Assembly (NCBI RefSeq): GCF_000317895.1
Contig: NC_019567.1
Coordinates: 3,348,001 to 3,412,000, forward strand
Direction: 5' to 3'
DNA: 64,000 bases
Source: Bdellovibrio bacteriovorus str. Tiberius
Lineage (GTDB): Bacteria; Bdellovibrionota; Bdellovibrionia; Bdellovibrionales; Bdellovibrionaceae
Positions 1 through 64,000 of the stretch are shown piece after piece; position 1 is the stretch's first letter, and every line of letters starts with the position of its first letter. A model generated the notes under the pieces. That model did no database searches, had not been told where the DNA came from, and saw only the letters and a list, made by a program, of their open reading frames with translations. The translations under genes and the position numbers were made by a program.

Positions 1-1
1 C

Positions 2-529
2 GATTTTTCTAATCTACGAAAACGTGAATTCTCTCTTGGCTGGCTATACAACAGTACCAATTCTGAAACAGATTTTTCTCAAGGCGGCGCAAGCGGCAGC
101 GGCGAATCAAGGAAAGTAGAGATTCAAATCGAGTTCGCGAGGAACTTTACCCGATACGAAATCGGTACTTTTCTTACTAATTCCTATCGCGAAGTAGAGG
201 ATGAAAATTTAACCACAACTGTATTCGGGGCACTCGTGCGATTTAACTTTATCGAGAATATGCCGGGCAATAACTTCGTACCTTACTTTGCAGGCTACCT
301 TGTCCTTGCCGGGCAGGAGTATAACAGTGCTGTCTCTGACGAATATGAAATTTCCGGTAATGGACTGGGTGCCGCCCTTGGCTTTAACTGGTTCCCGTTC
401 GGTGAAATTTTCGCCCTCAACGCAGAACTCCGCCGACTTAGCGGTGACCTAGACAACAACGCCTCACCAAAACTAAAAGTTGAAGAGGAGCAAACCACCG
501 TAAATGTCGGCTGGCGAATCTACTTCTAA
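2..529 (+). CDS. C-terminal part of an outer-membrane beta-barrel protein (5' end outside window)
   Basis: The frame is open from the first complete codon of the window to the TAA at 527-529, so this is the last 175 residues of a longer gene; internal GTG or ATG codons need not be starts. The translation alternates polar and hydrophobic/aromatic residues and ends in WRIYF. A terminal aromatic is the usual C-terminal beta-signal recognised by the BAM complex. An outer-membrane barrel is therefore inferred; the ligand or pore type cannot be told. A strong hairpin terminator follows 25 bases after the stop. Confidence 0.7.
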   Translation, partial: DFSNLRKREFSLGWLYNSTNSETDFSQGGASGSGESRKVEIQIEFARNFTRYEIGTFLTNSYREVEDENLTTTVFGALVRFNFIENMPGNNFVPYFAGYLVLAGQEYNSAVSDEYEISGNGLGAALGFNWFPFGEIFALNAELRRLSGDLDNNASPKLKVEEEQTTVNVGWRIYF

Positions 530-552
530 CGAAAATCCAATTTAGAATAGAA

Positions 553-582
553 AAGGCGGAGCATTCACTCCGCCTTTTTTGT
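553..582. terminator. Rho-independent terminator of the barrel gene
   Basis: GGCGGAG and CTCCGCC (7-bp stem, 6-nt loop) are followed by six T on the + strand. It lies between the + strand barrel gene and the convergent pirin gene. Confidence 0.85.
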
Positions 583-616
583 TTTGAATCCTCCGAACAT
601 CTGAAAACCAAATCAA

Positions 617-747
617 GGGGCGTTCAAAAAGGTTCAGATGCGAGGCGGAGGGCCTTGTCTGAAACGCAGGCGTACTCCAAGTACGCCGGAGAGAAAGATA
701 AGGCCCGACAACGAAGCAGATGGGCCTTTTTCAACGGCCCGCCTCTA
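617..747. repeat. Structured intergenic repeat, copy A (REP-like)
   Basis: The element fills the gap between convergent genes and reaches the stop codon of the pirin gene. Its centre is an inverted repeat GGCGTAC/GTACGCC at 669-675 and 681-687. It is flanked by GGCCTT (651-656) and AAGGCC (699-704). An outer imperfect stem pairs the GGGGCGTTCAAAAAGG region (617-632) with CCTTTTTCAACGGCCC (725-740). The same core, spacing and flanking GACAACGAAGCAG-type segment recur at 22602-22706, also between convergent genes. No coding potential is apparent. Confidence 0.75.
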
Positions 748-1443
748 GCGCAGGTCAAAGAGCAGGAATTCGGTTTCCTTGAGGGCTTTGATTTTCAGGT
801 TTTCTTCTTCCACCACCAGGGCATCCCCAGATTTCAGAATTTGGCCATTCACTTCCAGTTCGCCGTCGGCCAATTGCAGCCAAGCTCCCCGTTTGGAACG
901 CAAAGCGAATTCCTGTTCATACCCTTCGGTAAATACCGACGCATACAGATCCGCATCCTGGTTGATCTTCTGACTGCCCTCACGACCATCTTTGGAAACG
1001 ATCAGCTTGAACTGATTCAGTTTCTGCTCGCGGGTGAAGGACTGCTGGGTGTAACCCGGAGTCGCTCCAACCACGTCAGGCAGGATCCAGATCTGGAACA
1101 GTTGAAGGTCTTCGGTCTCGGACGGATTGTATTCGCTGTGGCGCATGCCGGTTCCGGCGTGCATCGTTTGAATTTCTCCGGCCTTGATCTGACCGACGTT
1201 GCCCAGACTGTCCCGGTGCTCCACAGCGCCTTTCAATACGTAAGTGATGATCTCCATATCACGGTGCGGATGCGCTGGGAATCCGGAGGATTTTGCAATC
1301 CAGTCCTGATTGATCACACGCAAGTCCCGGTAACCCATGAACTTTGGATCGTAGTAGTCGGCGAAAGAAAATGTGTGCATGGATTTCAGCCAGCCACCGA
1401 ACTCTGCATAGCCTCTTTCCTCGGATTTGCGTTGATACATCAT
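745..1443 (-). CDS. Pirin family protein (YhhW-type bicupin)
   Basis: 232 aa, the usual length of the short pirins such as E. coli YhhW, a quercetin 2,3-dioxygenase in vitro. The four metal ligands of the N-terminal cupin are present: H58 and H60 in HPHRDMEI, H102 and E104 in GMRHSEYN. The second cupin (about residues 140-232) has no obvious metal site, as is normal. GGGAGG lies just upstream of the ATG. The gene is divergent from a LysR regulator, which often controls its divergent neighbour. The physiological substrate is unknown; the protein should be cytoplasmic. Confidence 0.9.
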   Translation of the reverse strand: MMYQRKSEERGYAEFGGWLKSMHTFSFADYYDPKFMGYRDLRVINQDWIAKSSGFPAHPHRDMEIITYVLKGAVEHRDSLGNVGQIKAGEIQTMHAGTGMRHSEYNPSETEDLQLFQIWILPDVVGATPGYTQQSFTREQKLNQFKLIVSKDGREGSQKINQDADLYASVFTEGYEQEFALRSKRGAWLQLADGELEVNGQILKSGDALVVEEENLKIKALKETEFLLFDLR

Positions 1444-1541
1444 AATGACCTCCCACTTGAAATGGAGACTTGGTTGTTGGTTGTCTGCTCTAGCTTCGGC
1501 AGGAACTCCATTTCTTCGTAAATAATATTACACAACTAGAC

Positions 1542-1590
1542 GATCTAAAAAAATTATAATTTTTTGATTAACATGATCTAAATTTTTGAT
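1542..1590. promoter_or_regulatory. Candidate tandem operator in the pirin/LysR divergent region
   Basis: Two copies of a GATCTAAA...TTTTTGAT arrangement occur at 1542-1568 and 1575-1590. The first encloses a perfect 18-bp palindrome AAAAAATTATAATTTTTT at 1548-1565. The stretch is far more AT-rich than the flanking genes. It lies 15 nt from the LysR start and about 100 nt from the pirin start, where a LysR autoregulatory and activation site would be expected. Function is inferred. Confidence 0.5.
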
Positions 1591-1604
1591 ATACTTTTTG
1601 AGAT

Positions 1605-2477
1605 ATGACACTGGATCAACTGCAAGTACTTCAAACCATAGTTAAATCGGGAAGCTTCCGGGCTGCTTCCCAGGAACTGCATCGCGCGCAAAGCGCGGTC
1701 AGCTATGCCATGCGCACCCTTGAAGGTGAGCTGGGCTTTAAAATCTTCAGCCGTGACCAGTACCGCCCGACATTGACCCCGCAGGGTCGCGCTTTCTTAA
1801 AGAAAGCCGATGACCTGATCCTTCAGTTCGATGAACTGGGGGAAACTGCAGAATTATTGAAAAGAGGACATGAACCGATCATCCGTCTGGCCGTCAGCGC
1901 TCTGTGGCCCCTCCCGAATTTGGTCAGTGCGCTGAAGGAATTCTCCTCCCGCTTCCCCCAGACGGAGATCAAAATTATCCACGATGTTCTGAGTGCCGAT
2001 GAACATTTGCTGGAGGATCATGCCGACATTTCCCTGGGCACGATTTTCAACGATAAAGGGCTTCTCATCACTGAGGAGCTTTTCACTGTGAACATGGTGA
2101 TGGTCTGCTCTGCCAAGCATCCGCTGGCGAAGCTGAAAAAAGCCACCACCGAGGATCTGAAGAGATATCCTCAGATTGTTCTTTCCAGCACGGTGAAAAG
2201 CTCCAACCGCTCCGGAGGAGTTGTGAATCCCGCCAACACCATCAGCGTTCAGGATCTGCAGACGAAGAAGGCCTTCTTAGAGGGCGGCTTGGGTTACGGA
2301 CGCATGCCTGATTTCGCAGTTAAAGAGGAAATCAAGCAAAAATCCCTCGTGACACTGGGATTAAAACCCATTCCCCTGCACGCCGCTATTGGTCGACATG
2401 CTTCCAAGGAGCTTGGCCCCTGCGGCAAATTCATCTGGGACTATTTTTCACGTGGACAAGGCAAGAAGCTAAAATAG
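1605..2477 (+). CDS. LysR family transcriptional regulator
   Basis: 290 aa, typical LTTR length. Residues 1-60 form the winged helix-turn-helix (SFRAASQELHRAQSAVSYAM is the recognition region). Residues about 90-290 are the periplasmic-binding-protein-like effector domain. No clear Shine-Dalgarno precedes the ATG. It is divergent from the pirin gene across an AT-rich region with repeated half-sites, so it probably regulates that gene and itself. The effector is unknown. Confidence 0.9.
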   Translation: MTLDQLQVLQTIVKSGSFRAASQELHRAQSAVSYAMRTLEGELGFKIFSRDQYRPTLTPQGRAFLKKADDLILQFDELGETAELLKRGHEPIIRLAVSALWPLPNLVSALKEFSSRFPQTEIKIIHDVLSADEHLLEDHADISLGTIFNDKGLLITEELFTVNMVMVCSAKHPLAKLKKATTEDLKRYPQIVLSSTVKSSNRSGGVVNPANTISVQDLQTKKAFLEGGLGYGRMPDFAVKEEIKQKSLVTLGLKPIPLHAAIGRHASKELGPCGKFIWDYFSRGQGKKLK

Positions 2478-2537
2478 AATGTTCAGCGACAAAGGGACCA
2501 TAACTTTCCCACAGTACGGTACCCGCAAGGAGGCAGA

Positions 2538-3332
2538 ATGAAGCAGTATCACGATCTCATTAAAACAGTTCTAGAACATGGCGTGAAAAAAGAGGACCGC
2601 ACAGGGACCGGCACCATTTCCATGTTCGGTTATCAGATGCGCTACAATCTGCAAGAGGGCTTCCCTCTTCTGACCACAAAAAAACTGCACACGCGTTCCA
2701 TCTTTCATGAGCTTTTGTGGTTCCTGAAAGGCGAAACCAACATCAAGTATCTTCACGACAACAAAGTGACGATCTGGGACGAATGGGCTGATGAAAACGG
2801 CAACCTGGGCCCGGTGTACGGAAAACAATGGCGCTCCTGGGAAACCGCTGATGGTCGCACGATCGATCAGATCACCAACGTGGTTGAACAAATCAAAAAA
2901 AATCCGAACTCCCGCCGCATGCTGGTCGTGGCGTTCAATCCTGGTGATGTTGACAAGATGGCTTTGCCGCCTTGCCACGCCTTCTTCCAGTTCTATGTGG
3001 CGAACGGAAAACTTTCCTGCCAGCTGTATCAGCGCAGTGCTGATATCTTCCTGGGTGTGCCATTTAATATCGCCAGTTATGCTTTGCTGACTCATATGAT
3101 CGCACAAGTGTGCAACCTTGAAGTGGGTGACTTTGTCCACACGCTGGGTGATGCGCATCTTTATCTGAATCACCTTGAACAGACGAACCTGCAGCTGACC
3201 CGCGAATTCCGCCCCCTGCCGCAGTTGAAACTAAACCCGGCGAAAAAGGATCTGTTCGACTTCACATACGAAGATATCGAAATCATCGGCTACGATCCGC
3301 ACCCGGCAATCAAGGCTGAGGTGGCAGTATGA
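2538..3332 (+). CDS. thyA: Thymidylate synthase
   Basis: 264 aa, identical in length to E. coli ThyA. It converts dUMP to dTMP with methylene-tetrahydrofolate as donor and reductant. The catalytic cysteine falls at C146 in [11 protein letters not shown], the same number as in E. coli. The N-terminal [14 protein letters not shown] and the folate-binding C-terminus are intact. AAGGAGG precedes the ATG. Its last 4 bases overlap folA (ATGA), so the two are translationally coupled and recycle the dihydrofolate produced. Confidence 0.98.
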
Positions 3333-3838
3333 TTTTGACTCATGTGGTGGCTTGTTCGCAGAACCGTGTTATCGGTGCCCAAGGGGGCCTTCCCTGGAAT
3401 CTGCCCGAGGACATGAAATTCTTCCGCGACACCACCAAGGGTCACATCATGATCATGGGGCGCAAGACGTTTGATTCTTTCAACGGCCGCGCCCTTCCCA
3501 ACCGATACCACATCGTGGTGACACGCGATCCTTCCAAACAAAGTTTCAATTCCACCGAATCAAGTCCCGTGGTTTTTGTTTCTTCCATCGAAGAAGCAGT
3601 GAAACACGCAGAACCTTTGACCGAGAAATGGGGCGACGAAGTTTTCATTATTGGCGGCGGCGAGATCTACAAACAGGCGATGCCGATCACTGACAAAATC
3701 TATCTGACCCTGATCCATCGCGAGTTTCCGGGGGACACTTATTACCCTGAAATTGACCAAAAGGTGTTCACTCAAACCCAGCGACGTGACATCGAAACGC
3801 CTATTCCTTTTTCGTTTCTGACTTACTTGCGCAAGTAG
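3329..3838 (+). CDS. folA: Dihydrofolate reductase
   Basis: 169 aa. It reduces dihydrofolate to tetrahydrofolate with NADPH. The motif [14 protein letters not shown] carries the catalytic acid at D28 (D27 in E. coli), followed by the NADPH-binding MGRKTFDS and, near the C-terminal half, the FIIGGGEIY motif. The start codon overlaps the thyA stop by 4 bp, a classic thyA-folA operon. Confidence 0.97.
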
Positions 3839-3940
3839 GGTCCAGAATCAAGTCCCATGTTGAGACTGATTCAATTTGGACTCTACCAATGCGATATTTT
3901 TTCCGAGAATAGAGTTAAGACGCTAATCCCGGAGTGCCTT

Positions 3941-4255
3941 ATGAGTTCTTCCAAGACTGCGAAACGATTCAGAACCAAAGAGATGGCTTCGGTCGAAGTG
4001 TACGGCCACATAGGCATTCTGGTGGCCAAGCTTCGCAACATCTCGCAGACCGGCGCCTTTCTGGAAGTCTCGCAAGGAGACTATGTCCCGCAAAAAGGGG
4101 ACCTTCTAAACCTTACAGTCAAGTTAGACACTGTCGATCGTACGCACAACGTGGCGGCCGAAGTGATATGGAGCAAAGGACTGGGCCTGGGCATTTGCTT
4201 TATCAACAAGGATCAAATCCTTGAAAGAATGATGGCCAAAGCCGGAGCCTTCTAA
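3941..4255 (+). CDS. PilZ-domain-like protein (putative c-di-GMP effector)
   Basis: 104 aa when started at the ATG at 3941, which has GGAG 6 nt upstream; the frame is open further upstream but without a better start. The order KRFRTKE, then NISQTGAFLEV, then a beta-rich tail ending near GLGICFINKD matches a small PilZ domain (RxxxR-like segment plus [D/N]xSxxG). The first arginine motif is weak, so c-di-GMP binding is not assured. A stand-alone PilZ protein fits a bacterium whose life-cycle switch uses c-di-GMP. It lies 16 bp before murB. Confidence 0.7.
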   Translation: MSSSKTAKRFRTKEMASVEVYGHIGILVAKLRNISQTGAFLEVSQGDYVPQKGDLLNLTVKLDTVDRTHNVAAEVIWSKGLGLGICFINKDQILERMMAKAGAF

Positions 4256-4270
4256 TAAGATCTCTGCATC

Positions 4271-5281
4271 ATGCAGATTCAAAACTCTCACGATCTCAGC
4301 TCTTCCAACACCCTTCAATTGCGCTCTTATGCAGAACGCTTTGTTGAGCTGTACACACCTGCAGATCTGTCCACCCTGCTGATGAATCCTGACCTGAAAA
4401 AGCTGTCTTGGAAAATCCTGGGTGGCGGCAGCAATCTGGTTCTGCCTTCACAGATCGAAGGCCTGGTGCTGAAGGTCTCGAACCTTGGTCGCAAACTGAT
4501 TCACGAAGATCCGGATTACTGGTTCGTCAAAGCCCAGGCCGGAGAAGTCTGGAATGACTTTGTTCAATGGACCCTGGAAGAAGGCTATTGGGGCCTTGAA
4601 AACCTTTCCTTGATTCCTGGCACCGTGGGCGCAGCCCCGATTCAAAACATCGGTGCTTACGGCGTAGAGGTTAAAGACACCCTGTGGGAAGTCCATGCCC
4701 TGGATTTGCAAACTGGTGAACCAAAAGTTTTCAGCAATAAAGAATGTCATTTCTCTTACCGCGACAGTTACTTCAAACAAGAAAGTGCTGGCCGCTACCT
4801 TATCTGGGATGTGACTTTCCGTCTGCCCAAGAAAAACACTTTGCACCTGGAATACGGCGACATCCGCAAAGAAGTTGAGCGCAACAACTGGCCTCAGGAT
4901 CCTCGTCACGTGGCACAAGCCGTGATCAACATTCGTCAAAGCAAACTGCCGGATCCCAAAGTCATCGGCAACGCGGGAAGCTTCTTTAAAAACCCTATCG
5001 TCAGCAAAGAGCTGCGCGATGGCCTGCTTTCAAAACACAACGACCTTGTCAGCTTCCCTTTCGAGGACCGCTTTAAGCTTGCAGCCGGCTGGCTGATTGA
5101 TCGCGCGGGCTGGAAGGGCAAGAAGCTGGGCCCCGTGGGCATGTATGAAAAGCAAGCGCTGGTGCTGGTGAATCACGGCGGCGCCACCGCAGACGACGTT
5201 TGGAAGCTGGCTCGTCAGGTGTCTTCGGACGTTCACAGCCAATTCGGCGTGGAAATCGAAGCCGAACCCATCCGCTGGTAG
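4271..5281 (+). CDS. murB: UDP-N-acetylenolpyruvoylglucosamine reductase
   Basis: 336 aa, type I MurB like the E. coli enzyme (342 aa). It carries out the NADPH- and FAD-dependent reduction that forms UDP-MurNAc for peptidoglycan. Seen: FAD-binding GGGSNLV near residue 57, the type I YRDSYFK segment, the proton donor S237 in GNAGSFFKNP, and AGWLIDRAGWKG. No strong Shine-Dalgarno is visible at the chosen ATG. It stands outside any mur cluster, next to the PilZ-like gene. Confidence 0.96.
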   Translation: MQIQNSHDLSSSNTLQLRSYAERFVELYTPADLSTLLMNPDLKKLSWKILGGGSNLVLPSQIEGLVLKVSNLGRKLIHEDPDYWFVKAQAGEVWNDFVQWTLEEGYWGLENLSLIPGTVGAAPIQNIGAYGVEVKDTLWEVHALDLQTGEPKVFSNKECHFSYRDSYFKQESAGRYLIWDVTFRLPKKNTLHLEYGDIRKEVERNNWPQDPRHVAQAVINIRQSKLPDPKVIGNAGSFFKNPIVSKELRDGLLSKHNDLVSFPFEDRFKLAAGWLIDRAGWKGKKLGPVGMYEKQALVLVNHGGATADDVWKLARQVSSDVHSQFGVEIEAEPIRW

Positions 5282-5427
5282 ATCCCTCTATTTACAATTT
5301 AGGTCCACTGAATAAATCTTATTCATCTGAAAGACGCCGATACGCGTTCCTTTGAGTTTCAGAGGTGGAACAGCTTTCGCATTCTAATCAGCCGGAACAA
5401 ATCAAAACTAAACCGAAAGGAAGTTAC

Positions 5428-5931
5428 ATGAAAAAGCTGGTAATGACTGCCTTGCTATTGGTCTCTGGTATCGCGAATGCAAAAAGCCTTTATGTTATCA
5501 AAAGCATTGATTACGACGTCACACGCTCGCAAAAAGCAGGCGAAGTGGTCTTCTGCGGCAACCTGGACAGCGAACGCAGCCTGGTTACAGGATGTGTGAA
5601 TTTGAATCTGATGGAAGACTATCAAGTGCAAGCTGCCGACGACGGCTCCATCGTTCTTACAGAAAAGTCCTCTTCCAAATCCATCATGGTAGGCAATGTC
5701 GTGGGTGGAAACTTTATCATGGATGGCTTGGATAAGGGCTATCTGGCAGCCGCAGAATCCAACGGCCGCCTTCGCGTGAACGTACTGGTGCGCAACTCTG
5801 TCATCTTCAACGATTCTTTTGGTTGTTCCAGCATCACAGATTGCAGTTGGAATGTGTTGCGTGAAAAAAGAAACTTGTCCCTGGAAGTAAGCCTGGACGG
5901 TCAGCGTTTGGAAAAAATCAAACTGAACTAG
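5428..5931 (+). CDS. Exported protein of unknown function
   Basis: 167 aa from the ATG at 5428, which has AAAGGAAG 6 nt upstream and opens a signal peptide (MKKLVMTALLLVSGIANA, cleavage before K19). The mature part is beta-strand-like with cysteines at CGNLD, GCVN, GCSS and DCSW, suggesting two disulfides in the periplasm. I do not recognise a family. It is monocistronic and closed by the terminator at 5957. Confidence 0.7.
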   Translation: MKKLVMTALLLVSGIANAKSLYVIKSIDYDVTRSQKAGEVVFCGNLDSERSLVTGCVNLNLMEDYQVQAADDGSIVLTEKSSSKSIMVGNVVGGNFIMDGLDKGYLAAAESNGRLRVNVLVRNSVIFNDSFGCSSITDCSWNVLREKRNLSLEVSLDGQRLEKIKLN

Positions 5932-5956
5932 GCCCTGTTAAATATACAAGCTTGCC

Positions 5957-5989
5957 CAAAAGGCCCCTCTTCACGATGGGCCTTTTTTA
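5957..5989 (+). terminator. Rho-independent terminator
   Basis: AAAAGGCCC and GGGCCTTTTTT form a stem around an 11-nt loop, with a run of six T, 26 bases after the stop of the exported-protein gene. Confidence 0.85.
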
Positions 5990-6102
5990 TTGCGCTAAAC
6001 AGGACCTAAGTCGGTCCTCCCCTACCAAAGCCTTGTACCCTAACACAAAAACCTCTCACAATATGGTATCTGAGTTCTGCCTCAGACACCCAAGGAGGGG
6101 TT

Positions 6103-7341
6103 ATGAAAAAGACCACCATGTGGATGGCTGCTGTTGCCATTTCTGCTATCAGCTTTTTGCCGCTGCAAAACGCACAATCCGTAGATACCACTCAATATTG
6201 GATGAAGGTTCGCGCTGAAGACAAATTCCAGCGAAGCCTGGTTGCCAATACCGGCGCTTCCATCGAAGCGACTCGTGAAGACTACGTGATCGCGGTCGGC
6301 AGCCTGGAAGAAAAAAACGCCGTCGAAAAACTGGGACTGCTTGAAGTCAGCTTCCCGATGACCGACTCCATGGACTTCCCGGCGAAAGATGCCGCTTTCC
6401 ATAACTATGCGGAAATGACCGACAAACTTAGAACTCTGACTTCCCAACACACCGACATTTCCCAGATGAACTCCATCGGAAAGTCACTTGAAGGGCGTGA
6501 CATCTGGGCGATTCGTATTTCCGGTGACCTTGCCAATGCTGACACTTTTCCCGCGGCGATCTTTATGGGTGGTCACCACGCGCGTGAACATCTGTCTATC
6601 GAGCTGCCTCTTTATTATGTCGAATACCTGCTGACCGAATATTCCAAAGGCAATCCGCGTATTCAGCGTCTGGTGAATGCGCGCGATCTGCACTTCATCC
6701 CGATGGTCAACCCGGACGGTGCTGAATTTGATATTTCCACCGGCAGCTACAAATCCTGGAGAAAAAACCGCAGACAAAACAGCAACGGAACTTATGGTGT
6801 GGATCTGAACCGCAACTATGGCTACGGCTGGGGTGGCGGTGGCGCCAGCACAAGTCCAAGCAGTGACACGTTCCGCGGACCCTCGGCATTCAGTGAACCT
6901 GAAACCCAGGCGATCAAACGCTATGTGGAATCTCACGAAAACATCACAAGCCTGCTTTCGTTCCACACGTTCTCGCAGTTGATCTTGTATCCTTGGGGCC
7001 ACCAGTACGAAGGCATTTCCAACACTCGTGACAAACAAGTTCACGAAGTGATGGCAAAAAAGATGGCTGAATGGAATGGTTACCAGCCACAGCAGTCTTC
7101 CGGTCTTTACATCGCCAGCGGGGACACCACAGACTGGTCCTACGGTGAACACAAGATTATTTCTTTCACCTTCGAACTTGATCCGGCCAACAGCGGCTGG
7201 GGTTCTGGCGGATTCTATCCGGGCGCGCAGATCATCCCGGAAGTGCAAAGAAAGAATCTGGAGCCGGTGCTTTACATGATCGAGTACGCTGACAATCCTT
7301 ATCGCGTGCTTGATGGCAACGGACCAATCTTCAAACCCTAG
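6103..7341 (+). CDS. Secreted M14 family zinc carboxypeptidase
   Basis: 412 aa with a signal peptide (residues 1 to about 26) and a propeptide-like segment to about residue 100. Zinc ligands are H159 and E162 in HHAREH and H288 in SFHTFSQL; E358 in FTFELDP is the general base. The sequence VDLNRNYGY supplies the substrate-binding Asn-Arg pair. The family removes C-terminal residues from peptides; the layout is nearest to M14A enzymes such as carboxypeptidase T. AAGGAGG precedes the start. It is probably a prey-digesting or envelope enzyme (inference). A hairpin terminator follows. Confidence 0.93.
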   Translation: MKKTTMWMAAVAISAISFLPLQNAQSVDTTQYWMKVRAEDKFQRSLVANTGASIEATREDYVIAVGSLEEKNAVEKLGLLEVSFPMTDSMDFPAKDAAFHNYAEMTDKLRTLTSQHTDISQMNSIGKSLEGRDIWAIRISGDLANADTFPAAIFMGGHHAREHLSIELPLYYVEYLLTEYSKGNPRIQRLVNARDLHFIPMVNPDGAEFDISTGSYKSWRKNRRQNSNGTYGVDLNRNYGYGWGGGGASTSPSSDTFRGPSAFSEPETQAIKRYVESHENITSLLSFHTFSQLILYPWGHQYEGISNTRDKQVHEVMAKKMAEWNGYQPQQSSGLYIASGDTTDWSYGEHKIISFTFELDPANSGWGSGGFYPGAQIIPEVQRKNLEPVLYMIEYADNPYRVLDGNGPIFKP

Positions 7342-7365
7342 TTTATCGAATCAAAATTAACTCTG

Positions 7366-7392
7366 AAAAAGGCGGCGCAAGTCGCCTTTTTT
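7366..7392 (+). terminator. Rho-independent terminator after the M14 gene
   Basis: AAAAAGGCG pairs with CGCCTTTTTT across a short loop and is followed by a T tract, 25 bases after the carboxypeptidase stop. Confidence 0.8.
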
Positions 7393-7491
7393 ATTGTCGT
7401 TCGACATTGAATTTTTGAAATTTACTTAGCGAAGGTCCAAAAAAAACAATTGGACTGTCAGAAAAGACCGGACCGACTTCATGCTTGGTGT

Positions 7492-8226
7492 ATGCCAAAG
7501 ATCAGCTATCAAATCATTCCGCTTCATCATGTGTGCGATACTCAAAAAGAACTTCTGAACGAAGTTTACGGACTGTGGGAGGACACCTTCGGGCGCGTCC
7601 TGAACCGCGCCGGAGTTGAACTGGATCACGACGATTTCTTCCGTTGTCATGCAGCGGGAGTACTGCTGTATAAAAACGAAATTGTCGGATTCAATCTGTT
7701 CACCACTTTCGATCTGAATCTGCGTGCGCATCAGAATCACAACTATTTCAAAGAACTTGATCCGCAATTCGTAAAATCAGTCACCAAACAGGGCAACAAA
7801 ATCATGACCATGGAATATTTCACGCTGGCCCCGTTGTGGCGCAAGCAGTCCCAGGAAATCCCCTGGGGTGAGATTCTGACGGGCCTGGGTTTGTTCTATA
7901 TGGATCAGTCCCCGGCGGACTTTGTCGTCGGAACCCCGCGGGTGGATTTGAAAGTCGATACCATGTGCGAACGCCTGGGGGCCACAATCCAGGGGCACGT
8001 CGAAAAAATGAACTACAAGTGCGCCATTGCCGTGTTTGAGAAAAAAGTTGAGCGAAGCTTTGAAAACCCGCTGACTCACCACTGGGTGCGCAGGCTGTGG
8101 GACAAATACACTCACCACAAAGCTGAAAAGCATGCCAAACAAGGGCAGCAGACCGTCGTTGTCGCGCCGGAAAGCTCCGCCTCACCGCCTCCATTTGAGC
8201 TGACCCTTGCCGAGGCGGCCGCCTAA
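7492..8226 (+). CDS. Conserved hypothetical protein, possibly an N-acyltransferase-like fold
   Basis: 244 aa from the ATG at 7492; the frame is open 14 codons further upstream and neither start has a clear ribosome site. The central part (VLLYKNEIVGFNLFTTFDL, then MEYFTLAPLWRKQ) resembles the beta4-beta5 region of GNAT or acyl-homoserine-lactone-synthase-like proteins. I cannot identify an acyl-CoA loop with certainty. The last 40 residues are low-complexity (His/Lys, then Pro/Ala-rich). It lies 40 bp before the GST-like gene. Confidence 0.55.
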   Translation: MPKISYQIIPLHHVCDTQKELLNEVYGLWEDTFGRVLNRAGVELDHDDFFRCHAAGVLLYKNEIVGFNLFTTFDLNLRAHQNHNYFKELDPQFVKSVTKQGNKIMTMEYFTLAPLWRKQSQEIPWGEILTGLGLFYMDQSPADFVVGTPRVDLKVDTMCERLGATIQGHVEKMNYKCAIAVFEKKVERSFENPLTHHWVRRLWDKYTHHKAEKHAKQGQQTVVVAPESSASPPPFELTLAEAAA

Positions 8227-8266
8227 GACTACACTCTAGGCCATTCCCATACCCGGAGGTATTGAA

Positions 8267-8935
8267 ATGGCCTATCACGTTCACAGCGACAAACCATATT
8301 TTGACCTGATCATCGGAGACAAAACCTTTTCATCCTGGTCCATGCGTGCGTGGCTGGTGGCTGTACAATCCGGTTTGCCATTCCGTGAAATCAACATCAC
8401 TTTGGATCAGCCAAAAACAGCAGAACAGATCGCAAAGTTTTCTCCATCCGGTAAAGTGCCGGCTTTGAAACAAGGCAAAATTATCCTGTGGGATTCTTTG
8501 GCGATTGCCGAATACCTGAATGAACTTTCTCCGGAAGCGAAATTGTGGCCTGAAGACATCGGCGCCCGCGCACTGGCCCGCACCTATGCGGCGGAAGTGC
8601 ATTCCGGTTTTGCCTCCCTGCGCTCGCAACTGAGCATGGATCTGAAACACACCGAAGAAGTCCGTCACCTGACCCCGGGAACCATCGCGGACATCAACCG
8701 CATCCTGGAAATGTGGACCAACGCTTTGAAAGTCAGCGAAGGGCCTTACCTGTTTGGTGACTTCAGCATTGCCGATGCGTTCTTTGCCCCGATTGTCTTC
8801 CGCTTCCTGTCTTACAAAATTCAGATCAAAGACAAGATGGCCAAAGCCTATATGAAGAACATCCAGGATCACCATGGCGTGCAATTCTGGGTCGAAGAAG
8901 CGATGAAAGAGAAAACTCCCCGTAAAGTCTTTTGA
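8267..8935 (+). CDS. Glutathione S-transferase family protein
   Basis: 222 aa: a thioredoxin-like N-terminal domain (residues about 8-85) with SSWSMRAWL at the active-site position, cis-Pro motif GKVPAL and the SLAIAEYL glutathione-binding turn, then an all-alpha domain with FSIADAFFAPI. The serine-rich N-terminal motif suggests a Zeta/YfcF-like GST. The substrate is unknown; cytoplasmic. GGAGG lies 8 nt before the ATG. The likely terminator is the hairpin that overlaps the next start codon. Confidence 0.88.
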   Translation: MAYHVHSDKPYFDLIIGDKTFSSWSMRAWLVAVQSGLPFREINITLDQPKTAEQIAKFSPSGKVPALKQGKIILWDSLAIAEYLNELSPEAKLWPEDIGARALARTYAAEVHSGFASLRSQLSMDLKHTEEVRHLTPGTIADINRILEMWTNALKVSEGPYLFGDFSIADAFFAPIVFRFLSYKIQIKDKMAKAYMKNIQDHHGVQFWVEEAMKEKTPRKVF

Positions 8936-8988
8936 CAGTCGGGAAAAGCTTTCACTAAGCCCCGACAACCCCTTTACATATAGACACG

Positions 8989-9028
8989 AAAAGGTGAACT
9001 TCTGATCCCATGAAGTTCACCTTTTTTT
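8989..9028 (+). terminator. Terminator-like hairpin containing the start codon of the subtilase gene
   Basis: AAAAGGTGAACTTC (8989-9002) and GAAGTTCACCTTTT (9012-9025) form a perfect 14-bp stem with a 9-nt loop, and T continues to 9028: a textbook intrinsic terminator. The ATG of the S8 protease (9010-9012) lies at the loop/3'-arm junction. The only purine-rich ribosome-site candidate, AGGTG at 8992-8996, is in the 5' arm. The hairpin should therefore stop read-through from the GST gene and hide the protease ribosome site if transcription starts upstream. The regulatory role is inferred. Confidence 0.8.
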
Positions 9029-10590
9029 CTTTCCTGCTCGTTCTTTTCACCAGCTCCCAAGCCCTGGCTGAGCGCGCGATCGTGATGATGAACGACACCA
9101 AGGCATTTGAGCGAACGCTGAACACGCGTGGCACCTGGTCCCAGATCATTCCGGGAAAAATTGAAAAAAGTCTTCCGCAATTAAACACCTTTATCGTGGA
9201 CACCAACACCCCTGCTGAACTGGAACAACTGAAGTTGTCCCCCGGTGTTGCCTACGTCGAAAAAGAATACTTCCATCCAGCCCCACCGGTTGTCAGTTCT
9301 GGAGTGGAGCTTGTTAACACCGACGTCGTCAAACCCGGCGTCCCGTGGGGCCTGAAGGCCGTGAAGGCTCCGCAAGCCTGGGCGCTTTCCAACAAGGGTG
9401 AAGGCGTGCGCGTGCTGGTTTTGGATAGCGGCATGAACGCCAGCCATCCCTCACTTGCACCGAACTTTGAAAAAGGTCGTAACTTTACCGGCGATGGCGA
9501 TGTGACGGATTTCTCGGATCGCACCGGGCATGGCACCCACGTGGGGGGTACTATTGCGGCGGCCGATGACGGTGAAGGTTTTTCTGGCGTGGCGCCAAAG
9601 GCGACTCTATTGGCGGGTAAAGTCTGTCAGGATGGCGGCTGTTCAAATGTGGCCATCGTGGCGGCGATCTCTTGGGGTATTGATCAGGGGGTGGATGTGA
9701 TGAATCTGTCCCTGGGAAGCTCGGGCAGCGGGTCCCCCGCGGAACAAGCAGCCCTGCTTCGTGCAGACCAGGCTGGCATCAGTGTCGTGGCCGCCACGGG
9801 CAATTATGGAGTGAATGAAGTGCTGTTCCCCGCCTCGGCGTCGACTGTGATTGGTGTTGGTGCGGTGGACAGGAATTTGAGTCATGCGGTGTTTTCCCAG
9901 TACGGACCGGAAGTTGCCGTGGTGGCTCCGGGCGTGCAGATTGTTTCAACTATTCCACTGGGTTCGGGTCGCTCCAGCACGCTGAAAATTTCCAATTCCA
10001 GTTTGCAGGAAACCAGCACCGCCTATCACCTGCGCGGCACCGCCACACCCTTTGAGGATCTGACCCGCACGGTGGTGGATTGTGGATCCGGCCTGCCGTC
10101 GAATTTTGCGGGCAAGGACGTCAAAGACAAACACGTTCTGATCACCATGGGTGCAGCCCCGATAGAGGATCTGATCCGCAATGCCATGCGTGCAGGGGCC
10201 AACAGCGTAATCGTGGTGAACAATGCCGCGGGCGTCATCGACACCCGGTTGTTCGATCGCGACAATGTGCTGTTCGCGGTGGGCATGTTTGTCGATGCAA
10301 AACTGGGGGCAAAGATCCGTGCCACTATAAAAGATCAGCCAGAAACACAGATCACTCTGAACACCGTCCCGACCAGTTACAAAGAAACATTCGGCACCTC
10401 TATGGCCAGCCCCCATGTGGCGGGCGTGGTGGCTTTGGTGAAAGCTGCCAATAAAGACATTAAACCTTCTCAGATGAAGGCTTTGATCATGAAGACGGCT
10501 TCTCCTATCACCCCGAACCCAGACAACCGTTTTGGCAAAGGCCTGGTCAATGCCGAAGCCGCCGTTAAAGCTGCCCTAAGTTCCCAATAG
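9010..10590 (+). CDS. Secreted S8 family subtilisin-like serine protease with inserted PA domain
   Basis: 526 aa. Signal peptide (1 to about 20), an I9-type propeptide (about 22-88), then the peptidase domain with D139 (VLVLDSG), H174 (GHGTHVGG) and S464 (GTSMASPHVAG). A protease-associated (PA) domain is inserted at about residues 335-450 (includes DLIRNAMRAGANSVIVVNNA). The start is fixed by the signal peptide, although it sits inside a hairpin. The enzyme is expected to be exported and self-activated by propeptide removal; use in prey digestion is inference from the likely organism. Confidence 0.95.
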   Translation: MKFTFFSFLLVLFTSSQALAERAIVMMNDTKAFERTLNTRGTWSQIIPGKIEKSLPQLNTFIVDTNTPAELEQLKLSPGVAYVEKEYFHPAPPVVSSGVELVNTDVVKPGVPWGLKAVKAPQAWALSNKGEGVRVLVLDSGMNASHPSLAPNFEKGRNFTGDGDVTDFSDRTGHGTHVGGTIAAADDGEGFSGVAPKATLLAGKVCQDGGCSNVAIVAAISWGIDQGVDVMNLSLGSSGSGSPAEQAALLRADQAGISVVAATGNYGVNEVLFPASASTVIGVGAVDRNLSHAVFSQYGPEVAVVAPGVQIVSTIPLGSGRSSTLKISNSSLQETSTAYHLRGTATPFEDLTRTVVDCGSGLPSNFAGKDVKDKHVLITMGAAPIEDLIRNAMRAGANSVIVVNNAAGVIDTRLFDRDNVLFAVGMFVDAKLGAKIRATIKDQPETQITLNTVPTSYKETFGTSMASPHVAGVVALVKAANKDIKPSQMKALIMKTASPITPNPDNRFGKGLVNAEAAVKAALSSQ

Positions 10591-10702
10591 TGTCGGCTGT
10601 CAAATTATGAGACAGTCATTTGATTTCAGACGGCTCTTATTTGCATATAAAACTGGCCGGAACCTTGCTGATTAGGACGCCAGTGCTTATTGGAGTGCGA
10701 AC

Positions 10703-11152
10703 ATGATGAAGCTCTTGTTGGTTGTTGCTGTGATTATTGGATTGGGTGCTTTCCGTGCGGAAGCCGCCCCGCTTTGCCATGTGGCGAAGTCCACAAAGCT
10801 TGCGATGGATCAGCGCGATGATCTGCGCCTGAAATGTCTGAAGCAGAAAAAGAATCAAATCAACGTAACTCAGTGTCTGGCTGTGGCTGGCACCATGGAG
10901 TATTCCACCAACGCTGAAGACGCCCGCCTGGTTTGTCTGTATGACCTTCGCCAACAGCCAAATCTGAAAGAATGCCACGCAATCTCCAAGCTGATGGAGT
11001 TCCCGGACTCGGGCGACGAAGCTCGCTGGGAATGCCTGCGCAAGTTCAACCGCACGATCTCTAAAAAACAATGCCAGAAGCTGGCGAAGTCCATGAGCTA
11101 TCCAGCCAATGAAGAGCGCGCACAAGTTTATTGCGAGCAGGAGCTGCAGTAG
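10703..11152 (+). CDS. Exported protein built of four Cys-paired repeats
   Basis: 149 aa with a signal peptide (1 to about 23). The mature chain is four tandem units of about 33 residues, each starting with Cys and carrying a second Cys about 20 residues later: CHVAKSTKLAM...LKCLK, CLAVAGTMEYS...LVCLY, CHAISKLMEFP...WECLR, CQKLAKSMSYP...YCEQE. Each unit also has a D/E-rich helix and an Arg before the second Cys. Each unit probably forms a disulfide-tied helical hairpin. GGAG lies 8 nt before the first ATG. No family is recognised. Confidence 0.75.
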   Translation: MMKLLLVVAVIIGLGAFRAEAAPLCHVAKSTKLAMDQRDDLRLKCLKQKKNQINVTQCLAVAGTMEYSTNAEDARLVCLYDLRQQPNLKECHAISKLMEFPDSGDEARWECLRKFNRTISKKQCQKLAKSMSYPANEERAQVYCEQELQ

Positions 11153-11395
11153 TATTGTCCGGTTTTATAGGCAGTCCTAGGCAACATCAGAGACCCGGTC
11201 TAACATGAATGTATGACAAGACTTGCTGGCGACTCCAATATCAGGAGTCCTCAGCTATGAATAAAACCTCGTATTTTTCTTCATTATTTATTTACAAACA
11301 TTACAGAATTGCAAAAAACCAGACTTGCCCCCGCGTCCAGTCAACCCTATTCTGTCCTCATGGAACTAGGTCCTCAGAAAGGGTTTTCCGTGAAC
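11153..11395. other. Leader region of the TetR gene, no convincing gene
   Basis: 243 bases between the Cys-repeat gene and the TetR-family gene. It holds a short hairpin GACTCC (11231-11236)/GGAGTC (11244-11249) and an AT-rich stretch near 11265-11320. A short frame opens at 11257 and runs out of frame into the TetR gene; its composition does not support a gene. No clear promoter boxes are seen. Confidence 0.4.
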
Positions 11396-12067
11396 ATGAT
11401 GTCATCTGAAGAAAAAACGAAGAAAACTAAGATTATTGTAAAGGCTCCCACACAAGAACGTTCTCGCCAGACAGTAGCAACAATCCTTGATGCCTGCTCC
11501 CGCCTCTTGGTCAGTGAAGGTTTCTATTCAATCACGACCGATAAAATTGCCAAAGAAGCCGGCGTTAGCATCGGTTCTTTGTATCAGTTCTTTGGTAACA
11601 AAGAGTCTGTGGTTCAGGCGGTTGTGAAAAACATCCTTGAAGAAGACAAACGCATCTTCAGCGAGAAAATGCGCGCCATTTCCCCATTGGCACCTGAACA
11701 ACGCGTGAAGGGCATGATTGAACTGGCTGTTGAAACCACTCGTCGCAACTCGGAACTTCGCTCTAAACTGACCACCATTCAGTACTATGTTGCCGAAGCT
11801 GCATATATGTCCGAGACAATCCGTTTCTTCCAGGAAGTTGTCCGCTACAACCTTCCGCAGATCCCGGGCCGCGACATGGAAAAGGTTTCTTACATCATGG
11901 TGAATGCCTTCATCGGCCTGACCAACACCATGGCTATCGACAACCCGACTGCGATCCACGATGCAGCCGTGGTTGAAGAGATCTACCAGCTGTTCCACAA
12001 ATTCCTGGATCTGGGCGCATCTGCGACAGCTCCAGCTATGAACCGCAGCAAAGGTGATTTCATCTAA
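11396..12067 (+). CDS. TetR/AcrR family transcriptional regulator
   Basis: 223 aa from the ATG at 11396 (AGAAAGGG about 11 nt upstream; an in-frame ATG at 11360 is the alternative). The DNA-binding helix-turn-helix is within RSRQTVATILDACSRLL...ITTDKIAKEAGVSIGSLYQFF, the normal TetR layout. The C-terminal ligand domain is family-variable. It is not adjacent to an efflux or catabolic operon, so the ligand and target are unknown. It is closed by a bidirectional terminator. Confidence 0.88.
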   Translation: MMSSEEKTKKTKIIVKAPTQERSRQTVATILDACSRLLVSEGFYSITTDKIAKEAGVSIGSLYQFFGNKESVVQAVVKNILEEDKRIFSEKMRAISPLAPEQRVKGMIELAVETTRRNSELRSKLTTIQYYVAEAAYMSETIRFFQEVVRYNLPQIPGRDMEKVSYIMVNAFIGLTNTMAIDNPTAIHDAAVVEEIYQLFHKFLDLGASATAPAMNRSKGDFI

Positions 12068-12090
12068 GCTGTTTGCACAAATGAAAATAA

Positions 12091-12120
12091 AAAAGGGAGC
12101 TTTCAAAGCTCCCTTTTTTT
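12091..12120. terminator. Bidirectional terminator between TetR and lytic transglycosylase genes
   Basis: AAAAGGGAGCT and AGCTCCCTTTT form a long stem with A and T tracts on both sides, so it can terminate both convergent genes. Confidence 0.9.
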
Positions 12121-12144
12121 ATTCCCAATTTTCAGTCTCGGTCT

Positions 12145-13329
12145 CTATTTTCTTTTGTCTTCCATCGCCACCATGCGGTCACGGCGGGCCAGGGTGATCA
12201 AAGCGACATTGTATTTGTCCTTTGGTACCGCGATCACCGTTTTAGCTGGGATCGGGTGACCCTTGCGGGCCTTGAAAGTCAGGTGCGGATTGAACACCTG
12301 GGCTTTGCGATCATCGCCATCAAACCAAGCAACGATTTCTTTGTACTTCACAGACACCGGCAATTTCAAATCCTGGGAATCCAAAGGCTTGGACCAAACC
12401 ACAGAACCGAAATACTTACCTGCGTTCTTTTCAACTTCCAATGCCGCCAGGAAGCTTGCATAGAAGTTACGGGATGCGAAACCGAAGGTCTTGCTGGATT
12501 TCACATCCGTCACCAGTTCACCCAGTTCGCGGGTGCCGTACTTTTCAGTCAGCTTGCGCACGCCCGTAGGACCGTGATTGTAACCCGTCACCGCCAGTGG
12601 CCAGGAATTCAGCATGGAATAGTTCTGACGAAGAAGTTTCGCCGCCAGCTTTGTCGCTTCCATCGGATGGTTGCGGTTGTCCACGGTCGCAGAAATCATT
12701 TTATAAGGCTTTGCCGTGTAAGGCATGATCTGCCAAAGACCGCTTGCACCCACTTTGGAACGAGCCATGATATTGAAAGAACTTTCAACAAACGCCAGAC
12801 GCGTCAGTTCCACCGGAACTTTGGCATCGCGGAAGATCTTTTCCATGTCTTCGATATAACGACCGGAATAGAAGATTGCATCCTGCATGCGGTCTTTTTG
12901 ACCCAGCTGGAAACGCAGACGCTCTTTGGCTTCCGGCGACGTCAGTTTTAAAGCGATTTCTTTTTTAACTTCATCGACACGATTTTGCTTCGCACGCTCA
13001 GTCGTCAGGCCCGTCAGATCAACGATCTCGTAAACCTTCTCAACATTTTCAGAATCGTGAATCACACCCTGATTGGTGGAATATTTAGTATAGATATCAA
13101 TCCAGAACTGAACTTGCTTGTCCATGCCCTTCGGGATGGAGAAAGCGGTCTCATTGTATCCCAGGGACGCCGTTTGATCTGCGAACACCGGAGCACGCCA
13201 AGGACGGCTTTCTTCCGGGCTTCTTCCCAGCACCTGCGGCACCACTTGCTCAGCGATATTCCCCTGCGCCATCGCAACAGGAGCTCCAAGCATCAAAACG
13301 TATAGAACTGAGACACTGAGTTTCATCAT
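12145..13329 (-). CDS. Lytic murein transglycosylase (SLT / MltD-like)
   Basis: 394 aa from the ATG at 13329, chosen because GGAAGGTGG lies 7 nt upstream; the frame opens 7 codons earlier. Signal peptide at 1 to about 21. The SLT domain lies near residues 170-300: the catalytic Glu is in AFVESSFN, followed by GASGLWQIMP and the VTGYNHGP motif. It cleaves the MurNAc-GlcNAc bond to form anhydro-muropeptides. No LysM repeats follow, unlike E. coli MltD. It lies 31 nt downstream of the dacB-like gene, forming a peptidoglycan-processing operon. Confidence 0.9.
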   Translation of the reverse strand: MMKLSVSVLYVLMLGAPVAMAQGNIAEQVVPQVLGRSPEESRPWRAPVFADQTASLGYNETAFSIPKGMDKQVQFWIDIYTKYSTNQGVIHDSENVEKVYEIVDLTGLTTERAKQNRVDEVKKEIALKLTSPEAKERLRFQLGQKDRMQDAIFYSGRYIEDMEKIFRDAKVPVELTRLAFVESSFNIMARSKVGASGLWQIMPYTAKPYKMISATVDNRNHPMEATKLAAKLLRQNYSMLNSWPLAVTGYNHGPTGVRKLTEKYGTRELGELVTDVKSSKTFGFASRNFYASFLAALEVEKNAGKYFGSVVWSKPLDSQDLKLPVSVKYKEIVAWFDGDDRKAQVFNPHLTFKARKGHPIPAKTVIAVPKDKYNVALITLARRDRMVAMEDKRK

Positions 13330-13360
13330 GGGAGGTCCACCTTCCACCATTTCAATCGGC

Positions 13361-14785
13361 TTATTTTACAAGATAGATAAGTAAATTATCAAAAAACGCG
13401 CGAATCTTCGTCTCATCCGTGGAACCGTTGTAAACGAAAGAGAAAGTCACAACTCGCCCGTCCTCCAAACCCGCATAACCCGCTAATGAGACCACGCCCG
13501 TCAGGAATCCCGTTTTCGCACGCACCCAGCGTTCTGCCGGGGAATTCTTCATGCGTTTTTTCAGCGTGCCATCAACTCCCGCGATCGGCAAGGAAGTCAA
13601 AAACTCCGGCTGGACCCGGAAATCGTTGCGTAAATGCTGCAGGACCTTCCACATCGCGAAGGATGACAGCTTGTTCTGGCGCGACAAACCTGAAGGAGAC
13701 TCCAGATTGTATTGTTCTGCCGGCACACCCAGACTTTGCATGTGCTCATTGATAACAAGCACGCCATCAGCCAGCGTCGCACCTTTTGTTTTTTTCACTG
13801 CCCCCAGATTCTTGGTCAGCATTTCGGCAACATAGTTGTTTGAAAACTTGTTCATGTCGGCAACCATCTGCTCAATCGGTTTGCTTTCCGATTCAGCGAC
13901 CAGTTCGGCCTTCTCTGGTGTGACACCGTTGCGGATCGTTCCGGTCAGTTGAATTCCTCTTTGGGCCAGGAAAGCTTTCAGATTGTAGCCTGCCCAAAGG
14001 TCCGGCTGCGTGATGTTCTTAAAGACCACCACTTCCTTCAAACCCTGACCAATACTGCCGCCGACGTGAATCACATCCCCCGGAAACTTTTTGTCTTCAT
14101 CACGATCCGCCAGCAGATTGTTCGCAGAACCACCCACAGTTTTGGCCTTATTAATCAGACGGATATAATCATTTTCCGGATCAATCGTGACGTCTGCTCC
14201 GTTACCAGCGCCGTTTGCACGAACGAAGATATTCACAGAGTTCCAGTTAAAGCTCATCGCTCCGACCGGGGCATCATAGGCACGATCCACGCGCTCTTTC
14301 TGCCGACTCATGTCGTAACGAACACTGTCGAACAGAGAATCATCAACGACGATATCCCCTTCAATTTTTTTGATTTTGGTGCGGGTGAAAGCGTTCACCA
14401 GATACCACATGTTTTCAGATACAAATGAAGGATCCCCGCCGCCTTTAAGGTACAAAGTCCCCTTTAAAGTTCCGTTTTTCAGGTCGCCGCTGGTCAAAAG
14501 CTGAGTCTTAAACTTGGTCCCCGGAGGAAACGACGCCAAAACCGCCGACGCTGTCGCAATTTTCGAAATGGATGCCGGGACCATCATCTTGTTCCCGTTC
14601 ACATCCAGAAGGGTCTTCAGCTCTTCGCCTTCCCCGATGGTCGCATAAATCCCAACATCCTTGGAACTAACACCATATTTCTTGGCCAGCGCCTCAAACT
14701 CTTTGGAAATATCCTTAAACTTATCATCGGCGGAAGCAGACATCGCCACCAAAACGATCAGCAAAACATTCAGAATAATTTTCAT
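13361..14785 (-). CDS. dacB: D-alanyl-D-alanine carboxypeptidase/endopeptidase (PBP4, S13 family)
   Basis: 474 aa from the ATG at 14785, with GGGAAGGG upstream; a longer frame to 14869 lacks a signal peptide. Signal peptide at 1-19. S13 motifs: S72-I-S-K75 (nucleophile and Lys), SNN in KFSNNYVAEML, and KTG in RAKTGFLTG. The family trims D-Ala and cuts peptide crosslinks in the periplasm; Bdellovibrio uses PBP4-type enzymes to round the prey cell, but whether this copy does is unknown. First gene of a two-gene operon. Confidence 0.92.
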   Translation of the reverse strand: MKIILNVLLIVLVAMSASADDKFKDISKEFEALAKKYGVSSKDVGIYATIGEGEELKTLLDVNGNKMMVPASISKIATASAVLASFPPGTKFKTQLLTSGDLKNGTLKGTLYLKGGGDPSFVSENMWYLVNAFTRTKIKKIEGDIVVDDSLFDSVRYDMSRQKERVDRAYDAPVGAMSFNWNSVNIFVRANGAGNGADVTIDPENDYIRLINKAKTVGGSANNLLADRDEDKKFPGDVIHVGGSIGQGLKEVVVFKNITQPDLWAGYNLKAFLAQRGIQLTGTIRNGVTPEKAELVAESESKPIEQMVADMNKFSNNYVAEMLTKNLGAVKKTKGATLADGVLVINEHMQSLGVPAEQYNLESPSGLSRQNKLSSFAMWKVLQHLRNDFRVQPEFLTSLPIAGVDGTLKKRMKNSPAERWVRAKTGFLTGVVSLAGYAGLEDGRVVTFSFVYNGSTDETKIRAFFDNLLIYLVK

Positions 14786-14899
14786 CAAAAATTCCCTTCC
14801 CAAAAAGACCCAAATCCCGCAGACAAAACGTGTCTGGACGATGGTAATGTTCTTAGTTTTCTTTCGCAAGTCTTGGAGTCACTTGTTAGACTGAAGTTC

Positions 14900-15832
14900 A
14901 TGAAAAAACGTGAATGGCTAATTGTGATTCTGCCACTTCTGGCGACGTGGTCCTTGGACCGCATCACCAAGATCTGGGCGACAGGAATCACGCAGTTAAA
15001 ATCCCATGGTCCTGTGCACTTCGTTCTTCATCATAACCATGGGGCTATGCTGGGACTGTTCTCGGATCTGCCGTCTGTGCTGCGTATCGTGTCCCTTTCC
15101 ACGGGCGGCGCGTTTTTGCTGGCGACTTATGCTTTGATTCAATACCTGCTTCCGATCAAATCCCTTACTTTGCGTTCCGGTCTTTCCATTCTGATTGGTG
15201 GAATCATCGGAAACGTCACCGACCGCATCATCTGGGGTTACGTGGTGGACTTTATCGTGGTCGGCACGCCGTCCTTGTCCAGCCCGGCGTTCAATGTCGC
15301 CGATGCCCTGCAATGGGTGGGTTATGGGCTGATCGTCTATGCCATCATCCGTGAAGGCGAACTGCTGTGGCCCGAAAACAACGTGCGCAAACAGTATTGG
15401 GTGAACATGCCGTTCCAGCTGAAGTACTGCTTCATTCTGATGGGTGTGGGTTTAAGTCTGACCCTGATCTGCTCGGTGTTTTCCTATACGTACATGCGTG
15501 TGACAATTCAGGAACTGGTGGGTAATAACGCCTTTTTGCTGAATAAATTCCTGGTGCCATTTGTGATCACGTTTATGATCATCTCGGTCGCTTTCTGCGC
15601 GATTTTGTTTGCGGTAGGTCGTCTGATTTCCCACCGCATTGCCGGACCTCTTTATGCCTTTGAGCGCTTCCTGAACCAGGCCCTGGAAGGAAAGGCGGAT
15701 GCTCATCTGAAACTTCGTACCGGCGATGAGTTCAAACATCTGGAAGAACTGGCTGACGAAATCAACAAACGTCTGCACCAGATCAAAAAAGAACGTACCG
15801 TCAATGTGATCGAATACAAAGAAGAGGGTTAA
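14900..15832 (+). CDS. lspA: Lipoprotein signal peptidase (LspA) fused to a membrane HAMP module
   Basis: 310 aa; normal LspA has about 165. Residues 1-165 carry the signal peptidase II signature: N46 in HHNHGAMLG, GNVTDR at 104-109, catalytic D117 in VVDFI and D135 in FNVADA. Residues about 175-240 add two membrane helices. A HAMP-like segment (SHRIAGPLYAFERFLNQALE ... GDEFKHLEELADEINKRL) follows up to about residue 295. The ATG at 14900 fits the first membrane helix. It is divergent from dacB. The fusion suggests signal coupling or dimerisation of lipoprotein maturation, which is inference. Confidence 0.85.
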   Translation: MKKREWLIVILPLLATWSLDRITKIWATGITQLKSHGPVHFVLHHNHGAMLGLFSDLPSVLRIVSLSTGGAFLLATYALIQYLLPIKSLTLRSGLSILIGGIIGNVTDRIIWGYVVDFIVVGTPSLSSPAFNVADALQWVGYGLIVYAIIREGELLWPENNVRKQYWVNMPFQLKYCFILMGVGLSLTLICSVFSYTYMRVTIQELVGNNAFLLNKFLVPFVITFMIISVAFCAILFAVGRLISHRIAGPLYAFERFLNQALEGKADAHLKLRTGDEFKHLEELADEINKRLHQIKKERTVNVIEYKEEG

Positions 15833-15885
15833 GCCCCTCTTTTGGTCCTGATTTCCACCAAAATCCACAGGTTTTCCCTCTGAAT

Positions 15886-15893
15886 TCCGATAA
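15886..15893 (+). promoter_or_regulatory. FliA-like -10 element (TCCGATAA) before the C1 protease
   Basis: TCCGATAA lies exactly 7 nt before the ATG at 15901, the same spacing as the GCCGATAA elements before the two fibre genes. No good -35 and no Shine-Dalgarno are seen, so a leaderless transcript is possible. Confidence 0.4.
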
Positions 15894-15900
15894 ACAAAGC

Positions 15901-17169
15901 ATGCGCAGTACATTGATTGCATTCCTATTTTTGGCCATTTTCCCTTTTGCAGAGGCTCTTGCCGACAGCTGCAGCATGTCCAGCATCCGAATGCAGGCCA
16001 AACAAATCGCTCAAGGCTATCAAAAATACGACATGTCGATGGAAATCGACTCACTGACAAGTCGCATGCAGCGATGCAAGATTCCAAGTCGCAAACTGGG
16101 TGTACCTGACACTTTCTATTCAACCCTGCGCACTCAAACTCTTCGAGCTGAATTCAATCGCATTCAGGTCGACATGGAACAATATGCGAACACCGGCAGA
16201 ATCAACGAATTCGTGGAAGCCTATACCGCCTATGGCAAAGAGCTGGGGTTTCCTCCGAACATTCTGAAGTCCTTCACTAACGGTCTTAAAGCGAAGGCCG
16301 AAAAATCCTATGCCCGTGAAAAACAATCCTGCAAACCCATGGACGTCAGCAAAGAGATGGGCCCGGTACGAAATCAGGACTCCATCGGCTGGTGTTATGC
16401 CTTTGCTGCCGCGGATGTGCTGTCCTTCAAACTGAAAAAGAAGATCTCTGCAGCCGATATTGCCGTCAACTACAATGACAGCCTGTTCAACACAGGTGCC
16501 AAGTACGTCGGGGTCAAAGCCGGCAGCCTTGAGGGCGGCTTCCCATCCGGCGCATTGGAAGGGGCTATCGAAAAAGGTCTGTGCCTTGAAAAAGATTTCC
16601 CCAGCGAAGACAACATCAACGGTGAATACCAGGAGCTGATCACTGAGATCGACAAACTGGGCCGGGATGAAATCACTTCGTGGTCGGCTCCGAACTGTGA
16701 AAAGGTTTATCAGACCTCTCGCCGTCTGTTTCCGAATGTGAGCACCAAGGATCTGGAACACATCCTGAAAACTTCTTCGCGCGCGGATTTCATCGATCAA
16801 ATGGCCAACCGCACGTGCAAACAGCGCATCAAGACCGATTTGAAAGTCTCTTCCCCATGGACCTTCCGTGAAAAGTCCTTGGGTGATGAAATTGATGAGC
16901 AATTGACGGCGAAAAATCCAGTAGTACTAAGCTACGATGCTCAGGGCCTTGGCGACCGCCGGGACTATTCCGAGCTGGGCATGCACGCCAGCGTGCTGGT
17001 GGGCCGCAGGTTCAATGAAAAGTCCGGACAGTGCGAATATCTTCTAAGAAATTCCTGGGGACGAAGCTGTGGTTTCTATGATCCTTCTTATCAGTGCAAA
17101 GAGGGTAATATCTGGATTCCGAAAGCGGACATCGTAAAACGAGGCAAGGGTGCAACATATGTTAAGTAG
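15901..17169 (+). CDS. Secreted papain-like (C1 family) cysteine protease
   Basis: 422 aa. Signal peptide at 1-21. A propeptide-like helical region runs to about 140; then the catalytic triad C165 (IGWCYAFA), H362 (GMHASVLVG) and N384 (LLRNSWG), with the oxyanion Gln in RNQDS ahead of the Cys. The spacing between Cys and His is about 200 residues, slightly longer than papain. It ends 11 bp inside a small Cys-rich secreted gene. Probably exported and active on prey or envelope proteins (inference). Confidence 0.9.
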   Translation: MRSTLIAFLFLAIFPFAEALADSCSMSSIRMQAKQIAQGYQKYDMSMEIDSLTSRMQRCKIPSRKLGVPDTFYSTLRTQTLRAEFNRIQVDMEQYANTGRINEFVEAYTAYGKELGFPPNILKSFTNGLKAKAEKSYAREKQSCKPMDVSKEMGPVRNQDSIGWCYAFAAADVLSFKLKKKISAADIAVNYNDSLFNTGAKYVGVKAGSLEGGFPSGALEGAIEKGLCLEKDFPSEDNINGEYQELITEIDKLGRDEITSWSAPNCEKVYQTSRRLFPNVSTKDLEHILKTSSRADFIDQMANRTCKQRIKTDLKVSSPWTFREKSLGDEIDEQLTAKNPVVLSYDAQGLGDRRDYSELGMHASVLVGRRFNEKSGQCEYLLRNSWGRSCGFYDPSYQCKEGNIWIPKADIVKRGKGATYVK

Positions 17170-17557
17170 TCTGATTCTATTCCTGACAACGCCCCTTTTG
17201 GCTGCGGATCTGACCTGCCAAAAAGGCAGCTTCCGCATGCCGTACAACGCAGAAACCAAAGTCGTTGAAGCACAGACCTATTGTTTCAATGAAGACCGCA
17301 CCGAGCTTTACTCCAAGGACTGCCAAAGCCGCAAATGCACGGCTTTCACGGTCGATATCGAGGTGAAGACGGCGGATATTCTGGACCAAAAAAGCAATCC
17401 AGGTTTCAATCTGTGCCGCAAACTGGGTGGCAAGCCGGAATTGTTGGAATTTGAAGCGTCCAAAGAATGGTTCGCTCTGGATCGCTGTGTCTTTAAGGAC
17501 GGATCATTTGTAAGCACCGGCGAACTGGTGCGCCACTATCTGCGACCGCGCAAGTGA
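17159..17557 (+). CDS. Small Cys-rich exported protein, partner of the C1 protease
   Basis: 132 aa from the ATG at 17159 (AAGGGTG upstream); an in-frame GTG lies 3 codons earlier. Signal peptide MLSSLILFLTTPLLA. The mature part has six cysteines (LTC, TYC, KDCQSRKC, LC, RC), consistent with three disulfides. The start lies inside the end of the C1 protease gene (11-bp overlap), so translation is coupled. It could be an inhibitor, chaperone or substrate-binding partner of the protease; no family is recognised. Confidence 0.75.
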   Translation: MLSSLILFLTTPLLAADLTCQKGSFRMPYNAETKVVEAQTYCFNEDRTELYSKDCQSRKCTAFTVDIEVKTADILDQKSNPGFNLCRKLGGKPELLEFEASKEWFALDRCVFKDGSFVSTGELVRHYLRPRK

Positions 17558-18202
17558 TTACGACTGCGGGGCTTTCAGGCGGATGATCAAATCCCCCATG
17601 GCCTTCGCACTTTCCTCATCGTGGGTGACCATCACCGTGGTCAGTCCACGAGCCCGAATCACCTCAAGACACTGCTGCTGAACCTGATCCCGCAAAACTT
17701 TATCCAGACTTGAAAACGGCTCGTCCATCAAAAGCAGTTTCGGATCGGATGCAATGGCACGCGCAATAGCCACCCGCTGCTGCTCCCCGCCTGAAATCTG
17801 ATGGGGATAACGATGTTCATGCTGCTCGATCCGGAAGTCCTGCAAAAGCTTCTTCAAAAGATCCTGGCGTTCTTCCTTGCTGTCTCGGGTGCAACCGAAA
17901 AGAATGTTCTTCGCCACCGTTAAATGCGGGAACAAAGCGTGCTGCTGAAACACCAGACCGATCTTTCTTTCCTGAGGTGGCACAAAACGTCCGGCCTCGC
18001 CCGCAATCACCTCACCACCGATGACAATGCTTCCCGCCTGCGGCTTCAGAAAGCCCGCGATCAGTTTTAACAGCGTGGTTTTGCCACTGCCGGAAGGCCC
18101 CAGCAGACAGGCGATTTTTCCTTCAGGTACCACGAAAGAAACATCGGTGACGCCCCCGACTTTATAACGATAAGAAGTATTTTTAAGCTCAATGCTCGAC
18201 AT
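17558..18202 (-). CDS. fbpC: Ferric-iron ABC transporter ATP-binding protein
   Basis: 214 aa. Walker A GPSGSGKTT, signature SGGEQQRVAIARA, Walker B LLLMDEPFSSLD and the H-loop VMVTHDE are all present. The usual FbpC regulatory C-terminal domain (which would make about 350 aa) is absent, so it is a short ATPase. The ATG at 18202 with GGAG upstream is preferred over GTG at 18205. It overlaps the permease gene by 14 bp in an fbpA-fbpB-fbpC operon. Confidence 0.88.
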   Translation of the reverse strand: MSSIELKNTSYRYKVGGVTDVSFVVPEGKIACLLGPSGSGKTTLLKLIAGFLKPQAGSIVIGGEVIAGEAGRFVPPQERKIGLVFQQHALFPHLTVAKNILFGCTRDSKEERQDLLKKLLQDFRIEQHEHRYPHQISGGEQQRVAIARAIASDPKLLLMDEPFSSLDKVLRDQVQQQCLEVIRARGLTTVMVTHDEESAKAMGDLIIRLKAPQS

Positions 18203-19802
18203 CACGCCACTCCAAACTGCGTTTTTGCACCCAGTGCAAAAGAATCACGGCCACTGTAGACATCGCAATCAAAACCAAAGAATAAGGGGCTGCTTCAATA
18301 TAGCGATCATCACTGGAAAATTCAAAAGCCGCCACGGCCAGGGTCTTTACATCAAAGGGACGAAGGATCAAGGTCGCCGGAAGTTCTTTGACCGTATCCA
18401 AAAACACGACAATGAAAGCCGTACACAACGACAGCATCAACAAAGGTACATGCACCAGAAAAATGGTTTTGGCTTTGCCCTTACCCAAAGATGCCGCAGC
18501 CATATCCATTTCTTCCGGAATGCGCAACATCCCGCTGTGCAATGGGCTGTAAGCCGTCGCCATAAAACGAACCGTGTAAGCAATCAGCAGACCCGCGATA
18601 CTGCCGGTAATAATAAAAGTCGAACCCGTAGATTCACGCAACCAACCAAAGAGCATCATCAGCCCCACGGCCACCACCGCCCCCGGAATCGCGTATCCAA
18701 GATTTGCCAGCAACGTCACCAGACGCAGCCACTGGGCGTGAAAACGTTCCGCACACACCATCACAAAAGCCGCCGTCACGGCAAGCACTCCGGTAAAACC
18801 ACCCAGGCGCACTGACTGCCACAGGTATTCACTCAGGGACTCCATAAAACCCCATGACGTCGAATAACTGACCAGACGAAGCAAAATCCCCACTGGCAGC
18901 AAAAAACCTGCAATCACCGGCAGCGCACATGCCATCACAGCCAGCACGTTTTGCCCGCCGTGCAGCCGCACCAGATCTTTTTGCTGGTGTTGGCGCAAAG
19001 AACTGTAGCGCATCCCCCGGCGACCCAAAGCTTCAACGCCCATCAGGACAAAAACAAAAATCAAAAGCAATCCCGCCAGACGAGCGGCCACCAAAGGCTC
19101 GCTCATGAAAAACCAGCTGCGATAAATGCCAGCACTGACAGTTTGCACACCCAGCACCGTGACCGTACCGATATCCGCGATGGTTTCCATCAAAGAAAGT
19201 GCAATCCCCGTGGCGATAAAAGGCCGTGCCGCAGGCAGTGCAATCTTGCGGAAGAAACGTGCTGGGTAAGTCCCCAGAGTCGCAGCGGCTTCCCACCATT
19301 CACGGGGTTGAGACAAGAAAGCTGTGCGCGCCAGAAGGTAAACGTAAGGAGTGGTGGAAATTCCCAGCACCCACATCGCCCCACCCAAGCTGCGAAACTG
19401 CGGGAACCAGTAATCCCCACGGGACGACCAGCCCATCCAGTCACGCAAGAGGGTCTGCACGGGACCGGCGTATTCAAACAACCAGCCATAAGAATATGCC
19501 GAGATATAAGCCGGAACCGCCAGGGGCAGAATCATGCCCCATTCAAGCCAGCGGCGGCCCGTGAAAGAAAACTGCGAGGTCAGCCAGGCGGCTGTAACAC
19601 CGAAAAATCCGCAAATCGTGGCCACGCCCAGGCACAGCCACAAGGTTTGCAGAATGTATGAATTCAAAAGATTCTCTGAGACATGCAACCAGCTGTCGGC
19701 CGTTTCAGGTGTGAACGGCAACCACCACGCGGACAACACCAGCAACAGAGGTGCTATACACAAAGATGCAACTAAGACAGCCAGAAACCTCAGCACCGGC
19801 AA
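18189..19802 (-). CDS. fbpB: Ferric-iron ABC transporter permease (double-domain)
   Basis: 537 aa with about 12 hydrophobic segments in two homologous halves, as in FbpB/SfuB. EAA-type loops are seen at EAAATLGTYPARFFRKIALP and MAAASLGKGKAKTIFLVHVP. The first codon after the fbpA stop is TTG with GGAAG upstream; GTG two codons later is the alternative, and no ATG fits. The gene directly abuts the binding-protein stop. It forms the inner-membrane channel for ferric ion import. Confidence 0.9.
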   Translation of the reverse strand: MPVLRFLAVLVASLCIAPLLLVLSAWWLPFTPETADSWLHVSENLLNSYILQTLWLCLGVATICGFFGVTAAWLTSQFSFTGRRWLEWGMILPLAVPAYISAYSYGWLFEYAGPVQTLLRDWMGWSSRGDYWFPQFRSLGGAMWVLGISTTPYVYLLARTAFLSQPREWWEAAATLGTYPARFFRKIALPAARPFIATGIALSLMETIADIGTVTVLGVQTVSAGIYRSWFFMSEPLVAARLAGLLLIFVFVLMGVEALGRRGMRYSSLRQHQQKDLVRLHGGQNVLAVMACALPVIAGFLLPVGILLRLVSYSTSWGFMESLSEYLWQSVRLGGFTGVLAVTAAFVMVCAERFHAQWLRLVTLLANLGYAIPGAVVAVGLMMLFGWLRESTGSTFIITGSIAGLLIAYTVRFMATAYSPLHSGMLRIPEEMDMAAASLGKGKAKTIFLVHVPLLMLSLCTAFIVVFLDTVKELPATLILRPFDVKTLAVAAFEFSSDDRYIEAAPYSLVLIAMSTVAVILLHWVQKRSLEWRDVEH

Positions 19803-20858
19803 TTACTTCCAGCCGGCCTTGTCAGCGATGCGAGTCGCATCTTTGCTGTGATTCGCCCACACAGACAAATTAGTGCCTTCATTTTTATACGGTCCCCACG
19901 CTGCCAATACAGCGTCCGCTTTGACCGCCGGATTCACCGGGAATTCTTTGTTGGCGGCTGCATAGATGTTCTGTGCGTGATCCGCTGTCAGGAACTCAAG
20001 CAGCTTCTGGGCATTTTTAGTGTTCTTGCTGCTTTTAAGCAAACCACCACCACTGATGTTCACGTGCGCGCCAGTCAAATCCCCTTTACCGGCTTTTTGA
20101 TTCGGGAAGAAGATCCCCACTTTTTGCGCAACCAGTTTGTCTTCCGGAAGTTCAGACACCATCATACGACCGAAATAGTAGCTGTTCGCCACCGCAAGTT
20201 TCGCTTCGCCTGCCGCAACGGCTTTCAACTGATCCGAGTCCCCGCCTTGAGGAGGACGTGCCAGATTCGCCACGAAACCATCCGCCCATTTCTGGGCGTC
20301 TTTCACACCGTGTACAGACACGATGTTCGCCAGCAGAGACTGGTTGTAGGGGTGAGAAGACGAACGAGTCAGGATCTCACCTTTCCAGCGCGGGCTTGCC
20401 AGGTCTTCATATGTGGAAAGCTCTTCTGGTTTTACTTTTTCTTTATTGTAGAAAATCGCACGCACTCGTTTGCTCAGGGCGAACCACTGGTTGTCCTTGT
20501 CGCGATAGATCGCCGGAACGTTCTTTTCAAGCACTGTGGATTTCACAGGTGCGAACAGGCCCTTGTCTTTGGCGATAGTCAGATTGGCAACATCCACTGT
20601 GATCAGAATATCCGCCGGGCTGGAAGCACCTTCAGATTCAAGACGCGCAATCAGCTTCGGAGCATCGTCAGAAAGGAATTTCACGGCGATGCCGGTTTCT
20701 TTGGTGAACTGATCAAAGATAGGTTTGATCAATTCCTCTTTGCGGGCAGAGTAAACAACGATTTCTTCTTTGGTGACCTTATCAGCGGCCACAGCAGGAA
20801 CGGATTGAAAAACAGTGGCCAATAGCAAGCCGGCATACAACATCATTTTGGAAGACAT
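19803..20858 (-). CDS. fbpA: Periplasmic ferric-iron binding protein
   Basis: 351 aa with a signal peptide (1-25) and the class II periplasmic-binding fold opening EEIVVYSARKEELIKPIFDQ. The adjacent tyrosines in LAVANSYYFGRM match the di-tyrosine iron site of the FbpA/FutA family. First gene of the operon. I looked for a Fur-type site in the upstream gap and did not find a convincing one. Confidence 0.9.
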   Translation of the reverse strand: MSSKMMLYAGLLLATVFQSVPAVAADKVTKEEIVVYSARKEELIKPIFDQFTKETGIAVKFLSDDAPKLIARLESEGASSPADILITVDVANLTIAKDKGLFAPVKSTVLEKNVPAIYRDKDNQWFALSKRVRAIFYNKEKVKPEELSTYEDLASPRWKGEILTRSSSHPYNQSLLANIVSVHGVKDAQKWADGFVANLARPPQGGDSDQLKAVAAGEAKLAVANSYYFGRMMVSELPEDKLVAQKVGIFFPNQKAGKGDLTGAHVNISGGGLLKSSKNTKNAQKLLEFLTADHAQNIYAAANKEFPVNPAVKADAVLAAWGPYKNEGTNLSVWANHSKDATRIADKAGWK

Positions 20859-21132
20859 GATGGATCCTTTCTCTTCGAGGACAGTGTTATTAAAACCCGT
20901 GCAACCTATCCCAGGACCCCTGCCCGGGCAAGAAAAGCGCCCTAATTGACGGTAATGAAAAGCTAAAGAAAAACGCCTTGGAATTACCCTTTGCGGCGAA
21001 AGTGAAGAGTCCCCGCAACTGCCGCCACCGGAGCGGGTATTTGCTACATTCCGGGGAACCGATCCCCCCGATTTTAAAGACTTTTTTCAGGTCCCGCTGG
21101 CTTTTGCCAAGGCCTGTGTTATACCGTTCGCC
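20859..21132. other. Divergent fbpA/hflX intergenic region with structured G+C-rich block
   Basis: 274 bases without a gene. On the + strand a block from about 20981 to 21070 includes GTCCCCGCAACTG (21009-21021), then GCCACCGGA...TCCGGGGAACC ending in a hairpin over 21051-21070 (CCGGGG/CCCCCG). The first string equals a conserved stretch of cobalamin riboswitch cores, and GCCAC...GGGGAA is in the expected order, but the 3' B12-box is not in place. No gene and no clear promoter are assigned. Confidence 0.35.
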
Positions 21133-22593
21133 ATGAACGAAACCACGCCTCTTAAAGCCGTCCTTGTCGGTATCCAACTTCAACGCACTTCAGATCAGGA
21201 ACTTAAGGGTTCTTTGACGGAACTTTCCCGTCTGGTCACCACTCTTGGGTATGAAGTTGTCGGTCAAATGTCCCAGCGTCGCAGCTCTACCAAAACCGCC
21301 ACCGTGTTGGGTGATGGCAAACTGAAAGAACTGGCCGAGTGGACCGGCGGCACGGGCAAAATCAGTCCGAACTTCACCAAGAAAAAACACAAAGCGGCTT
21401 TGCGCTTTAAAAAAGATGAAGAAGAAGACGATCTGTTCGGCGATGACGTCGAAGAAGTTTTCGAGGTCGAAGAGGGTGCCGAGGACATGGACTCCACCGG
21501 TGACACGACTCCTCAGGAAAAAGCTCAGGTCGTTGTTATTGACTGTGACCTTTCCCCGTCCCAGTTGCGCAATCTTGAAAGCGCCACTGGCGCACAGGTT
21601 CTGGATCGCACGGGCGTGATCATTGAAATCTTCAGCCGTCACGCACGCACTCGCGCGGCCCGCCTGCAGGTTGAAATTGCACGTTTGACGTATGTAGCTC
21701 CGCGCATGCGTGAATCCACAGCTGGCGATGACCGTCAGGGTGGTGGCGGTAAAGGGGCTGGTGAAACCAGCATCGAGCTGGATCGCCGTAAGATCCGCGA
21801 CCGCATCAAAGAACTGAAACAGGAACTGGCTTCCATTTCCCAGGAACTGGACACGCGCCGTTCCCGCCGCGAACAAGAGCTGACTGTGGCACTGGTGGGT
21901 TACACCAATGCGGGCAAGTCTTCCTTGATGCGTGCATTGACCGGCAGTGACGTACTGATCGCCGACAAACTGTTTGCAACCCTGGACACCACGGTTCGTG
22001 TGCTTTATCCCGAAACACGTCCCAAGATGCTTGTGTCCGACACTGTTGGATTCATCAAAAAACTTCCCCATGATCTGGTGGCGTCTTTCAAATCCACTTT
22101 GGATGAAGCGGCAAATGCCTCTTTGCTTTTGTATACGGTGGACTGCTCTGACCCGACCTTCCGCTCACAACTGGAAGTCACCCGCACGGTATTGGCCGAA
22201 GTGGGCGCTCAGGACATCCCGAGCATGCTGATCTTCAACAAGCGCGATCGCCTGTCACAGGAAGAAGAAGCGGAACTGGCGAAGGAATTCCCGGAAGCGC
22301 ACTTCATGTCGGCCAAGAATCCGGACGACATCGCAGCTTTGCACACGAAACTTGTGAAGCACTTTGAAAATGCCATGGTCGAAGAAGACGTTCTGATCCC
22401 GTACACCACTCAGGGTGCCATCGGTGATATCCGCGCAAAAATGCGCGTGCTTTCAGAAAACTATGAAGCCAACGGCGTGATGCTGAAAGTTCGCGCTCGC
22501 AAAGAAGACCTGGAGCAAATCAAAGAACGCTTCGGTCTGGCCCCAGGCAAAGGCAAAAAGAAAAAGCTAAGCTGGAACATCGACGAAGAATAA
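21133..22593 (+). CDS. hflX: GTPase HflX (ribosome-associated) with acidic insertion
   Basis: 486 aa. The N-terminal HflX domain (residues 8-75 and about 133-190, with LSPSQLRNLE and ARTRAARLQVE) is followed by a coiled coil (about 215-250), then a G domain: G1 GYTNAGKSS, G3 DTVGF, G4 NKRD, and a short C-terminal domain. It splits or rescues stalled ribosomes. Unusual is a charged insertion at about residues 76-132 (a Lys patch, then EEEDDLFGDDVEEVFEVEEG) inside the N-terminal domain. It stands alone, not in an hfq-hflX operon. Confidence 0.93.
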   Translation: MNETTPLKAVLVGIQLQRTSDQELKGSLTELSRLVTTLGYEVVGQMSQRRSSTKTATVLGDGKLKELAEWTGGTGKISPNFTKKKHKAALRFKKDEEEDDLFGDDVEEVFEVEEGAEDMDSTGDTTPQEKAQVVVIDCDLSPSQLRNLESATGAQVLDRTGVIIEIFSRHARTRAARLQVEIARLTYVAPRMRESTAGDDRQGGGGKGAGETSIELDRRKIRDRIKELKQELASISQELDTRRSRREQELTVALVGYTNAGKSSLMRALTGSDVLIADKLFATLDTTVRVLYPETRPKMLVSDTVGFIKKLPHDLVASFKSTLDEAANASLLLYTVDCSDPTFRSQLEVTRTVLAEVGAQDIPSMLIFNKRDRLSQEEEAELAKEFPEAHFMSAKNPDDIAALHTKLVKHFENAMVEEDVLIPYTTQGAIGDIRAKMRVLSENYEANGVMLKVRARKEDLEQIKERFGLAPGKGKKKKLSWNIDEE

Positions 22594-22601
22594 CCAAACT
22601 C

Positions 22602-22706
22602 AAGCACGCTGAAGAATGAATTTGCACAAGGCGCAAGGAGGAAGGCGTACTCCCTGTACGCCGACGACGAGCAACGCAGCTGCAAATTCATTATCCAGCG
22701 TGCGCC
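22602..22706. repeat. Structured intergenic repeat, copy B (REP-like)
   Basis: It fills the gap between the convergent hflX and exonuclease genes. Inner inverted repeat GGCGTAC (22644-22650)/GTACGCC (22656-22662). Outer stem of two blocks: CACGCTG (22605-22611) with CAGCGTG (22696-22702), and ATGAATTTGCA (22616-22626) with TGCAAATTCAT (22681-22691). The core and the AACG.AGCAG-type right flank match copy A at 617-747. Probably a bidirectional terminator or RNA-stabilising element. Confidence 0.8.
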
Positions 22707-23537
22707 TTAGATCCAGATGATTTGGGCGTCGCTGACTCTGTTTAGATAGTATCGTTTTGCTGCCTGATCTTTATGGCAGAACGCCTGCAGATAGTCCCCG
22801 TCTGGATTTCTGACGATTCCAATCGGGGTCACACGACGGGTGGAACCACGATCTGATCCACCTTCATAAACCATATCGATATCTTTTTTGGTCTGAATCG
22901 CTTCGATGATGGATTTAAACTGTGGCGCACTCAATGACGCCAAAGAGTATTCCTTCCACCACAGATTCTTCCCCTGGCTTTTGATGGCTCCGGCCAAGGT
23001 CATTTCCGGCGGCATCTTGGCAAAACACGCCAGGCCCACATGCAAGCAGGCTTTCGCATCGTCATAAGCACGGTGCGCCTGACCACCGTCAATGTTCAGA
23101 TGTCTGACCAGCGTTTGCAGTTTGTGATTTTCCACGCCGTGAATCCATTTGCGGGAAAGAAGACTTGTGCACAAAGCCGGTTCCGGCAGCAAAGGCAGAT
23201 GGTTTTTCTCGAAATCAATAGCCATGAACCCCAGATCGAATGGTGCGTGGTGAGCCATTACGATGGCCCCTTTGAAGAACTCATGAATCTCGCGGATCTT
23301 TTCGGTGATCAGCGGAGCATCCGCCACCATTTCATTGGTGATACCGTGAATGCCGATAATAAAATCAGTCATCAGCTCGCGGGGCTTGAACAAAAACTGC
23401 AAACGGCCGACTTCTTCACCCTTGTACCACTTCACGGCACCAAACTCGACCACGTCATGCCCGACCGGATAAGCTCCGCTGGTTTCAGTATCAAAGGCGA
23501 CATAAGTGTATTCATTCAGTGGTAAATCAAGATTCAT
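22707..23537 (-). CDS. DEDDh 3'-5' exonuclease fused to a C-terminal WYL-like domain
   Basis: 276 aa from the ATG at 23537. Exonuclease domain (about 10-180): Exo I D16 and E18 in FDTETSG, Exo II AHHAPFDLGF, Exo III HRAYDDAKA. This is the DnaQ/Pol III epsilon family. Residues about 222-276 (RRVTPIGIVRNPDGDYLQAF ... RYYLNRVSDAQII) match the strand order of WYL domains, which bind nucleic-acid or nucleotide ligands in regulators of DNA damage and phage defence. The upstream frame to 23717 has no good start. It is not the replicative epsilon subunit on this evidence. Confidence 0.8.
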   Translation of the reverse strand: MNLDLPLNEYTYVAFDTETSGAYPVGHDVVEFGAVKWYKGEEVGRLQFLFKPRELMTDFIIGIHGITNEMVADAPLITEKIREIHEFFKGAIVMAHHAPFDLGFMAIDFEKNHLPLLPEPALCTSLLSRKWIHGVENHKLQTLVRHLNIDGGQAHRAYDDAKACLHVGLACFAKMPPEMTLAGAIKSQGKNLWWKEYSLASLSAPQFKSIIEAIQTKKDIDMVYEGGSDRGSTRRVTPIGIVRNPDGDYLQAFCHKDQAAKRYYLNRVSDAQIIWI

Positions 23538-23646
23538 AGCGGGCCAATCTACCTTTCTTGGGGCTGTTGGTCCAGTTCCCCGTGCAAGGCCCGCGCGAAA
23601 ACTTTGTTTTTCGCGGCAGACTGGGTCACAATTAGGCGAACTATCT

Positions 23647-24330
23647 ATGCGAAGATACATTGCTTTTACCATTATTCTGATTAGTACTTTGGGGGCCACC
23701 GCCGCCAAAGCCAGCACGTCTCCAACCTTTGCGTTGTCCGGTGATGTGAGCCTGCTTTCACACTATGTGGAACACGGGCTTTCCCAATCCGACAATTCCC
23801 CGGCTTTGCAGGGATCGTTCTGGTTCAACTTCGGATCTCAATTCCGCCTGGGAGTCTGGGGCTCGAACACGAACTATGAACATGGCGATGACCATTTCAA
23901 CCTGCGCATGAATGCGGAAGTGAAAGTGGATTTCTCACAAAACGCGTCCATGGAAATCGGTTACACCAAAAGTCAGTATTATAACGGTGGCGACCATAAC
24001 GGGGATCTGCTCAGCCTGCACCTGAATCTGTGGAGGTCGCGCATCATGTACGACACAAATTCCAACTGGGAAGCGACCCATGAAAAGTCAGAGCGTTTTG
24101 GTTTTGGCAATATCATGGATGTTTTCGGCGGCTGGAAATGGAACAACGAAATCGGTTACAACACGCCGGACGTTGAAACGATCAATCCGTACTTTGATGC
24201 ACGAACCGGGCTGGGAACAAAATGGGGTGTGATCTTCTTTGAAGGAGCTCTCACCGCGACCAGTGAAAGCTCCCAATTTGACGGGGCTGGCGACTATTTC
24301 TTTATTCTGTCTGCATCGACGGATCTGTAA
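23647..24330 (+). CDS. TorF family putative porin
   Basis: 227 aa from the ATG at 23647, which begins a signal peptide (about 1-23). The opening [20 protein letters not shown] and the following beta-strand pattern ([18 protein letters not shown]) match the TorF/Gcw_chp family of outer-membrane barrels of unclear substrate. It ends with [10 protein letters not shown]. The last 29 bp overlap tail-to-tail with motB on the other strand. Confidence 0.75.
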
Positions 24331-25258
24331 TTCCCGTCTCTTCTTTCAGGTCCTGATCCACTTGCTGTTTCAGGTCCTTCTTTTCGGCCTCTTTACGGTT
24401 GCTGATCTGATTCACAAAGCTGTCATACACAGACATATCCACACGGGACGGGCCAAACAGGGTTTCCAGCTTGCGCGGCTTGTGACCGTCGGAAGTGATT
24501 TCCTTCTGAGCGATCTTCACCCGGATAAAACCAACCAGCTTGGCTGGATCGATTTCACCGCGTTTTTCCTTCACACTGATGCCACCTGTGACATTCACGG
24601 TGTTGTTTTCAAGTGTGGCCATGATCTTGGCACGAACCATATCAAAGCGCTCGGAAGCGACTTTGTTCGCAGACATCACACTGCCATCCGGAACGGCCTG
24701 AATGAACAAACCTGAAGTCAGCTTGATATCCGCATCTTTCAAACCGGTGGTGATACCCTTGATCTTGTCCATGACCTTCACAAAGTTTGCATTCGGCGTG
24801 GACGTGCCACGTTCAAACAGCATGTAGTCAGGAATATCAAAATCATATCCGTCCGGAGTGACCGTGACATTCTTAGCCACGTCGGTCATCTGATCCGCCA
24901 GATAAGCCGCCACCACTTTCGTGGAACCCATGTCCAGCAGGTTTGGAGTTTTATCCGCCGGTTCCATGAAACTTTGGAAGGCCTTCAGCGGCTCATTCAG
25001 AATATCCAGGAAAAGTTTTTCCAGAGTGATTTCAGCACCGAAGTTCTGGAAGTTGTATTCAATAACAGAAGGCGTGGAGAAATAATCAGAAACCGCTTTT
25101 TTGGTTTCTTCAGATTGCCCCACCAGCCACATAACCAGGAAGAACGCCATCAAGGCCGTCATAAAGTCGGCCAAGGCCACCTTCCAGGAACCCCCGTGGT
25201 GACCTCCGCCCGAAACTATGATCTTTTTGATAACGATCGTTTGCTTTTTTTCTGCCAT
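24302..25258 (-). CDS. motB: Flagellar motor stator protein MotB
   Basis: 318 aa. One N-terminal membrane helix with the proton-carrying Asp in [20 protein letters not shown], then a periplasmic region and an OmpA-like peptidoglycan-binding domain from about residue 155 ([16 protein letters not shown]). The C-terminal tail is charged and low-complexity. It lies 59 nt after motA in the same operon. Its last 29 bases overlap the convergent TorF gene. Confidence 0.92.
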
Positions 25259-25317
25259 AGTTTATTTCCAGTCCAGTTACGGGGGCTATGCCCCCTTCAC
25301 ATCCTCGGCCAAGCCGA

Positions 25318-26184
25318 TTAAGCTGCTTTCTTAATCTCTTTGGTAGCCTTGTCGACTTCGTCAAAAGATGGACGCTCTTCAGGCATGATAGAGCGACGAG
25401 CGTACTCCACACATACAATCGGAGGCGCACCTCTTTGCAAAGCCACCATCGCGGCTTTGATGCAACCAAGGTAACGTCCTTCAGCATCGATATCCGCACC
25501 CATTTTCGTCGCAGTTGGTCCAATCAGACCGTAAGCTCCGAAAACCCCCAACATCGTACCCACCAGAGCGGAGGCAACCAGGGCACCGATCTTTTCAACC
25601 CCGTCGGTCAAATGGGCCATCGTTTTTACGATACCCAAAACCGCGGCAACGATCCCCAGACCCGGGAAACCGTCGGCCACTGTCTGCACGGCGTGAACCG
25701 CCATGTGTTCTTCGTGGTGAATGGCTTTGATGTCGGCATCAAGCAGATCATCCACATCATACGGGGACATTTCAGCGGACAGGGTGATTTTCATCGTGTC
25801 GCACAGGAAGTGAACCGCGTGATGGTTGTGCATGAAACTTGGATAGGCTTTAAAGATGTCACTCTTATCAGGTTCCTCGATGTGTTTCTCGATACCTTGA
25901 GGACCTTCTTTACGGAAAGCCTGGAACAACTGGAACATCATCTGCAACAACTCGACATAATCCTGCTTTTGCGGACCCTTTGCTGTCATTGCTTTGATAG
26001 CCATTTTGAATCCGGCTTTGATAACCTTCATCGGGTTGGCGATAATGTACGCTCCGAGGGCCGCGCCCCCGATGATCATCAGCTCCAGAGGGGCCGCCTT
26101 GATGATCACGGACATGTTACCGCCGGCTATAAGGAAGCCGCCGAACACCATCACGAATACAACTAATATACCTACAAAACCCAT
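25318..26184 (-). CDS. motA: Flagellar motor stator protein MotA
   Basis: 288 aa with four membrane segments: two near the N-terminus (GFVGILVVFVMVFGGFLIAG) and two around residues 160-215 (FPGLGIVAAVLGIVKTMAHL, GTMLGVFGAYGLIGP). The cytoplasmic loop has the charged residues needed for FliG contact. AGAGG lies before the ATG. A TCCGATAG string about 30 nt upstream resembles a FliA -10, but the -35 is poor. With MotB it forms a stator; predatory species often carry several motAB sets. Confidence 0.93.
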   Translation of the reverse strand: MGFVGILVVFVMVFGGFLIAGGNMSVIIKAAPLELMIIGGAALGAYIIANPMKVIKAGFKMAIKAMTAKGPQKQDYVELLQMMFQLFQAFRKEGPQGIEKHIEEPDKSDIFKAYPSFMHNHHAVHFLCDTMKITLSAEMSPYDVDDLLDADIKAIHHEEHMAVHAVQTVADGFPGLGIVAAVLGIVKTMAHLTDGVEKIGALVASALVGTMLGVFGAYGLIGPTATKMGADIDAEGRYLGCIKAAMVALQRGAPPIVCVEYARRSIMPEERPSFDEVDKATKEIKKAA

Positions 26185-26287
26185 AAGATATGACCTCTCA
26201 GTTTCTCTATCGGACCGAACTGTGTTAATATTGAGTCAGTCGCAAATAAACTTGCCCATGGTCCGGAGAGATACTAAGAGGAAACTC

Positions 26288-28090
26288 ATGAGAATCAGCC
26301 TGTTTTACGTTGTAGCCATCCTGCTTTCCCTGATCGCAAGTCCAAGGTCTTGGGCTGCTGATCCCAATGACACGGACCCCTTGCTTGCTGACACCAAAGT
26401 CGTGCCTTACGAATGGAGCCCGGGTCAGGGCGGCAATATCGAAATTAAAATGACGCTCCCCGAAGGATATCACGCGTATGAAGACAAATTCAGCGTGGTG
26501 ATTCTGGAGCCAGATGGCTTCAAAGTAGCGCCGTTCAAGATTGAGCCGCTGATTCAATGGCACGATAAGTTCTCGAAAAAAATGCGCAGCGGAGTGGAAA
26601 AAGCCGCAACACTCACCGCACATATTGAAGCGCCTCACCGTTTCTTAAAAAAGCACACCAAAATGAAAATGGAGCTCACCTATCAGGCGTGTTCGGATCA
26701 GTTCTGCCTGTTCCCGACGACAAAACTGATTGAAGTTCCTATTGTCGTGACCATGGTGGAAGGTGAAGCTCAGATTCAAGAGGCTGACGTGCAACCAATG
26801 GTTGCACCGACGGACTTCTTTGACACCGCGAACTTCCAGAAATATCTGGGAAGCAGCATGATCGCGGGTTTGATCTTTGTGTTCTTTGCCGGGATCTTCA
26901 CCAGCTTCACTCCGTGCATCTTCCCGATGATTCCAATCACGCTGGCAGTTCTGGGCAATCATTCCAACGAAAGAACAAGACTGCAAAACTTCTTCACCAG
27001 CTGCATCTATGTTCTGGGCATTGCCACAACGTATTCGCTGCTGGGACTGGCCGCGGCTTCCAGCGGGGGACTGTTCGGAGCAAGCCTGGGGAATCCTTAT
27101 GTTCTGACCGTGGTGTGCGTGATCTTCCTGGCGATGGCGCTGTCCATGTATGGCCTTTATGATCTGCAAGTGCCAGCCTTCTTGCGCAACAAGCTGGGAC
27201 GCGGAACCAAAAAACAAGGTGTCATCGGTGTTTACCTGACGGGTCTGTTTGCCGGTATCGTGGCAAGCCCTTGTGTCGGTCCCGTGCTGGTGGCGATTTT
27301 GACTTATGTTGCCTCCACGCAGAACAAGATGCTGGGCTTCCTGTACCTGTTTGTTTACGCGCTGGGCTTGGGATTGATTTTTATTGTGCTGGGGCTGTTC
27401 AATCAACTGGCCAATTCCCTGCCTCGTTCCGGTCCGTGGATGAATGCATTTAAATTCATCCTGGGAACATTGATGCTTTCTGCGTTCTATTACTATCTGG
27501 AATTGCTGTTACCAACGCGTTGGTTTGACGGAGCCCTTGCTATAGGCCTGATTGTTCTAGCCAGCATCTATGGAGCCTTCCTGCCAGTGAAAGGCCAAAG
27601 CGCCCTTCGCCATATTCAAAAAGGTCTGATGCAGGCCTTGCTGGTGGTGGGTATTGGTTATGCCGTGATTGCGGTACTGGATCTGCGCCCTTACATCCGC
27701 GGGCAAATGATTGGTGGCGCAAGCATCAATCAAATTCAAAAACTGAACTGGCAGCCGTATTCTGAAGCGGCCCTGGCCCAAGCCACCAAAGATCAGAAAC
27801 CGGTGATCATCGATTTCTGGGCGGACTGGTGCGCAGCCTGCCACGAACTGGAAGAACACACGTTCACGGATCCTCGCGTGCGCGCTATGGCTGAAAACTA
27901 TGTTCTGCTAAAATATGATGCCACGAAAGATTCACCCGAACTGCGCGAGCTGAAAAAGAAATACCACATCCAGGGCTTGCCGACGGTGGTATTCATCAAC
28001 CCACACGGCGTGTGGATTGATGCTTTGACTCTGACTCAGTTTGAAAAAGCTCCGGAATTCGTAAAAAGAATGGAAAAGGGCCGCCAGTAA
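26288..28090 (+). CDS. dsbD: Thiol:disulfide interchange protein DsbD
   Basis: 600 aa from the ATG at 26288 (AGAGGAAA upstream; signal peptide 1-24). Three parts: N-terminal periplasmic domain with the pair in CSDQFC, eight-helix membrane domain with Cys in TPCIFPMIP and SPCVGPVLV, and a C-terminal thioredoxin domain with WCAAC. It passes electrons from cytoplasmic thioredoxin to periplasmic partners. Its stop abuts the stop of the convergent MCP gene with no spacer. Confidence 0.95.
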   Translation: MRISLFYVVAILLSLIASPRSWAADPNDTDPLLADTKVVPYEWSPGQGGNIEIKMTLPEGYHAYEDKFSVVILEPDGFKVAPFKIEPLIQWHDKFSKKMRSGVEKAATLTAHIEAPHRFLKKHTKMKMELTYQACSDQFCLFPTTKLIEVPIVVTMVEGEAQIQEADVQPMVAPTDFFDTANFQKYLGSSMIAGLIFVFFAGIFTSFTPCIFPMIPITLAVLGNHSNERTRLQNFFTSCIYVLGIATTYSLLGLAAASSGGLFGASLGNPYVLTVVCVIFLAMALSMYGLYDLQVPAFLRNKLGRGTKKQGVIGVYLTGLFAGIVASPCVGPVLVAILTYVASTQNKMLGFLYLFVYALGLGLIFIVLGLFNQLANSLPRSGPWMNAFKFILGTLMLSAFYYYLELLLPTRWFDGALAIGLIVLASIYGAFLPVKGQSALRHIQKGLMQALLVVGIGYAVIAVLDLRPYIRGQMIGGASINQIQKLNWQPYSEAALAQATKDQKPVIIDFWADWCAACHELEEHTFTDPRVRAMAENYVLLKYDATKDSPELRELKKKYHIQGLPTVVFINPHGVWIDALTLTQFEKAPEFVKRMEKGRQ

Positions 28091-29551
28091 TTAGCTGGCC
28101 CCAAGAACTTCTGAACTCAGGATCTGAACCTGCTGCTGCAGCTCGTGGGCACGACGCTCGATCTCTCCGGCTGTTGCAGCGATCTCTTCTGACGACGCCG
28201 CATTACTTTGTGATGCCTGATCCAGCTGATTCATGGCCTTGCTGATCTGGGAAATGCCTTGTGACTGCTCGCTGCTGGCTTGAGCGATCTCGCGATTCAA
28301 AACCACAACCTGCTCAACGGAAGAAACAATTCGGGTCAGCACCTGGCCGGAATTGTCCGCCACCACGCTGCCTTTTTCAGTTCGCTCGACACTTTCCTTG
28401 ATCAGACCATTGATTTCTTTGGCTGCTGTGGCTGAACGTTGCGCCAAAGCTCGCACGGCTTCTGCCACGACCGCAAACCCTTTCCCCTGCTCTCCGGCAC
28501 GGGCCGCTTCCACTGCGGCATTCAGTGCCAGCAGATTCGTCTGAAAGGCGATGTCGTCAATAACGTGGATGATCTCTTCAATTTTTTTGGAATCGCGGGA
28601 AATCTGAGACATGGATTCAATAAGGCTGTTAATTTCAAGCTCCCCTTCTTTGGCTACAGAGGAAGATCCATCCGCCAGCGACGATGCTTGTTTGGCACTG
28701 TCAGAGTTGCGCGAAACCATGGAAGTCATTTCCTCCAACGAAGCCACGGTTTCTTCCAGCGAGGCAGCGGCTTCCGTGGAAGATGTCGACAAGGCCTGGC
28801 CTGCCACCGACAGCTGGGAAATGGCGCCTGAAACATTCTGACTGATTTCCGTCAGCGCCCCAACAACCCGGCCCACAGATCCGGAAACACGGTTTGCAAT
28901 CCACAACATGATCAGGAACAACACCAGCGAAGAACCCAGCGCCACGCCCACAATCAAAGAGGCTTTTTGAGAACGCTCTTTCTTTTGCAGTTCATTGTTG
29001 GATTTACTGATGGCCGTGTACATTTCATAGATCTTCGTGATGGTGTGATCGATCTGGATCTGCAACACCTGCCAAGGTCCGCCTTTATCCACAAGGCTTA
29101 CCACAAATTCAAAGTCCGCTGGCGTTCCGCGCAGCAGGGCTTCGCGCACCTGTTTGGTGTATTCAAGATACTTTGGATAGTTGTCCTTCATCGCACGGAA
29201 AGCCTCGGCCTCGCCTTCGATGAAGTTCTGCTTTTCATATTCAGCCATCGCGGCCGTATAAGACTCGACCGAACGGTCCAGCAGCCCCACAAAGTTTTCG
29301 CGGCCCTTCATGTCGTCTTTATTCGCCAAAGCCGCAAAAGTAAAATAGCCGATGTTGGCGCGATTCAGATTCAGCTGCCCCAACAGACGGATATTCGGCA
29401 CATACACTGCATAAGATTCGTTCAGCATGGTCCCGATCTGACTGAAACCCTGAAAACTGATCCAGGCCGTCACCGACAGCGCAATCAGCGGCAACACCGC
29501 CACACCCAGAAGTTTTCCACGAAGACCTTTAAACTGTGCTTTCAAATTCAT
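28091..29551 (-). CDS. Methyl-accepting chemotaxis protein
   Basis: 486 aa. Two membrane helices (about 13-32 and 195-218) flank a periplasmic four-helix-bundle sensor of about 160 residues. The signalling tip is DIAFQTNLLALNAAVEAARA with the conserved hairpin. The segment after the second helix (NRVSGSVGRVVGALTEIS) lacks the usual HAMP residues, so helix 2 may pass straight into the adaptation bundle. No C-terminal CheR-docking pentapeptide is seen. The ligand is unknown. Confidence 0.92.
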   Translation of the reverse strand: MNLKAQFKGLRGKLLGVAVLPLIALSVTAWISFQGFSQIGTMLNESYAVYVPNIRLLGQLNLNRANIGYFTFAALANKDDMKGRENFVGLLDRSVESYTAAMAEYEKQNFIEGEAEAFRAMKDNYPKYLEYTKQVREALLRGTPADFEFVVSLVDKGGPWQVLQIQIDHTITKIYEMYTAISKSNNELQKKERSQKASLIVGVALGSSLVLFLIMLWIANRVSGSVGRVVGALTEISQNVSGAISQLSVAGQALSTSSTEAAASLEETVASLEEMTSMVSRNSDSAKQASSLADGSSSVAKEGELEINSLIESMSQISRDSKKIEEIIHVIDDIAFQTNLLALNAAVEAARAGEQGKGFAVVAEAVRALAQRSATAAKEINGLIKESVERTEKGSVVADNSGQVLTRIVSSVEQVVVLNREIAQASSEQSQGISQISKAMNQLDQASQSNAASSEEIAATAGEIERRAHELQQQVQILSSEVLGAS

Positions 29552-29563
29552 AGACGTTCCTTA

Positions 29564-30307
29564 TTAAAAGATCCAAAGAAGCTTGGCCTGTGGCACATTT
29601 TCAACCACACCATCGATGCCGTATTTGTTGTTCCAGTATTTGTATTCAATCCCGATCTTCAGCGGCACTTTGTTCTGCGTGCGGCGATTGAAGTCGTACA
29701 GGAAGTTGGCCTGAGTATGGATGTTGTCCTTCAATGGACCTTCCTGGCCAGCCCAGTCCACGAAACCGGAAAACTCCAGCGGGAAGACCTCGCCACCAAA
29801 CCGCTTCAACCACACCACAGTCAGCTGACCGGTGTGCCCATCGACGCCCAAGGCATCGCGATACAGGAACTGAGTTCCCAGATAATCGAACCACAGATCT
29901 TTCCATTCAAAGGTCACCCCACCCAGATTCACCCGGCGCGCAGGTCCTTGCGGGATCTCAAAATTCAATTGCAACAGAACGTCCTTCAACACCCCTTCAG
30001 GCGGCGTAAAGACACCGGTCTTACCCAGACTTAGGGCTGGAGAAAACTCTCCGTAATAAGAGGTGCTGTTTTCGGTATCGGGGCTGGTGATATCGAAGAA
30101 GAAGAAATTAGAGCCATAGGCCCAGGAGCTTAAATGCTCAAAAGTCACGACGGTGGCGGAATAGCTGTCGTCGTTGCCTTTTTTGTATTCGTTCCCATGC
30201 AGGAATTGAATATTGGTTTGTGACCAGTCAGCAGCAGCCGAGACCGCAGAAACAGATGTCGTTAATACAAATGCGAGCACATGAAATAGAATTTTGTTTT
30301 TTGCCAT
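29564..30307 (-). CDS. Tsx-like (DUF5020-type) outer-membrane channel
   Basis: 247 aa from the ATG at 30307; a TTG start 6 codons upstream is possible. Signal peptide to about residue 24. The mature chain opens ADWSQTNIQFLHGNEYKKG and ends KLLWIF, with alternating strands throughout, as in the nucleoside-channel Tsx/DUF5020 family. Substrate specificity is not evident. A dyad sits across the start region. It lies 12 nt before the MCP start in the same direction, so the two may be co-transcribed. Confidence 0.75.
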   Translation of the reverse strand: MAKNKILFHVLAFVLTTSVSAVSAAADWSQTNIQFLHGNEYKKGNDDSYSATVVTFEHLSSWAYGSNFFFFDITSPDTENSTSYYGEFSPALSLGKTGVFTPPEGVLKDVLLQLNFEIPQGPARRVNLGGVTFEWKDLWFDYLGTQFLYRDALGVDGHTGQLTVVWLKRFGGEVFPLEFSGFVDWAGQEGPLKDNIHTQANFLYDFNRRTQNKVPLKIGIEYKYWNNKYGIDGVVENVPQAKLLWIF

Positions 30308-30310
30308 TCC

Positions 30311-30332
30311 ACCTAGGTTAGACAACCTAAGT
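30311..30332. promoter_or_regulatory. Inverted repeat at the Tsx-like gene start
   Basis: TAGGTT (30314-30319) and AACCTA (30324-30329) form a dyad with a 4-nt spacer, with ACCTAGGT also palindromic at one end. It lies just upstream of the ATG at 30307 and could be an operator or a small hairpin masking the start. Confidence 0.4.
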
Positions 30333-30375
30333 ATCTATAAACAACTCGCATTCATATTTCCCTACGAAGTACTGG

Positions 30376-31485
30376 CTATTCTGTATAGGTGACGTCGATG
30401 ATATAATTCCCCAGTGACTTGACCAAGGTCGGGTTCAAAGCAACCTTCCCGTCAGCCACCGTGTAGTCCACGCCCGGAATCAGAGCTTTCCCATTCAGCT
30501 TAACGGAAAGAACCTTTTTAACGTTCTCACTTTGCAGGGAATATTCGGTGCTGGCATAGTCGACAACTTTTTCTGAAAGCTGACTGAAGCTTGCTGTCCA
30601 GTCTTCATCACAAACATTAAAGCCCACACCACCGCCGGAGGAGATCAAAGAGTTATACACAGTACTTACGCGAGCCTTGCACTTGCTGTCCGCACCCGCC
30701 ACAAAACCAAAGACCTTATAAGAACCGTTTTTGCCGAAAGCGCGCACCATGCGACCCTGGAAAGTCGCGGCAGTGATATAGTCTTCATCCACCACCAGTG
30801 TTTTGATTGTTCCGGTATAACCACTCAGATTGGCAGCTTCATATTGAACCGTTGTGTTCTTGGCCGCCGAAGAATCATCATCCGTCACAAACACAAACAC
30901 CTTCTGGGATTGTGGACGGAAGAATCCATTCAAGGAGGAATACACTTTATCGTACTTGCTGTTTGCCAGAACCTTTTTGCAGAACGCATCCGCAGCAGTT
31001 TCAGGACAGCTGGCCACCGCCGCCACCAGCAAAGCATTATAACTGTGCACCAGGAAATCCACCTGCTGACCGTTTTTCATGGTCTCAGGCAAAGACACAT
31101 GGGTCTTCAGATTAAAAGAGTCTTTTTTGGAAATCAGCGCCACACGCAGATCCACCTGGTTTTCCACCAGATGGGCGAACTTTTCAAAGTTCTTGCGAAT
31201 GATATCCGCCTGACCTTTCATGGAAGCTGAGTTGTCGATCACCCACACCATATCAACGACTTTTTCTTTGGAAGCCGCTGTGAAAGTTTTGGTTTTGATT
31301 TCAGGTGCAGCCTCTTCAGCTTCGGCCTCGTTGTCGACAACAACTTCGGAAGAGATCACTTCAGGTTCAGTCACAGAAGCCAGCTCACGGGTCTGTTCAA
31401 ATTGAACTCCGGACGGAGAACAATTCTGGAAAAGAAATGTGGAAGCTAAAAAGATCATGGTCAGAACAAGATATTGCTTTTTCAT
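30376..31485 (-). CDS. Lipoprotein with von Willebrand factor A domain
   Basis: 369 aa from the ATG at 31485 (GGGGTGGGG upstream). Signal with lipobox FLFQNC, so the mature protein starts at a lipidated Cys. An acidic linker (EAEAEEAAPEI) leads to a VWA domain at about 75-300 whose MIDAS begins VWVIDNSASM. A C-terminal all-beta domain (about 315-369) opens after QSENVKKVLS. Four further cysteines may form disulfides. The family binds protein ligands via a metal ion; partner unknown. Confidence 0.85.
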   Translation of the reverse strand: MKKQYLVLTMIFLASTFLFQNCSPSGVQFEQTRELASVTEPEVISSEVVVDNEAEAEEAAPEIKTKTFTAASKEKVVDMVWVIDNSASMKGQADIIRKNFEKFAHLVENQVDLRVALISKKDSFNLKTHVSLPETMKNGQQVDFLVHSYNALLVAAVASCPETAADAFCKKVLANSKYDKVYSSLNGFFRPQSQKVFVFVTDDDSSAAKNTTVQYEAANLSGYTGTIKTLVVDEDYITAATFQGRMVRAFGKNGSYKVFGFVAGADSKCKARVSTVYNSLISSGGGVGFNVCDEDWTASFSQLSEKVVDYASTEYSLQSENVKKVLSVKLNGKALIPGVDYTVADGKVALNPTLVKSLGNYIIDVTYTE

Positions 31486-31568
31486 AATCCCCACCCCGTT
31501 ACAACAACTGCGTGAAGACTTCTAAGGCAAGGGTTGTTCCAACCGCCAGATCCAACTCAATCAAAAAG

Positions 31569-31604
31569 AAACCCGGTGACCTGTCTAAAGTTCACCGGGT
31601 TTTA
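31569..31604 (-). terminator. Terminator of the coiled-coil gene
   Basis: ACCCGGTGA and TCACCGGGT pair around a loop of about 13 nt; on the minus strand the hairpin is followed by TTTCTTTTTG. It ends transcription of the gene at 31708-32253. Confidence 0.75.
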
Positions 31605-31707
31605 CAATGTCTCATTCTGAATTTCGACGGTCGTTTCAGCCACTTCCAGACGCCAAAAGCGCCAAAGCGGTGGAACCTGACACTGACTAAACTTCGGTCA
31701 GCTCAGA

Positions 31708-32253
31708 TTACAGACGTTTCAGGCGCGCGATCTCCATTTTGGCTTCATTCAAAGCCGCCTGGCTGGAAATCATCTGCGCTTCTTTTTCAGCCAGAAGTTT
31801 TTGCAGGTGGTTCATGCGCACTTCAAAGCTTTTGATCACGTTGTTATGGCGGTCGACCATCTCCTGAACTTTCAGATCGAAGCTTTTGCGTTCGTTCACA
31901 CGCTGGGAAAGCTGGGTGATCTTCTGACCGGCCTCAGTCGCAAGCCCATTGTGGCTTTGCTCCAGGCGGTTCAAAAGGTGGTGTTGCTTTTCAAACTTGA
32001 TGTTGGAGGTCTTTATCAGTTCGTTTACAGTGGCGACGACCTTGTTCAGCTGGTCGGCCAGGGCCTGGTTCTGGGCTTTGACTTCGAAAATCTGGCGGTC
32101 TGTATTCAGGTAGCTGTTCGGGGATGTCCCCACGGCAGAAACGCTGTCCATAGCGGTGTTCTTGGCCACTTTCTTTTCCCCAAACAATTCCGGATTCAAT
32201 TCTTTATGCATATCGGGCCCCTCCATAGGACTTAAAAAATTCTTCTTTTCCAT
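31708..32253 (-). CDS. Coiled-coil protein of unknown function
   Basis: 181 aa. A disordered N-terminus (1-45) precedes a nearly continuous heptad pattern from about residue 52 to the end (QIFEVKAQNQALADQLNKVV onward). No signal peptide or membrane segment. It is divergent from the unknown gene at 32322. A structural or scaffolding role is the only inference. Confidence 0.7.
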   Translation of the reverse strand: MEKKNFLSPMEGPDMHKELNPELFGEKKVAKNTAMDSVSAVGTSPNSYLNTDRQIFEVKAQNQALADQLNKVVATVNELIKTSNIKFEKQHHLLNRLEQSHNGLATEAGQKITQLSQRVNERKSFDLKVQEMVDRHNNVIKSFEVRMNHLQKLLAEKEAQMISSQAALNEAKMEIARLKRL

Positions 32254-32321
32254 TATATTTTCTCTGGACTAAAAATTCAAATGTTCATACTTTAGGGCCC
32301 GAGGGAAGGAGACAGAAAAAA

Positions 32322-33371
32322 ATGCTTAAAGTCGGACAACTTTTGAAGTTTGTTTCTGATCTGAATCCTCAGAATACACCGACGCGTTTGTCTTTCTTCA
32401 ATTTCCTGCGCGGTTTCCCTCATCCCGATGACGTTTTGACCCCTGAATTGATCGAAATGTTCTTCAATTACTGCATGGATTACCCGCACTGGGCGTCCAA
32501 TAAGCAGCAGTTGGGTCATGAAGTTCAGTTTTTGCTGGAGAATTTCAACGGGTTCTACCAGCAGAAGTTTGACCTGAATCCGATCCGCTTCCCCCAATCA
32601 GTTCAGCTGATTGAGATTGAGCACTTCTCTGATCTTGTTGACGCGGTGGGCTCTTATCTTAAGACTCAGTGCGCCGAAGGTGAGAAGTTCCGTATCCTGC
32701 CGGATCAGAACAAAAGAGCCGTCGCCATCATTCTGCGTGAAGACAAATCCCTGGAAGTGCGCACTTTCGACCGCAAATTCACTATCCGTGACGGTCTTTT
32801 GGAGCCTCTTCGCAAAGATCTGGTTCTTTACTACAACTCCGACCTGGAACTGAGTTCGCAGCACACCCACAAAATCGAGGTGGCTCCGTATATTACGGCC
32901 CAGTTCCGAGTGGTGGGGGACAAGGTCACCGGCTCCCTGTTGCGTGGTTATGTTTTCCAAAAGCTGCTTGAAATGAAAAACGAGCCGCTGCAGGAACAAA
33001 CCCGCCTGCTTTTCCCGATCAAGCGTCTGGAGCAGTTCTTTGTCGACCGCCGTACCGATCCTTACTATCAAGACCTGGTCAGCCAGCTTGAAAGAACCTG
33101 CGCTTTAATCCAACAGGGTGATTCTGAGGCCTTGAAATGGTCCTCTATCGTGCTTTCCAAGGCTGAAACCGCCGTGGATAACGTCTTTTTGGGAGATAAG
33201 CTCATGACTCTGCTGGCTCGCGACCTCCGCCATGCCATCGCCGAGTACAACCGTAAGAATATCTCCTCTTCCGGCCTGAGTGGTGATATATTGATCACTC
33301 AACAATTACCCGAGGCCGATGAAGAATGTCTGAAAATAACTCCTCTGAAAGAGTTCGACTTAATAAACTAA
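32322..33371 (+). CDS. Conserved hypothetical protein upstream of the pseudouridine synthase
   Basis: 349 aa, GAAGGAGA 8 nt before the ATG, so the start is secure. No signal peptide, membrane helix or recognised motif; the N-terminal third is helical (TRLSFFNFLRGFPHPDD) and the middle is beta-rich (VRTFDRKFTIRDGLL). The end overlaps the RluB-like gene by 46 bp, so translation is coupled. Function unknown. Confidence 0.75.
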   Translation: MLKVGQLLKFVSDLNPQNTPTRLSFFNFLRGFPHPDDVLTPELIEMFFNYCMDYPHWASNKQQLGHEVQFLLENFNGFYQQKFDLNPIRFPQSVQLIEIEHFSDLVDAVGSYLKTQCAEGEKFRILPDQNKRAVAIILREDKSLEVRTFDRKFTIRDGLLEPLRKDLVLYYNSDLELSSQHTHKIEVAPYITAQFRVVGDKVTGSLLRGYVFQKLLEMKNEPLQEQTRLLFPIKRLEQFFVDRRTDPYYQDLVSQLERTCALIQQGDSEALKWSSIVLSKAETAVDNVFLGDKLMTLLARDLRHAIAEYNRKNISSSGLSGDILITQQLPEADEECLKITPLKEFDLIN

Positions 33372-34210
33372 TTGCTGACAGTGGACTGGCATCCCGTCGT
33401 CATGCAGACCGCATGATCGAAGAGGGCCTTGTGACCGTAAACGGTAAGCGCGTTTACGAGCTGGGTATCAAAGTTGATCCGCAAAGCGATCGTATTCTTG
33501 TTGATGGCAAGCCTCTGCGCAAGCCACTGTCCCAGAAGATCTATGCTATCCTGAACAAACCAACCGGCGTTCTGACCACCATGGATGATCCACACGACCG
33601 TCCAACGGTTGCAGAATATCTGACGGAGCTTCCGGTGCGCGTGTTCCCGGTAGGTCGTCTGGACTGGGATTCTGAAGGCATGCTGCTTTTGACCAACGAT
33701 GGTGATTTCGCCAACAAGGTCATGCACCCTAAAGCTGAAGTAACCAAAACTTACCTTGTGAAATTGAACGGCAAACCAGAACCATTCCAGCTGGAAAAGC
33801 TTAAAAAAGGCGTTTCCATCGTTGGTGGCAAAGTGTCTGCCCGTCACATTGAAAAGATCAAAAAAACCGGCGAGAACAAATCTGAAAAGTACGAATGGTA
33901 CAAAATCGTGATCACTGAGGGTAAAAACCGTCAGATCCGTCAGATGTTCGCAAAAATCGGTTTCGATGTGATGAGACTTCAGCGTGTGGCGATCGGTCGT
34001 CTGCGCATGGGTGCGGTAAAAACCGGCCAGCTGGTTTACCTTAACGAAGCTGCGGTTCAACGCATCTTCCTTGCGGATGATCCGGAAGAGGTAAAAACAA
34101 AACGCACTTACAAAGGCCGCGCGACTTCTGAAAAGAAAACCGCGAAACCGGCTTCCAGAGTGAAAACCACCAAGAAACCAAGCAAGTACAAAAACGGTAA
34201 AAAACTTTAA
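33326..34210 (+). CDS. rluB: RluB/RsuA family pseudouridine synthase
   Basis: 294 aa. N-terminal S4 RNA-binding domain (RLNKLIADSGLASRRHADRM), then the catalytic domain with D113 in GRLDWDSEGMLLLTNDG and KNRQIRQMF. The last 45 residues are a basic tail rich in Lys/Thr. The family modifies 23S rRNA (RluB, position 2605) or 16S (RsuA); the length and tail favour the RluB group. The start is within the preceding gene (46-bp overlap). Confidence 0.9.
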   Translation: MSENNSSERVRLNKLIADSGLASRRHADRMIEEGLVTVNGKRVYELGIKVDPQSDRILVDGKPLRKPLSQKIYAILNKPTGVLTTMDDPHDRPTVAEYLTELPVRVFPVGRLDWDSEGMLLLTNDGDFANKVMHPKAEVTKTYLVKLNGKPEPFQLEKLKKGVSIVGGKVSARHIEKIKKTGENKSEKYEWYKIVITEGKNRQIRQMFAKIGFDVMRLQRVAIGRLRMGAVKTGQLVYLNEAAVQRIFLADDPEEVKTKRTYKGRATSEKKTAKPASRVKTTKKPSKYKNGKKL

Positions 34211-34222
34211 AGCCATTTCATT

Positions 34223-35113
34223 ATGAAAAACATGAACCCACGTCTTCGCGGATCTTTGGAAATTTCTGTAGCGAGCGTGGGTTTTGGTTTTTTAGGGATC
34301 TTCGGCACCTGGGCATTTGAATCCGGCATGAATGTCGGAGAGCTTCTGTCCTATCGCTTTGCTTTGGCGGCCGTCCTTTTGTGGATCTTCCTGCTGCTGT
34401 TCAAACCTTCCTGGGTCAAACTGAATTTGCGCCAGACCGTGATTGCGGCACTGCTGGGGATTTTCGGCTACGCGTTTTTCTCGACCATGTATTTCATGGC
34501 CATCGACGGGCTGAGCATCACCCTCGCCGCTTTACTGCTTTATACCTATCCGTTCTGGGTGAACATTTTTTCCCATTTCTTCACTCAAGATAAGATATCC
34601 GGAAAGGAAGCTCTGTGTTTGGTCGCGGCTTCCTCGGGCCTGGTGATGCTTTTGTGGGGCCATATAGAAGTTAAAAATATCTGGGCCGTGGCAGCAGGTC
34701 TTGCCGCAGCCATCAGCTATGCGATCTACGTTTTACTGTCCGGGCGCCTGCAAAAAAATGTTCGCCCTATCACCTCCGCACTGTATGTAATCACGTTCGG
34801 TGCGCTGGCGCTTTCCGTTTTCCATCATCCTCACTATTCGGCGATCAGCAACCTTTCGAATATTCAAGCCACCAGCATTCTGGGCCTGGCCCTTGTTTGC
34901 ACGATCATCCCCCTGACCATGGAGCTGGCCGCCTTGCAAAAGCTGAAAAGCACCGAAGTGGCCTTGCTAATGATGATCGAGCCGATCACTGCGGCCCTGA
35001 TGGGGGCTTTGATTTTCCATGAAAGACTGACACCAGTTCAAATAGTCGGCGCTTTAATCATTGGCGCTGCCTTGGTGACGAACACCCTATATTCCCGTCC
35101 GGTCTCTGAATAA
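34223..35113 (+). CDS. EamA/DMT superfamily transporter
   Basis: 296 aa with ten predicted membrane helices in two five-helix EamA halves (first about 10-145, second about 155-292). The end of the second half shows the typical EPITAALMGALIFHERLTPVQ. An inner-membrane exporter or importer of small metabolites; substrate unknown. It starts 12 nt after the pseudouridine synthase stop, so it is probably in the same transcript. Confidence 0.88.
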   Translation: MKNMNPRLRGSLEISVASVGFGFLGIFGTWAFESGMNVGELLSYRFALAAVLLWIFLLLFKPSWVKLNLRQTVIAALLGIFGYAFFSTMYFMAIDGLSITLAALLLYTYPFWVNIFSHFFTQDKISGKEALCLVAASSGLVMLLWGHIEVKNIWAVAAGLAAAISYAIYVLLSGRLQKNVRPITSALYVITFGALALSVFHHPHYSAISNLSNIQATSILGLALVCTIIPLTMELAALQKLKSTEVALLMMIEPITAALMGALIFHERLTPVQIVGALIIGAALVTNTLYSRPVSE

Positions 35114-35216
35114 ACCACCCGGCTGCCTCAGACTGAGACGCTTATCCTTGGATAGATCACAATTCCATTAGTTGGCCGCAACAAACTGGACTTGGACTCT
35201 CGCAAACTGTTAAGAA

Positions 35217-35224
35217 GCCGATAA
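35217..35224 (+). promoter_or_regulatory. FliA-like -10 element of fibre gene 1
   Basis: GCCGATAA, identical to the sigma-28 -10 consensus, 7 nt before the ATG at 35232. A match to the -35 TAAAGTTT at the usual spacing is not seen. There is no Shine-Dalgarno, so transcription may start at the ATG itself. Confidence 0.5.
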
Positions 35225-35231
35225 GAAATAC

Positions 35232-38200
35232 ATGAGAAACGGAACGTATACTGTCTTAATTCTCGTATTCCTTTGGACTGGAGTGGCCTTGGCTGCTCCA
35301 AATTCTCTGACATATCAAGGACGTATCGTTAATTCTGACGGCAAAGGTTTGGAATACAACAACGTCAGCTTCCTTTTTGAAATCACAAATCCTTCAGGCA
35401 CTTGCGTGCTTTATCGCGAACAAAAAAACGGTGTGAATCTTCAGAACTCCGGCGGTGTATTTGACGTGCCTATTGGTTCTGGCACGAAGATGTTCCCGAC
35501 CGATCCTCTTTACACTTTGATTGATTCTTTTAACAATGCTCGCTCCCACGACTGTTCTGGCGGCGCCTCTTACAGCGCGGTGGCCGGTGATGCGCGTTTG
35601 TTGAAAGTGCAGTTCCATGACGGTTCCGGATGGAAGGTAATTTCTCCGGCCAATGAAATTCGTTCGGTGCCTTATTCTGCTTATTCTTATTCTGCAGAAC
35701 GCCTGGGTACCAAAACTGAAACTGACTTCCTGGCTAAAGCCGGTCTGCCGACGTGCGGGGCTGGAACTTATCTGACCTGGAACGGTACAACGATGACCTG
35801 TGCCGGGATCAGTGGCGCCAACGGTGGTACGGTTACCGATGTTACTTCTTCCAATTCATATATTACGATTGCCAATGGCACTTCCACCCCGGCGCTGACC
35901 CTGAATGTGGGCACAACGGCGGGCACGGTGGCAGCTGGTAATGATGCCCGCTTCTCTGATGCTCGCACCCCGACAGGAACTGCTGCCGGAGACCTGGATG
36001 GCACTTATCCAAATCCAACTGTGGCAAAACTTCAGGGCACAGCCGTTTCCAATGCTGCTCCGGGCAGCGGGAACTTCCTTAAATACAATGGCACTGCCTG
36101 GACACCTTCAGCGATTGCGCAAAGTGATGTCACAGGCCTTTCTGCGACTTTAAGTTCTTATATGACCGACGCCGAGTTCAGCGCAGCCGTCGCCAATGCG
36201 GGCTGTGCGGCTTATGAAACCATGTACTGGAATGCCGTAGCGGGCTTTTCTTGTCAGGCAATCAATGTGTCTTTGGCGGGTGACGTCGGCGGCACAATCG
36301 GCGCGTCTTCCGTCAATAAAATCAAAGGCGTGACTGTTGATACTACCGGCCTGACCACAGGTCAGGTTTTGAAGTACGACGGAACTAAATGGGCACCGGC
36401 GGCGGATAATGATTCCAACTCTGGCGGTACGGTTACAAACATCGCAACGGGCACGGGTCTTTCCGGCGGTCCAATCACTTCGACGGGTACGATTTCTTTG
36501 GCTAATACCGCGGTCACCGCGGCTTCATATGGTTCCACCACTCAGGTGGGCACCTTCACCGTTGATGCTCAAGGTCGTCTGACGGCGGCTTCGAATGCGG
36601 CGATTGCCTTCCCGGTGACGACTGTTGCGGGCAGAACTGGTGCTGTCGTTTTAGATGCCGCTGATATTACAAGCGGTGCCGGAAAATATCTGACCTATCG
36701 CCCGAACAACACGGCTTGTACCGATGGCCAGGTTTTGAAATGGATCAATGCGAATTCTCGTTGGGAGTGTGCGAACGATACAGACACTTCTTCCGGCGGT
36801 ACCATCACCAACATCGCTACCGGCACGGGTCTTTCCGGTGGTCCCATCACTTCGACGGGCACGATCTCTTTGGCTAATACCGCGGTCACCGCGGCTTCGT
36901 ATGGTTCCACCACTCAGGTGGGCACATTCACTGTCGATGCTCAAGGGCGTCTGACAGCAGCTTCGAATGCGGCGATCGCCTTCCCGGTGACGACCGTTGC
37001 GGGCAGAACGGGCGCCGTCACTATCGATGTTGGGGATCTCGGAAACGGCGCTGGCAAATACTTTATCTATCGTCCGAACAACACAGCTTGTACTGATGGC
37101 CAGGTTTTAAAATGGGTTGCGGCAAATAATCGTTGGGAGTGCGGTACTGATACCGACACTTCTTCCGGTGGTACCGTAACCAATATCGCAACTGGCACAG
37201 GTCTGACTGGTGGTCCGATCACTTCCACTGGCACGATTGCATTGGCCAACACGGCCGTGACTGCCGGTTCTTACACTCGCGCTTCGATCACGGTGGATGC
37301 TCAAGGTCGTTTGACCGCAGCTTCCAGTGGCGCGGCTATCAACCTGACTTCTGATGTGACGGGCACCTTGCCGATTGCAAATGGCGGCACGGGCGCAACA
37401 ACAGCAATTGCGGCCTTCAATGGTCTTTCCCCTCTGACAACCAAAGGGGATGTTCTTGGTAATGACGGCACCAACGACGTTCGCCTGCCCGCAGGCACGA
37501 ACGGTCAGGTGCTGACGGCGGACTCATCTCAAACTTCCGGATTGAAATGGGCCACCCCGACTGTGGGTACTGTAACCAATGTGACTGGTACGGCTCCGAT
37601 TCAGGTTGCCACGGGAACAACGACTCCGGTGATTTCACTAAGCACCGTCCCGGTGGCGAGTGGTGGTACGGGCGCAACATCGTTGACGGCGGATCGTCTG
37701 CTGGTTTCCAACGGCACGGGCTCTGCGGTGATTCCATTTACTTGCGGCACGGCGCAGATGCTGACCTTTAATGCTTCCGGGGTTATGGGTTGTACGAACT
37801 TTGCCTCGACGTCTTTCTTTGCCAACGGTGGTAACACTTTGGCGGGGAATGCGACCTTGGGCACTAATGACGCTTATTCTTTGGCGCTTGAAACCAACAA
37901 CGTCACACGCATGACAATTTCCAATGCGGGTTATGTCGGTATTGGCCAATCCCCGGATACAAATGCGGGTCTGGCGGTGATGGCTCCCTCAACAACCAAG
38001 TCTGCGCTCATTTTGAATTCTCCGGCGGCGGGTAAAGTAGAGCTGGATTTCCTGCGCAACGGAACCTGGCTGGGCACATTCGGCTACGCCAACACGGCGA
38101 CTTCTGATTTATATGTCACTAACGGCGCCAACGCGCACATTATCTTTGATACCAACAACACCGAAGTCATGCGCATCACCAACGATGGCAAAGTCGGTAT

Positions 38201-39839
38201 CGACGCAGAAAGCCCAGGCGCCCGCTTCCAGGTGGGTGAATGGAACGGCACTAATAACTACAATGCCGTGTTCGTGGGTTCTTATCACAACACTTTGGGA
38301 CAAGCGCAGTTCGTCGGTAACTGGAATAGCGCTGGTTACTGGGGTATCGGGCCGGTAGCCAATCCGGCAAACAGCACCGTGGGTATCGGAAATGCCAATG
38401 CTCAGGGTGACTGGCGTTCGACTCAGGATTTGAAGCTCTATGTTCCGGGCGGCTTGGGTCTGGGTGATGCTTTGGCTCCGGAAAGAATCATTCACGTCAA
38501 AGGCACGGGCGGCGGCAATGATGACGTTTATGTACAAAGCATCGGCAACACCGGCGAACCCGCCTACATTCTGACCAAGGCGCGCAGTAACACGGGCGTC
38601 GAAGCTGCGGTTCTGGCTGGTGATTCTTTGGGCTTCCTGTCCATGCGTGGTTATGATGGGGCTGCTTATCAAAGCGGTGCTTCCATCGCCGGGGTGGCTG
38701 AAGCTGACTTTGCCACAACGAAATCCGCTTACATGTCATTTGCGACTTTGAACAACGGATCTTCCGGTGAAAGAATGCGCATCACCAGCGCAGGTTCTGT
38801 GGGTATCGGATCCACGGCACCGACGGTAAGACTGCATGTTCAAGGTAACAGCTACACCAATTCCTCGGGCGCATTCGAACGCAATGAAGATGTTCAAGCT
38901 GGTCCCGGAGTTCAACTAATGAAATCCCGTGGGACGGCTTCAGCGAAAACAGCTGTTCAGTCGGGCGATGCTTTAGGGAACATTCTGTTTAACGGTTACG
39001 GCGATGCCACAACAACTGGCCTTGGCTCGCAGATTCAAAGTATCGCTTCAGCGACTTGGACATCCACTGCAGTTCCCGCCGACTTGGCGTTCCTGACCCA
39101 TACGGGCACTGGCAACATCAATACTCCGACCGAGCGCATGCGTATTTACAGCAATGGGTGGATCACGATGGGTGTCAGCTCCGGCTCGACCGGCGGGGCT
39201 CCACTTCTTCTGAAAAATGCTACCGCTCCTTATATTGGCTTTGACGAAGTGGACAGCTCTGGAAAGTTCTTCATGGGACTTGATGGTGGTAACTTCTGGA
39301 TTCGTCCGGGACCAACCACTTCCTCCAGTGACGCCATCACGGTCACCGCTGCCGGCAACGTCTATATTGGCGGCAACTCAGGTTCGCGCAAATTCTTTGT
39401 GAACGGAACTTCCGGCGGTACTGCGGCCTGGGAAAACTTGTCCGATGCGCGTTTGAAGACCGACATCCAGGTTGTGCCGGATTCTTTACAGAAGATCCTT
39501 TCCTTGCGTGGTGTGACCTTCAACTGGCGCCACGATGTCAGACCGGATCTGGATCTTATTGAGAAAAAAGACATGGGTGTGATCGCCCAGGACGTCGAAC
39601 GTGTATTCCCCGAAGCCGTCGACAAAGATGAGAAAGGCTTCCGTGCAGTCGCCTATACTAAACTGATCGGTCCGATGATTGAAGCCTTTAAAGAGCTGTA
39701 TAAGTCTGTATCCGGCGTTAAGGCCGAAGTTCAGGCCCAGAAGCGTGAAATCGCCTCTTTGAAACAAGAGAACCAGGAGCTTCGTGAAGCGATTTGCGAG
39801 GTCAATCCTAAAGCCAAGGTCTGTCAGAAAAAGAAGTAA
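35232..39839 (+). CDS. Giant trimeric fibre/adhesin with C-terminal S74 chaperone, copy 1
   Basis: 1535 aa. Signal peptide (1-21), then a conserved head (PNSLTYQGRI ... GVFDVPIGSGTK, about 22-165), a shaft of 124-residue repeats (about 398-700), a variable region with VGIG-type motifs (about 860-1395), and a C-terminal S74 intramolecular chaperone. The self-cleaving dyad is S1404 and K1409 in SDARLK; about 130 residues would be released after trimer folding. The coiled-coil tail ends in KKK. It resembles phage tail fibres and the mosaic adhesive trimer fibres reported in Bdellovibrio for prey recognition. A paralogue follows directly. Confidence 0.9.
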   Translation: MRNGTYTVLILVFLWTGVALAAPNSLTYQGRIVNSDGKGLEYNNVSFLFEITNPSGTCVLYREQKNGVNLQNSGGVFDVPIGSGTKMFPTDPLYTLIDSFNNARSHDCSGGASYSAVAGDARLLKVQFHDGSGWKVISPANEIRSVPYSAYSYSAERLGTKTETDFLAKAGLPTCGAGTYLTWNGTTMTCAGISGANGGTVTDVTSSNSYITIANGTSTPALTLNVGTTAGTVAAGNDARFSDARTPTGTAAGDLDGTYPNPTVAKLQGTAVSNAAPGSGNFLKYNGTAWTPSAIAQSDVTGLSATLSSYMTDAEFSAAVANAGCAAYETMYWNAVAGFSCQAINVSLAGDVGGTIGASSVNKIKGVTVDTTGLTTGQVLKYDGTKWAPAADNDSNSGGTVTNIATGTGLSGGPITSTGTISLANTAVTAASYGSTTQVGTFTVDAQGRLTAASNAAIAFPVTTVAGRTGAVVLDAADITSGAGKYLTYRPNNTACTDGQVLKWINANSRWECANDTDTSSGGTITNIATGTGLSGGPITSTGTISLANTAVTAASYGSTTQVGTFTVDAQGRLTAASNAAIAFPVTTVAGRTGAVTIDVGDLGNGAGKYFIYRPNNTACTDGQVLKWVAANNRWECGTDTDTSSGGTVTNIATGTGLTGGPITSTGTIALANTAVTAGSYTRASITVDAQGRLTAASSGAAINLTSDVTGTLPIANGGTGATTAIAAFNGLSPLTTKGDVLGNDGTNDVRLPAGTNGQVLTADSSQTSGLKWATPTVGTVTNVTGTAPIQVATGTTTPVISLSTVPVASGGTGATSLTADRLLVSNGTGSAVIPFTCGTAQMLTFNASGVMGCTNFASTSFFANGGNTLAGNATLGTNDAYSLALETNNVTRMTISNAGYVGIGQSPDTNAGLAVMAPSTTKSALILNSPAAGKVELDFLRNGTWLGTFGYANTATSDLYVTNGANAHIIFDTNNTEVMRITNDGKVGIDAESPGARFQVGEWNGTNNYNAVFVGSYHNTLGQAQFVGNWNSAGYWGIGPVANPANSTVGIGNANAQGDWRSTQDLKLYVPGGLGLGDALAPERIIHVKGTGGGNDDVYVQSIGNTGEPAYILTKARSNTGVEAAVLAGDSLGFLSMRGYDGAAYQSGASIAGVAEADFATTKSAYMSFATLNNGSSGERMRITSAGSVGIGSTAPTVRLHVQGNSYTNSSGAFERNEDVQAGPGVQLMKSRGTASAKTAVQSGDALGNILFNGYGDATTTGLGSQIQSIASATWTSTAVPADLAFLTHTGTGNINTPTERMRIYSNGWITMGVSSGSTGGAPLLLKNATAPYIGFDEVDSSGKFFMGLDGGNFWIRPGPTTSSSDAITVTAAGNVYIGGNSGSRKFFVNGTSGGTAAWENLSDARLKTDIQVVPDSLQKILSLRGVTFNWRHDVRPDLDLIEKKDMGVIAQDVERVFPEAVDKDEKGFRAVAYTKLIGPMIEAFKELYKSVSGVKAEVQAQKREIASLKQENQELREAICEVNPKAKVCQKKK
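36423..37350 (+). repeat. 372-bp tandem coding repeats in fibre gene 1
   Basis: Copies start at GGCGGTAC (36423), GGCGGTAC (36795) and GGTGGTAC (37167), a spacing of exactly 372 bp (124 codons). Each encodes GGTxTNIATGTGL, TVDAQGRLTAAS and, in the first two, the RPNNTACTDGQVLKW block. Copies 1 and 2 are close at the DNA level; copy 3 diverges after its first 50 codons. Confidence 0.9.
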
Positions 39840-39847
39840 TATTCATT

Positions 39848-39874
39848 AAATCCCTGAAGAGATTCAGGGATTTA
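39848..39874 (+). terminator. Hairpin between the two fibre genes
   Basis: AAATCCCTGAA (39848-39858) and TTCAGGGATTT (39863-39873) form a perfect 11-bp stem with a GAGA loop. The T tract is short, so it may be a weak terminator or a 3'-end stabiliser. Confidence 0.6.
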
Positions 39875-39896
39875 CCTCAGGTATTCCTGTTAAAAA

Positions 39897-39904
39897 GCCG
39901 ATAA
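39897..39904 (+). promoter_or_regulatory. FliA-like -10 element of fibre gene 2
   Basis: GCCGATAA 7 nt before the ATG at 39912. The surrounding CTGTTAA.AAGCCGATAAGAA and the first 17 coding bases are nearly identical to those of fibre gene 1. Confidence 0.5.
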
Positions 39905-39911
39905 GAAGTGC

Positions 39912-42900
39912 ATGAGAAACGGAACGTATCTGATTGCAATTCTCTCATTGCTTACGAGCATATCTGTGTTGGCTTCGCCCAACTCTTTGACCTATCAGGG
40001 TCGCATTCTGAAATCCGATGGCCATGCCTTGGAATACAACAACGTCAGTTTCCTTTTTGAAATCACCAATCCCAACGGCAGTTGCGTGATCTATCGCGAA
40101 CAAAAAGACGGCGTGAACATGGTGAACTCGGCCGGTGTGTTTGATGTGCCGATTGGCTCCGGCACAAAACTTTTCCCTGCCGACCCCCTGTTTACTTTGC
40201 TTGAATCTTTCAACAACTCGAAAGTTCACAACTGCTTTGGCGGTTCTACTTATCCCGCACAAGCTGGCGACACACGCCTGCTTAAAGTGCAATTCCACGA
40301 TGGTTCGGGCTGGAAGATCATCTCGCCTTCCAATGAAATCCGCACGGTTCCTTACGCGGCTTATGCTTTGTCGTCAGAAAAACTTGGCACCAAAACCGAA
40401 GAGGACTTCCTGCAAAAAGCCGGTTTGCCAACTTGCGCGGCTGGCACCTTCCTAAGCTGGAATGGCACGACACTAAGCTGCGCTGGTGTTTCCGGCGCCA
40501 ATGGTGGAACTGTTTCTGATGTCACATCTGCCAACTCCTACATCACTATCACCAATGGCACGACCACTCCGCAGCTGACTTTGAATGTCGGACAAAACGC
40601 CAATCAGGTTGCTGCCGGGAATGATGCACGCTTTAGTGATGCCCGCGTTCCAACAGGCGCCGCTGCCGGTGATCTGGGTGGCACTTATCCAAATCCATCA
40701 GTTGCAAAAATTCAGGGCGTGGCGATTTCTGCCACTGCTCCGACGAACGGTCACTTTCTGAAATTCAACGGCACTCAATGGCTGTCGGCACAAATCGGCA
40801 CCGGAGATGTGAATGGCCTGACGGCCACTTTGAACAACTATATGACCCAAGCTGATTTCAATACAGCTGTCGCCAACGCCAACTGCGCGGCTCACCAAAC
40901 CATGTACTGGAATGCGGTGTCGGGCTTTAACTGTCAATCCATCAACGTCTCTGTTGCGGGTGATGTCAGTGGCACCATCGGCGCTGTGGCCGTGAATAAA
41001 ATCAAAGGCATCGCGGTGGACACCACGGGTCTGGTTACTGGCCAGGTGCTGAAATATGACGGCACCAAATTCGCGCCAGCAGCTGACAATGACGCCAACT
41101 CTGGCGGTACCGTTACAAACATTGCAACGGGCACGGGCCTTTCGGGCGGTCCGATCACATCCACCGGTACAATTTCTTTGGCCAACACAGCAGTCACTCC
41201 GGCTGTCTATGGCTCAACCACACAAGTTGCTACATTTACGGTCGATGCTCAAGGTCGCTTAACCGCAGCGAGCAACGCTGCTATCGCCTTCCCGGTAACA
41301 ACCGTTGCTGGTCGCACAGGTGCTGTGAATTTAGATGTGGGAGACGTGGGTAACGGTGCGGGCAAGTACTTTGTTTATCGTCCGAACAACACTGCTTGTA
41401 CTGATGGCCAGGTATTGAAATGGATCAATGCCAATTCCCGCTGGGAATGTGCGAATGATACTGATACCTCTTCCGGCGGCACTGTCACCAACATCGCAAC
41501 CGGCACGGGTTTAACCGGCGGTCCGATCACTGCGACCGGCACCATTGCTCTGGCCAATACGTCCGTAGCAGCGGGTTCTTACACTCGAGCATCGATCACG
41601 GTGGATGCTCAAGGCCGATTGACGGCGGCTTCCAGTGGCGCGGCTATCAATCTGACTTCAGATATCACCGGCACTTTGCCCATTGCAAATGGCGGTACCG
41701 GAGCAACAACAGCTTTAGGTGCATTCAATGCACTGTCTCCTTTGACAACCAAAGGTGACGTGCTGGTTCGTGATGGCTCGAACAACATCCGTCTGCCCGT
41801 GGGTACGAACGGTCAGGTGCTGACTGCCGACAGTGCTGTTGCTGCAGGTGTAAAATGGGCCACACCAAACGCCGGAACCGTCACAAGTGTTTCCGGAACG
41901 GCTCCGATTCAGGTTGCCACCGGAACAACAACTCCGGTGATTTCACTTAGCACCGTCCCGGTGGCGAGTGGTGGTACGGGCGTGACGTCCCTGACTGGAG
42001 ACCGCCTGCTGGTTTCCAATGGCACAGGCTCTGCGGTGATTCCGTTTACTTGTGGCACTGGTCAGATGCTGACCTTCAATGCGTCTGGCGTGATGGGTTG
42101 TACGACTTATTCTTCTTCAGGCATTTTTGCCAATGGCGGCAACAGCTTCGGCGCCGCCGCGGTTCTGGGCACAAACGATGCGCAGTCTTTGACATTTGAA
42201 ACAGATGCCAATCCCCGCATGACTATTCTTGCCACTGGCAAAGTCGGCGTGAATGAAACCGCTCCGACAGGGAATCTGCATCTGTCCAACACCGGTGCCG
42301 TGGATCTGCGCATTCAGGATAAATCAGGAACTCCGGCCACACTGCGCATTCTTTCCCAGAGTGGTGCCAACTATATCGAATCAGGTACTGACTTTACAAA
42401 TACGACATCCGCTGACTTGCACTTCACCGATATGATGGGTGTGAACAAGTGGATGACCATCAAAGCCGACGGTAAAGTGGGTATTAACACCAATGCACCG
42501 GCAACGAACTTCCAGGTCAAAGGGGGCGTGGTGGTCGGTGATCTGACTCCGTTCCCGGCCAACTTCAGCGTTATCACAACCGAAGCTTTAAATGCTACCT
42601 TGCGCAATCATACTGAAACAACCGGCAACTATGTGGCTTCGGGTGCTTACCAGCGCTTCAGTCCTGCTGCCAATTCAACCATGTCGACACATGCTCTGGT
42701 CAGTATCGTTGTTCCTAACGTGCCGTCGGGTGTGACTGTAACAAGTCAGAATGAAGCCTTCCACGCCAATGCCACACGCAACCGCTATGCGGGGAACGTG
42801 GATGCGGGAACAGTTTCAAACCTGACTTCCGGGCAATTCGTCTATGGTCATGAAAATTATGTCGTGGGCAATGCCCCTGCGACCACGGACGCCTTTGGTA

Positions 42901-43967
42901 TTCGCATCGTTCCTCACTTGCAGTCCGGAACGGTCACAAATATGTACGACCTCTTTCTGCAAAACCCAAGCACCGGTGGCACTGTCACCAATCGCTACGG
43001 CATCTATCAACAGAATACCGGAGCCAGAAACTATTTCGCCGGCGCTACTGGATTTAACACCGCCACCACGCCACTGGCCAACGTACACATCGGAAGCAGT
43101 GGCGCTGGCAACGCGGCTTATTCTTCCTTCCAGATGGGTAACGACGCGACATCAAGCAACAACTTCCATATCGTGAATGAGTACGCCACCAACCGTCGTC
43201 TGAACTTCTACAAAGGCAACCTGGGTTCCGGCGGCCTTTTGATGTCCTTAAGTGACACCGGATATTTTGTTGTCGGTGAAACGGCTTCCACGGGTGGTGG
43301 TGTACTATCGCTTAAGCCTGGTGGAATCGATCACACTTACATTCAGTTCTATGCGCGCACAGCTTCCCCTACCACTCGCACGGGTTACTTCGGTACACCC
43401 GCTGCTGGCAGCACCAACATGAACGTTGCCAATGAGATGGAAGGTGGACAGATTGATTTCCTCACCAAAAATGGTGGCAGCGTCAGCGCCAAGATGACTT
43501 TGTCGGCGGTAGGAAACCTGACCACGGCAGGAACTGTGAACGGCGCTTCTGATATTCGTCTGAAAAAAGACATCCACGTTCTGGATGGCAGTCTGGATAA
43601 AATCCTGCAGCTGAAACCGTCGTCCTATCACTGGAAAGACCCGAATGCGGACCCTCGCCTGCAGATGGGCTTCATCGCACAAGAGCTTGAAAAAGTTTAC
43701 CCACACGTGGTGGACGAAAACAAAAAAGGCATCAAAGCCGTTTCTTACATCAACATGATCGCACCGATCACAAGTGCGGTGCAGGAGCTTTACCACAAGT
43801 TCAAAGCGGTCCTCACGAATCATGACGAGCGGATTTCCAATCTGGAAACGCAGATGACCGCCTTACAAAAGCAAAATGAGCTTCTGCTCAAGCAGAATGA
43901 AGATCTAATGAAATATATCAAGTCTCAGAATGAGAACACTCAACGTCTGCCGGCTTCAAGCCGATAA
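39912..43967 (+). CDS. Giant trimeric fibre/adhesin with C-terminal S74 chaperone, copy 2
   Basis: 1351 aa, a paralogue of the preceding gene. Head and shaft are closely related (same MRNGTY start, same LTYQGRI ... YNNVSFLFEI block, two 124-residue repeats), whereas residues from about 735 to 1200 differ. The S74 dyad is S1213 and K1218 in SDIRLK; the C-terminal coiled coil is longer (NHDERISNLETQMTALQKQN). Tandem paralogues with different distal parts suggest alternative receptor specificities. The stop codon is the TAA of a GCCGATAA element for the next gene. Confidence 0.9.
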   Translation: MRNGTYLIAILSLLTSISVLASPNSLTYQGRILKSDGHALEYNNVSFLFEITNPNGSCVIYREQKDGVNMVNSAGVFDVPIGSGTKLFPADPLFTLLESFNNSKVHNCFGGSTYPAQAGDTRLLKVQFHDGSGWKIISPSNEIRTVPYAAYALSSEKLGTKTEEDFLQKAGLPTCAAGTFLSWNGTTLSCAGVSGANGGTVSDVTSANSYITITNGTTTPQLTLNVGQNANQVAAGNDARFSDARVPTGAAAGDLGGTYPNPSVAKIQGVAISATAPTNGHFLKFNGTQWLSAQIGTGDVNGLTATLNNYMTQADFNTAVANANCAAHQTMYWNAVSGFNCQSINVSVAGDVSGTIGAVAVNKIKGIAVDTTGLVTGQVLKYDGTKFAPAADNDANSGGTVTNIATGTGLSGGPITSTGTISLANTAVTPAVYGSTTQVATFTVDAQGRLTAASNAAIAFPVTTVAGRTGAVNLDVGDVGNGAGKYFVYRPNNTACTDGQVLKWINANSRWECANDTDTSSGGTVTNIATGTGLTGGPITATGTIALANTSVAAGSYTRASITVDAQGRLTAASSGAAINLTSDITGTLPIANGGTGATTALGAFNALSPLTTKGDVLVRDGSNNIRLPVGTNGQVLTADSAVAAGVKWATPNAGTVTSVSGTAPIQVATGTTTPVISLSTVPVASGGTGVTSLTGDRLLVSNGTGSAVIPFTCGTGQMLTFNASGVMGCTTYSSSGIFANGGNSFGAAAVLGTNDAQSLTFETDANPRMTILATGKVGVNETAPTGNLHLSNTGAVDLRIQDKSGTPATLRILSQSGANYIESGTDFTNTTSADLHFTDMMGVNKWMTIKADGKVGINTNAPATNFQVKGGVVVGDLTPFPANFSVITTEALNATLRNHTETTGNYVASGAYQRFSPAANSTMSTHALVSIVVPNVPSGVTVTSQNEAFHANATRNRYAGNVDAGTVSNLTSGQFVYGHENYVVGNAPATTDAFGIRIVPHLQSGTVTNMYDLFLQNPSTGGTVTNRYGIYQQNTGARNYFAGATGFNTATTPLANVHIGSSGAGNAAYSSFQMGNDATSSNNFHIVNEYATNRRLNFYKGNLGSGGLLMSLSDTGYFVVGETASTGGGVLSLKPGGIDHTYIQFYARTASPTTRTGYFGTPAAGSTNMNVANEMEGGQIDFLTKNGGSVSAKMTLSAVGNLTTAGTVNGASDIRLKKDIHVLDGSLDKILQLKPSSYHWKDPNADPRLQMGFIAQELEKVYPHVVDENKKGIKAVSYINMIAPITSAVQELYHKFKAVLTNHDERISNLETQMTALQKQNELLLKQNEDLMKYIKSQNENTQRLPASSR
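41103..41650 (+). repeat. 372-bp coding repeat in fibre gene 2
   Basis: GGCGGTAC at 41103 and GGCGGCAC at 41475 are 372 bp apart and start the same 124-codon unit as in fibre gene 1. The second copy is partial and corresponds to copy 3 of that gene. Some stretches (for example around 41935-41980 and 37630-37670) are almost identical between the two genes. Confidence 0.85.
43960..43967 (+). promoter_or_regulatory. FliA-like -10 element overlapping the fibre 2 stop
   Basis: GCCGATAA whose last three bases are the stop codon of fibre gene 2. It lies 22 nt before the GTG start of the lipoprotein gene, leaving room for a short leader with GAGG. Confidence 0.45.
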
Positions 43968-43989
43968 GACAGTAACACTGAGGTATTGC

Positions 43990-44280
43990 GTGAAAAGGAT
44001 CGTTATAGCTTCACTACTAATACTCGCCACGGGATGTTCTATGGAAGCATCTCTGGAGCAGCTTGCTGAAGTTGCTCCTCCACCAATCAAATTCCAGGAT
44101 CCGGCAAAGACCACAGGTTTGGTGTCCGGCTCCACGCAAACAGGCACGGCCACTGGTGGCGGTGTGACTTATCACGTGCAAAGCACTGTGGGTAACTACA
44201 TGTCCGGTATCGAACAGAAGACCGCGGATGACACCTACAAGGTGTACAGTTCGGTTCAGGGCGCCATCGTTTCCAACTAA
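43990..44280 (+). CDS. Small lipoprotein of the fibre locus
   Basis: 96 aa from a GTG start at 43990, chosen because GAGG lies 6 nt upstream and the next residues form a lipoprotein signal (KRIVIASLLILATGC). The mature chain has a Gly/Thr-rich stretch (STQTGTATGGGVT) and no recognised domain. Location after the two fibres suggests an anchor or assembly factor; this is inference. Confidence 0.7.
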   Translation: MKRIVIASLLILATGCSMEASLEQLAEVAPPPIKFQDPAKTTGLVSGSTQTGTATGGGVTYHVQSTVGNYMSGIEQKTADDTYKVYSSVQGAIVSN

Positions 44281-44306
44281 CCAGGCACTTCTTTGGTCCA
44301 GTGGAT

Positions 44307-44334
44307 TTAAGTTTCAAAATAAGACAGCCGATAA
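44307..44334 (+). promoter_or_regulatory. FliA (sigma-28) type promoter
   Basis: TTAAGTTT (44307-44314) and GCCGATAA (44327-44334) are separated by 12 nt. The consensus is TAAAGTTT, 11 nt, GCCGATAA, so 15 of 16 positions agree with one extra spacer base. It drives the gene starting at 44367. Confidence 0.65.
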
Positions 44335-44366
44335 AGGAATCAGACAAACCATGGAAGGGTTTTCTT

Positions 44367-45005
44367 ATGATGTTCTTATTGGCGATACTTTTCGGATTCA
44401 CGACTCCATCCCACGCGGCTGATATGTCCGTGGTGGATGTCCGCCGCAATATCACGCTGTCTGAAACCGACACCATCTATAAAGACTTCTACATCAATGC
44501 CGGACCCGGTTCCGGGTTAAAAAAGAATCTGGTGGTCACCGCCGTTCGCAAGATCAACATCCGCGATGCCAGTGGCGCCAACGCTGTTGGGGAAATCCTG
44601 GTTCCCGTGGGCCAGCTGAAAATTATCGCCATTTATGACCGCGTGGCCGTGGCCCGCGAATTCACCCTACTTTCCCGCGATGAACTGCCAATGCTGGAAC
44701 AAATCGGCATCATGACCGGTGACCGCATCGACCTGGGCGGGTCCTTTATTGACAACTCCAAACCCAAAGCCAAAAAGAAGGTCGCAGAGGCCGAAATGCC
44801 CCCTGCCACCGAGGTTGTGGTAACGGCCGTGACCACGGTCACCACCCCCGCTTTGACCGCCCAAAACCCTGTAGTTTCTGCAAACCCCACCCAGGTGGTT
44901 CCTGCGGTAAATACAGCTCCGGCGGCCCTGGCTTTGACCCCTCCCCAAACAGCGGAAAGACTTGATAATTCGGTGGTTTCTGATAACACCACTCGGAATG
45001 AGTGA
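44367..45005 (+). CDS. Exported protein of the fibre locus
   Basis: 212 aa from the ATG at 44367 (GGAAGGG upstream; the frame is open earlier). Signal peptide MMFLLAILFGFTTPSHA. The central part (VVDVRRNITLSETDTIYKDF ... KLIAIYDRVAVAREFTLLSR type strands) is beta-rich and somewhat like the C-terminal fold of flagellar protein FlgT; the last 90 residues are Pro/Thr/Val/Ala-rich and disordered. It overlaps prmA by 8 bp. A role in fibre display is possible but not shown. Confidence 0.65.
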   Translation: MMFLLAILFGFTTPSHAADMSVVDVRRNITLSETDTIYKDFYINAGPGSGLKKNLVVTAVRKINIRDASGANAVGEILVPVGQLKIIAIYDRVAVAREFTLLSRDELPMLEQIGIMTGDRIDLGGSFIDNSKPKAKKKVAEAEMPPATEVVVTAVTTVTTPALTAQNPVVSANPTQVVPAVNTAPAALALTPPQTAERLDNSVVSDNTTRNE

Positions 45006-45897
45006 CACAAATTCCTACTTCCGAATCCGCCTAAGCCAGGTTCCTGCTGAACTTGAAGATATCATCACCACCCACTGCTTTGAATGTGGCGCTTCCGGCG
45101 TCACCGAGGCTTTGTCGTTTTCGCAGCCTGATCTGACTTACGATCCCAAAATTCTTCATGTGCGCGCCCACGAAATGGACGTGTTCTTCACTGAAAAACC
45201 GGACAACACATTCTTTGATGGACTGTCCGAAATCAACGACGGCATCCGCTGGAATATCTTTGAAGAAGAAACCAAAGACTGGCTGGAAGAATGGAAAAAA
45301 GGCTTCAAGCCTTTCAAACTGGTGGGCGACTTCTGGGTTGTTCCATCCTGGCTGACGCCTCCTGAAGAATGCAAGCACCCGATTTACATTGATCCGGGCA
45401 TGGCCTTCGGCACCGGCACTCACGCCACCACTCAGATGATGGCGTTCTTCATCCACAAGCTTTCTGAAAAATATAAAGGCGATCTTGCGAACTGGGCGAT
45501 GCTCGATGTGGGCACGGGTACGGCGATCCTTGCGATGCTGGCACAGATGTCCGGCATGGGCTTGGTTGCGGGTATCGAGATTGATCCGGAAGCCCGCCGT
45601 GTGGCGCGTGAAAACGTGAAGCTGAACAAGCTTCCGCAAATTGATATTCCAGAAACGCAAATCGAAGACATCCGTGATCAATATGACGTGGTTGTTGCCA
45701 ACATCATCGATGGGGTTCTGATCAACATCAAAAAAGATCTGCTGCGTGTACTGAAACCAGGCGGCCACATGCTGCTGACCGGGATTCTGGAAGAGCGTGA
45801 CAATCACTTCTTTGAAAAGTTCATGGAAAACTCCGGCCTGACCGTGGTTCGTCGAATTGAAAAAGACGAATGGGTTGGATACTGGGTTCAGTCATGA
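44998..45897 (+). CDS. prmA: Ribosomal protein L11 methyltransferase
   Basis: 299 aa. N-terminal L11-binding domain (about 1-60, FECGASGVTEAL), then the class I SAM domain: PGMAFGTGTHATT, LDVGTGTAILAML and the catalytic loop VVANIIDGVL. The ATG at 44998 lies inside the preceding gene. It trimethylates L11 in the cytoplasm. Four-base overlap with rsmE. Confidence 0.95.
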   Translation: MSDTNSYFRIRLSQVPAELEDIITTHCFECGASGVTEALSFSQPDLTYDPKILHVRAHEMDVFFTEKPDNTFFDGLSEINDGIRWNIFEEETKDWLEEWKKGFKPFKLVGDFWVVPSWLTPPEECKHPIYIDPGMAFGTGTHATTQMMAFFIHKLSEKYKGDLANWAMLDVGTGTAILAMLAQMSGMGLVAGIEIDPEARRVARENVKLNKLPQIDIPETQIEDIRDQYDVVVANIIDGVLINIKKDLLRVLKPGGHMLLTGILEERDNHFFEKFMENSGLTVVRRIEKDEWVGYWVQS

Positions 45898-46655
45898 GAC
45901 GCTACTGGATCGAAAAAAAGGACCTGTTCCAGGATCAGGTGAACTTCACCGGCGACGTCTTTCATCACATCTTCGATGTCTGCCGCCAGGATATTGGTTC
46001 CAAATTCGAAGTGCTGACTGAAGACAGCAAGGCGTACTTTGTTGAAGTCACTCACGTGACCAAAAAGAACGCCACGGCCCGCGTTCTGGAAGAGCGAATC
46101 ATACCCGCTTTGAAAGAACCGCACCTGCACCTGGTGCTGTCGCTATCGCGCTTTCCGGTGATGGACGCCATCATGGAAAAAGCTGTGGAAATGGGCGTGA
46201 CCAGCATTCATCCGTTCTTTTCTGAGTTCAGCTTCTTAAGAAAAGGCGAAAAGCTTTCTGACAACAAAACCGACCGCTGGGACAAGATCGTTAAATCCGC
46301 CACCCAGCAAAGTGGCCGCGGCGACCTAATGAAGGTCCACCCTGCCATCCCATTTGAAAAGATCTCGGATTTGATTAACCGAAATGGGTCTGGCGTGGGT
46401 CTATTTGCTTATGAGGGTCCGTCGACTCTAAGCATCAAGGAATACGTCACCAAGGCTAAAGCCGACCACCCCGCTGGGATCAAAGATGTCTGGATTATCG
46501 TAGGCAGCGAAGGTGGGTTCTCTCACCGTGAGGTCGAAGAATTCCAAAAACTAGGCCTTCATCCAGTCACTCTGGGGCCCCAAGTTCTGCGAGTTGAAAC
46601 GGCTTGCATGACCTTGGTCTCCGTCCTAAAGTATGACTTTGATCTGATGTGTTGA
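45894..46655 (+). CDS. rsmE: 16S rRNA m3U1498 methyltransferase RsmE
   Basis: 253 aa from the ATG overlapping the prmA stop (ATGA). N-terminal PUA-like domain (1-70), then the SPOUT knot: IVGSEGGFSHREVEEF and LGPQVLRVETACM, the SAM-binding motifs of RsmE. It methylates U1498 in the small subunit. The prmA-rsmE pairing is common in bacteria. Confidence 0.95.
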   Translation: MRRYWIEKKDLFQDQVNFTGDVFHHIFDVCRQDIGSKFEVLTEDSKAYFVEVTHVTKKNATARVLEERIIPALKEPHLHLVLSLSRFPVMDAIMEKAVEMGVTSIHPFFSEFSFLRKGEKLSDNKTDRWDKIVKSATQQSGRGDLMKVHPAIPFEKISDLINRNGSGVGLFAYEGPSTLSIKEYVTKAKADHPAGIKDVWIIVGSEGGFSHREVEEFQKLGLHPVTLGPQVLRVETACMTLVSVLKYDFDLMC

Positions 46656-46669
46656 TTTAAGGAGAAGGC

Positions 46670-47455
46670 ATGGATCCTTTTGAGGAATTTGAGTTTAAGC
46701 CCCTCACGGATGGTTTGGGTTTTCACAAGAAAAAACAGGCAAATCCAGCTCCGGAAGAAAACTTCGTAGCCACCCCACGCATCAAGAAGGACCAAGGTCT
46801 GGAGCTGATTGAAGAAGCTTCCACCGATCCTCTTCGTCCACCATTGCCACGCAAAAAAGCGACAACAGCTTCCCTGCCACCGACTCCAGGTGGTTTGACT
46901 GAAGTTGGCGGCGACGGCACGTCTTCTGCGGCGGTGGATGAGATCCTTAAGACTCTGCAGAAAAACCGTCGTCTGGACTTCGACAAGTCCACGACGAAAC
47001 AAAAGATCACGGGCACTGCTACCAAAGAAGAATTCAAAAAAACCACATTCAGCTTCTCGGCCGCTTTGTTGGACGGAATGCTGGTGGTTGCGGCAAGTCT
47101 TCTTTGCATGATCATCCTGCTGGTTGTGACGAAAGTGGACCTGATTGGCAATCTGACCAATCCGGATTCTCAGGGCATGATCTATCTGGCGACCTTCAGT
47201 CTGTTCGCTGGCGTATCCTTCATCTATCTGACTGTGAACCGCATCTTTGTCGGTTGCACTCCGGGTGAATGGGCGTTTGATCAACGTATCGGAAAACCTG
47301 AAGAGCTGAACAAAGCCGCTTACTCTTTGAAAGTGGTTGCACGTTCTTTGGTGGTGATCGCAACTGGTTTTGCGATCCTTCCGGTTCTGTCCGTTCTGTT
47401 CAATCAAGATATCACGGGCTCCATCACTGGCGCTCAACTGTTCAAAAAGGCATAA
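46670..47455 (+). CDS. RDD family membrane protein
   Basis: 261 aa. A cytoplasmic, Pro/Lys-rich N-terminal half (1-120) precedes an RDD domain with three membrane helices (about 130-150, 165-190, 222-245). The motif [12 protein letters not shown] between helices 2 and 3 is typical. AAGGAGA before the ATG. RDD proteins are poorly defined; some act in ion transport. In the prmA-rsmE-hldE operon. Confidence 0.82.
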
Positions 47456-47460
47456 GTTCT

Positions 47461-47928
47461 ATGGGTCAGGTCCGTAATCTCGATAACATTGAAACGACTC
47501 TGGCCCCTCTTCGCGCTGCCGGCAAAAAAATCGTGTTCACCAATGGCTGCTTTGACCTTCTTCATGTGGGTCACGTGCGCTATCTGCAAGAAGCTCAGAA
47601 GCTGGGTGATCTGCTGGTGGTGGGCGTGAACTCGGACGCCAGCGTGAAGCGCCTGAAAGGCCCTACCCGCCCCGTGCAGATCGAAGCCGACCGCGCCGAG
47701 ATTCTGGCAGCGCTGGGTGCTGTGGACTTCACCGTCATCTTCACTGAAGACACTCCGGAAAATCTGATTCACAAGGTACGTCCTGACATTCTGGTCAAAG
47801 GCGGCGACTGGAAGATTGATTCCATCGTCGGCGCTCCGTTTGTGATGTCTTACGGCGGTCAGGTCATGTCCTTGCAGTTTGTCGATGGCAAATCCACGAC
47901 CAAACTGATCGAAAAAGCCCAGCAGTAA
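47461..47928 (+). CDS. rfaE2: D-glycero-beta-D-manno-heptose 1-phosphate adenylyltransferase
   Basis: 155 aa, matching only the C-terminal half of HldE. Nucleotidyltransferase motif H35-V-G-H38 in [17 protein letters not shown], then [14 protein letters not shown]. It makes ADP-heptose for the LPS inner core. The kinase half (RfaE1) is not in this window. It lies 5 nt after the RDD gene. Confidence 0.9.
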
Positions 47929-47944
47929 TTTTCAAATTTTAAAT

Positions 47945-48688
47945 TTAGAAGCGGAAACCAATTTTTCCGCTATACACTGAATCGGCGTAGCGGTCGATTT
48001 GCATGGCGATGAACATTTTAGCGATATCCACGTTGATACCGAAAACCGCGTGGTCTTCAACGATATCCTGGGTCACGGTGTTTTGATCAGCAGTGATCCC
48101 GTCGGGACCACCGATAAAGGTGCCTGTCGCGCGCAAACGTCCGCCCCCCACATAGATCGCCAGACGATCCATGGTGACCGTCGCAATCAGATCATAACCC
48201 ATGCTGGACACATTGATCAGATTTGAAAAGTTCGCGCCCCCGCCATAAACCATCGCCGTCAACGTCAGCGGGAAGAAGCTGGCTTCATAAAAACCCCAGC
48301 GCAGTTGCGCACCGAAGTTCTGCATCTTTTCATCCTGCACGGTCGGTGTGAAATACACGTGTGCGTCGATGTTGTAGTAAAGGCCTTTACCGATAGTCAG
48401 GGTGTAGTAATTGAACTCGCCTTTGTCGGCGGTCTTGCTGCCCAAAGTGGAAAGGTCTTCGGCGGGAATGAATTCCGTGGAAAGGCCAACCTCAATCCCC
48501 GTGTAACCACCCAGTGGATACGGATTATCAAGAATTTTGGAGGCCGATCCAAATCCCAGAATCTGCAAAGTGCGGATCTGATCACCAACAGTCAGGTTGC
48601 GGGGCAAATCAGTGGCGGCATGGGAATAAGAAGTTCCCACCAATGCGATCATCAAAATGAAGCTGCGCCAGAAATTAGAAAAGCCCAT
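47945..48688 (-). CDS. Putative outer-membrane beta-barrel protein
   Basis: 247 aa with a signal peptide (1 to about 25). Alternating strands and a C-terminal GKIGFRF ending in Phe point to an outer-membrane barrel; no family recognised. The ATG is in the 3' arm of a hairpin (48681-48700). It follows the HEAT-like envelope protein by 45 nt and converges on rfaE2 with only 16 nt between stops. Confidence 0.7.
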   Translation of the reverse strand: MGFSNFWRSFILMIALVGTSYSHAATDLPRNLTVGDQIRTLQILGFGSASKILDNPYPLGGYTGIEVGLSTEFIPAEDLSTLGSKTADKGEFNYYTLTIGKGLYYNIDAHVYFTPTVQDEKMQNFGAQLRWGFYEASFFPLTLTAMVYGGGANFSNLINVSSMGYDLIATVTMDRLAIYVGGGRLRATGTFIGGPDGITADQNTVTQDIVEDHAVFGINVDIAKMFIAMQIDRYADSVYSGKIGFRF

Positions 48689-48700
48689 AAATATGGGCTT
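48681..48700 (-). promoter_or_regulatory. Terminator-like hairpin containing the start codon of the barrel gene
   Basis: On the minus strand AAGCCCAT, loop ATTT, ATGGGCTT form a perfect 8-bp stem followed by TTCT. The ATG of the 47945-48688 gene is the first codon of the 3' arm. It resembles the arrangement at 8989-9028, though shorter. It could end the upstream transcript and limit translation of read-through RNA. Confidence 0.6.
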
Positions 48701-48733
48701 ATTCTCATCGAAAAAGACGGGAGCTGTCCAGTT

Positions 48734-49780
48734 TTAAAGAGACGCAACCGCCGCAGTTTGAATTTGACTCAAAGCTGCAGAAGCCATTCCTGCGATTTCG
48801 CTGTCCTGGCTCTGTGCCAGTTGCTGGAAGATGGGAACAAATTTGCTGTAGCTTTCAACAGAGTTTGCAACCACGTCACCGCGGGAGCCGCGTGGGTCAG
48901 ACAGGTTCGTACCTGTTTTTGCCGCAGCATAACCCTGCATCACAACTTGTGTCGCTGCACTCACCACCTCAGCGTTGTTGGTTTGCAAAGCAGACATCAG
49001 GTAAGGCAAGCGACCGGAAGCCGCGTAAGTTATCATATAGCTTTGTACCTGAGTCTGAACTTCCGGAGCCAGGGAATCATGATACTGAGCTGCCACCGCG
49101 AAGCTTTTCGCGCTGTAAGCACCCTTCAAGGCCATCAGACCCAGAAGCTGAGTTTCAGTTTTATTGCCACGAAGAAGATCCGTCACGATTGTATAGAATG
49201 TCTGATCGTCCACTTCTTTGGATTCATAAGCCGCAATCAGCTTAGCCACGTTTTCTTTTGTAGGCTGAGCCTGCAAAAGAGCGCGCCACTGATCACCGGA
49301 CAAAGCGGATTTGTTCGGTTCTGCCTGTTTGTTGTTACCAGAAGTGTCTTCCGCGATCTGATTGTTGCCGTTGCCATCGCCCACCGTGATATCTTCACCC
49401 AGATTGGCGCGGTTTTCATCAGCACCCACCACGTTGATATCAACGGATGGTTTCTTGATTTCAGTTGGAGCTTTGGAGTTTTCTTTCTTTTTAGCCGCAG
49501 TTTTTGCAGCCGCTGGCTTTTGACCTGCCGCTTGAGCTTCTGCTTTCTTCGTATCAGCTTTTTTCTTTTCAAACGGGTTCTTGTAATCACGGGAGATTTC
49601 ACGGTCACCCAGGTCAAACAAAGCCGCCAGAATGGATTTCGGGCGAGGCATTTCGTAAACGACCTCAAGCTCCTTCATCACGTTTTGAACAGGGGATTTC
49701 AACAGATAGCTCATCCCGCCCACCATCACGATGGCAAAGCCGACGATTGCGATTTCGAGTTTTTTATCTGTGAAGCTCAT
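48734..49780 (-). CDS. Membrane-anchored protein with HEAT-like C-terminal region
   Basis: 348 aa; AGGAGG before the ATG. One membrane helix near residues 10-28, then a Lys/Ala-rich linker (KKADTKKAEAQAAGQKPAAA), and an alpha-helical repeat region from about residue 160 resembling HEAT repeats. Probably anchored in the inner membrane with the rest in the periplasm. Function unknown; co-oriented with the barrel gene 45 nt downstream. Confidence 0.65.
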   Translation of the reverse strand: MSFTDKKLEIAIVGFAIVMVGGMSYLLKSPVQNVMKELEVVYEMPRPKSILAALFDLGDREISRDYKNPFEKKKADTKKAEAQAAGQKPAAAKTAAKKKENSKAPTEIKKPSVDINVVGADENRANLGEDITVGDGNGNNQIAEDTSGNNKQAEPNKSALSGDQWRALLQAQPTKENVAKLIAAYESKEVDDQTFYTIVTDLLRGNKTETQLLGLMALKGAYSAKSFAVAAQYHDSLAPEVQTQVQSYMITYAASGRLPYLMSALQTNNAEVVSAATQVVMQGYAAAKTGTNLSDPRGSRGDVVANSVESYSKFVPIFQQLAQSQDSEIAGMASAALSQIQTAAVASL

Positions 49781-49933
49781 TGGGGCCTCCTGTTCCTATC
49801 TGTATGTAAGAGCAGTGCCTGTGCCACCTATTGGCCAATATAGAGCATTTAGCGCAATCCACTCTGAGACAGAGCCGTACTTGCGCAACCCCCTGTCAGG
49901 TTTTTGATCATTTCTCAGAATGGGACAATGGAA

Positions 49934-50314
49934 TCAGACGTGGCTGGAGCCGGGGCAGAAGCCAGGGCGCGGGCCGATAGAGGGGAACTCGCGGCAGGTG
50001 TCCGGGCGCTTTTCATAGACCGTGCACAGGCGGGTTTTGGTATCCAGGAACAGACAGTCCCGGTTCGCTTTTTGAGACAGCATGAAGAACTCGGTGCCTG
50101 AGCGGTAGGACACGATAATGCCCTCTTTCATCAGACGCTTGGCTAATTTCTTGATGGAGCCCTGGGCCTCGTCTTCGGTGGCGACACCCAAGCGGATCAG
50201 ATCCGAGATTTTGATCTCGACCGGCATCGTGCAACAGCCGCCATGGCAGCCATTGCACATTCCAGATTTATAGGGTTTCCACGTCGAAGGACGGTCGATA
50301 TCAGGCTTTTTCAT
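49934..50314 (-). CDS. YkgJ family cysteine-cluster protein
   Basis: 126 aa. The Cys signature MCNGCHGGCC followed by DCLFLD, LCTVYEKRPDTCREFP and FCPG is the YkgJ/UPF0153 pattern, thought to bind zinc or an iron-sulfur cluster. Cytoplasmic. Last gene of the polysaccharide operon, 9 nt after the deacetylase stop. Its role in the pathway is unknown. Confidence 0.85.
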   Translation of the reverse strand: MKKPDIDRPSTWKPYKSGMCNGCHGGCCTMPVEIKISDLIRLGVATEDEAQGSIKKLAKRLMKEGIIVSYRSGTEFFMLSQKANRDCLFLDTKTRLCTVYEKRPDTCREFPSIGPRPGFCPGSSHV

Positions 50315-50323
50315 GAACTATAA

Positions 50324-51469
50324 CTATGGAAGCTGCTGCTTTCTTTTTACCAGTTTGCTGTTGTACTTCGCAGACGGATCTGCGGCAGTCAGCAATACAA
50401 CACTGTAGCCACGGTTGTAAAGCTCGCGCAAAAACTGAGGCATGATTTCAGCAGTTCTTCTTTGGATGTCATGGAAAAGGACGATGCCACGCCCCTGACT
50501 TTCTACGTTCGCCAGAACGCGGGCCAACAACTGTTCATTGCTTTGAGTTCTCCAGTCGTCACTTTCAATATTCCAAGCAAACTCACCGGTGGACTTGGTT
50601 TTCAGGAAAGCTTTCAAATCCTTGGAAGTCTCACCATAAGGGAAGCGGAACACGGGGTCCACCCAACCAAGAACATCAAAGACCGCCTGGTGACCACCGC
50701 GGATTTCCGCTGCGGCTTCATCGAAAGTCAGGTTGCGATTGCCCATTTGTTTGTAGCAGGCAATGCTGGTTCCCAAGCACGCGTGCGTGATCGAGTGACT
50801 GCCGATAACATGTCCATCAGCGGCAACACGTTTCAAAGCATCCGGATTGGTTCGTACAGATTTACCGGTGGCGAAGAACATTGCTTTCGCATTCACTTCC
50901 TTCAAAGCACGCAAGATCGCGTCAGTGTAAAGGCCGTGAGGACCATCGTCAAAGGTCAGAACGATTTCCTTGCGAGCCACGTCACCTCTTACCGCCATAT
51001 ATCCATTGGACATATCACGCTTTTGGGTGTTGTCAGGGAAACGGAAAGAATTCTGTGACTGCACAGCTTTCAGAGCATGCCCCTGAACGGCCATGGTTTC
51101 GCGCTGTTCATCAAAGTGCGCATCCACCTGAGCCAGAAGCTCTTCTTTACAACCACTCACCAAAGCGCGGTTGTTTTCATCGCGGATTTCATTTTCAAAC
51201 AAAGTCAGATCCTGGGCCGGAAGCGTTTGAAGCTCCTTGCACAGTTCGGTCTTCATGGATTCACGCTTGCTGGAATCAACCATGAATTCATGGCGCCAGT
51301 TAGCAAACAATGCTTCCGGGTTGGCTTCAGAGTTCTCCCACTCAACCAGCGTTTGCGCTGATTGGTTGTCAGACACCGCCTGACGAACACTGCTACCGAT
51401 CTGGCTTCCACATCCCACCAAGGAAGCCGCAGACATGATTAACATTCCCCCGAAAACAAGATTCTTCAT
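50324..51469 (-). CDS. Lipoprotein polysaccharide deacetylase (NodB/CE4)
   Basis: 381 aa from the ATG at 51469; a GTG start directly after the upstream stop is the alternative. Lipobox ASLVGC, so membrane-anchored in the periplasm. The NodB domain (about 150-350) has TFDDGPHG, HSITH and FRFPYG, the metal and catalytic motifs of carbohydrate esterase family 4. It probably N-deacetylates the polymer made by this operon, though peptidoglycan or chitin-like glycan is not excluded. Confidence 0.88.
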   Translation of the reverse strand: MKNLVFGGMLIMSAASLVGCGSQIGSSVRQAVSDNQSAQTLVEWENSEANPEALFANWRHEFMVDSSKRESMKTELCKELQTLPAQDLTLFENEIRDENNRALVSGCKEELLAQVDAHFDEQRETMAVQGHALKAVQSQNSFRFPDNTQKRDMSNGYMAVRGDVARKEIVLTFDDGPHGLYTDAILRALKEVNAKAMFFATGKSVRTNPDALKRVAADGHVIGSHSITHACLGTSIACYKQMGNRNLTFDEAAAEIRGGHQAVFDVLGWVDPVFRFPYGETSKDLKAFLKTKSTGEFAWNIESDDWRTQSNEQLLARVLANVESQGRGIVLFHDIQRRTAEIMPQFLRELYNRGYSVVLLTAADPSAKYNSKLVKRKQQLP

Positions 51470-51475
51470 ATTCAC

Positions 51476-52897
51476 CTACTGAGAAACGTCAGTACCCTGA
51501 CCTACATTAAGAACGTTCCAAGCAATCTTCTGCTGTTCGTCCTGGGTTTCGTCGTCCTTCTTGGCTTCCGGTTTCTTTAAACTGAATTTGATCTTGGAAT
51601 TTTCAATAATCACACGTGGATCCACGGAGTGATTGTCGAAGATAACCAAGTTGCGGGAGGCCTGCGCCGTCACCACATGCGGGTTCCACAGGTATCTGAA
51701 ATAGATCACCAAAGAACCGATAAACTGACTGAACAACAAAGACAAAAGACCCAGGCTCAACAGGCCGATCTGCGGCAGGGTTGTTTCCCAACGGGCTCTT
51801 TCCAGAACCTCAAAACGCGTGTCGATGGAAATCTTCATCGCATCCAATTTGGTCAACGCTGTGCTTAGTTCCTTATAACGGTTGAACTCAAGCTCGGATT
51901 TCTTTTTCAGGTCTTCGACCATTTGGGCTGCGAACGGAAGGTCTTTCACTTCCTTTTTCAGTTGAGCGATGGAAGCCTGCACCTGACCCAGCTTGCCAGC
52001 CAGGATGTTGTTTTCGATTTTCAAAGCCTCAATACGACCACCCACACCGTACAGTGCAGATTCTTTCTGCTTGCCACGGCCGGCCTGCAGATAATCGATC
52101 ATCTTTCTGTTTTCCGCCATTTTCAGTTTGATCTCGTTGGAACGAACCAAAAGGTCAGAAACGTAATCACCCATCTTGTCTTTGGAAGCCAAAGGCAGCA
52201 GATTTTCATCTTTGTTCTGCATTTCAGCCAGCTGCTTGCCCAGGGAAACAAGCTTTTCATCAGCATCGGCTTTTTGTTTTGTCATGAAGTCTTCCACACG
52301 GTTGATTTCACTCAGCTCGCGGGTCTTCAGCTTTTCCGCTGCCAGTTCAGAAACCGTGTTGGACAGGAACAACGACATGGACTTAATTGGAGTCACCGCA
52401 GAAACGCGGATCTCGAAATCAGAATCCAGATTGATTTTTGTCCAGGCATTCAAAATCTGCAGCAACTGAACTTTGCTTTCTGGATTTGCAGCCAGACCGT
52501 TCAGGTACTTTTCTTTGAAGATCTCAAAACCTTTGCGCTCTTCCAGAGTGATTTCCTTGCTGTTGCCACGGGCTTGCACGCGGTTCAGCAGATCCTCATA
52601 GAATTCACGGGTTTTAAGATATTCAATGTGCTTGGAAAGAACGCTGCTGCCCTTTTTGGATTCCTGAACCGACTTGGACATGCCAAAGAACTGGTTCGAG
52701 AACGCCTGCAAGGAGGAGTTCTGGGAATCGTGGATCACGATCGTGGAGTTGGCCACAAATGGAACCTTAACGGCATAAACTAAAGCGCTGATTGCAAAAA
52801 GAACTGCGGTAAACAGGGCAAACATCCGCCAGTGCGACAGATACAGTTTGATAATTTCGCCTACTGTTAATTCCGGTTCAATATGTTGATCACTCAT
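51476..52897 (-). CDS. Wzz-like polysaccharide co-polymerase
   Basis: 473 aa. Membrane helix near 27-43, a long periplasmic coiled-coil region, and a second helix near 375-400 with the cytoplasmic tail after. The N-terminal HWRMFALFTAVLFAISALVY and the LSKHIEYLKTREFYEDLL segment match the Wzz/PCP family. There is no BY-kinase domain. It controls chain length or links to export; no outer-membrane export partner is clear except the SLBB protein. Confidence 0.82.
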   Translation of the reverse strand: MSDQHIEPELTVGEIIKLYLSHWRMFALFTAVLFAISALVYAVKVPFVANSTIVIHDSQNSSLQAFSNQFFGMSKSVQESKKGSSVLSKHIEYLKTREFYEDLLNRVQARGNSKEITLEERKGFEIFKEKYLNGLAANPESKVQLLQILNAWTKINLDSDFEIRVSAVTPIKSMSLFLSNTVSELAAEKLKTRELSEINRVEDFMTKQKADADEKLVSLGKQLAEMQNKDENLLPLASKDKMGDYVSDLLVRSNEIKLKMAENRKMIDYLQAGRGKQKESALYGVGGRIEALKIENNILAGKLGQVQASIAQLKKEVKDLPFAAQMVEDLKKKSELEFNRYKELSTALTKLDAMKISIDTRFEVLERARWETTLPQIGLLSLGLLSLLFSQFIGSLVIYFRYLWNPHVVTAQASRNLVIFDNHSVDPRVIIENSKIKFSLKKPEAKKDDETQDEQQKIAWNVLNVGQGTDVSQ

Positions 52898-53000
52898 ATT
52901 TCCCCACCTTCTAGTGTCACGAACCTGTAAGCATTGGTTGTGCCACCGAAAAATGGCTTTGGCCTGTGTTATATAAGCAATGAGGATTAAGAGTTTGAAA

Positions 53001-54269
53001 TTACTTCACGGCAGAGCGCCCATTTGACAACTTCCACAGCAGAAGGACCGCCAGAATGAATAGGCTCCCAACCAGCGGACCGAAGGCAAGTCCCAGTCGG
53101 AAATGGGTTACTTCGGACTGCTCAGTCAGGGCCCAGGTCAGGATCTGTCCGGTAACAGCCAAAGCCACCCCCCGAGAGATCTTCCCGATCATTTTCCACA
53201 CCCCAAAATAGAGCCCTAATTCGTCACGTCCCGTGCGATCTTCTTCGGCCTTCACTATATCGGTCAAGAGCGACTCCAAAAGCACGGCAGAGCCTACCAG
53301 CATTCCCCCGACGCCAGAGGCCCACAACAGAGCCCAGCCCACTTGCTCTGGAGGCAGCATGGGATAGATGAAGGAGCTCACCATGCCTAAAACAAACACC
53401 CCCCACATCAGGGCCCGGCGCTTGGGCACGTACTTGACCAACAGCAACCAGCCCGGGATGGCAATGGTGAACGACAGCAGAAACAGCAGCAAAACGGCGG
53501 TGATTTCTTTTTCGGAAAATTCCAGGGCCTCGCGATAAAAATACAAAGCCACCGACGAGTTGAAAGTCAGACCGATATTTGCCACAAAATAAGCCGACAG
53601 CAGCGGCATGAAGTTGCGGTTCTTCAGCGGCTGAAACATCGAAAACTTGGCCTGCCCTTGTCCCTGCCTAGCCGGACGGTTATAGCGAAGAGCCGTGTAC
53701 CACGACACCAGCGTGCCCACACACAATAGCAACACAATCATCCACGCCGTCTGCGCATAGGGCTTTGATTCACGCGCGATCAGAAAATATCCCGGTACCG
53801 CAATTCCAAAGATCGCACCCAGATTGCCGAAAGCCAGCCGCCAGCCAATCAACTTGGAACGCTCACGGGAATCTTCAGCCAGATCCCCCACCAGCGCCGA
53901 ATACGGCACACTCAAGCAGGTGTAGGCCGTATTCACCAGCAGTGAGAACCCCAGCAGATACAAAAATTTTGTCGTCATGGATTCCATGGGCGGAGGATTC
54001 AACAATCCCATGATGCTCACACACAAAAATACCAGCCCCCAGGGCAGGAAAGAATAGCGCTCGCCCCGCTTGAAGCGCACACGATCAGAATAGTAACCGA
54101 TCATCGGATCAATCAGCGCATCCCAAAAGATGGCCAGTCCCAGCGCCAACCCGGCCAAGGATGAATTTAAACCCACTTCCTGAGTATAAAAGACGAGCAA
54201 ATGCAGACGCAGGAAAATCTCAACACAGTTGATTCCCAACTCTGCAAAGCCGTAGCCGAAGCCTTTCAT
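53001..54269 (-). CDS. MFS glycoside-pentoside-hexuronide (GPH) type carrier
   Basis: 422 aa with 12 membrane helices. The motif FWDALIDPMIGYYSDRVRFKRGERY near residue 50 is typical of the MelB/GPH cation-sugar symporters. The start (TAATG) overlaps the upstream stop by 1 bp. In a polysaccharide operon it may replace a flippase, moving lipid-linked or free sugar; this is inference. Confidence 0.85.
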   Translation of the reverse strand: MKGFGYGFAELGINCVEIFLRLHLLVFYTQEVGLNSSLAGLALGLAIFWDALIDPMIGYYSDRVRFKRGERYSFLPWGLVFLCVSIMGLLNPPPMESMTTKFLYLLGFSLLVNTAYTCLSVPYSALVGDLAEDSRERSKLIGWRLAFGNLGAIFGIAVPGYFLIARESKPYAQTAWMIVLLLCVGTLVSWYTALRYNRPARQGQGQAKFSMFQPLKNRNFMPLLSAYFVANIGLTFNSSVALYFYREALEFSEKEITAVLLLFLLSFTIAIPGWLLLVKYVPKRRALMWGVFVLGMVSSFIYPMLPPEQVGWALLWASGVGGMLVGSAVLLESLLTDIVKAEEDRTGRDELGLYFGVWKMIGKISRGVALAVTGQILTWALTEQSEVTHFRLGLAFGPLVGSLFILAVLLLWKLSNGRSAVK

Positions 54270-55549
54270 TATTTTCCTGTTCGAGAGACCGACGCAGCAA
54301 TAAAGCCAAAGACCATCCAGTAAAGACGATCTGCCATGCCTCCTAGAGACAAGTGTATGTGATAAATAACCAGAATAGGAATATGGGACAGTAAATAGAT
54401 CGCGACCTGTCGTTTGGAAATGTCAAAGCTCACAAGGGCTTTAAAAGACCCGACAAGCATCAGGATTAGCGAGATGCCAGCAAGCACAATCAGCGGCCAG
54501 CCACCGATCACCCCGGCCGAGACAAAGATATTGTGCGGGTCTTTCATGGCGTTGTAGTTGGAAACATCGACTTCATTTCCGGAAGCAAACTTCGAAAGAA
54601 GTCCGTGCCCCAACCAAGGCTGTTGCAGGAAGATCTGACTGCCCCGTTCGACCTCTTCCCAGCGAGACGCGATCCCGTCCTGCGCCTCGCGCGTGCCCAA
54701 AGAGCTTTGCCCCGTGGCGACCCCGCGGGCGAAATCATACACCTGGGTTCCGAAGAACAGCGCAAATGTCAGCAGAATCGACAAAGATGCGAACTTGAAA
54801 ATACGCCCTTCATTGGTTTCAGTTTTATGCAAAACCATCGTGACAATGAAAGCCAGCACGGCCGCCCCGGCGGACGAACGGGTTCCCGTTAAAATGATGG
54901 CAAAGAAGCTTCCCGCCAACACCAGCGCGCTGAAAACCTTATGTTTCATTTTCCGGTCTTCAAGCAAAGTTCCCAATGAAAACACAAAGGCCACAGTCGC
55001 ACAGGTCACCATATGCGGAATGTGTTTAAAGACGCCGACAAAGCGACCGCCCTTAAAGACGGCTCCACCGGCAACTAACCACAGCACCAGTGAAATCAGC
55101 ACCAGCACGCCCGACCAGCGCTGCACAAAGTACATGAAATCTTTTACGTCCCACAGACTGGGAATGATCATGCCGTATATCACCACCATAAACAGCGACA
55201 CGGCCAAAGCTCCGACTTGCATGACCGGAGATTCCTCGGTGTTCACAAAGCTGATTTGTAAAAGGGTCTGCACCGTCATGGTCAGGATCAGGGCAAAGAC
55301 AAAGAGCTTATAGAAACCACTTAAATGATGCCGATCGCGCACCTTCAACCACATCAGGCCCAGTGGCAGGCCCAACAGGAAGCACAGGAACACATTCACG
55401 AAGGGATGCATGCCCTGCTGAAAAATCAAAAATGAAAAGCTGTAAGGTACGGGAAGCAAAAAGCTTCCCAAAGAGATCTTGGAAAGGAACAACAGGGCCA
55501 CCAGGGCTTTGATCAGAAATAGAATTCGACCATCGCGGGCCCGGATCAT
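54269..55549 (-). CDS. O-antigen ligase/polymerase-like membrane protein (Wzy/WaaL type)
   Basis: 426 aa with about 11-12 membrane helices. The periplasmic loop SRWEEVERGSQIFLQQPWLG ... MKDPHNIFVSAG matches the Wzy_C/O-antigen ligase signature, including the conserved HN. It would polymerise or ligate the glycan at the periplasmic face. One-base overlaps (TAATG) join it to the genes on both sides. Confidence 0.87.
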   Translation of the reverse strand: MIRARDGRILFLIKALVALLFLSKISLGSFLLPVPYSFSFLIFQQGMHPFVNVFLCFLLGLPLGLMWLKVRDRHHLSGFYKLFVFALILTMTVQTLLQISFVNTEESPVMQVGALAVSLFMVVIYGMIIPSLWDVKDFMYFVQRWSGVLVLISLVLWLVAGGAVFKGGRFVGVFKHIPHMVTCATVAFVFSLGTLLEDRKMKHKVFSALVLAGSFFAIILTGTRSSAGAAVLAFIVTMVLHKTETNEGRIFKFASLSILLTFALFFGTQVYDFARGVATGQSSLGTREAQDGIASRWEEVERGSQIFLQQPWLGHGLLSKFASGNEVDVSNYNAMKDPHNIFVSAGVIGGWPLIVLAGISLILMLVGSFKALVSFDISKRQVAIYLLSHIPILVIYHIHLSLGGMADRLYWMVFGFIAASVSRTGK

Positions 55550-56103
55550 TATTTATCCCCAGTATTTTTATCGATCAGAACTGCTGTTAGCACGATCCCC
55601 AAAACGATGGACACAATCGTGATGCCGCGGGAAGCTTCACTGCTGATCCAGGGAGTGCGCGGTGGAACATAGACAAAGTCATCCTGGCCCAGCTTCAGAT
55701 TCTTGCCGCCGCCGTATTTGATGATCTTTTCGGCATCCACTTCATAGGCGCCTTGATATTCACTCAGCGCTTTCATATTCAGATCGGACCATGATTTCGG
55801 TTCCGTTTTACGAACCAGAACCTCAGAAAGGTCCCCCCCGTTTGTGGTTCCCCCCGCCAAAGTCAAAAGCTTCAACAGTTCGGTATTTGCAGGAACGTAA
55901 TAGATGCCTGGTTTATAAACCGCCCCCAGCAATTGAACACTGATCAGGGATTCTTTAGGGGAAGAACGGAAGATGTATTCAGAGGCTTGTGCCGGCGGCT
56001 TGATGTCGCTTAACAAACCCAACTCTTGGGCATGAACAGCCGGGGTGCAAGCCAACCCAAAGATGAAAGCCACAAACAGGCGCAGGGACTTTTGGATATT
56101 CAT
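55549..56103 (-). CDS. SLBB-domain polysaccharide export protein with C-terminal membrane helix
   Basis: 184 aa. Signal peptide (1-25), an SLBB domain (about 55-105: VQLLGAVYKPGIYYVPANTE ... LAGGTTNGGD), and a C-terminal hydrophobic helix (GITIVSIVLGIVLTAVLI). The N-terminal Poly_export motif of Wza is missing, so it is a reduced export protein. First gene of the operon. Confidence 0.8.
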   Translation of the reverse strand: MNIQKSLRLFVAFIFGLACTPAVHAQELGLLSDIKPPAQASEYIFRSSPKESLISVQLLGAVYKPGIYYVPANTELLKLLTLAGGTTNGGDLSEVLVRKTEPKSWSDLNMKALSEYQGAYEVDAEKIIKYGGGKNLKLGQDDFVYVPPRTPWISSEASRGITIVSIVLGIVLTAVLIDKNTGDK

Positions 56104-56208
56104 TACTCTCTCCTTCTACACTCGTGCGTATTCAACACTGGACCTAAATCGAGAGCCTCGACTCTTGTCAATAAATTTCGATGACTTGACTTCCGTCTGT
56201 GCTTCACA

Positions 56209-57231
56209 ATGAAGTCTATGACGAACTCTGTTCCTGATCACGAAAAACTTTTTGATGAGATCTGCGGCAAACTCAATGAGCTAAGCACACAACCGGAAGA
56301 CGGTCCAGTGCCAGCCCCACCAAAGTATGAGCAGATGCAAGTTCAGATGAAAAAATTCCACTCAGAGCTGGTAGGCAGCCAGGAAGAACTTCGCGAGAAG
56401 ATCAAGTCCCTGGAGAACGTGTCTTACGGTGCTGAAACGTTGGACGCACAACTGCAGGGCCTTGCCAATCAACTGATTGCTGAGCGCTCGAACAACACCA
56501 AGTTGAGTGGCGATCTGGCGAAGTCTTTGGAGCTCAGCCTGCAACTGCAGCTTGAGATCCAAGGTCTGAAAGCGCGCGCCTTGCAAATGCAAAGCGAAGA
56601 AAAGAAATACAGCCAGGCACTGTTTGAAAAGAACAAACAACTGCAAAGAGACCTGGATCTGAATCAGGCGCTGAAAGACGAAACCTCCATGGAGCTGATG
56701 AAAGCCAAAAGTGCTTTCGCCAAAGAAGAGTCCTTGTGGGAAGAACAGCGTGAACACTTTGAAAACGAAATCCACACACTGAAAGGCGAACGCCAAAACC
56801 TTCAGAACAACGTGGAAGAGCTGCAAAACACCATCACCCAGCGTGATGAAACAATCACTTCCCTGAATGAAGAGATCGAAAAGATCTCTGCTTCCTTCAG
56901 CGAAGTCGAGTCTTCAGCGGCTCAGCAAAATGACGTTCTGAAAAACCTGATGTCCGTGGCCGAAACCAAGATTGTGGAAATGAAGCTGGCTTTGGACAAA
57001 AAGTCCCTGGAAGCTCAGGACTACTACAGTCACCTGCAGCAGGCATTGACTCAACTGGGTGTGCTGAAACAGGAAAACGGCGCGCTTAAAGAGTACGTCC
57101 AGAAGCTGAACTACTACCATCAGCAGGCGCAACACGCGCAGATGGCCGTGGCTCAGATGGCTCAGGTTGCCGCCGCTCAGGTTCAGGGAGCTCCGGTTCC
57201 TCAACAGCAGCAACAACAGGTATCAACTTAG
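56209..57231 (+). CDS. Long coiled-coil protein
   Basis: 340 aa; heptad pattern from about residue 45 to 300, no signal peptide. The C-terminal 45 residues are Gln/Ala-rich (HHQQAQ-type, ending QQQQQQVST). The ATG at 56209 is used; one three codons later is possible. It is divergent from the polysaccharide operon and might scaffold it or the cytoskeleton; no evidence of function. Confidence 0.72.
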   Translation: MKSMTNSVPDHEKLFDEICGKLNELSTQPEDGPVPAPPKYEQMQVQMKKFHSELVGSQEELREKIKSLENVSYGAETLDAQLQGLANQLIAERSNNTKLSGDLAKSLELSLQLQLEIQGLKARALQMQSEEKKYSQALFEKNKQLQRDLDLNQALKDETSMELMKAKSAFAKEESLWEEQREHFENEIHTLKGERQNLQNNVEELQNTITQRDETITSLNEEIEKISASFSEVESSAAQQNDVLKNLMSVAETKIVEMKLALDKKSLEAQDYYSHLQQALTQLGVLKQENGALKEYVQKLNYYHQQAQHAQMAVAQMAQVAAAQVQGAPVPQQQQQQVST

Positions 57232-57262
57232 TTCTTTCTTTTCAGACCTCGATCACGCGGGA

Positions 57263-57293
57263 CACTAAATAGTCACCGCGTGACTATTTAGTG
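57263..57293. terminator. Perfect 14-bp palindrome over the stop of the 3D-domain gene
   Basis: CACTAAATAGTCAC (57263-57276), loop CGC, GTGACTATTTAGTG (57280-57293). It lies between convergent genes and contains the stop codon of the minus gene (57284-57286). There is no T tract, so it is either an unusual terminator or a protein-binding site. Confidence 0.6.
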
Positions 57294-58408
57294 ACCGCAT
57301 GGCGAGGAAGATCCGGATACGATCTGTATTCCTGAACCTGCTTCGCAGCCTCACCTTTAATTCGGAAATAAGGAATATTGGTTTTAACATCTCCCAGACC
57401 CAGTTTCTTGAACGGGTTTTTGGAGTTGTTCCAGCTGTAGTGTCCCGTGAAGAAGTCAAAGCGGCCCAGACCCTTGATGCCATGACCACGGTCACGGATC
57501 ACAAAGTAACCACTGTGCTTGGATCCATCAGGCAGTTCCAAACCCACCACCGCAGGAATGTAAATAACCTCACCCGGCTTATAGATCGTCAGATCCGCTG
57601 CCAATGTATAGAACGGATCAAGGCATGAACTGCGCACACCGTAACCGAATCGGCAGCCGTCATGAGGAATTTCAAAGAAACGATCCTGACCCTGGAAGTT
57701 ACCGATAATATTAAACGTGTGAGTCACACCCTTTTGCACAACACCGCAAGTGCCCTGCAGTGAGCAGGCTTCCGCAGTTTTTGGGCAGACCTTCAACAAT
57801 GTTTTGCCGCCTTCACCATAAAGCGGTCTTTTGGTGTTGGCCGGGCACAGAGTCTTTTTGTCTTCATCAATAATCACAAAGTAGTAAACAGTCGGCTTCA
57901 AAACACCAGGGCCTACCATTTCACTTTTTGGAATGGACGGAACTTCGGGTTCTTCTTCACTGTTATCTGGTGCTTCTTCAGCAATTTTTTCCGGCACCAC
58001 AGGCTTGGCTACTGGTTTTGGTTCCGGCTTGGTTTCGGGTTTGGTCTCCGGCTTCGGAGTTACAACCTTTGGAGTTTCCTCTTTTGGTTGCTGCGGTTTT
58101 GGAGCTGGCGTCTTCGGCGTTTCCGCAGGCGTCGCTTCTTCCTTTACCGTTTCAGTCTTGGTGGTATTCGCATTTTTTTGCGCTTGAGATTTCTTCGGAG
58201 CGATCACTTCGATCACTTCCTCTTCATCAGTGCCCATGGCTTCTTCATAGCCATAATAGCCGTAGCTGTCCTTATTCACTTCGGACGGCAACTGATTGGT
58301 ACCTTGATTGGCGTGGAATGTATGAACGCCAGCCTTCATCTGCCCACAGGCCGACAACGCCAGCAAAGCAGCTAATAGACTAGGTATTGCAATATGTTTC
58401 TTACTCAT
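57284..58408 (-). CDS. Lipoprotein with C-terminal 3D (MltA-like) domain
   Basis: 374 aa from the ATG at 58408 (AGGAG upstream; frame open earlier). Lipobox LALSAC. A Pro/Lys/Glu-rich linker (about 85-165, with KPETKPETKPEPKP repeats) spans the periplasm, then the Cys-containing domain and a 3D signature RDRGHGIKGLGRFDFFTG, with Asp residues placed as in MltA/YabE-type peptidoglycan enzymes. Probably a cell-wall-active or wall-binding lipoprotein. Confidence 0.75.
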   Translation of the reverse strand: MSKKHIAIPSLLAALLALSACGQMKAGVHTFHANQGTNQLPSEVNKDSYGYYGYEEAMGTDEEEVIEVIAPKKSQAQKNANTTKTETVKEEATPAETPKTPAPKPQQPKEETPKVVTPKPETKPETKPEPKPVAKPVVPEKIAEEAPDNSEEEPEVPSIPKSEMVGPGVLKPTVYYFVIIDEDKKTLCPANTKRPLYGEGGKTLLKVCPKTAEACSLQGTCGVVQKGVTHTFNIIGNFQGQDRFFEIPHDGCRFGYGVRSSCLDPFYTLAADLTIYKPGEVIYIPAVVGLELPDGSKHSGYFVIRDRGHGIKGLGRFDFFTGHYSWNNSKNPFKKLGLGDVKTNIPYFRIKGEAAKQVQEYRSYPDLPRHAVTK

Positions 58409-58551
58409 ATTCAAACTCCTGACCTTGAGACTGGCGCAGAATACCAAGGTCCCCAATAAACCCGGGATTTTTGTGTTCCCCTTGAAAAGATGAAAATCGA
58501 GGTGACGAAAATAGGTACCGATAAAAACTGGTGCCATGTTATCCTGCTGTA

Positions 58552-59841
58552 ATGAGCACAGACACTTTTCTATCCATCGACTTCGGCACAAGTAATTCTC
58601 TGGTAGGAGCTTACCATCAAGGCAAGCGTTATGAGGCCCTGCCTTTGGATGAAAAAGCCTCGGATCCGACCATGATGCGGACCCTGCTCTATTTCCCCAA
58701 CCCGGATCTTTGTTATTACGGTTCTGAAGCGATTGAGCAGTATATTCAGCAGGATATGGAAGGTCGCTTATTCCGTTCTTTCAAGTCTCACCTGCCCAAT
58801 CAGAACTATCTGGGAACGGTTCTCGACAACCGCATCCTGACTTTGGAAACCCTGATCGGGGTCTTTCTGCTGGAGTTGAAAAAACGAGCTGAAAAAACTT
58901 TAGACACTGAGGTCACCAAGGCCGTGATCGGAAGACCGGCCAGATATTCCATGGACTCGGTGGCGGACGGCTTTGCCCTGCACCGAATGCAAAAAGCCGC
59001 GGCCTTCGCCGGCTTTAAAGAAGTGCAGTTTGTTCCGGAACCTTTGGCAGCCGCCTTTGACTATCGCCGCCAGCTGACTTCTGAAAAGATCGTTCTGATC
59101 GGTGACTTCGGCGGAGGGACCTCGGATTTCACGCTGATCAAACTGCGCCCTTCCGGGTTTTCGAAAGACGACGTGCTGGCCATTGATGGCTGCCCGCTGG
59201 CAGGCGATGCCCTGGATAGCGTGTTCATGAGTCACAAGCTGAACGAATACTTTGGCGCCAAGTCCCGCTATCGCCTGCCGATGGGAAGCAACGTGATGAC
59301 CATGCCCAAAGGTGTGACCCTGCGCCTGAATCATCCCGCACACATCGTGCACTTGAAAGAAAAAGACACTTACGAATTTATTCGTGAAGTGAAGAAGTGC
59401 TCTTTGACTGCCAAGGATGCCGAAGCCGTGGAAAGATTGTTCGTGTTGATTGAAGACCAGCAGATCTTCCCGTTCTTTGAAAACATTGAAAAAACCAAAC
59501 GCGCCCTTTCCAACAGCAATGAAACGGATTTCGACTTTGATTATCCGGGGCTGGAAATCAGCGAGCACTTCACCAGCCCGCAATTTGTCGAATGGGCCAA
59601 AGACACCCGCGAAAACATCTTTGCATCGCTGGATCAATGCCTGAAGGACGGAAACGTCACGGCTGACCAAGTCGATCTGGTGTGCCTGACCGGCGGAACT
59701 GCGAAAGTGCCCTTCATTCAGAAGGAATTTGAAAAGCGTTTCGGTTTGCAGCGTCTGCAAACGCAGTCCCACTTCCACTCGGTGCTTTCGGGCCTGACAG
59801 AGGCCGCGGGCTTTGTGGCACAAGGGACGCAGATTCTTTAG
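58552..59841 (+). CDS. Hsp70-family chaperone (YegD-like)
   Basis: 429 aa from the ATG at 58552. Nucleotide-binding domain only: phosphate 1 SIDFGTSNSLVG, phosphate 2 DFGGGTSDFTL, adenosine motif LTGGTAKVPFI. The substrate-binding domain of DnaK is missing, as in E. coli YegD (450 aa). Probably an ATPase of unknown client. Stop 7 nt from the convergent gene. Confidence 0.88.
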   Translation: MSTDTFLSIDFGTSNSLVGAYHQGKRYEALPLDEKASDPTMMRTLLYFPNPDLCYYGSEAIEQYIQQDMEGRLFRSFKSHLPNQNYLGTVLDNRILTLETLIGVFLLELKKRAEKTLDTEVTKAVIGRPARYSMDSVADGFALHRMQKAAAFAGFKEVQFVPEPLAAAFDYRRQLTSEKIVLIGDFGGGTSDFTLIKLRPSGFSKDDVLAIDGCPLAGDALDSVFMSHKLNEYFGAKSRYRLPMGSNVMTMPKGVTLRLNHPAHIVHLKEKDTYEFIREVKKCSLTAKDAEAVERLFVLIEDQQIFPFFENIEKTKRALSNSNETDFDFDYPGLEISEHFTSPQFVEWAKDTRENIFASLDQCLKDGNVTADQVDLVCLTGGTAKVPFIQKEFEKRFGLQRLQTQSHFHSVLSGLTEAAGFVAQGTQIL

Positions 59842-59848
59842 GCAGAAG

Positions 59849-60643
59849 CTAATCCTGCCCTTGCTTCTTTTGTTTAAGAATAAAACGGACCGACATATCC
59901 TTGGCAAAACCAGACACCTTCAGGCTGGCGAAAGACCCCTCTTGCAGGCGCAGCACAGGTGTTTGACCTTCGGCGACCTGACCGCTTCCCACAGGGTTTG
60001 CGGTAAAGTTTAGCATGGTCGAAAAAGAATCCAGGCGATCAGGACGGTTTTCAAGGCGGTAAGAGGTGGAACCCACGAACATGCGAATTCCGTGACGTTC
60101 TTCCAATTCGTCAGGAGCATCGTAGCGGTAAGAAATTCCGTAAAAATCAGATCTGCGATTGAACAACTGCTCTGCCTGATAGTCGCTGTATTCAATCATC
60201 GCACAATCACTGTTCACACACCATTCTGCCGACAGACTGACTGCCGGGAATGGCCCTTCCGGCAGGTAAAAATCCGGCAAGGCCGCGACACGGGTGTGCA
60301 GAGCGCAGTCCCCATTCCCCAGACAGATCTGCACATCCGGATTTTGCTCAGTGATGGTAAGAGTTTCAGCAAGGCCGGTTTCAAGATTCACCAGTTGCCA
60401 CTGACGGCCATCGCTTTTTTGAATTTGATATTTAACTTTATAGTAGTGCGCACCCAGCGAGATCACACGATCCACATGATCCGCGGCGAAGACATACCAA
60501 GAGCGAAAAAGACCGGGATATCCCTGGCCTCCGGAAATATAATTTTCCGCCAACCAGGCGCCATCGATAGTTTGGGCCTGAGCACGTCCCCCATTGATAC
60601 AAAACACCAGACACAATAATGATGCGGCAAAAAATTTTCTCAT
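59849..60643 (-). CDS. Exported protein of unknown function
   Basis: 264 aa. Signal peptide MRKFFAASLLCLVFCINGGRA (cleavage near residue 23). The mature chain has cysteine pairs (ICLGNGDC, WCVNSDC) and is beta-rich; no family recognised. A small hairpin (AAGCTAGGCTT) precedes the ATG, spaced by TCTTTCT. Confidence 0.65.
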   Translation of the reverse strand: MRKFFAASLLCLVFCINGGRAQAQTIDGAWLAENYISGGQGYPGLFRSWYVFAADHVDRVISLGAHYYKVKYQIQKSDGRQWQLVNLETGLAETLTITEQNPDVQICLGNGDCALHTRVAALPDFYLPEGPFPAVSLSAEWCVNSDCAMIEYSDYQAEQLFNRRSDFYGISYRYDAPDELEERHGIRMFVGSTSYRLENRPDRLDSFSTMLNFTANPVGSGQVAEGQTPVLRLQEGSFASLKVSGFAKDMSVRFILKQKKQGQD

Positions 60644-60776
60644 AGAAAGAAGCCTAGCTTCGCTTCCTCAGGCTGTCACAATGCAATGTGATACAGGCCC
60701 ATTGTTTCACTTGTGCAACAGTGCTTTGCATTTCTGTGGTCTGGCGAAACAGTCAAAACTGTCCGACAATCAGACT

Positions 60777-61700
60777 ATGAAGAAACCATCCCGGGACATC
60801 AGTCGCAGATCATTGCTATTGGGAGCTGGCAGCCTTGCTGCCGCCGCCGGGATCAGTCAACTGACTTCGGCCAAGGAGCTTCTTATGATCTTCGATCCCT
60901 CCCGTAAAAGCGATTCAGCAGAAATGCCAGCCCTGTTCATCGGGCACGGCAGTCCCATGAACGCCATCGAAGACAATCAATACGGTCAGCGCTGGTTTGA
61001 GCTTGGAAAAGAAATCGGCAGACCCAAAGCGATTCTTTGTGTGTCCGCTCACTGGCTGAGCGCCGGGACCTGGGTCACACAAATGGAACAACCTCGCACC
61101 ATTCATGACTTCTATGGCTTCCCGCAAGCACTACATGACATGCAGTACCCGGCTCCGGGAAATCCGGAACTGGCGGCAGAGCTTCGCCGTCTTTCCAAGA
61201 ATCCAAAAATTCAGGCCGATGAAAAGTCCTGGGGCTTGGATCACGGCACGTGGTCGGTGCTGGCAAAGATGTATCCGGAAGCAAACATTCCTGTGATTCA
61301 GCTTTCCATCGACATGTCGGAACCGGCCTCCTTTCATTTTGAACTGGGCAAAACTCTGCATCAGTTGCGCAAACAAGGCGTTCTGATTCTGGGAAGCGGC
61401 AACATCGTTCACAACCTGCGACGCATCGACTGGAACTCTCCGAACAAGGGTTCGGACTGGGCGGTGGAATTTGACGAATGGGTGAAAGCCCGTCTGGAAG
61501 TGCGTGATTTTAAATCCGTCACCGAGGACTTTGGCAAAACCCTGGCTGGACAACTGAGTGTGCCGACTCCGGATCACTATCTGCCGCTGATGTATGTGCT
61601 GGGCGCTGCTGGCGACAAAGAAGAAGTAAAATGGGAACTGGAAGGCATGGATATGGGAAGTCTTTCCATGCGAGCGCTCAGCTTTGGCAGAAAGATCTAA
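60777..61700 (+). CDS. Tat-exported DODA-type extradiol dioxygenase
   Basis: 307 aa from the ATG at 60777. Twin-arginine signal ISRRSLLLGAGSLAAAAG. The catalytic domain has the YgiD/4,5-DOPA-dioxygenase histidines: GHGSPM, SAHWLS, GLDHGTW and DHYLPL. E. coli YgiD is cytoplasmic, so Tat export of a folded metal enzyme is unusual. It opens catechol rings; the substrate here is unknown. 3 nt before the esterase gene. Confidence 0.87.
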   Translation: MKKPSRDISRRSLLLGAGSLAAAAGISQLTSAKELLMIFDPSRKSDSAEMPALFIGHGSPMNAIEDNQYGQRWFELGKEIGRPKAILCVSAHWLSAGTWVTQMEQPRTIHDFYGFPQALHDMQYPAPGNPELAAELRRLSKNPKIQADEKSWGLDHGTWSVLAKMYPEANIPVIQLSIDMSEPASFHFELGKTLHQLRKQGVLILGSGNIVHNLRRIDWNSPNKGSDWAVEFDEWVKARLEVRDFKSVTEDFGKTLAGQLSVPTPDHYLPLMYVLGAAGDKEEVKWELEGMDMGSLSMRALSFGRKI

Positions 61701-61703
61701 GTC

Positions 61704-62351
61704 ATGAGCCTGCAATACATCTATCGTCCGGCAAAAGTTAAATCCCAAGGCAAGTTCCCCGTGCTGTTATTGCTTCACGGGGTTGGCGCAAATGAGCAGT
61801 CATTGCTTTCACTGACGGAAGGATTGGATTCCCGCTTTGCAGTTTACAGTCTGCGTGCCCCCTTGGTTTTGGGTGCAGGAAGCTTTGCGTGGTTTCATGT
61901 GAATTTCACCGCCCAGGGGCCTTTGCACAATCAGCAAGAGGCCGAACAGTCGCGAAAAATTCTGGTGGATTTCATTCGTACTTTGCCAAAAGAAAATCCG
62001 GAGATCGACGCTGACAATGTTTTTGTTCTGGGATTCAGCCAGGGCACAATCATGGGACTTTCTTTGGCTTTGACGGAGCCTGAGCTGTTCAAGGGCCTTG
62101 TCGCGATTTCCGGGCGCACACTGCAGGAAATCTCGGCCCAAGCCCAAAAGCGCACCTATCCCCGTTCACCGAAAGTGCTGCTGATGCATGGACGTCAGGA
62201 CAGCAAACTTCCCTATACTCATGGCCTGAACACCGAGGCCGTATTGAAGGCCGCCTCATTTGACTTTCAGTTTGAAAACTATGAAGCAGACCATCACATC
62301 ACGCCGCAGATGCTTCAGGACCTGCACCAATGGCTTTTAAAACGCATCTGA
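61704..62351 (+). CDS. Alpha/beta hydrolase, carboxylesterase/phospholipase family
   Basis: 215 aa. Nucleophile S112 in VLGFSQGT, acid in MHGRQDSKLPY, and catalytic His in the ADHHITPQM region; oxyanion motif LLHGVGANE. Matches the YpfH/Est carboxylesterase family of about 220 aa. No signal peptide. Directly follows the dioxygenase and probably shares its transcript. Confidence 0.88.
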   Translation: MSLQYIYRPAKVKSQGKFPVLLLLHGVGANEQSLLSLTEGLDSRFAVYSLRAPLVLGAGSFAWFHVNFTAQGPLHNQQEAEQSRKILVDFIRTLPKENPEIDADNVFVLGFSQGTIMGLSLALTEPELFKGLVAISGRTLQEISAQAQKRTYPRSPKVLLMHGRQDSKLPYTHGLNTEAVLKAASFDFQFENYEADHHITPQMLQDLHQWLLKRI

Positions 62352-62444
62352 GCCAGACTGCAATGTTTTGCTGCGCTCCCGGCGGCACATTTTTGCTGCA
62401 CATTATGCTAAAGTTGATTATCTCAATGGCTAAGAGGTGAACTT

Positions 62445-62732
62445 ATGATTCAAGCATTCCGTATTTTAGGTTGGCTCGAAGGGGCTTCCTTCCTGATTCT
62501 TCTTTTGATCGCTATGCCTGTGAAATACATGGCAGGCAATCCTGCGATGGTGAAAGCCATGGGTCCTATCCACGGTTTCCTATTCATCGGTTACATCCTG
62601 ATGGCAAACTTCATTGCCAGCGAACTGAACTGGTCCATGAAACAAAGATTACTTTCCTTCGCAGCGGCCGTGCTTCCCGCAGGCACTTTCTGGTTTGAAC
62701 GTAAATATCTCGATAAGAAAGAGACTGTTTAG
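62445..62732 (+). CDS. DUF3817 family small membrane protein
   Basis: 95 aa with three membrane helices. The opening FRILGWLEGASFLILLLIAM and PIHGFLFIGY are the DUF3817 signature. AAGAGGTG before the ATG. Function unknown. Closed by a bidirectional terminator. Confidence 0.85.
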   Translation: MIQAFRILGWLEGASFLILLLIAMPVKYMAGNPAMVKAMGPIHGFLFIGYILMANFIASELNWSMKQRLLSFAAAVLPAGTFWFERKYLDKKETV

Positions 62733-62740
62733 GAAAAACA

Positions 62741-62767
62741 AAAAAGGCCCGGAAACGGGCCTTTTTT
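62741..62767. terminator. Bidirectional terminator
   Basis: AAAAAGGCCCG, loop GAAA, CGGGCCTTTTTT. It serves the DUF3817 gene and the convergent exoprotein gene. Confidence 0.9.
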
Positions 62768-62768
62768 A

Positions 62769-64000
62769 TTAATAGGGACTATAGAATACTTCAGTTTCGC
62801 AACTGCCATAGGAAGGATCATCTGACCATTGTGTAAATGTATAGAACCCCTCCCCCATCCAGCCGTCGTAAACAGATATGTATACAGCCTGTGGAATATA
62901 CCAATTTGTTTCATCAAAATCCAATGAGGCACCCCAACCGGGGGCTCCATTATTCAAAATAAAATCCCAGCCAGAACTATCAATCTGAACAGTTACGGGG
63001 CCAGATGGTTCGTGCGGCAGGGAAACCTCGTAATAACCTCCATCATATGGCCCCCATATTGGTGGAAGACTTGATAGGCAAACTATCTTCGGCATAGACT
63101 CACTGATCTTTAAGGCGACGCTGGGCAGTGTCTGCCCAGACAGACCCCCACCAGATGCTGTATGCGTAATAGTCGTATTTCTCTCACCATCTACCACTAA
63201 ATTATCCGGAACCTTCACATGCACCACTTGGTTCGCATTCCAATTTTGTTGATCAAAATTCAGCGTCAGGGATTGAGTGCCAGACAACCCATCAAGAGAA
63301 AGTTGAACATCAGACAGAGCTGCCAAGGCTGAAATTGTAACTGTCCCAGTAGGCTCGCTACTCAAACGAACGGAATATGACGTAGAGACAGTATCACCCT
63401 CAGTTACTTCAAGACTTTGCCCGACAATGACAACAGGTGGTGGAGCTACGATCGAAATTGCTATTGTCTTTGTAGAAATATGTTGTCTCAAGTTAACGAC
63501 AACGTCATGAAGAAGGTCTAGTATAAGATTGAGGTCATCGATGTCTGCTTGATATAAAGCGCGATGTGCACTACTTAGTGCTGACTCCTTAGCAATTTCC
63601 TTTTCAATTTTTCTGGTTCCACCATTTTTAATAGCAACTCGCAATGAGGACACTGCAGCTTTATCTGTCCCATACAGCGACGCTGTGAAACTCTTTGTTC
63701 CTATATCAGATATCGATGTTTGCCGCTCATACTTGTACTTAACTTCAGAAGTCTTCACTGCAAAGACACTCTGCGCGTTAAAATTAGCCACAATATCAAA
63801 CTCTTGTTCTTCTGAAATACCTGTTCCCAGTGGATCAATATCTATATCTACCTTCAATAAATCCCCTGCATCAAACGTATCTGCGACCCTTTCAGTGGAT
63901 AATATGAGCGCTTCTGTCATGACCTTGCGAGACTTCAAACTCGCCGCAACATTAATACTTTTCGTGAGAGTACCAACAGAGCTGCGACTTAAAGCTAAGT
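62769..64000 (-). CDS. Beta-domain exoprotein, 5' end beyond window
   Basis: At least 410 codons. The frame stays open from the stop at 62769 to the window edge (the last codons before the usable in-frame TTG at 63938 read ...VAAS), so the start lies outside. Residues include two Calx-beta-like or cadherin-like modules: SLEVTEGDTVSTSYSVRL ... LNFDQQNWNANQVVHVKV and a second with DFDETNWYIPQAVYISV. This is a common architecture of large secreted or surface proteins. Codon use looks AT-richer than neighbouring genes, a possible sign of transfer. Confidence 0.8.
   Translation of the reverse strand, partial: LALSRSSVGTLTKSINVAASLKSRKVMTEALILSTERVADTFDAGDLLKVDIDIDPLGTGISEEQEFDIVANFNAQSVFAVKTSEVKYKYERQTSISDIGTKSFTASLYGTDKAAVSSLRVAIKNGGTRKIEKEIAKESALSSAHRALYQADIDDLNLILDLLHDVVVNLRQHISTKTIAISIVAPPPVVIVGQSLEVTEGDTVSTSYSVRLSSEPTGTVTISALAALSDVQLSLDGLSGTQSLTLNFDQQNWNANQVVHVKVPDNLVVDGERNTTITHTASGGGLSGQTLPSVALKISESMPKIVCLSSLPPIWGPYDGGYYEVSLPHEPSGPVTVQIDSSGWDFILNNGAPGWGASLDFDETNWYIPQAVYISVYDGWMGEGFYTFTQWSDDPSYGSCETEVFYSPY

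Follow-up and report, generated by a model that had tools for sequence, protein, structure and literature searches.

A family of small lipoproteins associated with the heads of mosaic adhesive trimer fibres in Bdellovibrio and its possible role as a surface anchor

Introduction

What holds a long adhesive fibre on the surface of a predatory bacterium, if the fibre chain has no visible membrane anchor? This question is raised by a locus of Bdellovibrio bacteriovorus str. Tiberius, in which two large fibre genes, designated here F1 and F2, stand in tandem and are followed by the gene of a small putative lipoprotein. The window, that is, the whole stretch of DNA analysed, comprises 64,000 nucleotides (contig NC_019567.1, positions 3,348,001 to 3,412,000). 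All coordinates below are positions in the window on the + strand. An earlier note, made from the sequence alone, proposed that the duplicated fibres with distinct tips, together with two small exported partners, may form a prey-range module.

Fibres of this kind are known as mosaic adhesive trimers (MATs). In HD100, the MAT family has 13 members with the S74 domain and 8 members without it (PMC10769870, Caulton et al. 2024). Surface display and trimeric tips of MATs were reported in the same paper, glycan binding was demonstrated for Bd2439 and self-cleavage, at S782, for Bd3182, and single MAT deletions gave weak phenotypes (PMC10769870). In the accessible text of that paper, the surface element bound by the MAT head is left unidentified by its authors.

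Fibre Genes and Their Domain Structure

The F1 gene (35232..39839) encodes a protein of 1535 aa, consisting of a signal peptide, a MAT head, a shaft with 124-residue repeats, a tip, an S74 chaperone and a C-terminal tail. The F2 gene (39912..43967; 1351 aa) has an F1-like layout minus one shaft unit and a tip of its own; in the pairwise alignment, the missing 124-residue unit corresponds to a gap at approximately F1 402–525. The shaft repeats noticed earlier were found by the Tandem Repeats Finder program as a 372-bp (124-residue) array of 2.2 copies in F1 (36423..37237), with 83% matches between copies.

Both proteins start with MRNGTY. Their identity, computed per 50-column block, was 62–84% over the head and first shaft (F1 1–400) and 80–94% over the common shaft (F1 551–850), dropped to 56% at F1 851–900, remained mostly at 21–41% until the chaperone and was 41–47% at the chaperone itself. 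The open reading frames and the 62–94% identity in head and shaft confirm the description of the pair as tandem paralogs with a common start, head and shaft. The distal divergence that had been placed between about residue 735–860 and the chaperone is also evident, but its onset lies nearer F1 870 / F2 745. According to identity profiles and PDB sequence matches, the F1 tip, which is unlike that of F2, occupies residues ~870–1403 (37839..39440), and the F2 tip residues ~745–1212 (42144..43547). Conserved head and shaft with a differing distal tip represent, in these identity profiles, the mosaic layout of the MAT superfamily.

The NCBIfam profile NF053851 (Bdello_MAT_N, mosaic adhesive trimer family; cut-off 60 bits) matched F1 with E 7.9e-70 and F2 with E 3.6e-72 at residues 11–170, and a MAT-type beta-rich N-terminal domain (~130 aa) is present after the signal peptide. 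The F1 head (residues ~22–180; 35295..35771) was delimited by the NF053851 match at residues 11–170 and the head profile, and the F2 head (39975..40451) by NF053851 and the AlphaFold model, which predicts an Ig-like beta-sandwich with pLDDT >90 over approximately residues 11–120 of the 162-residue construct. Searches for this head fold in the PDB returned generic Ig-like sandwiches only (Foldseek best E 0.03; VIA-align Z ≤6.3), and a sequence search for a solved structure of the head or the lipoprotein gave nothing convincing. As for the distal parts, that of F1 matches the PDB sequences of the solved MAT tips 8ol4, 8oml, 8ond and 8ojn, with residues 1091–1225 resembling 8ol4, and that of F2 matches 8ojn.

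The S74 chaperone was detected with Pfam PF13884 (cut-off 22) at the C-terminal end of both proteins, in F1 at residues 1404–1463 with 62.2 bits (39441..39620) and in F2 at residues 1213–1267 with 63.1 bits (43548..43712). Both carry the SDxxxK motif, and the SDxRLK site pointed out earlier is precisely located: SDARLK starts from S1404 and SDIRLK from S1213, the predicted cleavage residues. By sequence, F1 and F2 are unexceptional members of the MAT superfamily already published and represent a known kind of fibre; the NF053851 matches and the similarity of the distal regions to solved MAT tips agree with the phage-like, MAT-type identity suggested in the earlier note. By analogy with relatives that have solved trimeric tips, both fibres are presumably trimeric. 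An origin of the locus from a phage or prophage was rejected, as no phage record matched the DNA and a relative of the head was absent from the viral contigs searched.

Chromosomal Site and Its Variation

Across the genus, the gene order at the site is fixed: rluB – eamA – fibres – lipoprotein – secreted gene – prmA – rsmE. Its upstream border is the gene of an EamA-family transporter (34223..35113; Pfam and locus comparison), and its downstream border is the gene of a secreted protein beside prmA (~44367..45005, with an inferred start codon). The number of fibres varies between these borders. There are none in G005, G002 and G010, one in G020, two in the genome under study, G001 (3,782,950 bp), G007, G009, G013, G015 and also G004, where the first fibre is broken, and three in G021, G012 and G023. 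A sensor kinase takes the place of the fibres in G018, and G035 (L150), which belongs to another genus, has the lipoprotein gene at the same site with no fibres. As an explanation of the break in G004, phase variation was rejected, since no homopolymer or short repeat was found there.

The tips encoded in the window are 87–94% identical to those of G001 and mostly 19–45% identical to those of other species, whereas the heads show mostly 57–77% identity with other species. Thus, in sequence comparison, tip exchange is apparent among different species and not among close strains.

A role of the tandem pair as a dedicated prey-range module, with two tips for different prey and two exported partners, is very improbable, even if tandem arrays of 1–3 fibres with unrelated tips do recur at the site in other species. 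The genome under study (3,988,594 bp) contains 12 S74 matches at scattered loci and 17 MAT heads detected by profile, with at least 10 further MAT loci besides this one; the site is fibre-less in several species; and the single MAT deletions published in the accessible text of PMC10769870 had little effect. A duplicated prey-range module is not borne out, given this scatter of about a dozen S74 MATs, the 0–3 fibres at the site in other species and the 87–94% identity of the tips to those of G001. The site from eamA to prmA is one among many MAT loci. Both small exported partners, the lipoprotein and the secreted protein, exist, but only the former is tied to MAT genes. The secreted protein was rejected as a partner of the fibre system, because it adjoins prmA also where there is no fibre, even in another genus (L150).

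Small Lipoprotein Family

The small lipoprotein gene (43990..44280; 96 aa), the founder of the family, has a GTG start and encodes the lipobox LATGC with Ser at +2. The lipobox was found by pattern, and Cys-Ser is conserved in nearly all family members; lipidation is a prediction. The tail of approximately 50 residues contains two beta-strand motifs and is nearly invariant within the genus. The single-chain model is poor (pLDDT 51.5). The lipoprotein is thus not predicted to fold alone, which would be compatible with folding on a partner and proves nothing.

The lipoprotein of the window had no match in Pfam, NCBIfam or PHROGs, and a set of 19 members gave two single-member Pfam matches at chance level (E 0.025–0.028). 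The word "lipoprotein" is absent from the accessible text of the MAT paper (PMC10769870). The search around MAT genes revealed similar small lipoproteins 5' of divergent MATs, and a profile was built from 19 small lipoproteins around MAT genes. A single-sequence search with the lipoprotein of the window missed most divergent members in its own genome, which the profile recovered. The profile matched all 24 of the 24 genomes of the genus and 57 of the 141 genomes of the order. In G000, the genes resembling Bd2734, Bd2740 and Bd3182 by length have one lipoprotein gene each. One of them, at 3300152, is the probable Bd3182 orthologue, judged from its length of 922 aa and from where its S74 domain lies, and a lipoprotein gene overlaps its start.

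Upstream Boxes

A sigma-28 (FliA)-like −10 box, CCGATA, is located exactly 14 bases 5' of the F1 ATG (35218..35223) and again 14 bases 5' of the F2 ATG (39898..39903). A third such box, found in the box search at 43961..43966, overlaps the F2 stop codon and lies 5' of the lipoprotein gene, which possesses a GAGG ribosome site as well as its own box. Among class A MAT ORFs (YQGRI-type heads), 27 of 49 have CCGATA exactly 14 bases 5' of the start, with a background expectation of 0.03 per 110 bases. At the usual sigma-28 spacing, transcription of the fibre genes would start on the ATG or immediately beside it, and leaderless mRNAs may result.

The FliA (sigma-28) promoter pattern of Bdellovibrio is TTAAG-N16-CCGATA. 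Only its −10 part is present 5' of F1, F2 and the lipoprotein gene, where a clear −35 was not found, and a full match occurs at 44307–44333, 5' of the secreted gene. FliA is a regulator of the attack phase, and "cell-surface anchors" have been listed among its targets (PMC3627812).

Association of the Lipoprotein with MAT Heads

To avoid circularity, adjacency was assessed on held-out profile matches, which were unused in building the profile and were picked by the profile alone. In the genus, 18 of 20 such matches share their strand with a MAT-head gene that lies within approximately 90 bases, often overlapping it; the chance expectation is well below 1 by our own estimate (~20 MAT genes in 3.7 Mb). 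Outside the genus, seven of 20 lipoprotein matches are beside a MAT-head gene and 13 are not. Overall, 60 adjacent lipoprotein–MAT pairs were obtained, and 28 matches are not adjacent (13 outside the genus, several at contig ends). The lipoprotein gene is immediately 5' in 46 of the 60 pairs, often with a 4-base overlap with the fibre start, and comes last in the other 14, all of the window type.

MAT heads were detected in all 57 lipoprotein-bearing genomes versus 101 of 141 genomes overall (Fisher p 7e-12, uncorrected for kinship). In 23 of 24 genomes, class A heads and the window-type lipoprotein either occur together or are both missing (p 0.002). The exception is G008, in which class A heads were detected (E 2.6e-96) but the window-type lipoprotein was not. 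A strict requirement of the lipoprotein for MAT fibres is thereby ruled out, and the partner is either not strictly required or replaceable.

Pairwise similarity among lipoproteins rises with that among heads, with Mantel r 0.84 over the 60 pairs and a maximum of 0.53 in 5000 within-genome permutations. For the non-redundant set (n = 45), r was 0.77 and the permutations reached at most 0.20; r was 0.83 with the window-like types left out. The correlation of tip class (S74 or not) with lipoprotein similarity was 0.01.

Since adjacent genes are inherited together, matching trees may stem from linkage; the tip is more distant from the lipoprotein gene and freer to recombine. Linked inheritance probably explains part of the co-variation of lipoprotein and head, and in sequence comparisons its effect is inseparable from that of contact. 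The possibility that both are linked passengers of co-expressed attack-phase loci, with no physical contact, accords with the sigma-28-like boxes 5' of both and with the common history of linked genes. It seems improbable in view of the held-out adjacency (18/20, with start overlaps), the agreement of lipoprotein type with head type even against within-genome permutation and the persistence of the lipoprotein at fibre-less sites.

Proposed Role of the Lipoprotein

The observed family membership, adjacency, co-occurrence and co-variation are best explained if the MAT-associated lipoprotein anchors MAT heads to the outer membrane, a reading that is on balance probable and in which lipidation, location, contact and anchoring would all be part of one mechanism. 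MAT chains carry a Sec signal but no visible membrane anchor; some surface component must be bound by their heads. A lipid-anchored tail that is matched to the head type and common to many unlinked heads fits the role of the surface partner of the head. Retention of the lipoprotein at fibre-less sites is expected if this part serves fibres encoded elsewhere.

According to the proposed mechanism, the F1 and F2 chains would be exported via Sec and then trimerise with the aid of the C-terminal S74 chaperone. By analogy with Bd3182 and Bd2439, the chaperone would cut itself off at the serine of SDxRLK, baring the tip that touches prey glycans. The lipoprotein would be lipidated at the Cys of LATGC and, as Ser at +2 suggests, sent to the outer membrane, where its tail, conserved and bearing two beta-strand motifs, may dock the conserved MAT head and hold the fibre on the predator. 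One lipoprotein could serve the many class A heads of a genome, and each divergent head would have a matching lipoprotein gene, usually directly 5' of the fibre gene. Tips could be exchanged freely, since anchoring would depend on the head alone. Whether dedicated tiny lipoproteins fit heads by type in this manner, one common for class A and one private to each divergent head, appears evenly balanced.

Ranked second, and rather unlikely, is an export or assembly factor, a pilotin-like escort across or into the outer membrane that forms no lasting anchor. Such a factor would account equally for the adjacency, the co-variation with heads and the use by many fibres, and since MATs carry a Sec signal but lack an evident membrane anchor, they need some export partner. 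However, a tail of ~50 residues that has two strand motifs but lacks a confidently predicted globular fold resembles a docking peptide more than a part of an export machine.

The lipoprotein family is undescribed and its tie to MAT heads appears new; the association is strong, and the anchoring mechanism is a proposal. A lipoprotein family that tracks MAT heads across the order is a named candidate for holding MAT fibres on the predator surface, and it provides a sequence handle for MAT systems in poorly known relatives. As class A fibres seem to use one lipoprotein, deletion of that gene could strip many redundant adhesins, unlike deletions of single fibres. If the anchor reading is true, the socket-and-plug layout would allow tip swaps and the gain or loss of fibres at fixed sites with the anchor unchanged.

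Comparison with Known Systems

F1 and F2 resemble the MAT superfamily (PMC10769870) in the NF053851 head family, the shaft, the tip similarity and S74 with SDxxxK; its accessible main text describes neither a lipoprotein partner nor a fixed chromosomal site with 0–3 fibres. Bd3182 has an S74 end and a fibre layout like those of F1 and F2, but its head is divergent, and with 1535 and 1351 aa F1 and F2 exceed it in length. With phage S74 tail fibres and spikes, such as the T5 L-shaped fibre and the K1F endosialidase, F1 and F2 have the S74 chaperone in common, and PHROG tail-fibre families match their distal parts, whereas the bacterial signal peptide and the MAT head set F1 and F2 apart. As for the lipoprotein, the surface lipoprotein adhesin Bd0875 (PMC11003981) provides an earlier example of surface exposure of a lipobox protein in Bdellovibrio. 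Bd0875 is itself an adhesin, whereas the lipoprotein of the window is tiny and is proposed to be a holder of other proteins.

In genes for mosaic adhesive trimer (MAT) fibres with the common class A head, CCGATAAG lies at a constant distance of 14 bases 5' of the ATG, both in the window (35218-35232 and 39898-39912) and in further compared loci. Since this spacing is constant, the class A MAT transcripts are predicted from the sequence to be leaderless. A coding element, GGAACGT, situated a little way 3' of the ATG, is likewise common to these genes.

Some MAT fibres of the site between eamA and prmA contain shaft-internal breaks, namely, the fibres encoded at 7788-12424 of locus L074 (genome G004), 3533-7241 of L078 (G019), and 6313-7833 of L092 (G008). 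No homopolymer tract was found at the breaks in the L074 and L078 fibres; the truncated L092 fibre ends in an NQSINQS-type repeat. In two genomes, the position beside the lipoprotein is occupied not by fibres but by a large protein that resembles a sensor kinase and whose end is response-regulator-like (L081, 7361-11707; L082, 3531-6143).

Divergent members of the MAT-associated lipoprotein family (L106, 6647-6964; L107, 5149-5508) adjoin a signal-peptidase-like gene, not a MAT gene. Another lipoprotein, of 210 residues (L043, 5199-5831; G000, 2968198-2968830), combines the family-type start CSIEASLQDL with an extra domain, and a short non-S74 MAT is encoded 0.86 kb away on the opposite strand.

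As for the secreted-protein gene upstream of prmA, the sequence 5' of it (window 44307-44333) perfectly matches the published attack-phase promoter, TTAAG-N16-CCGATA.
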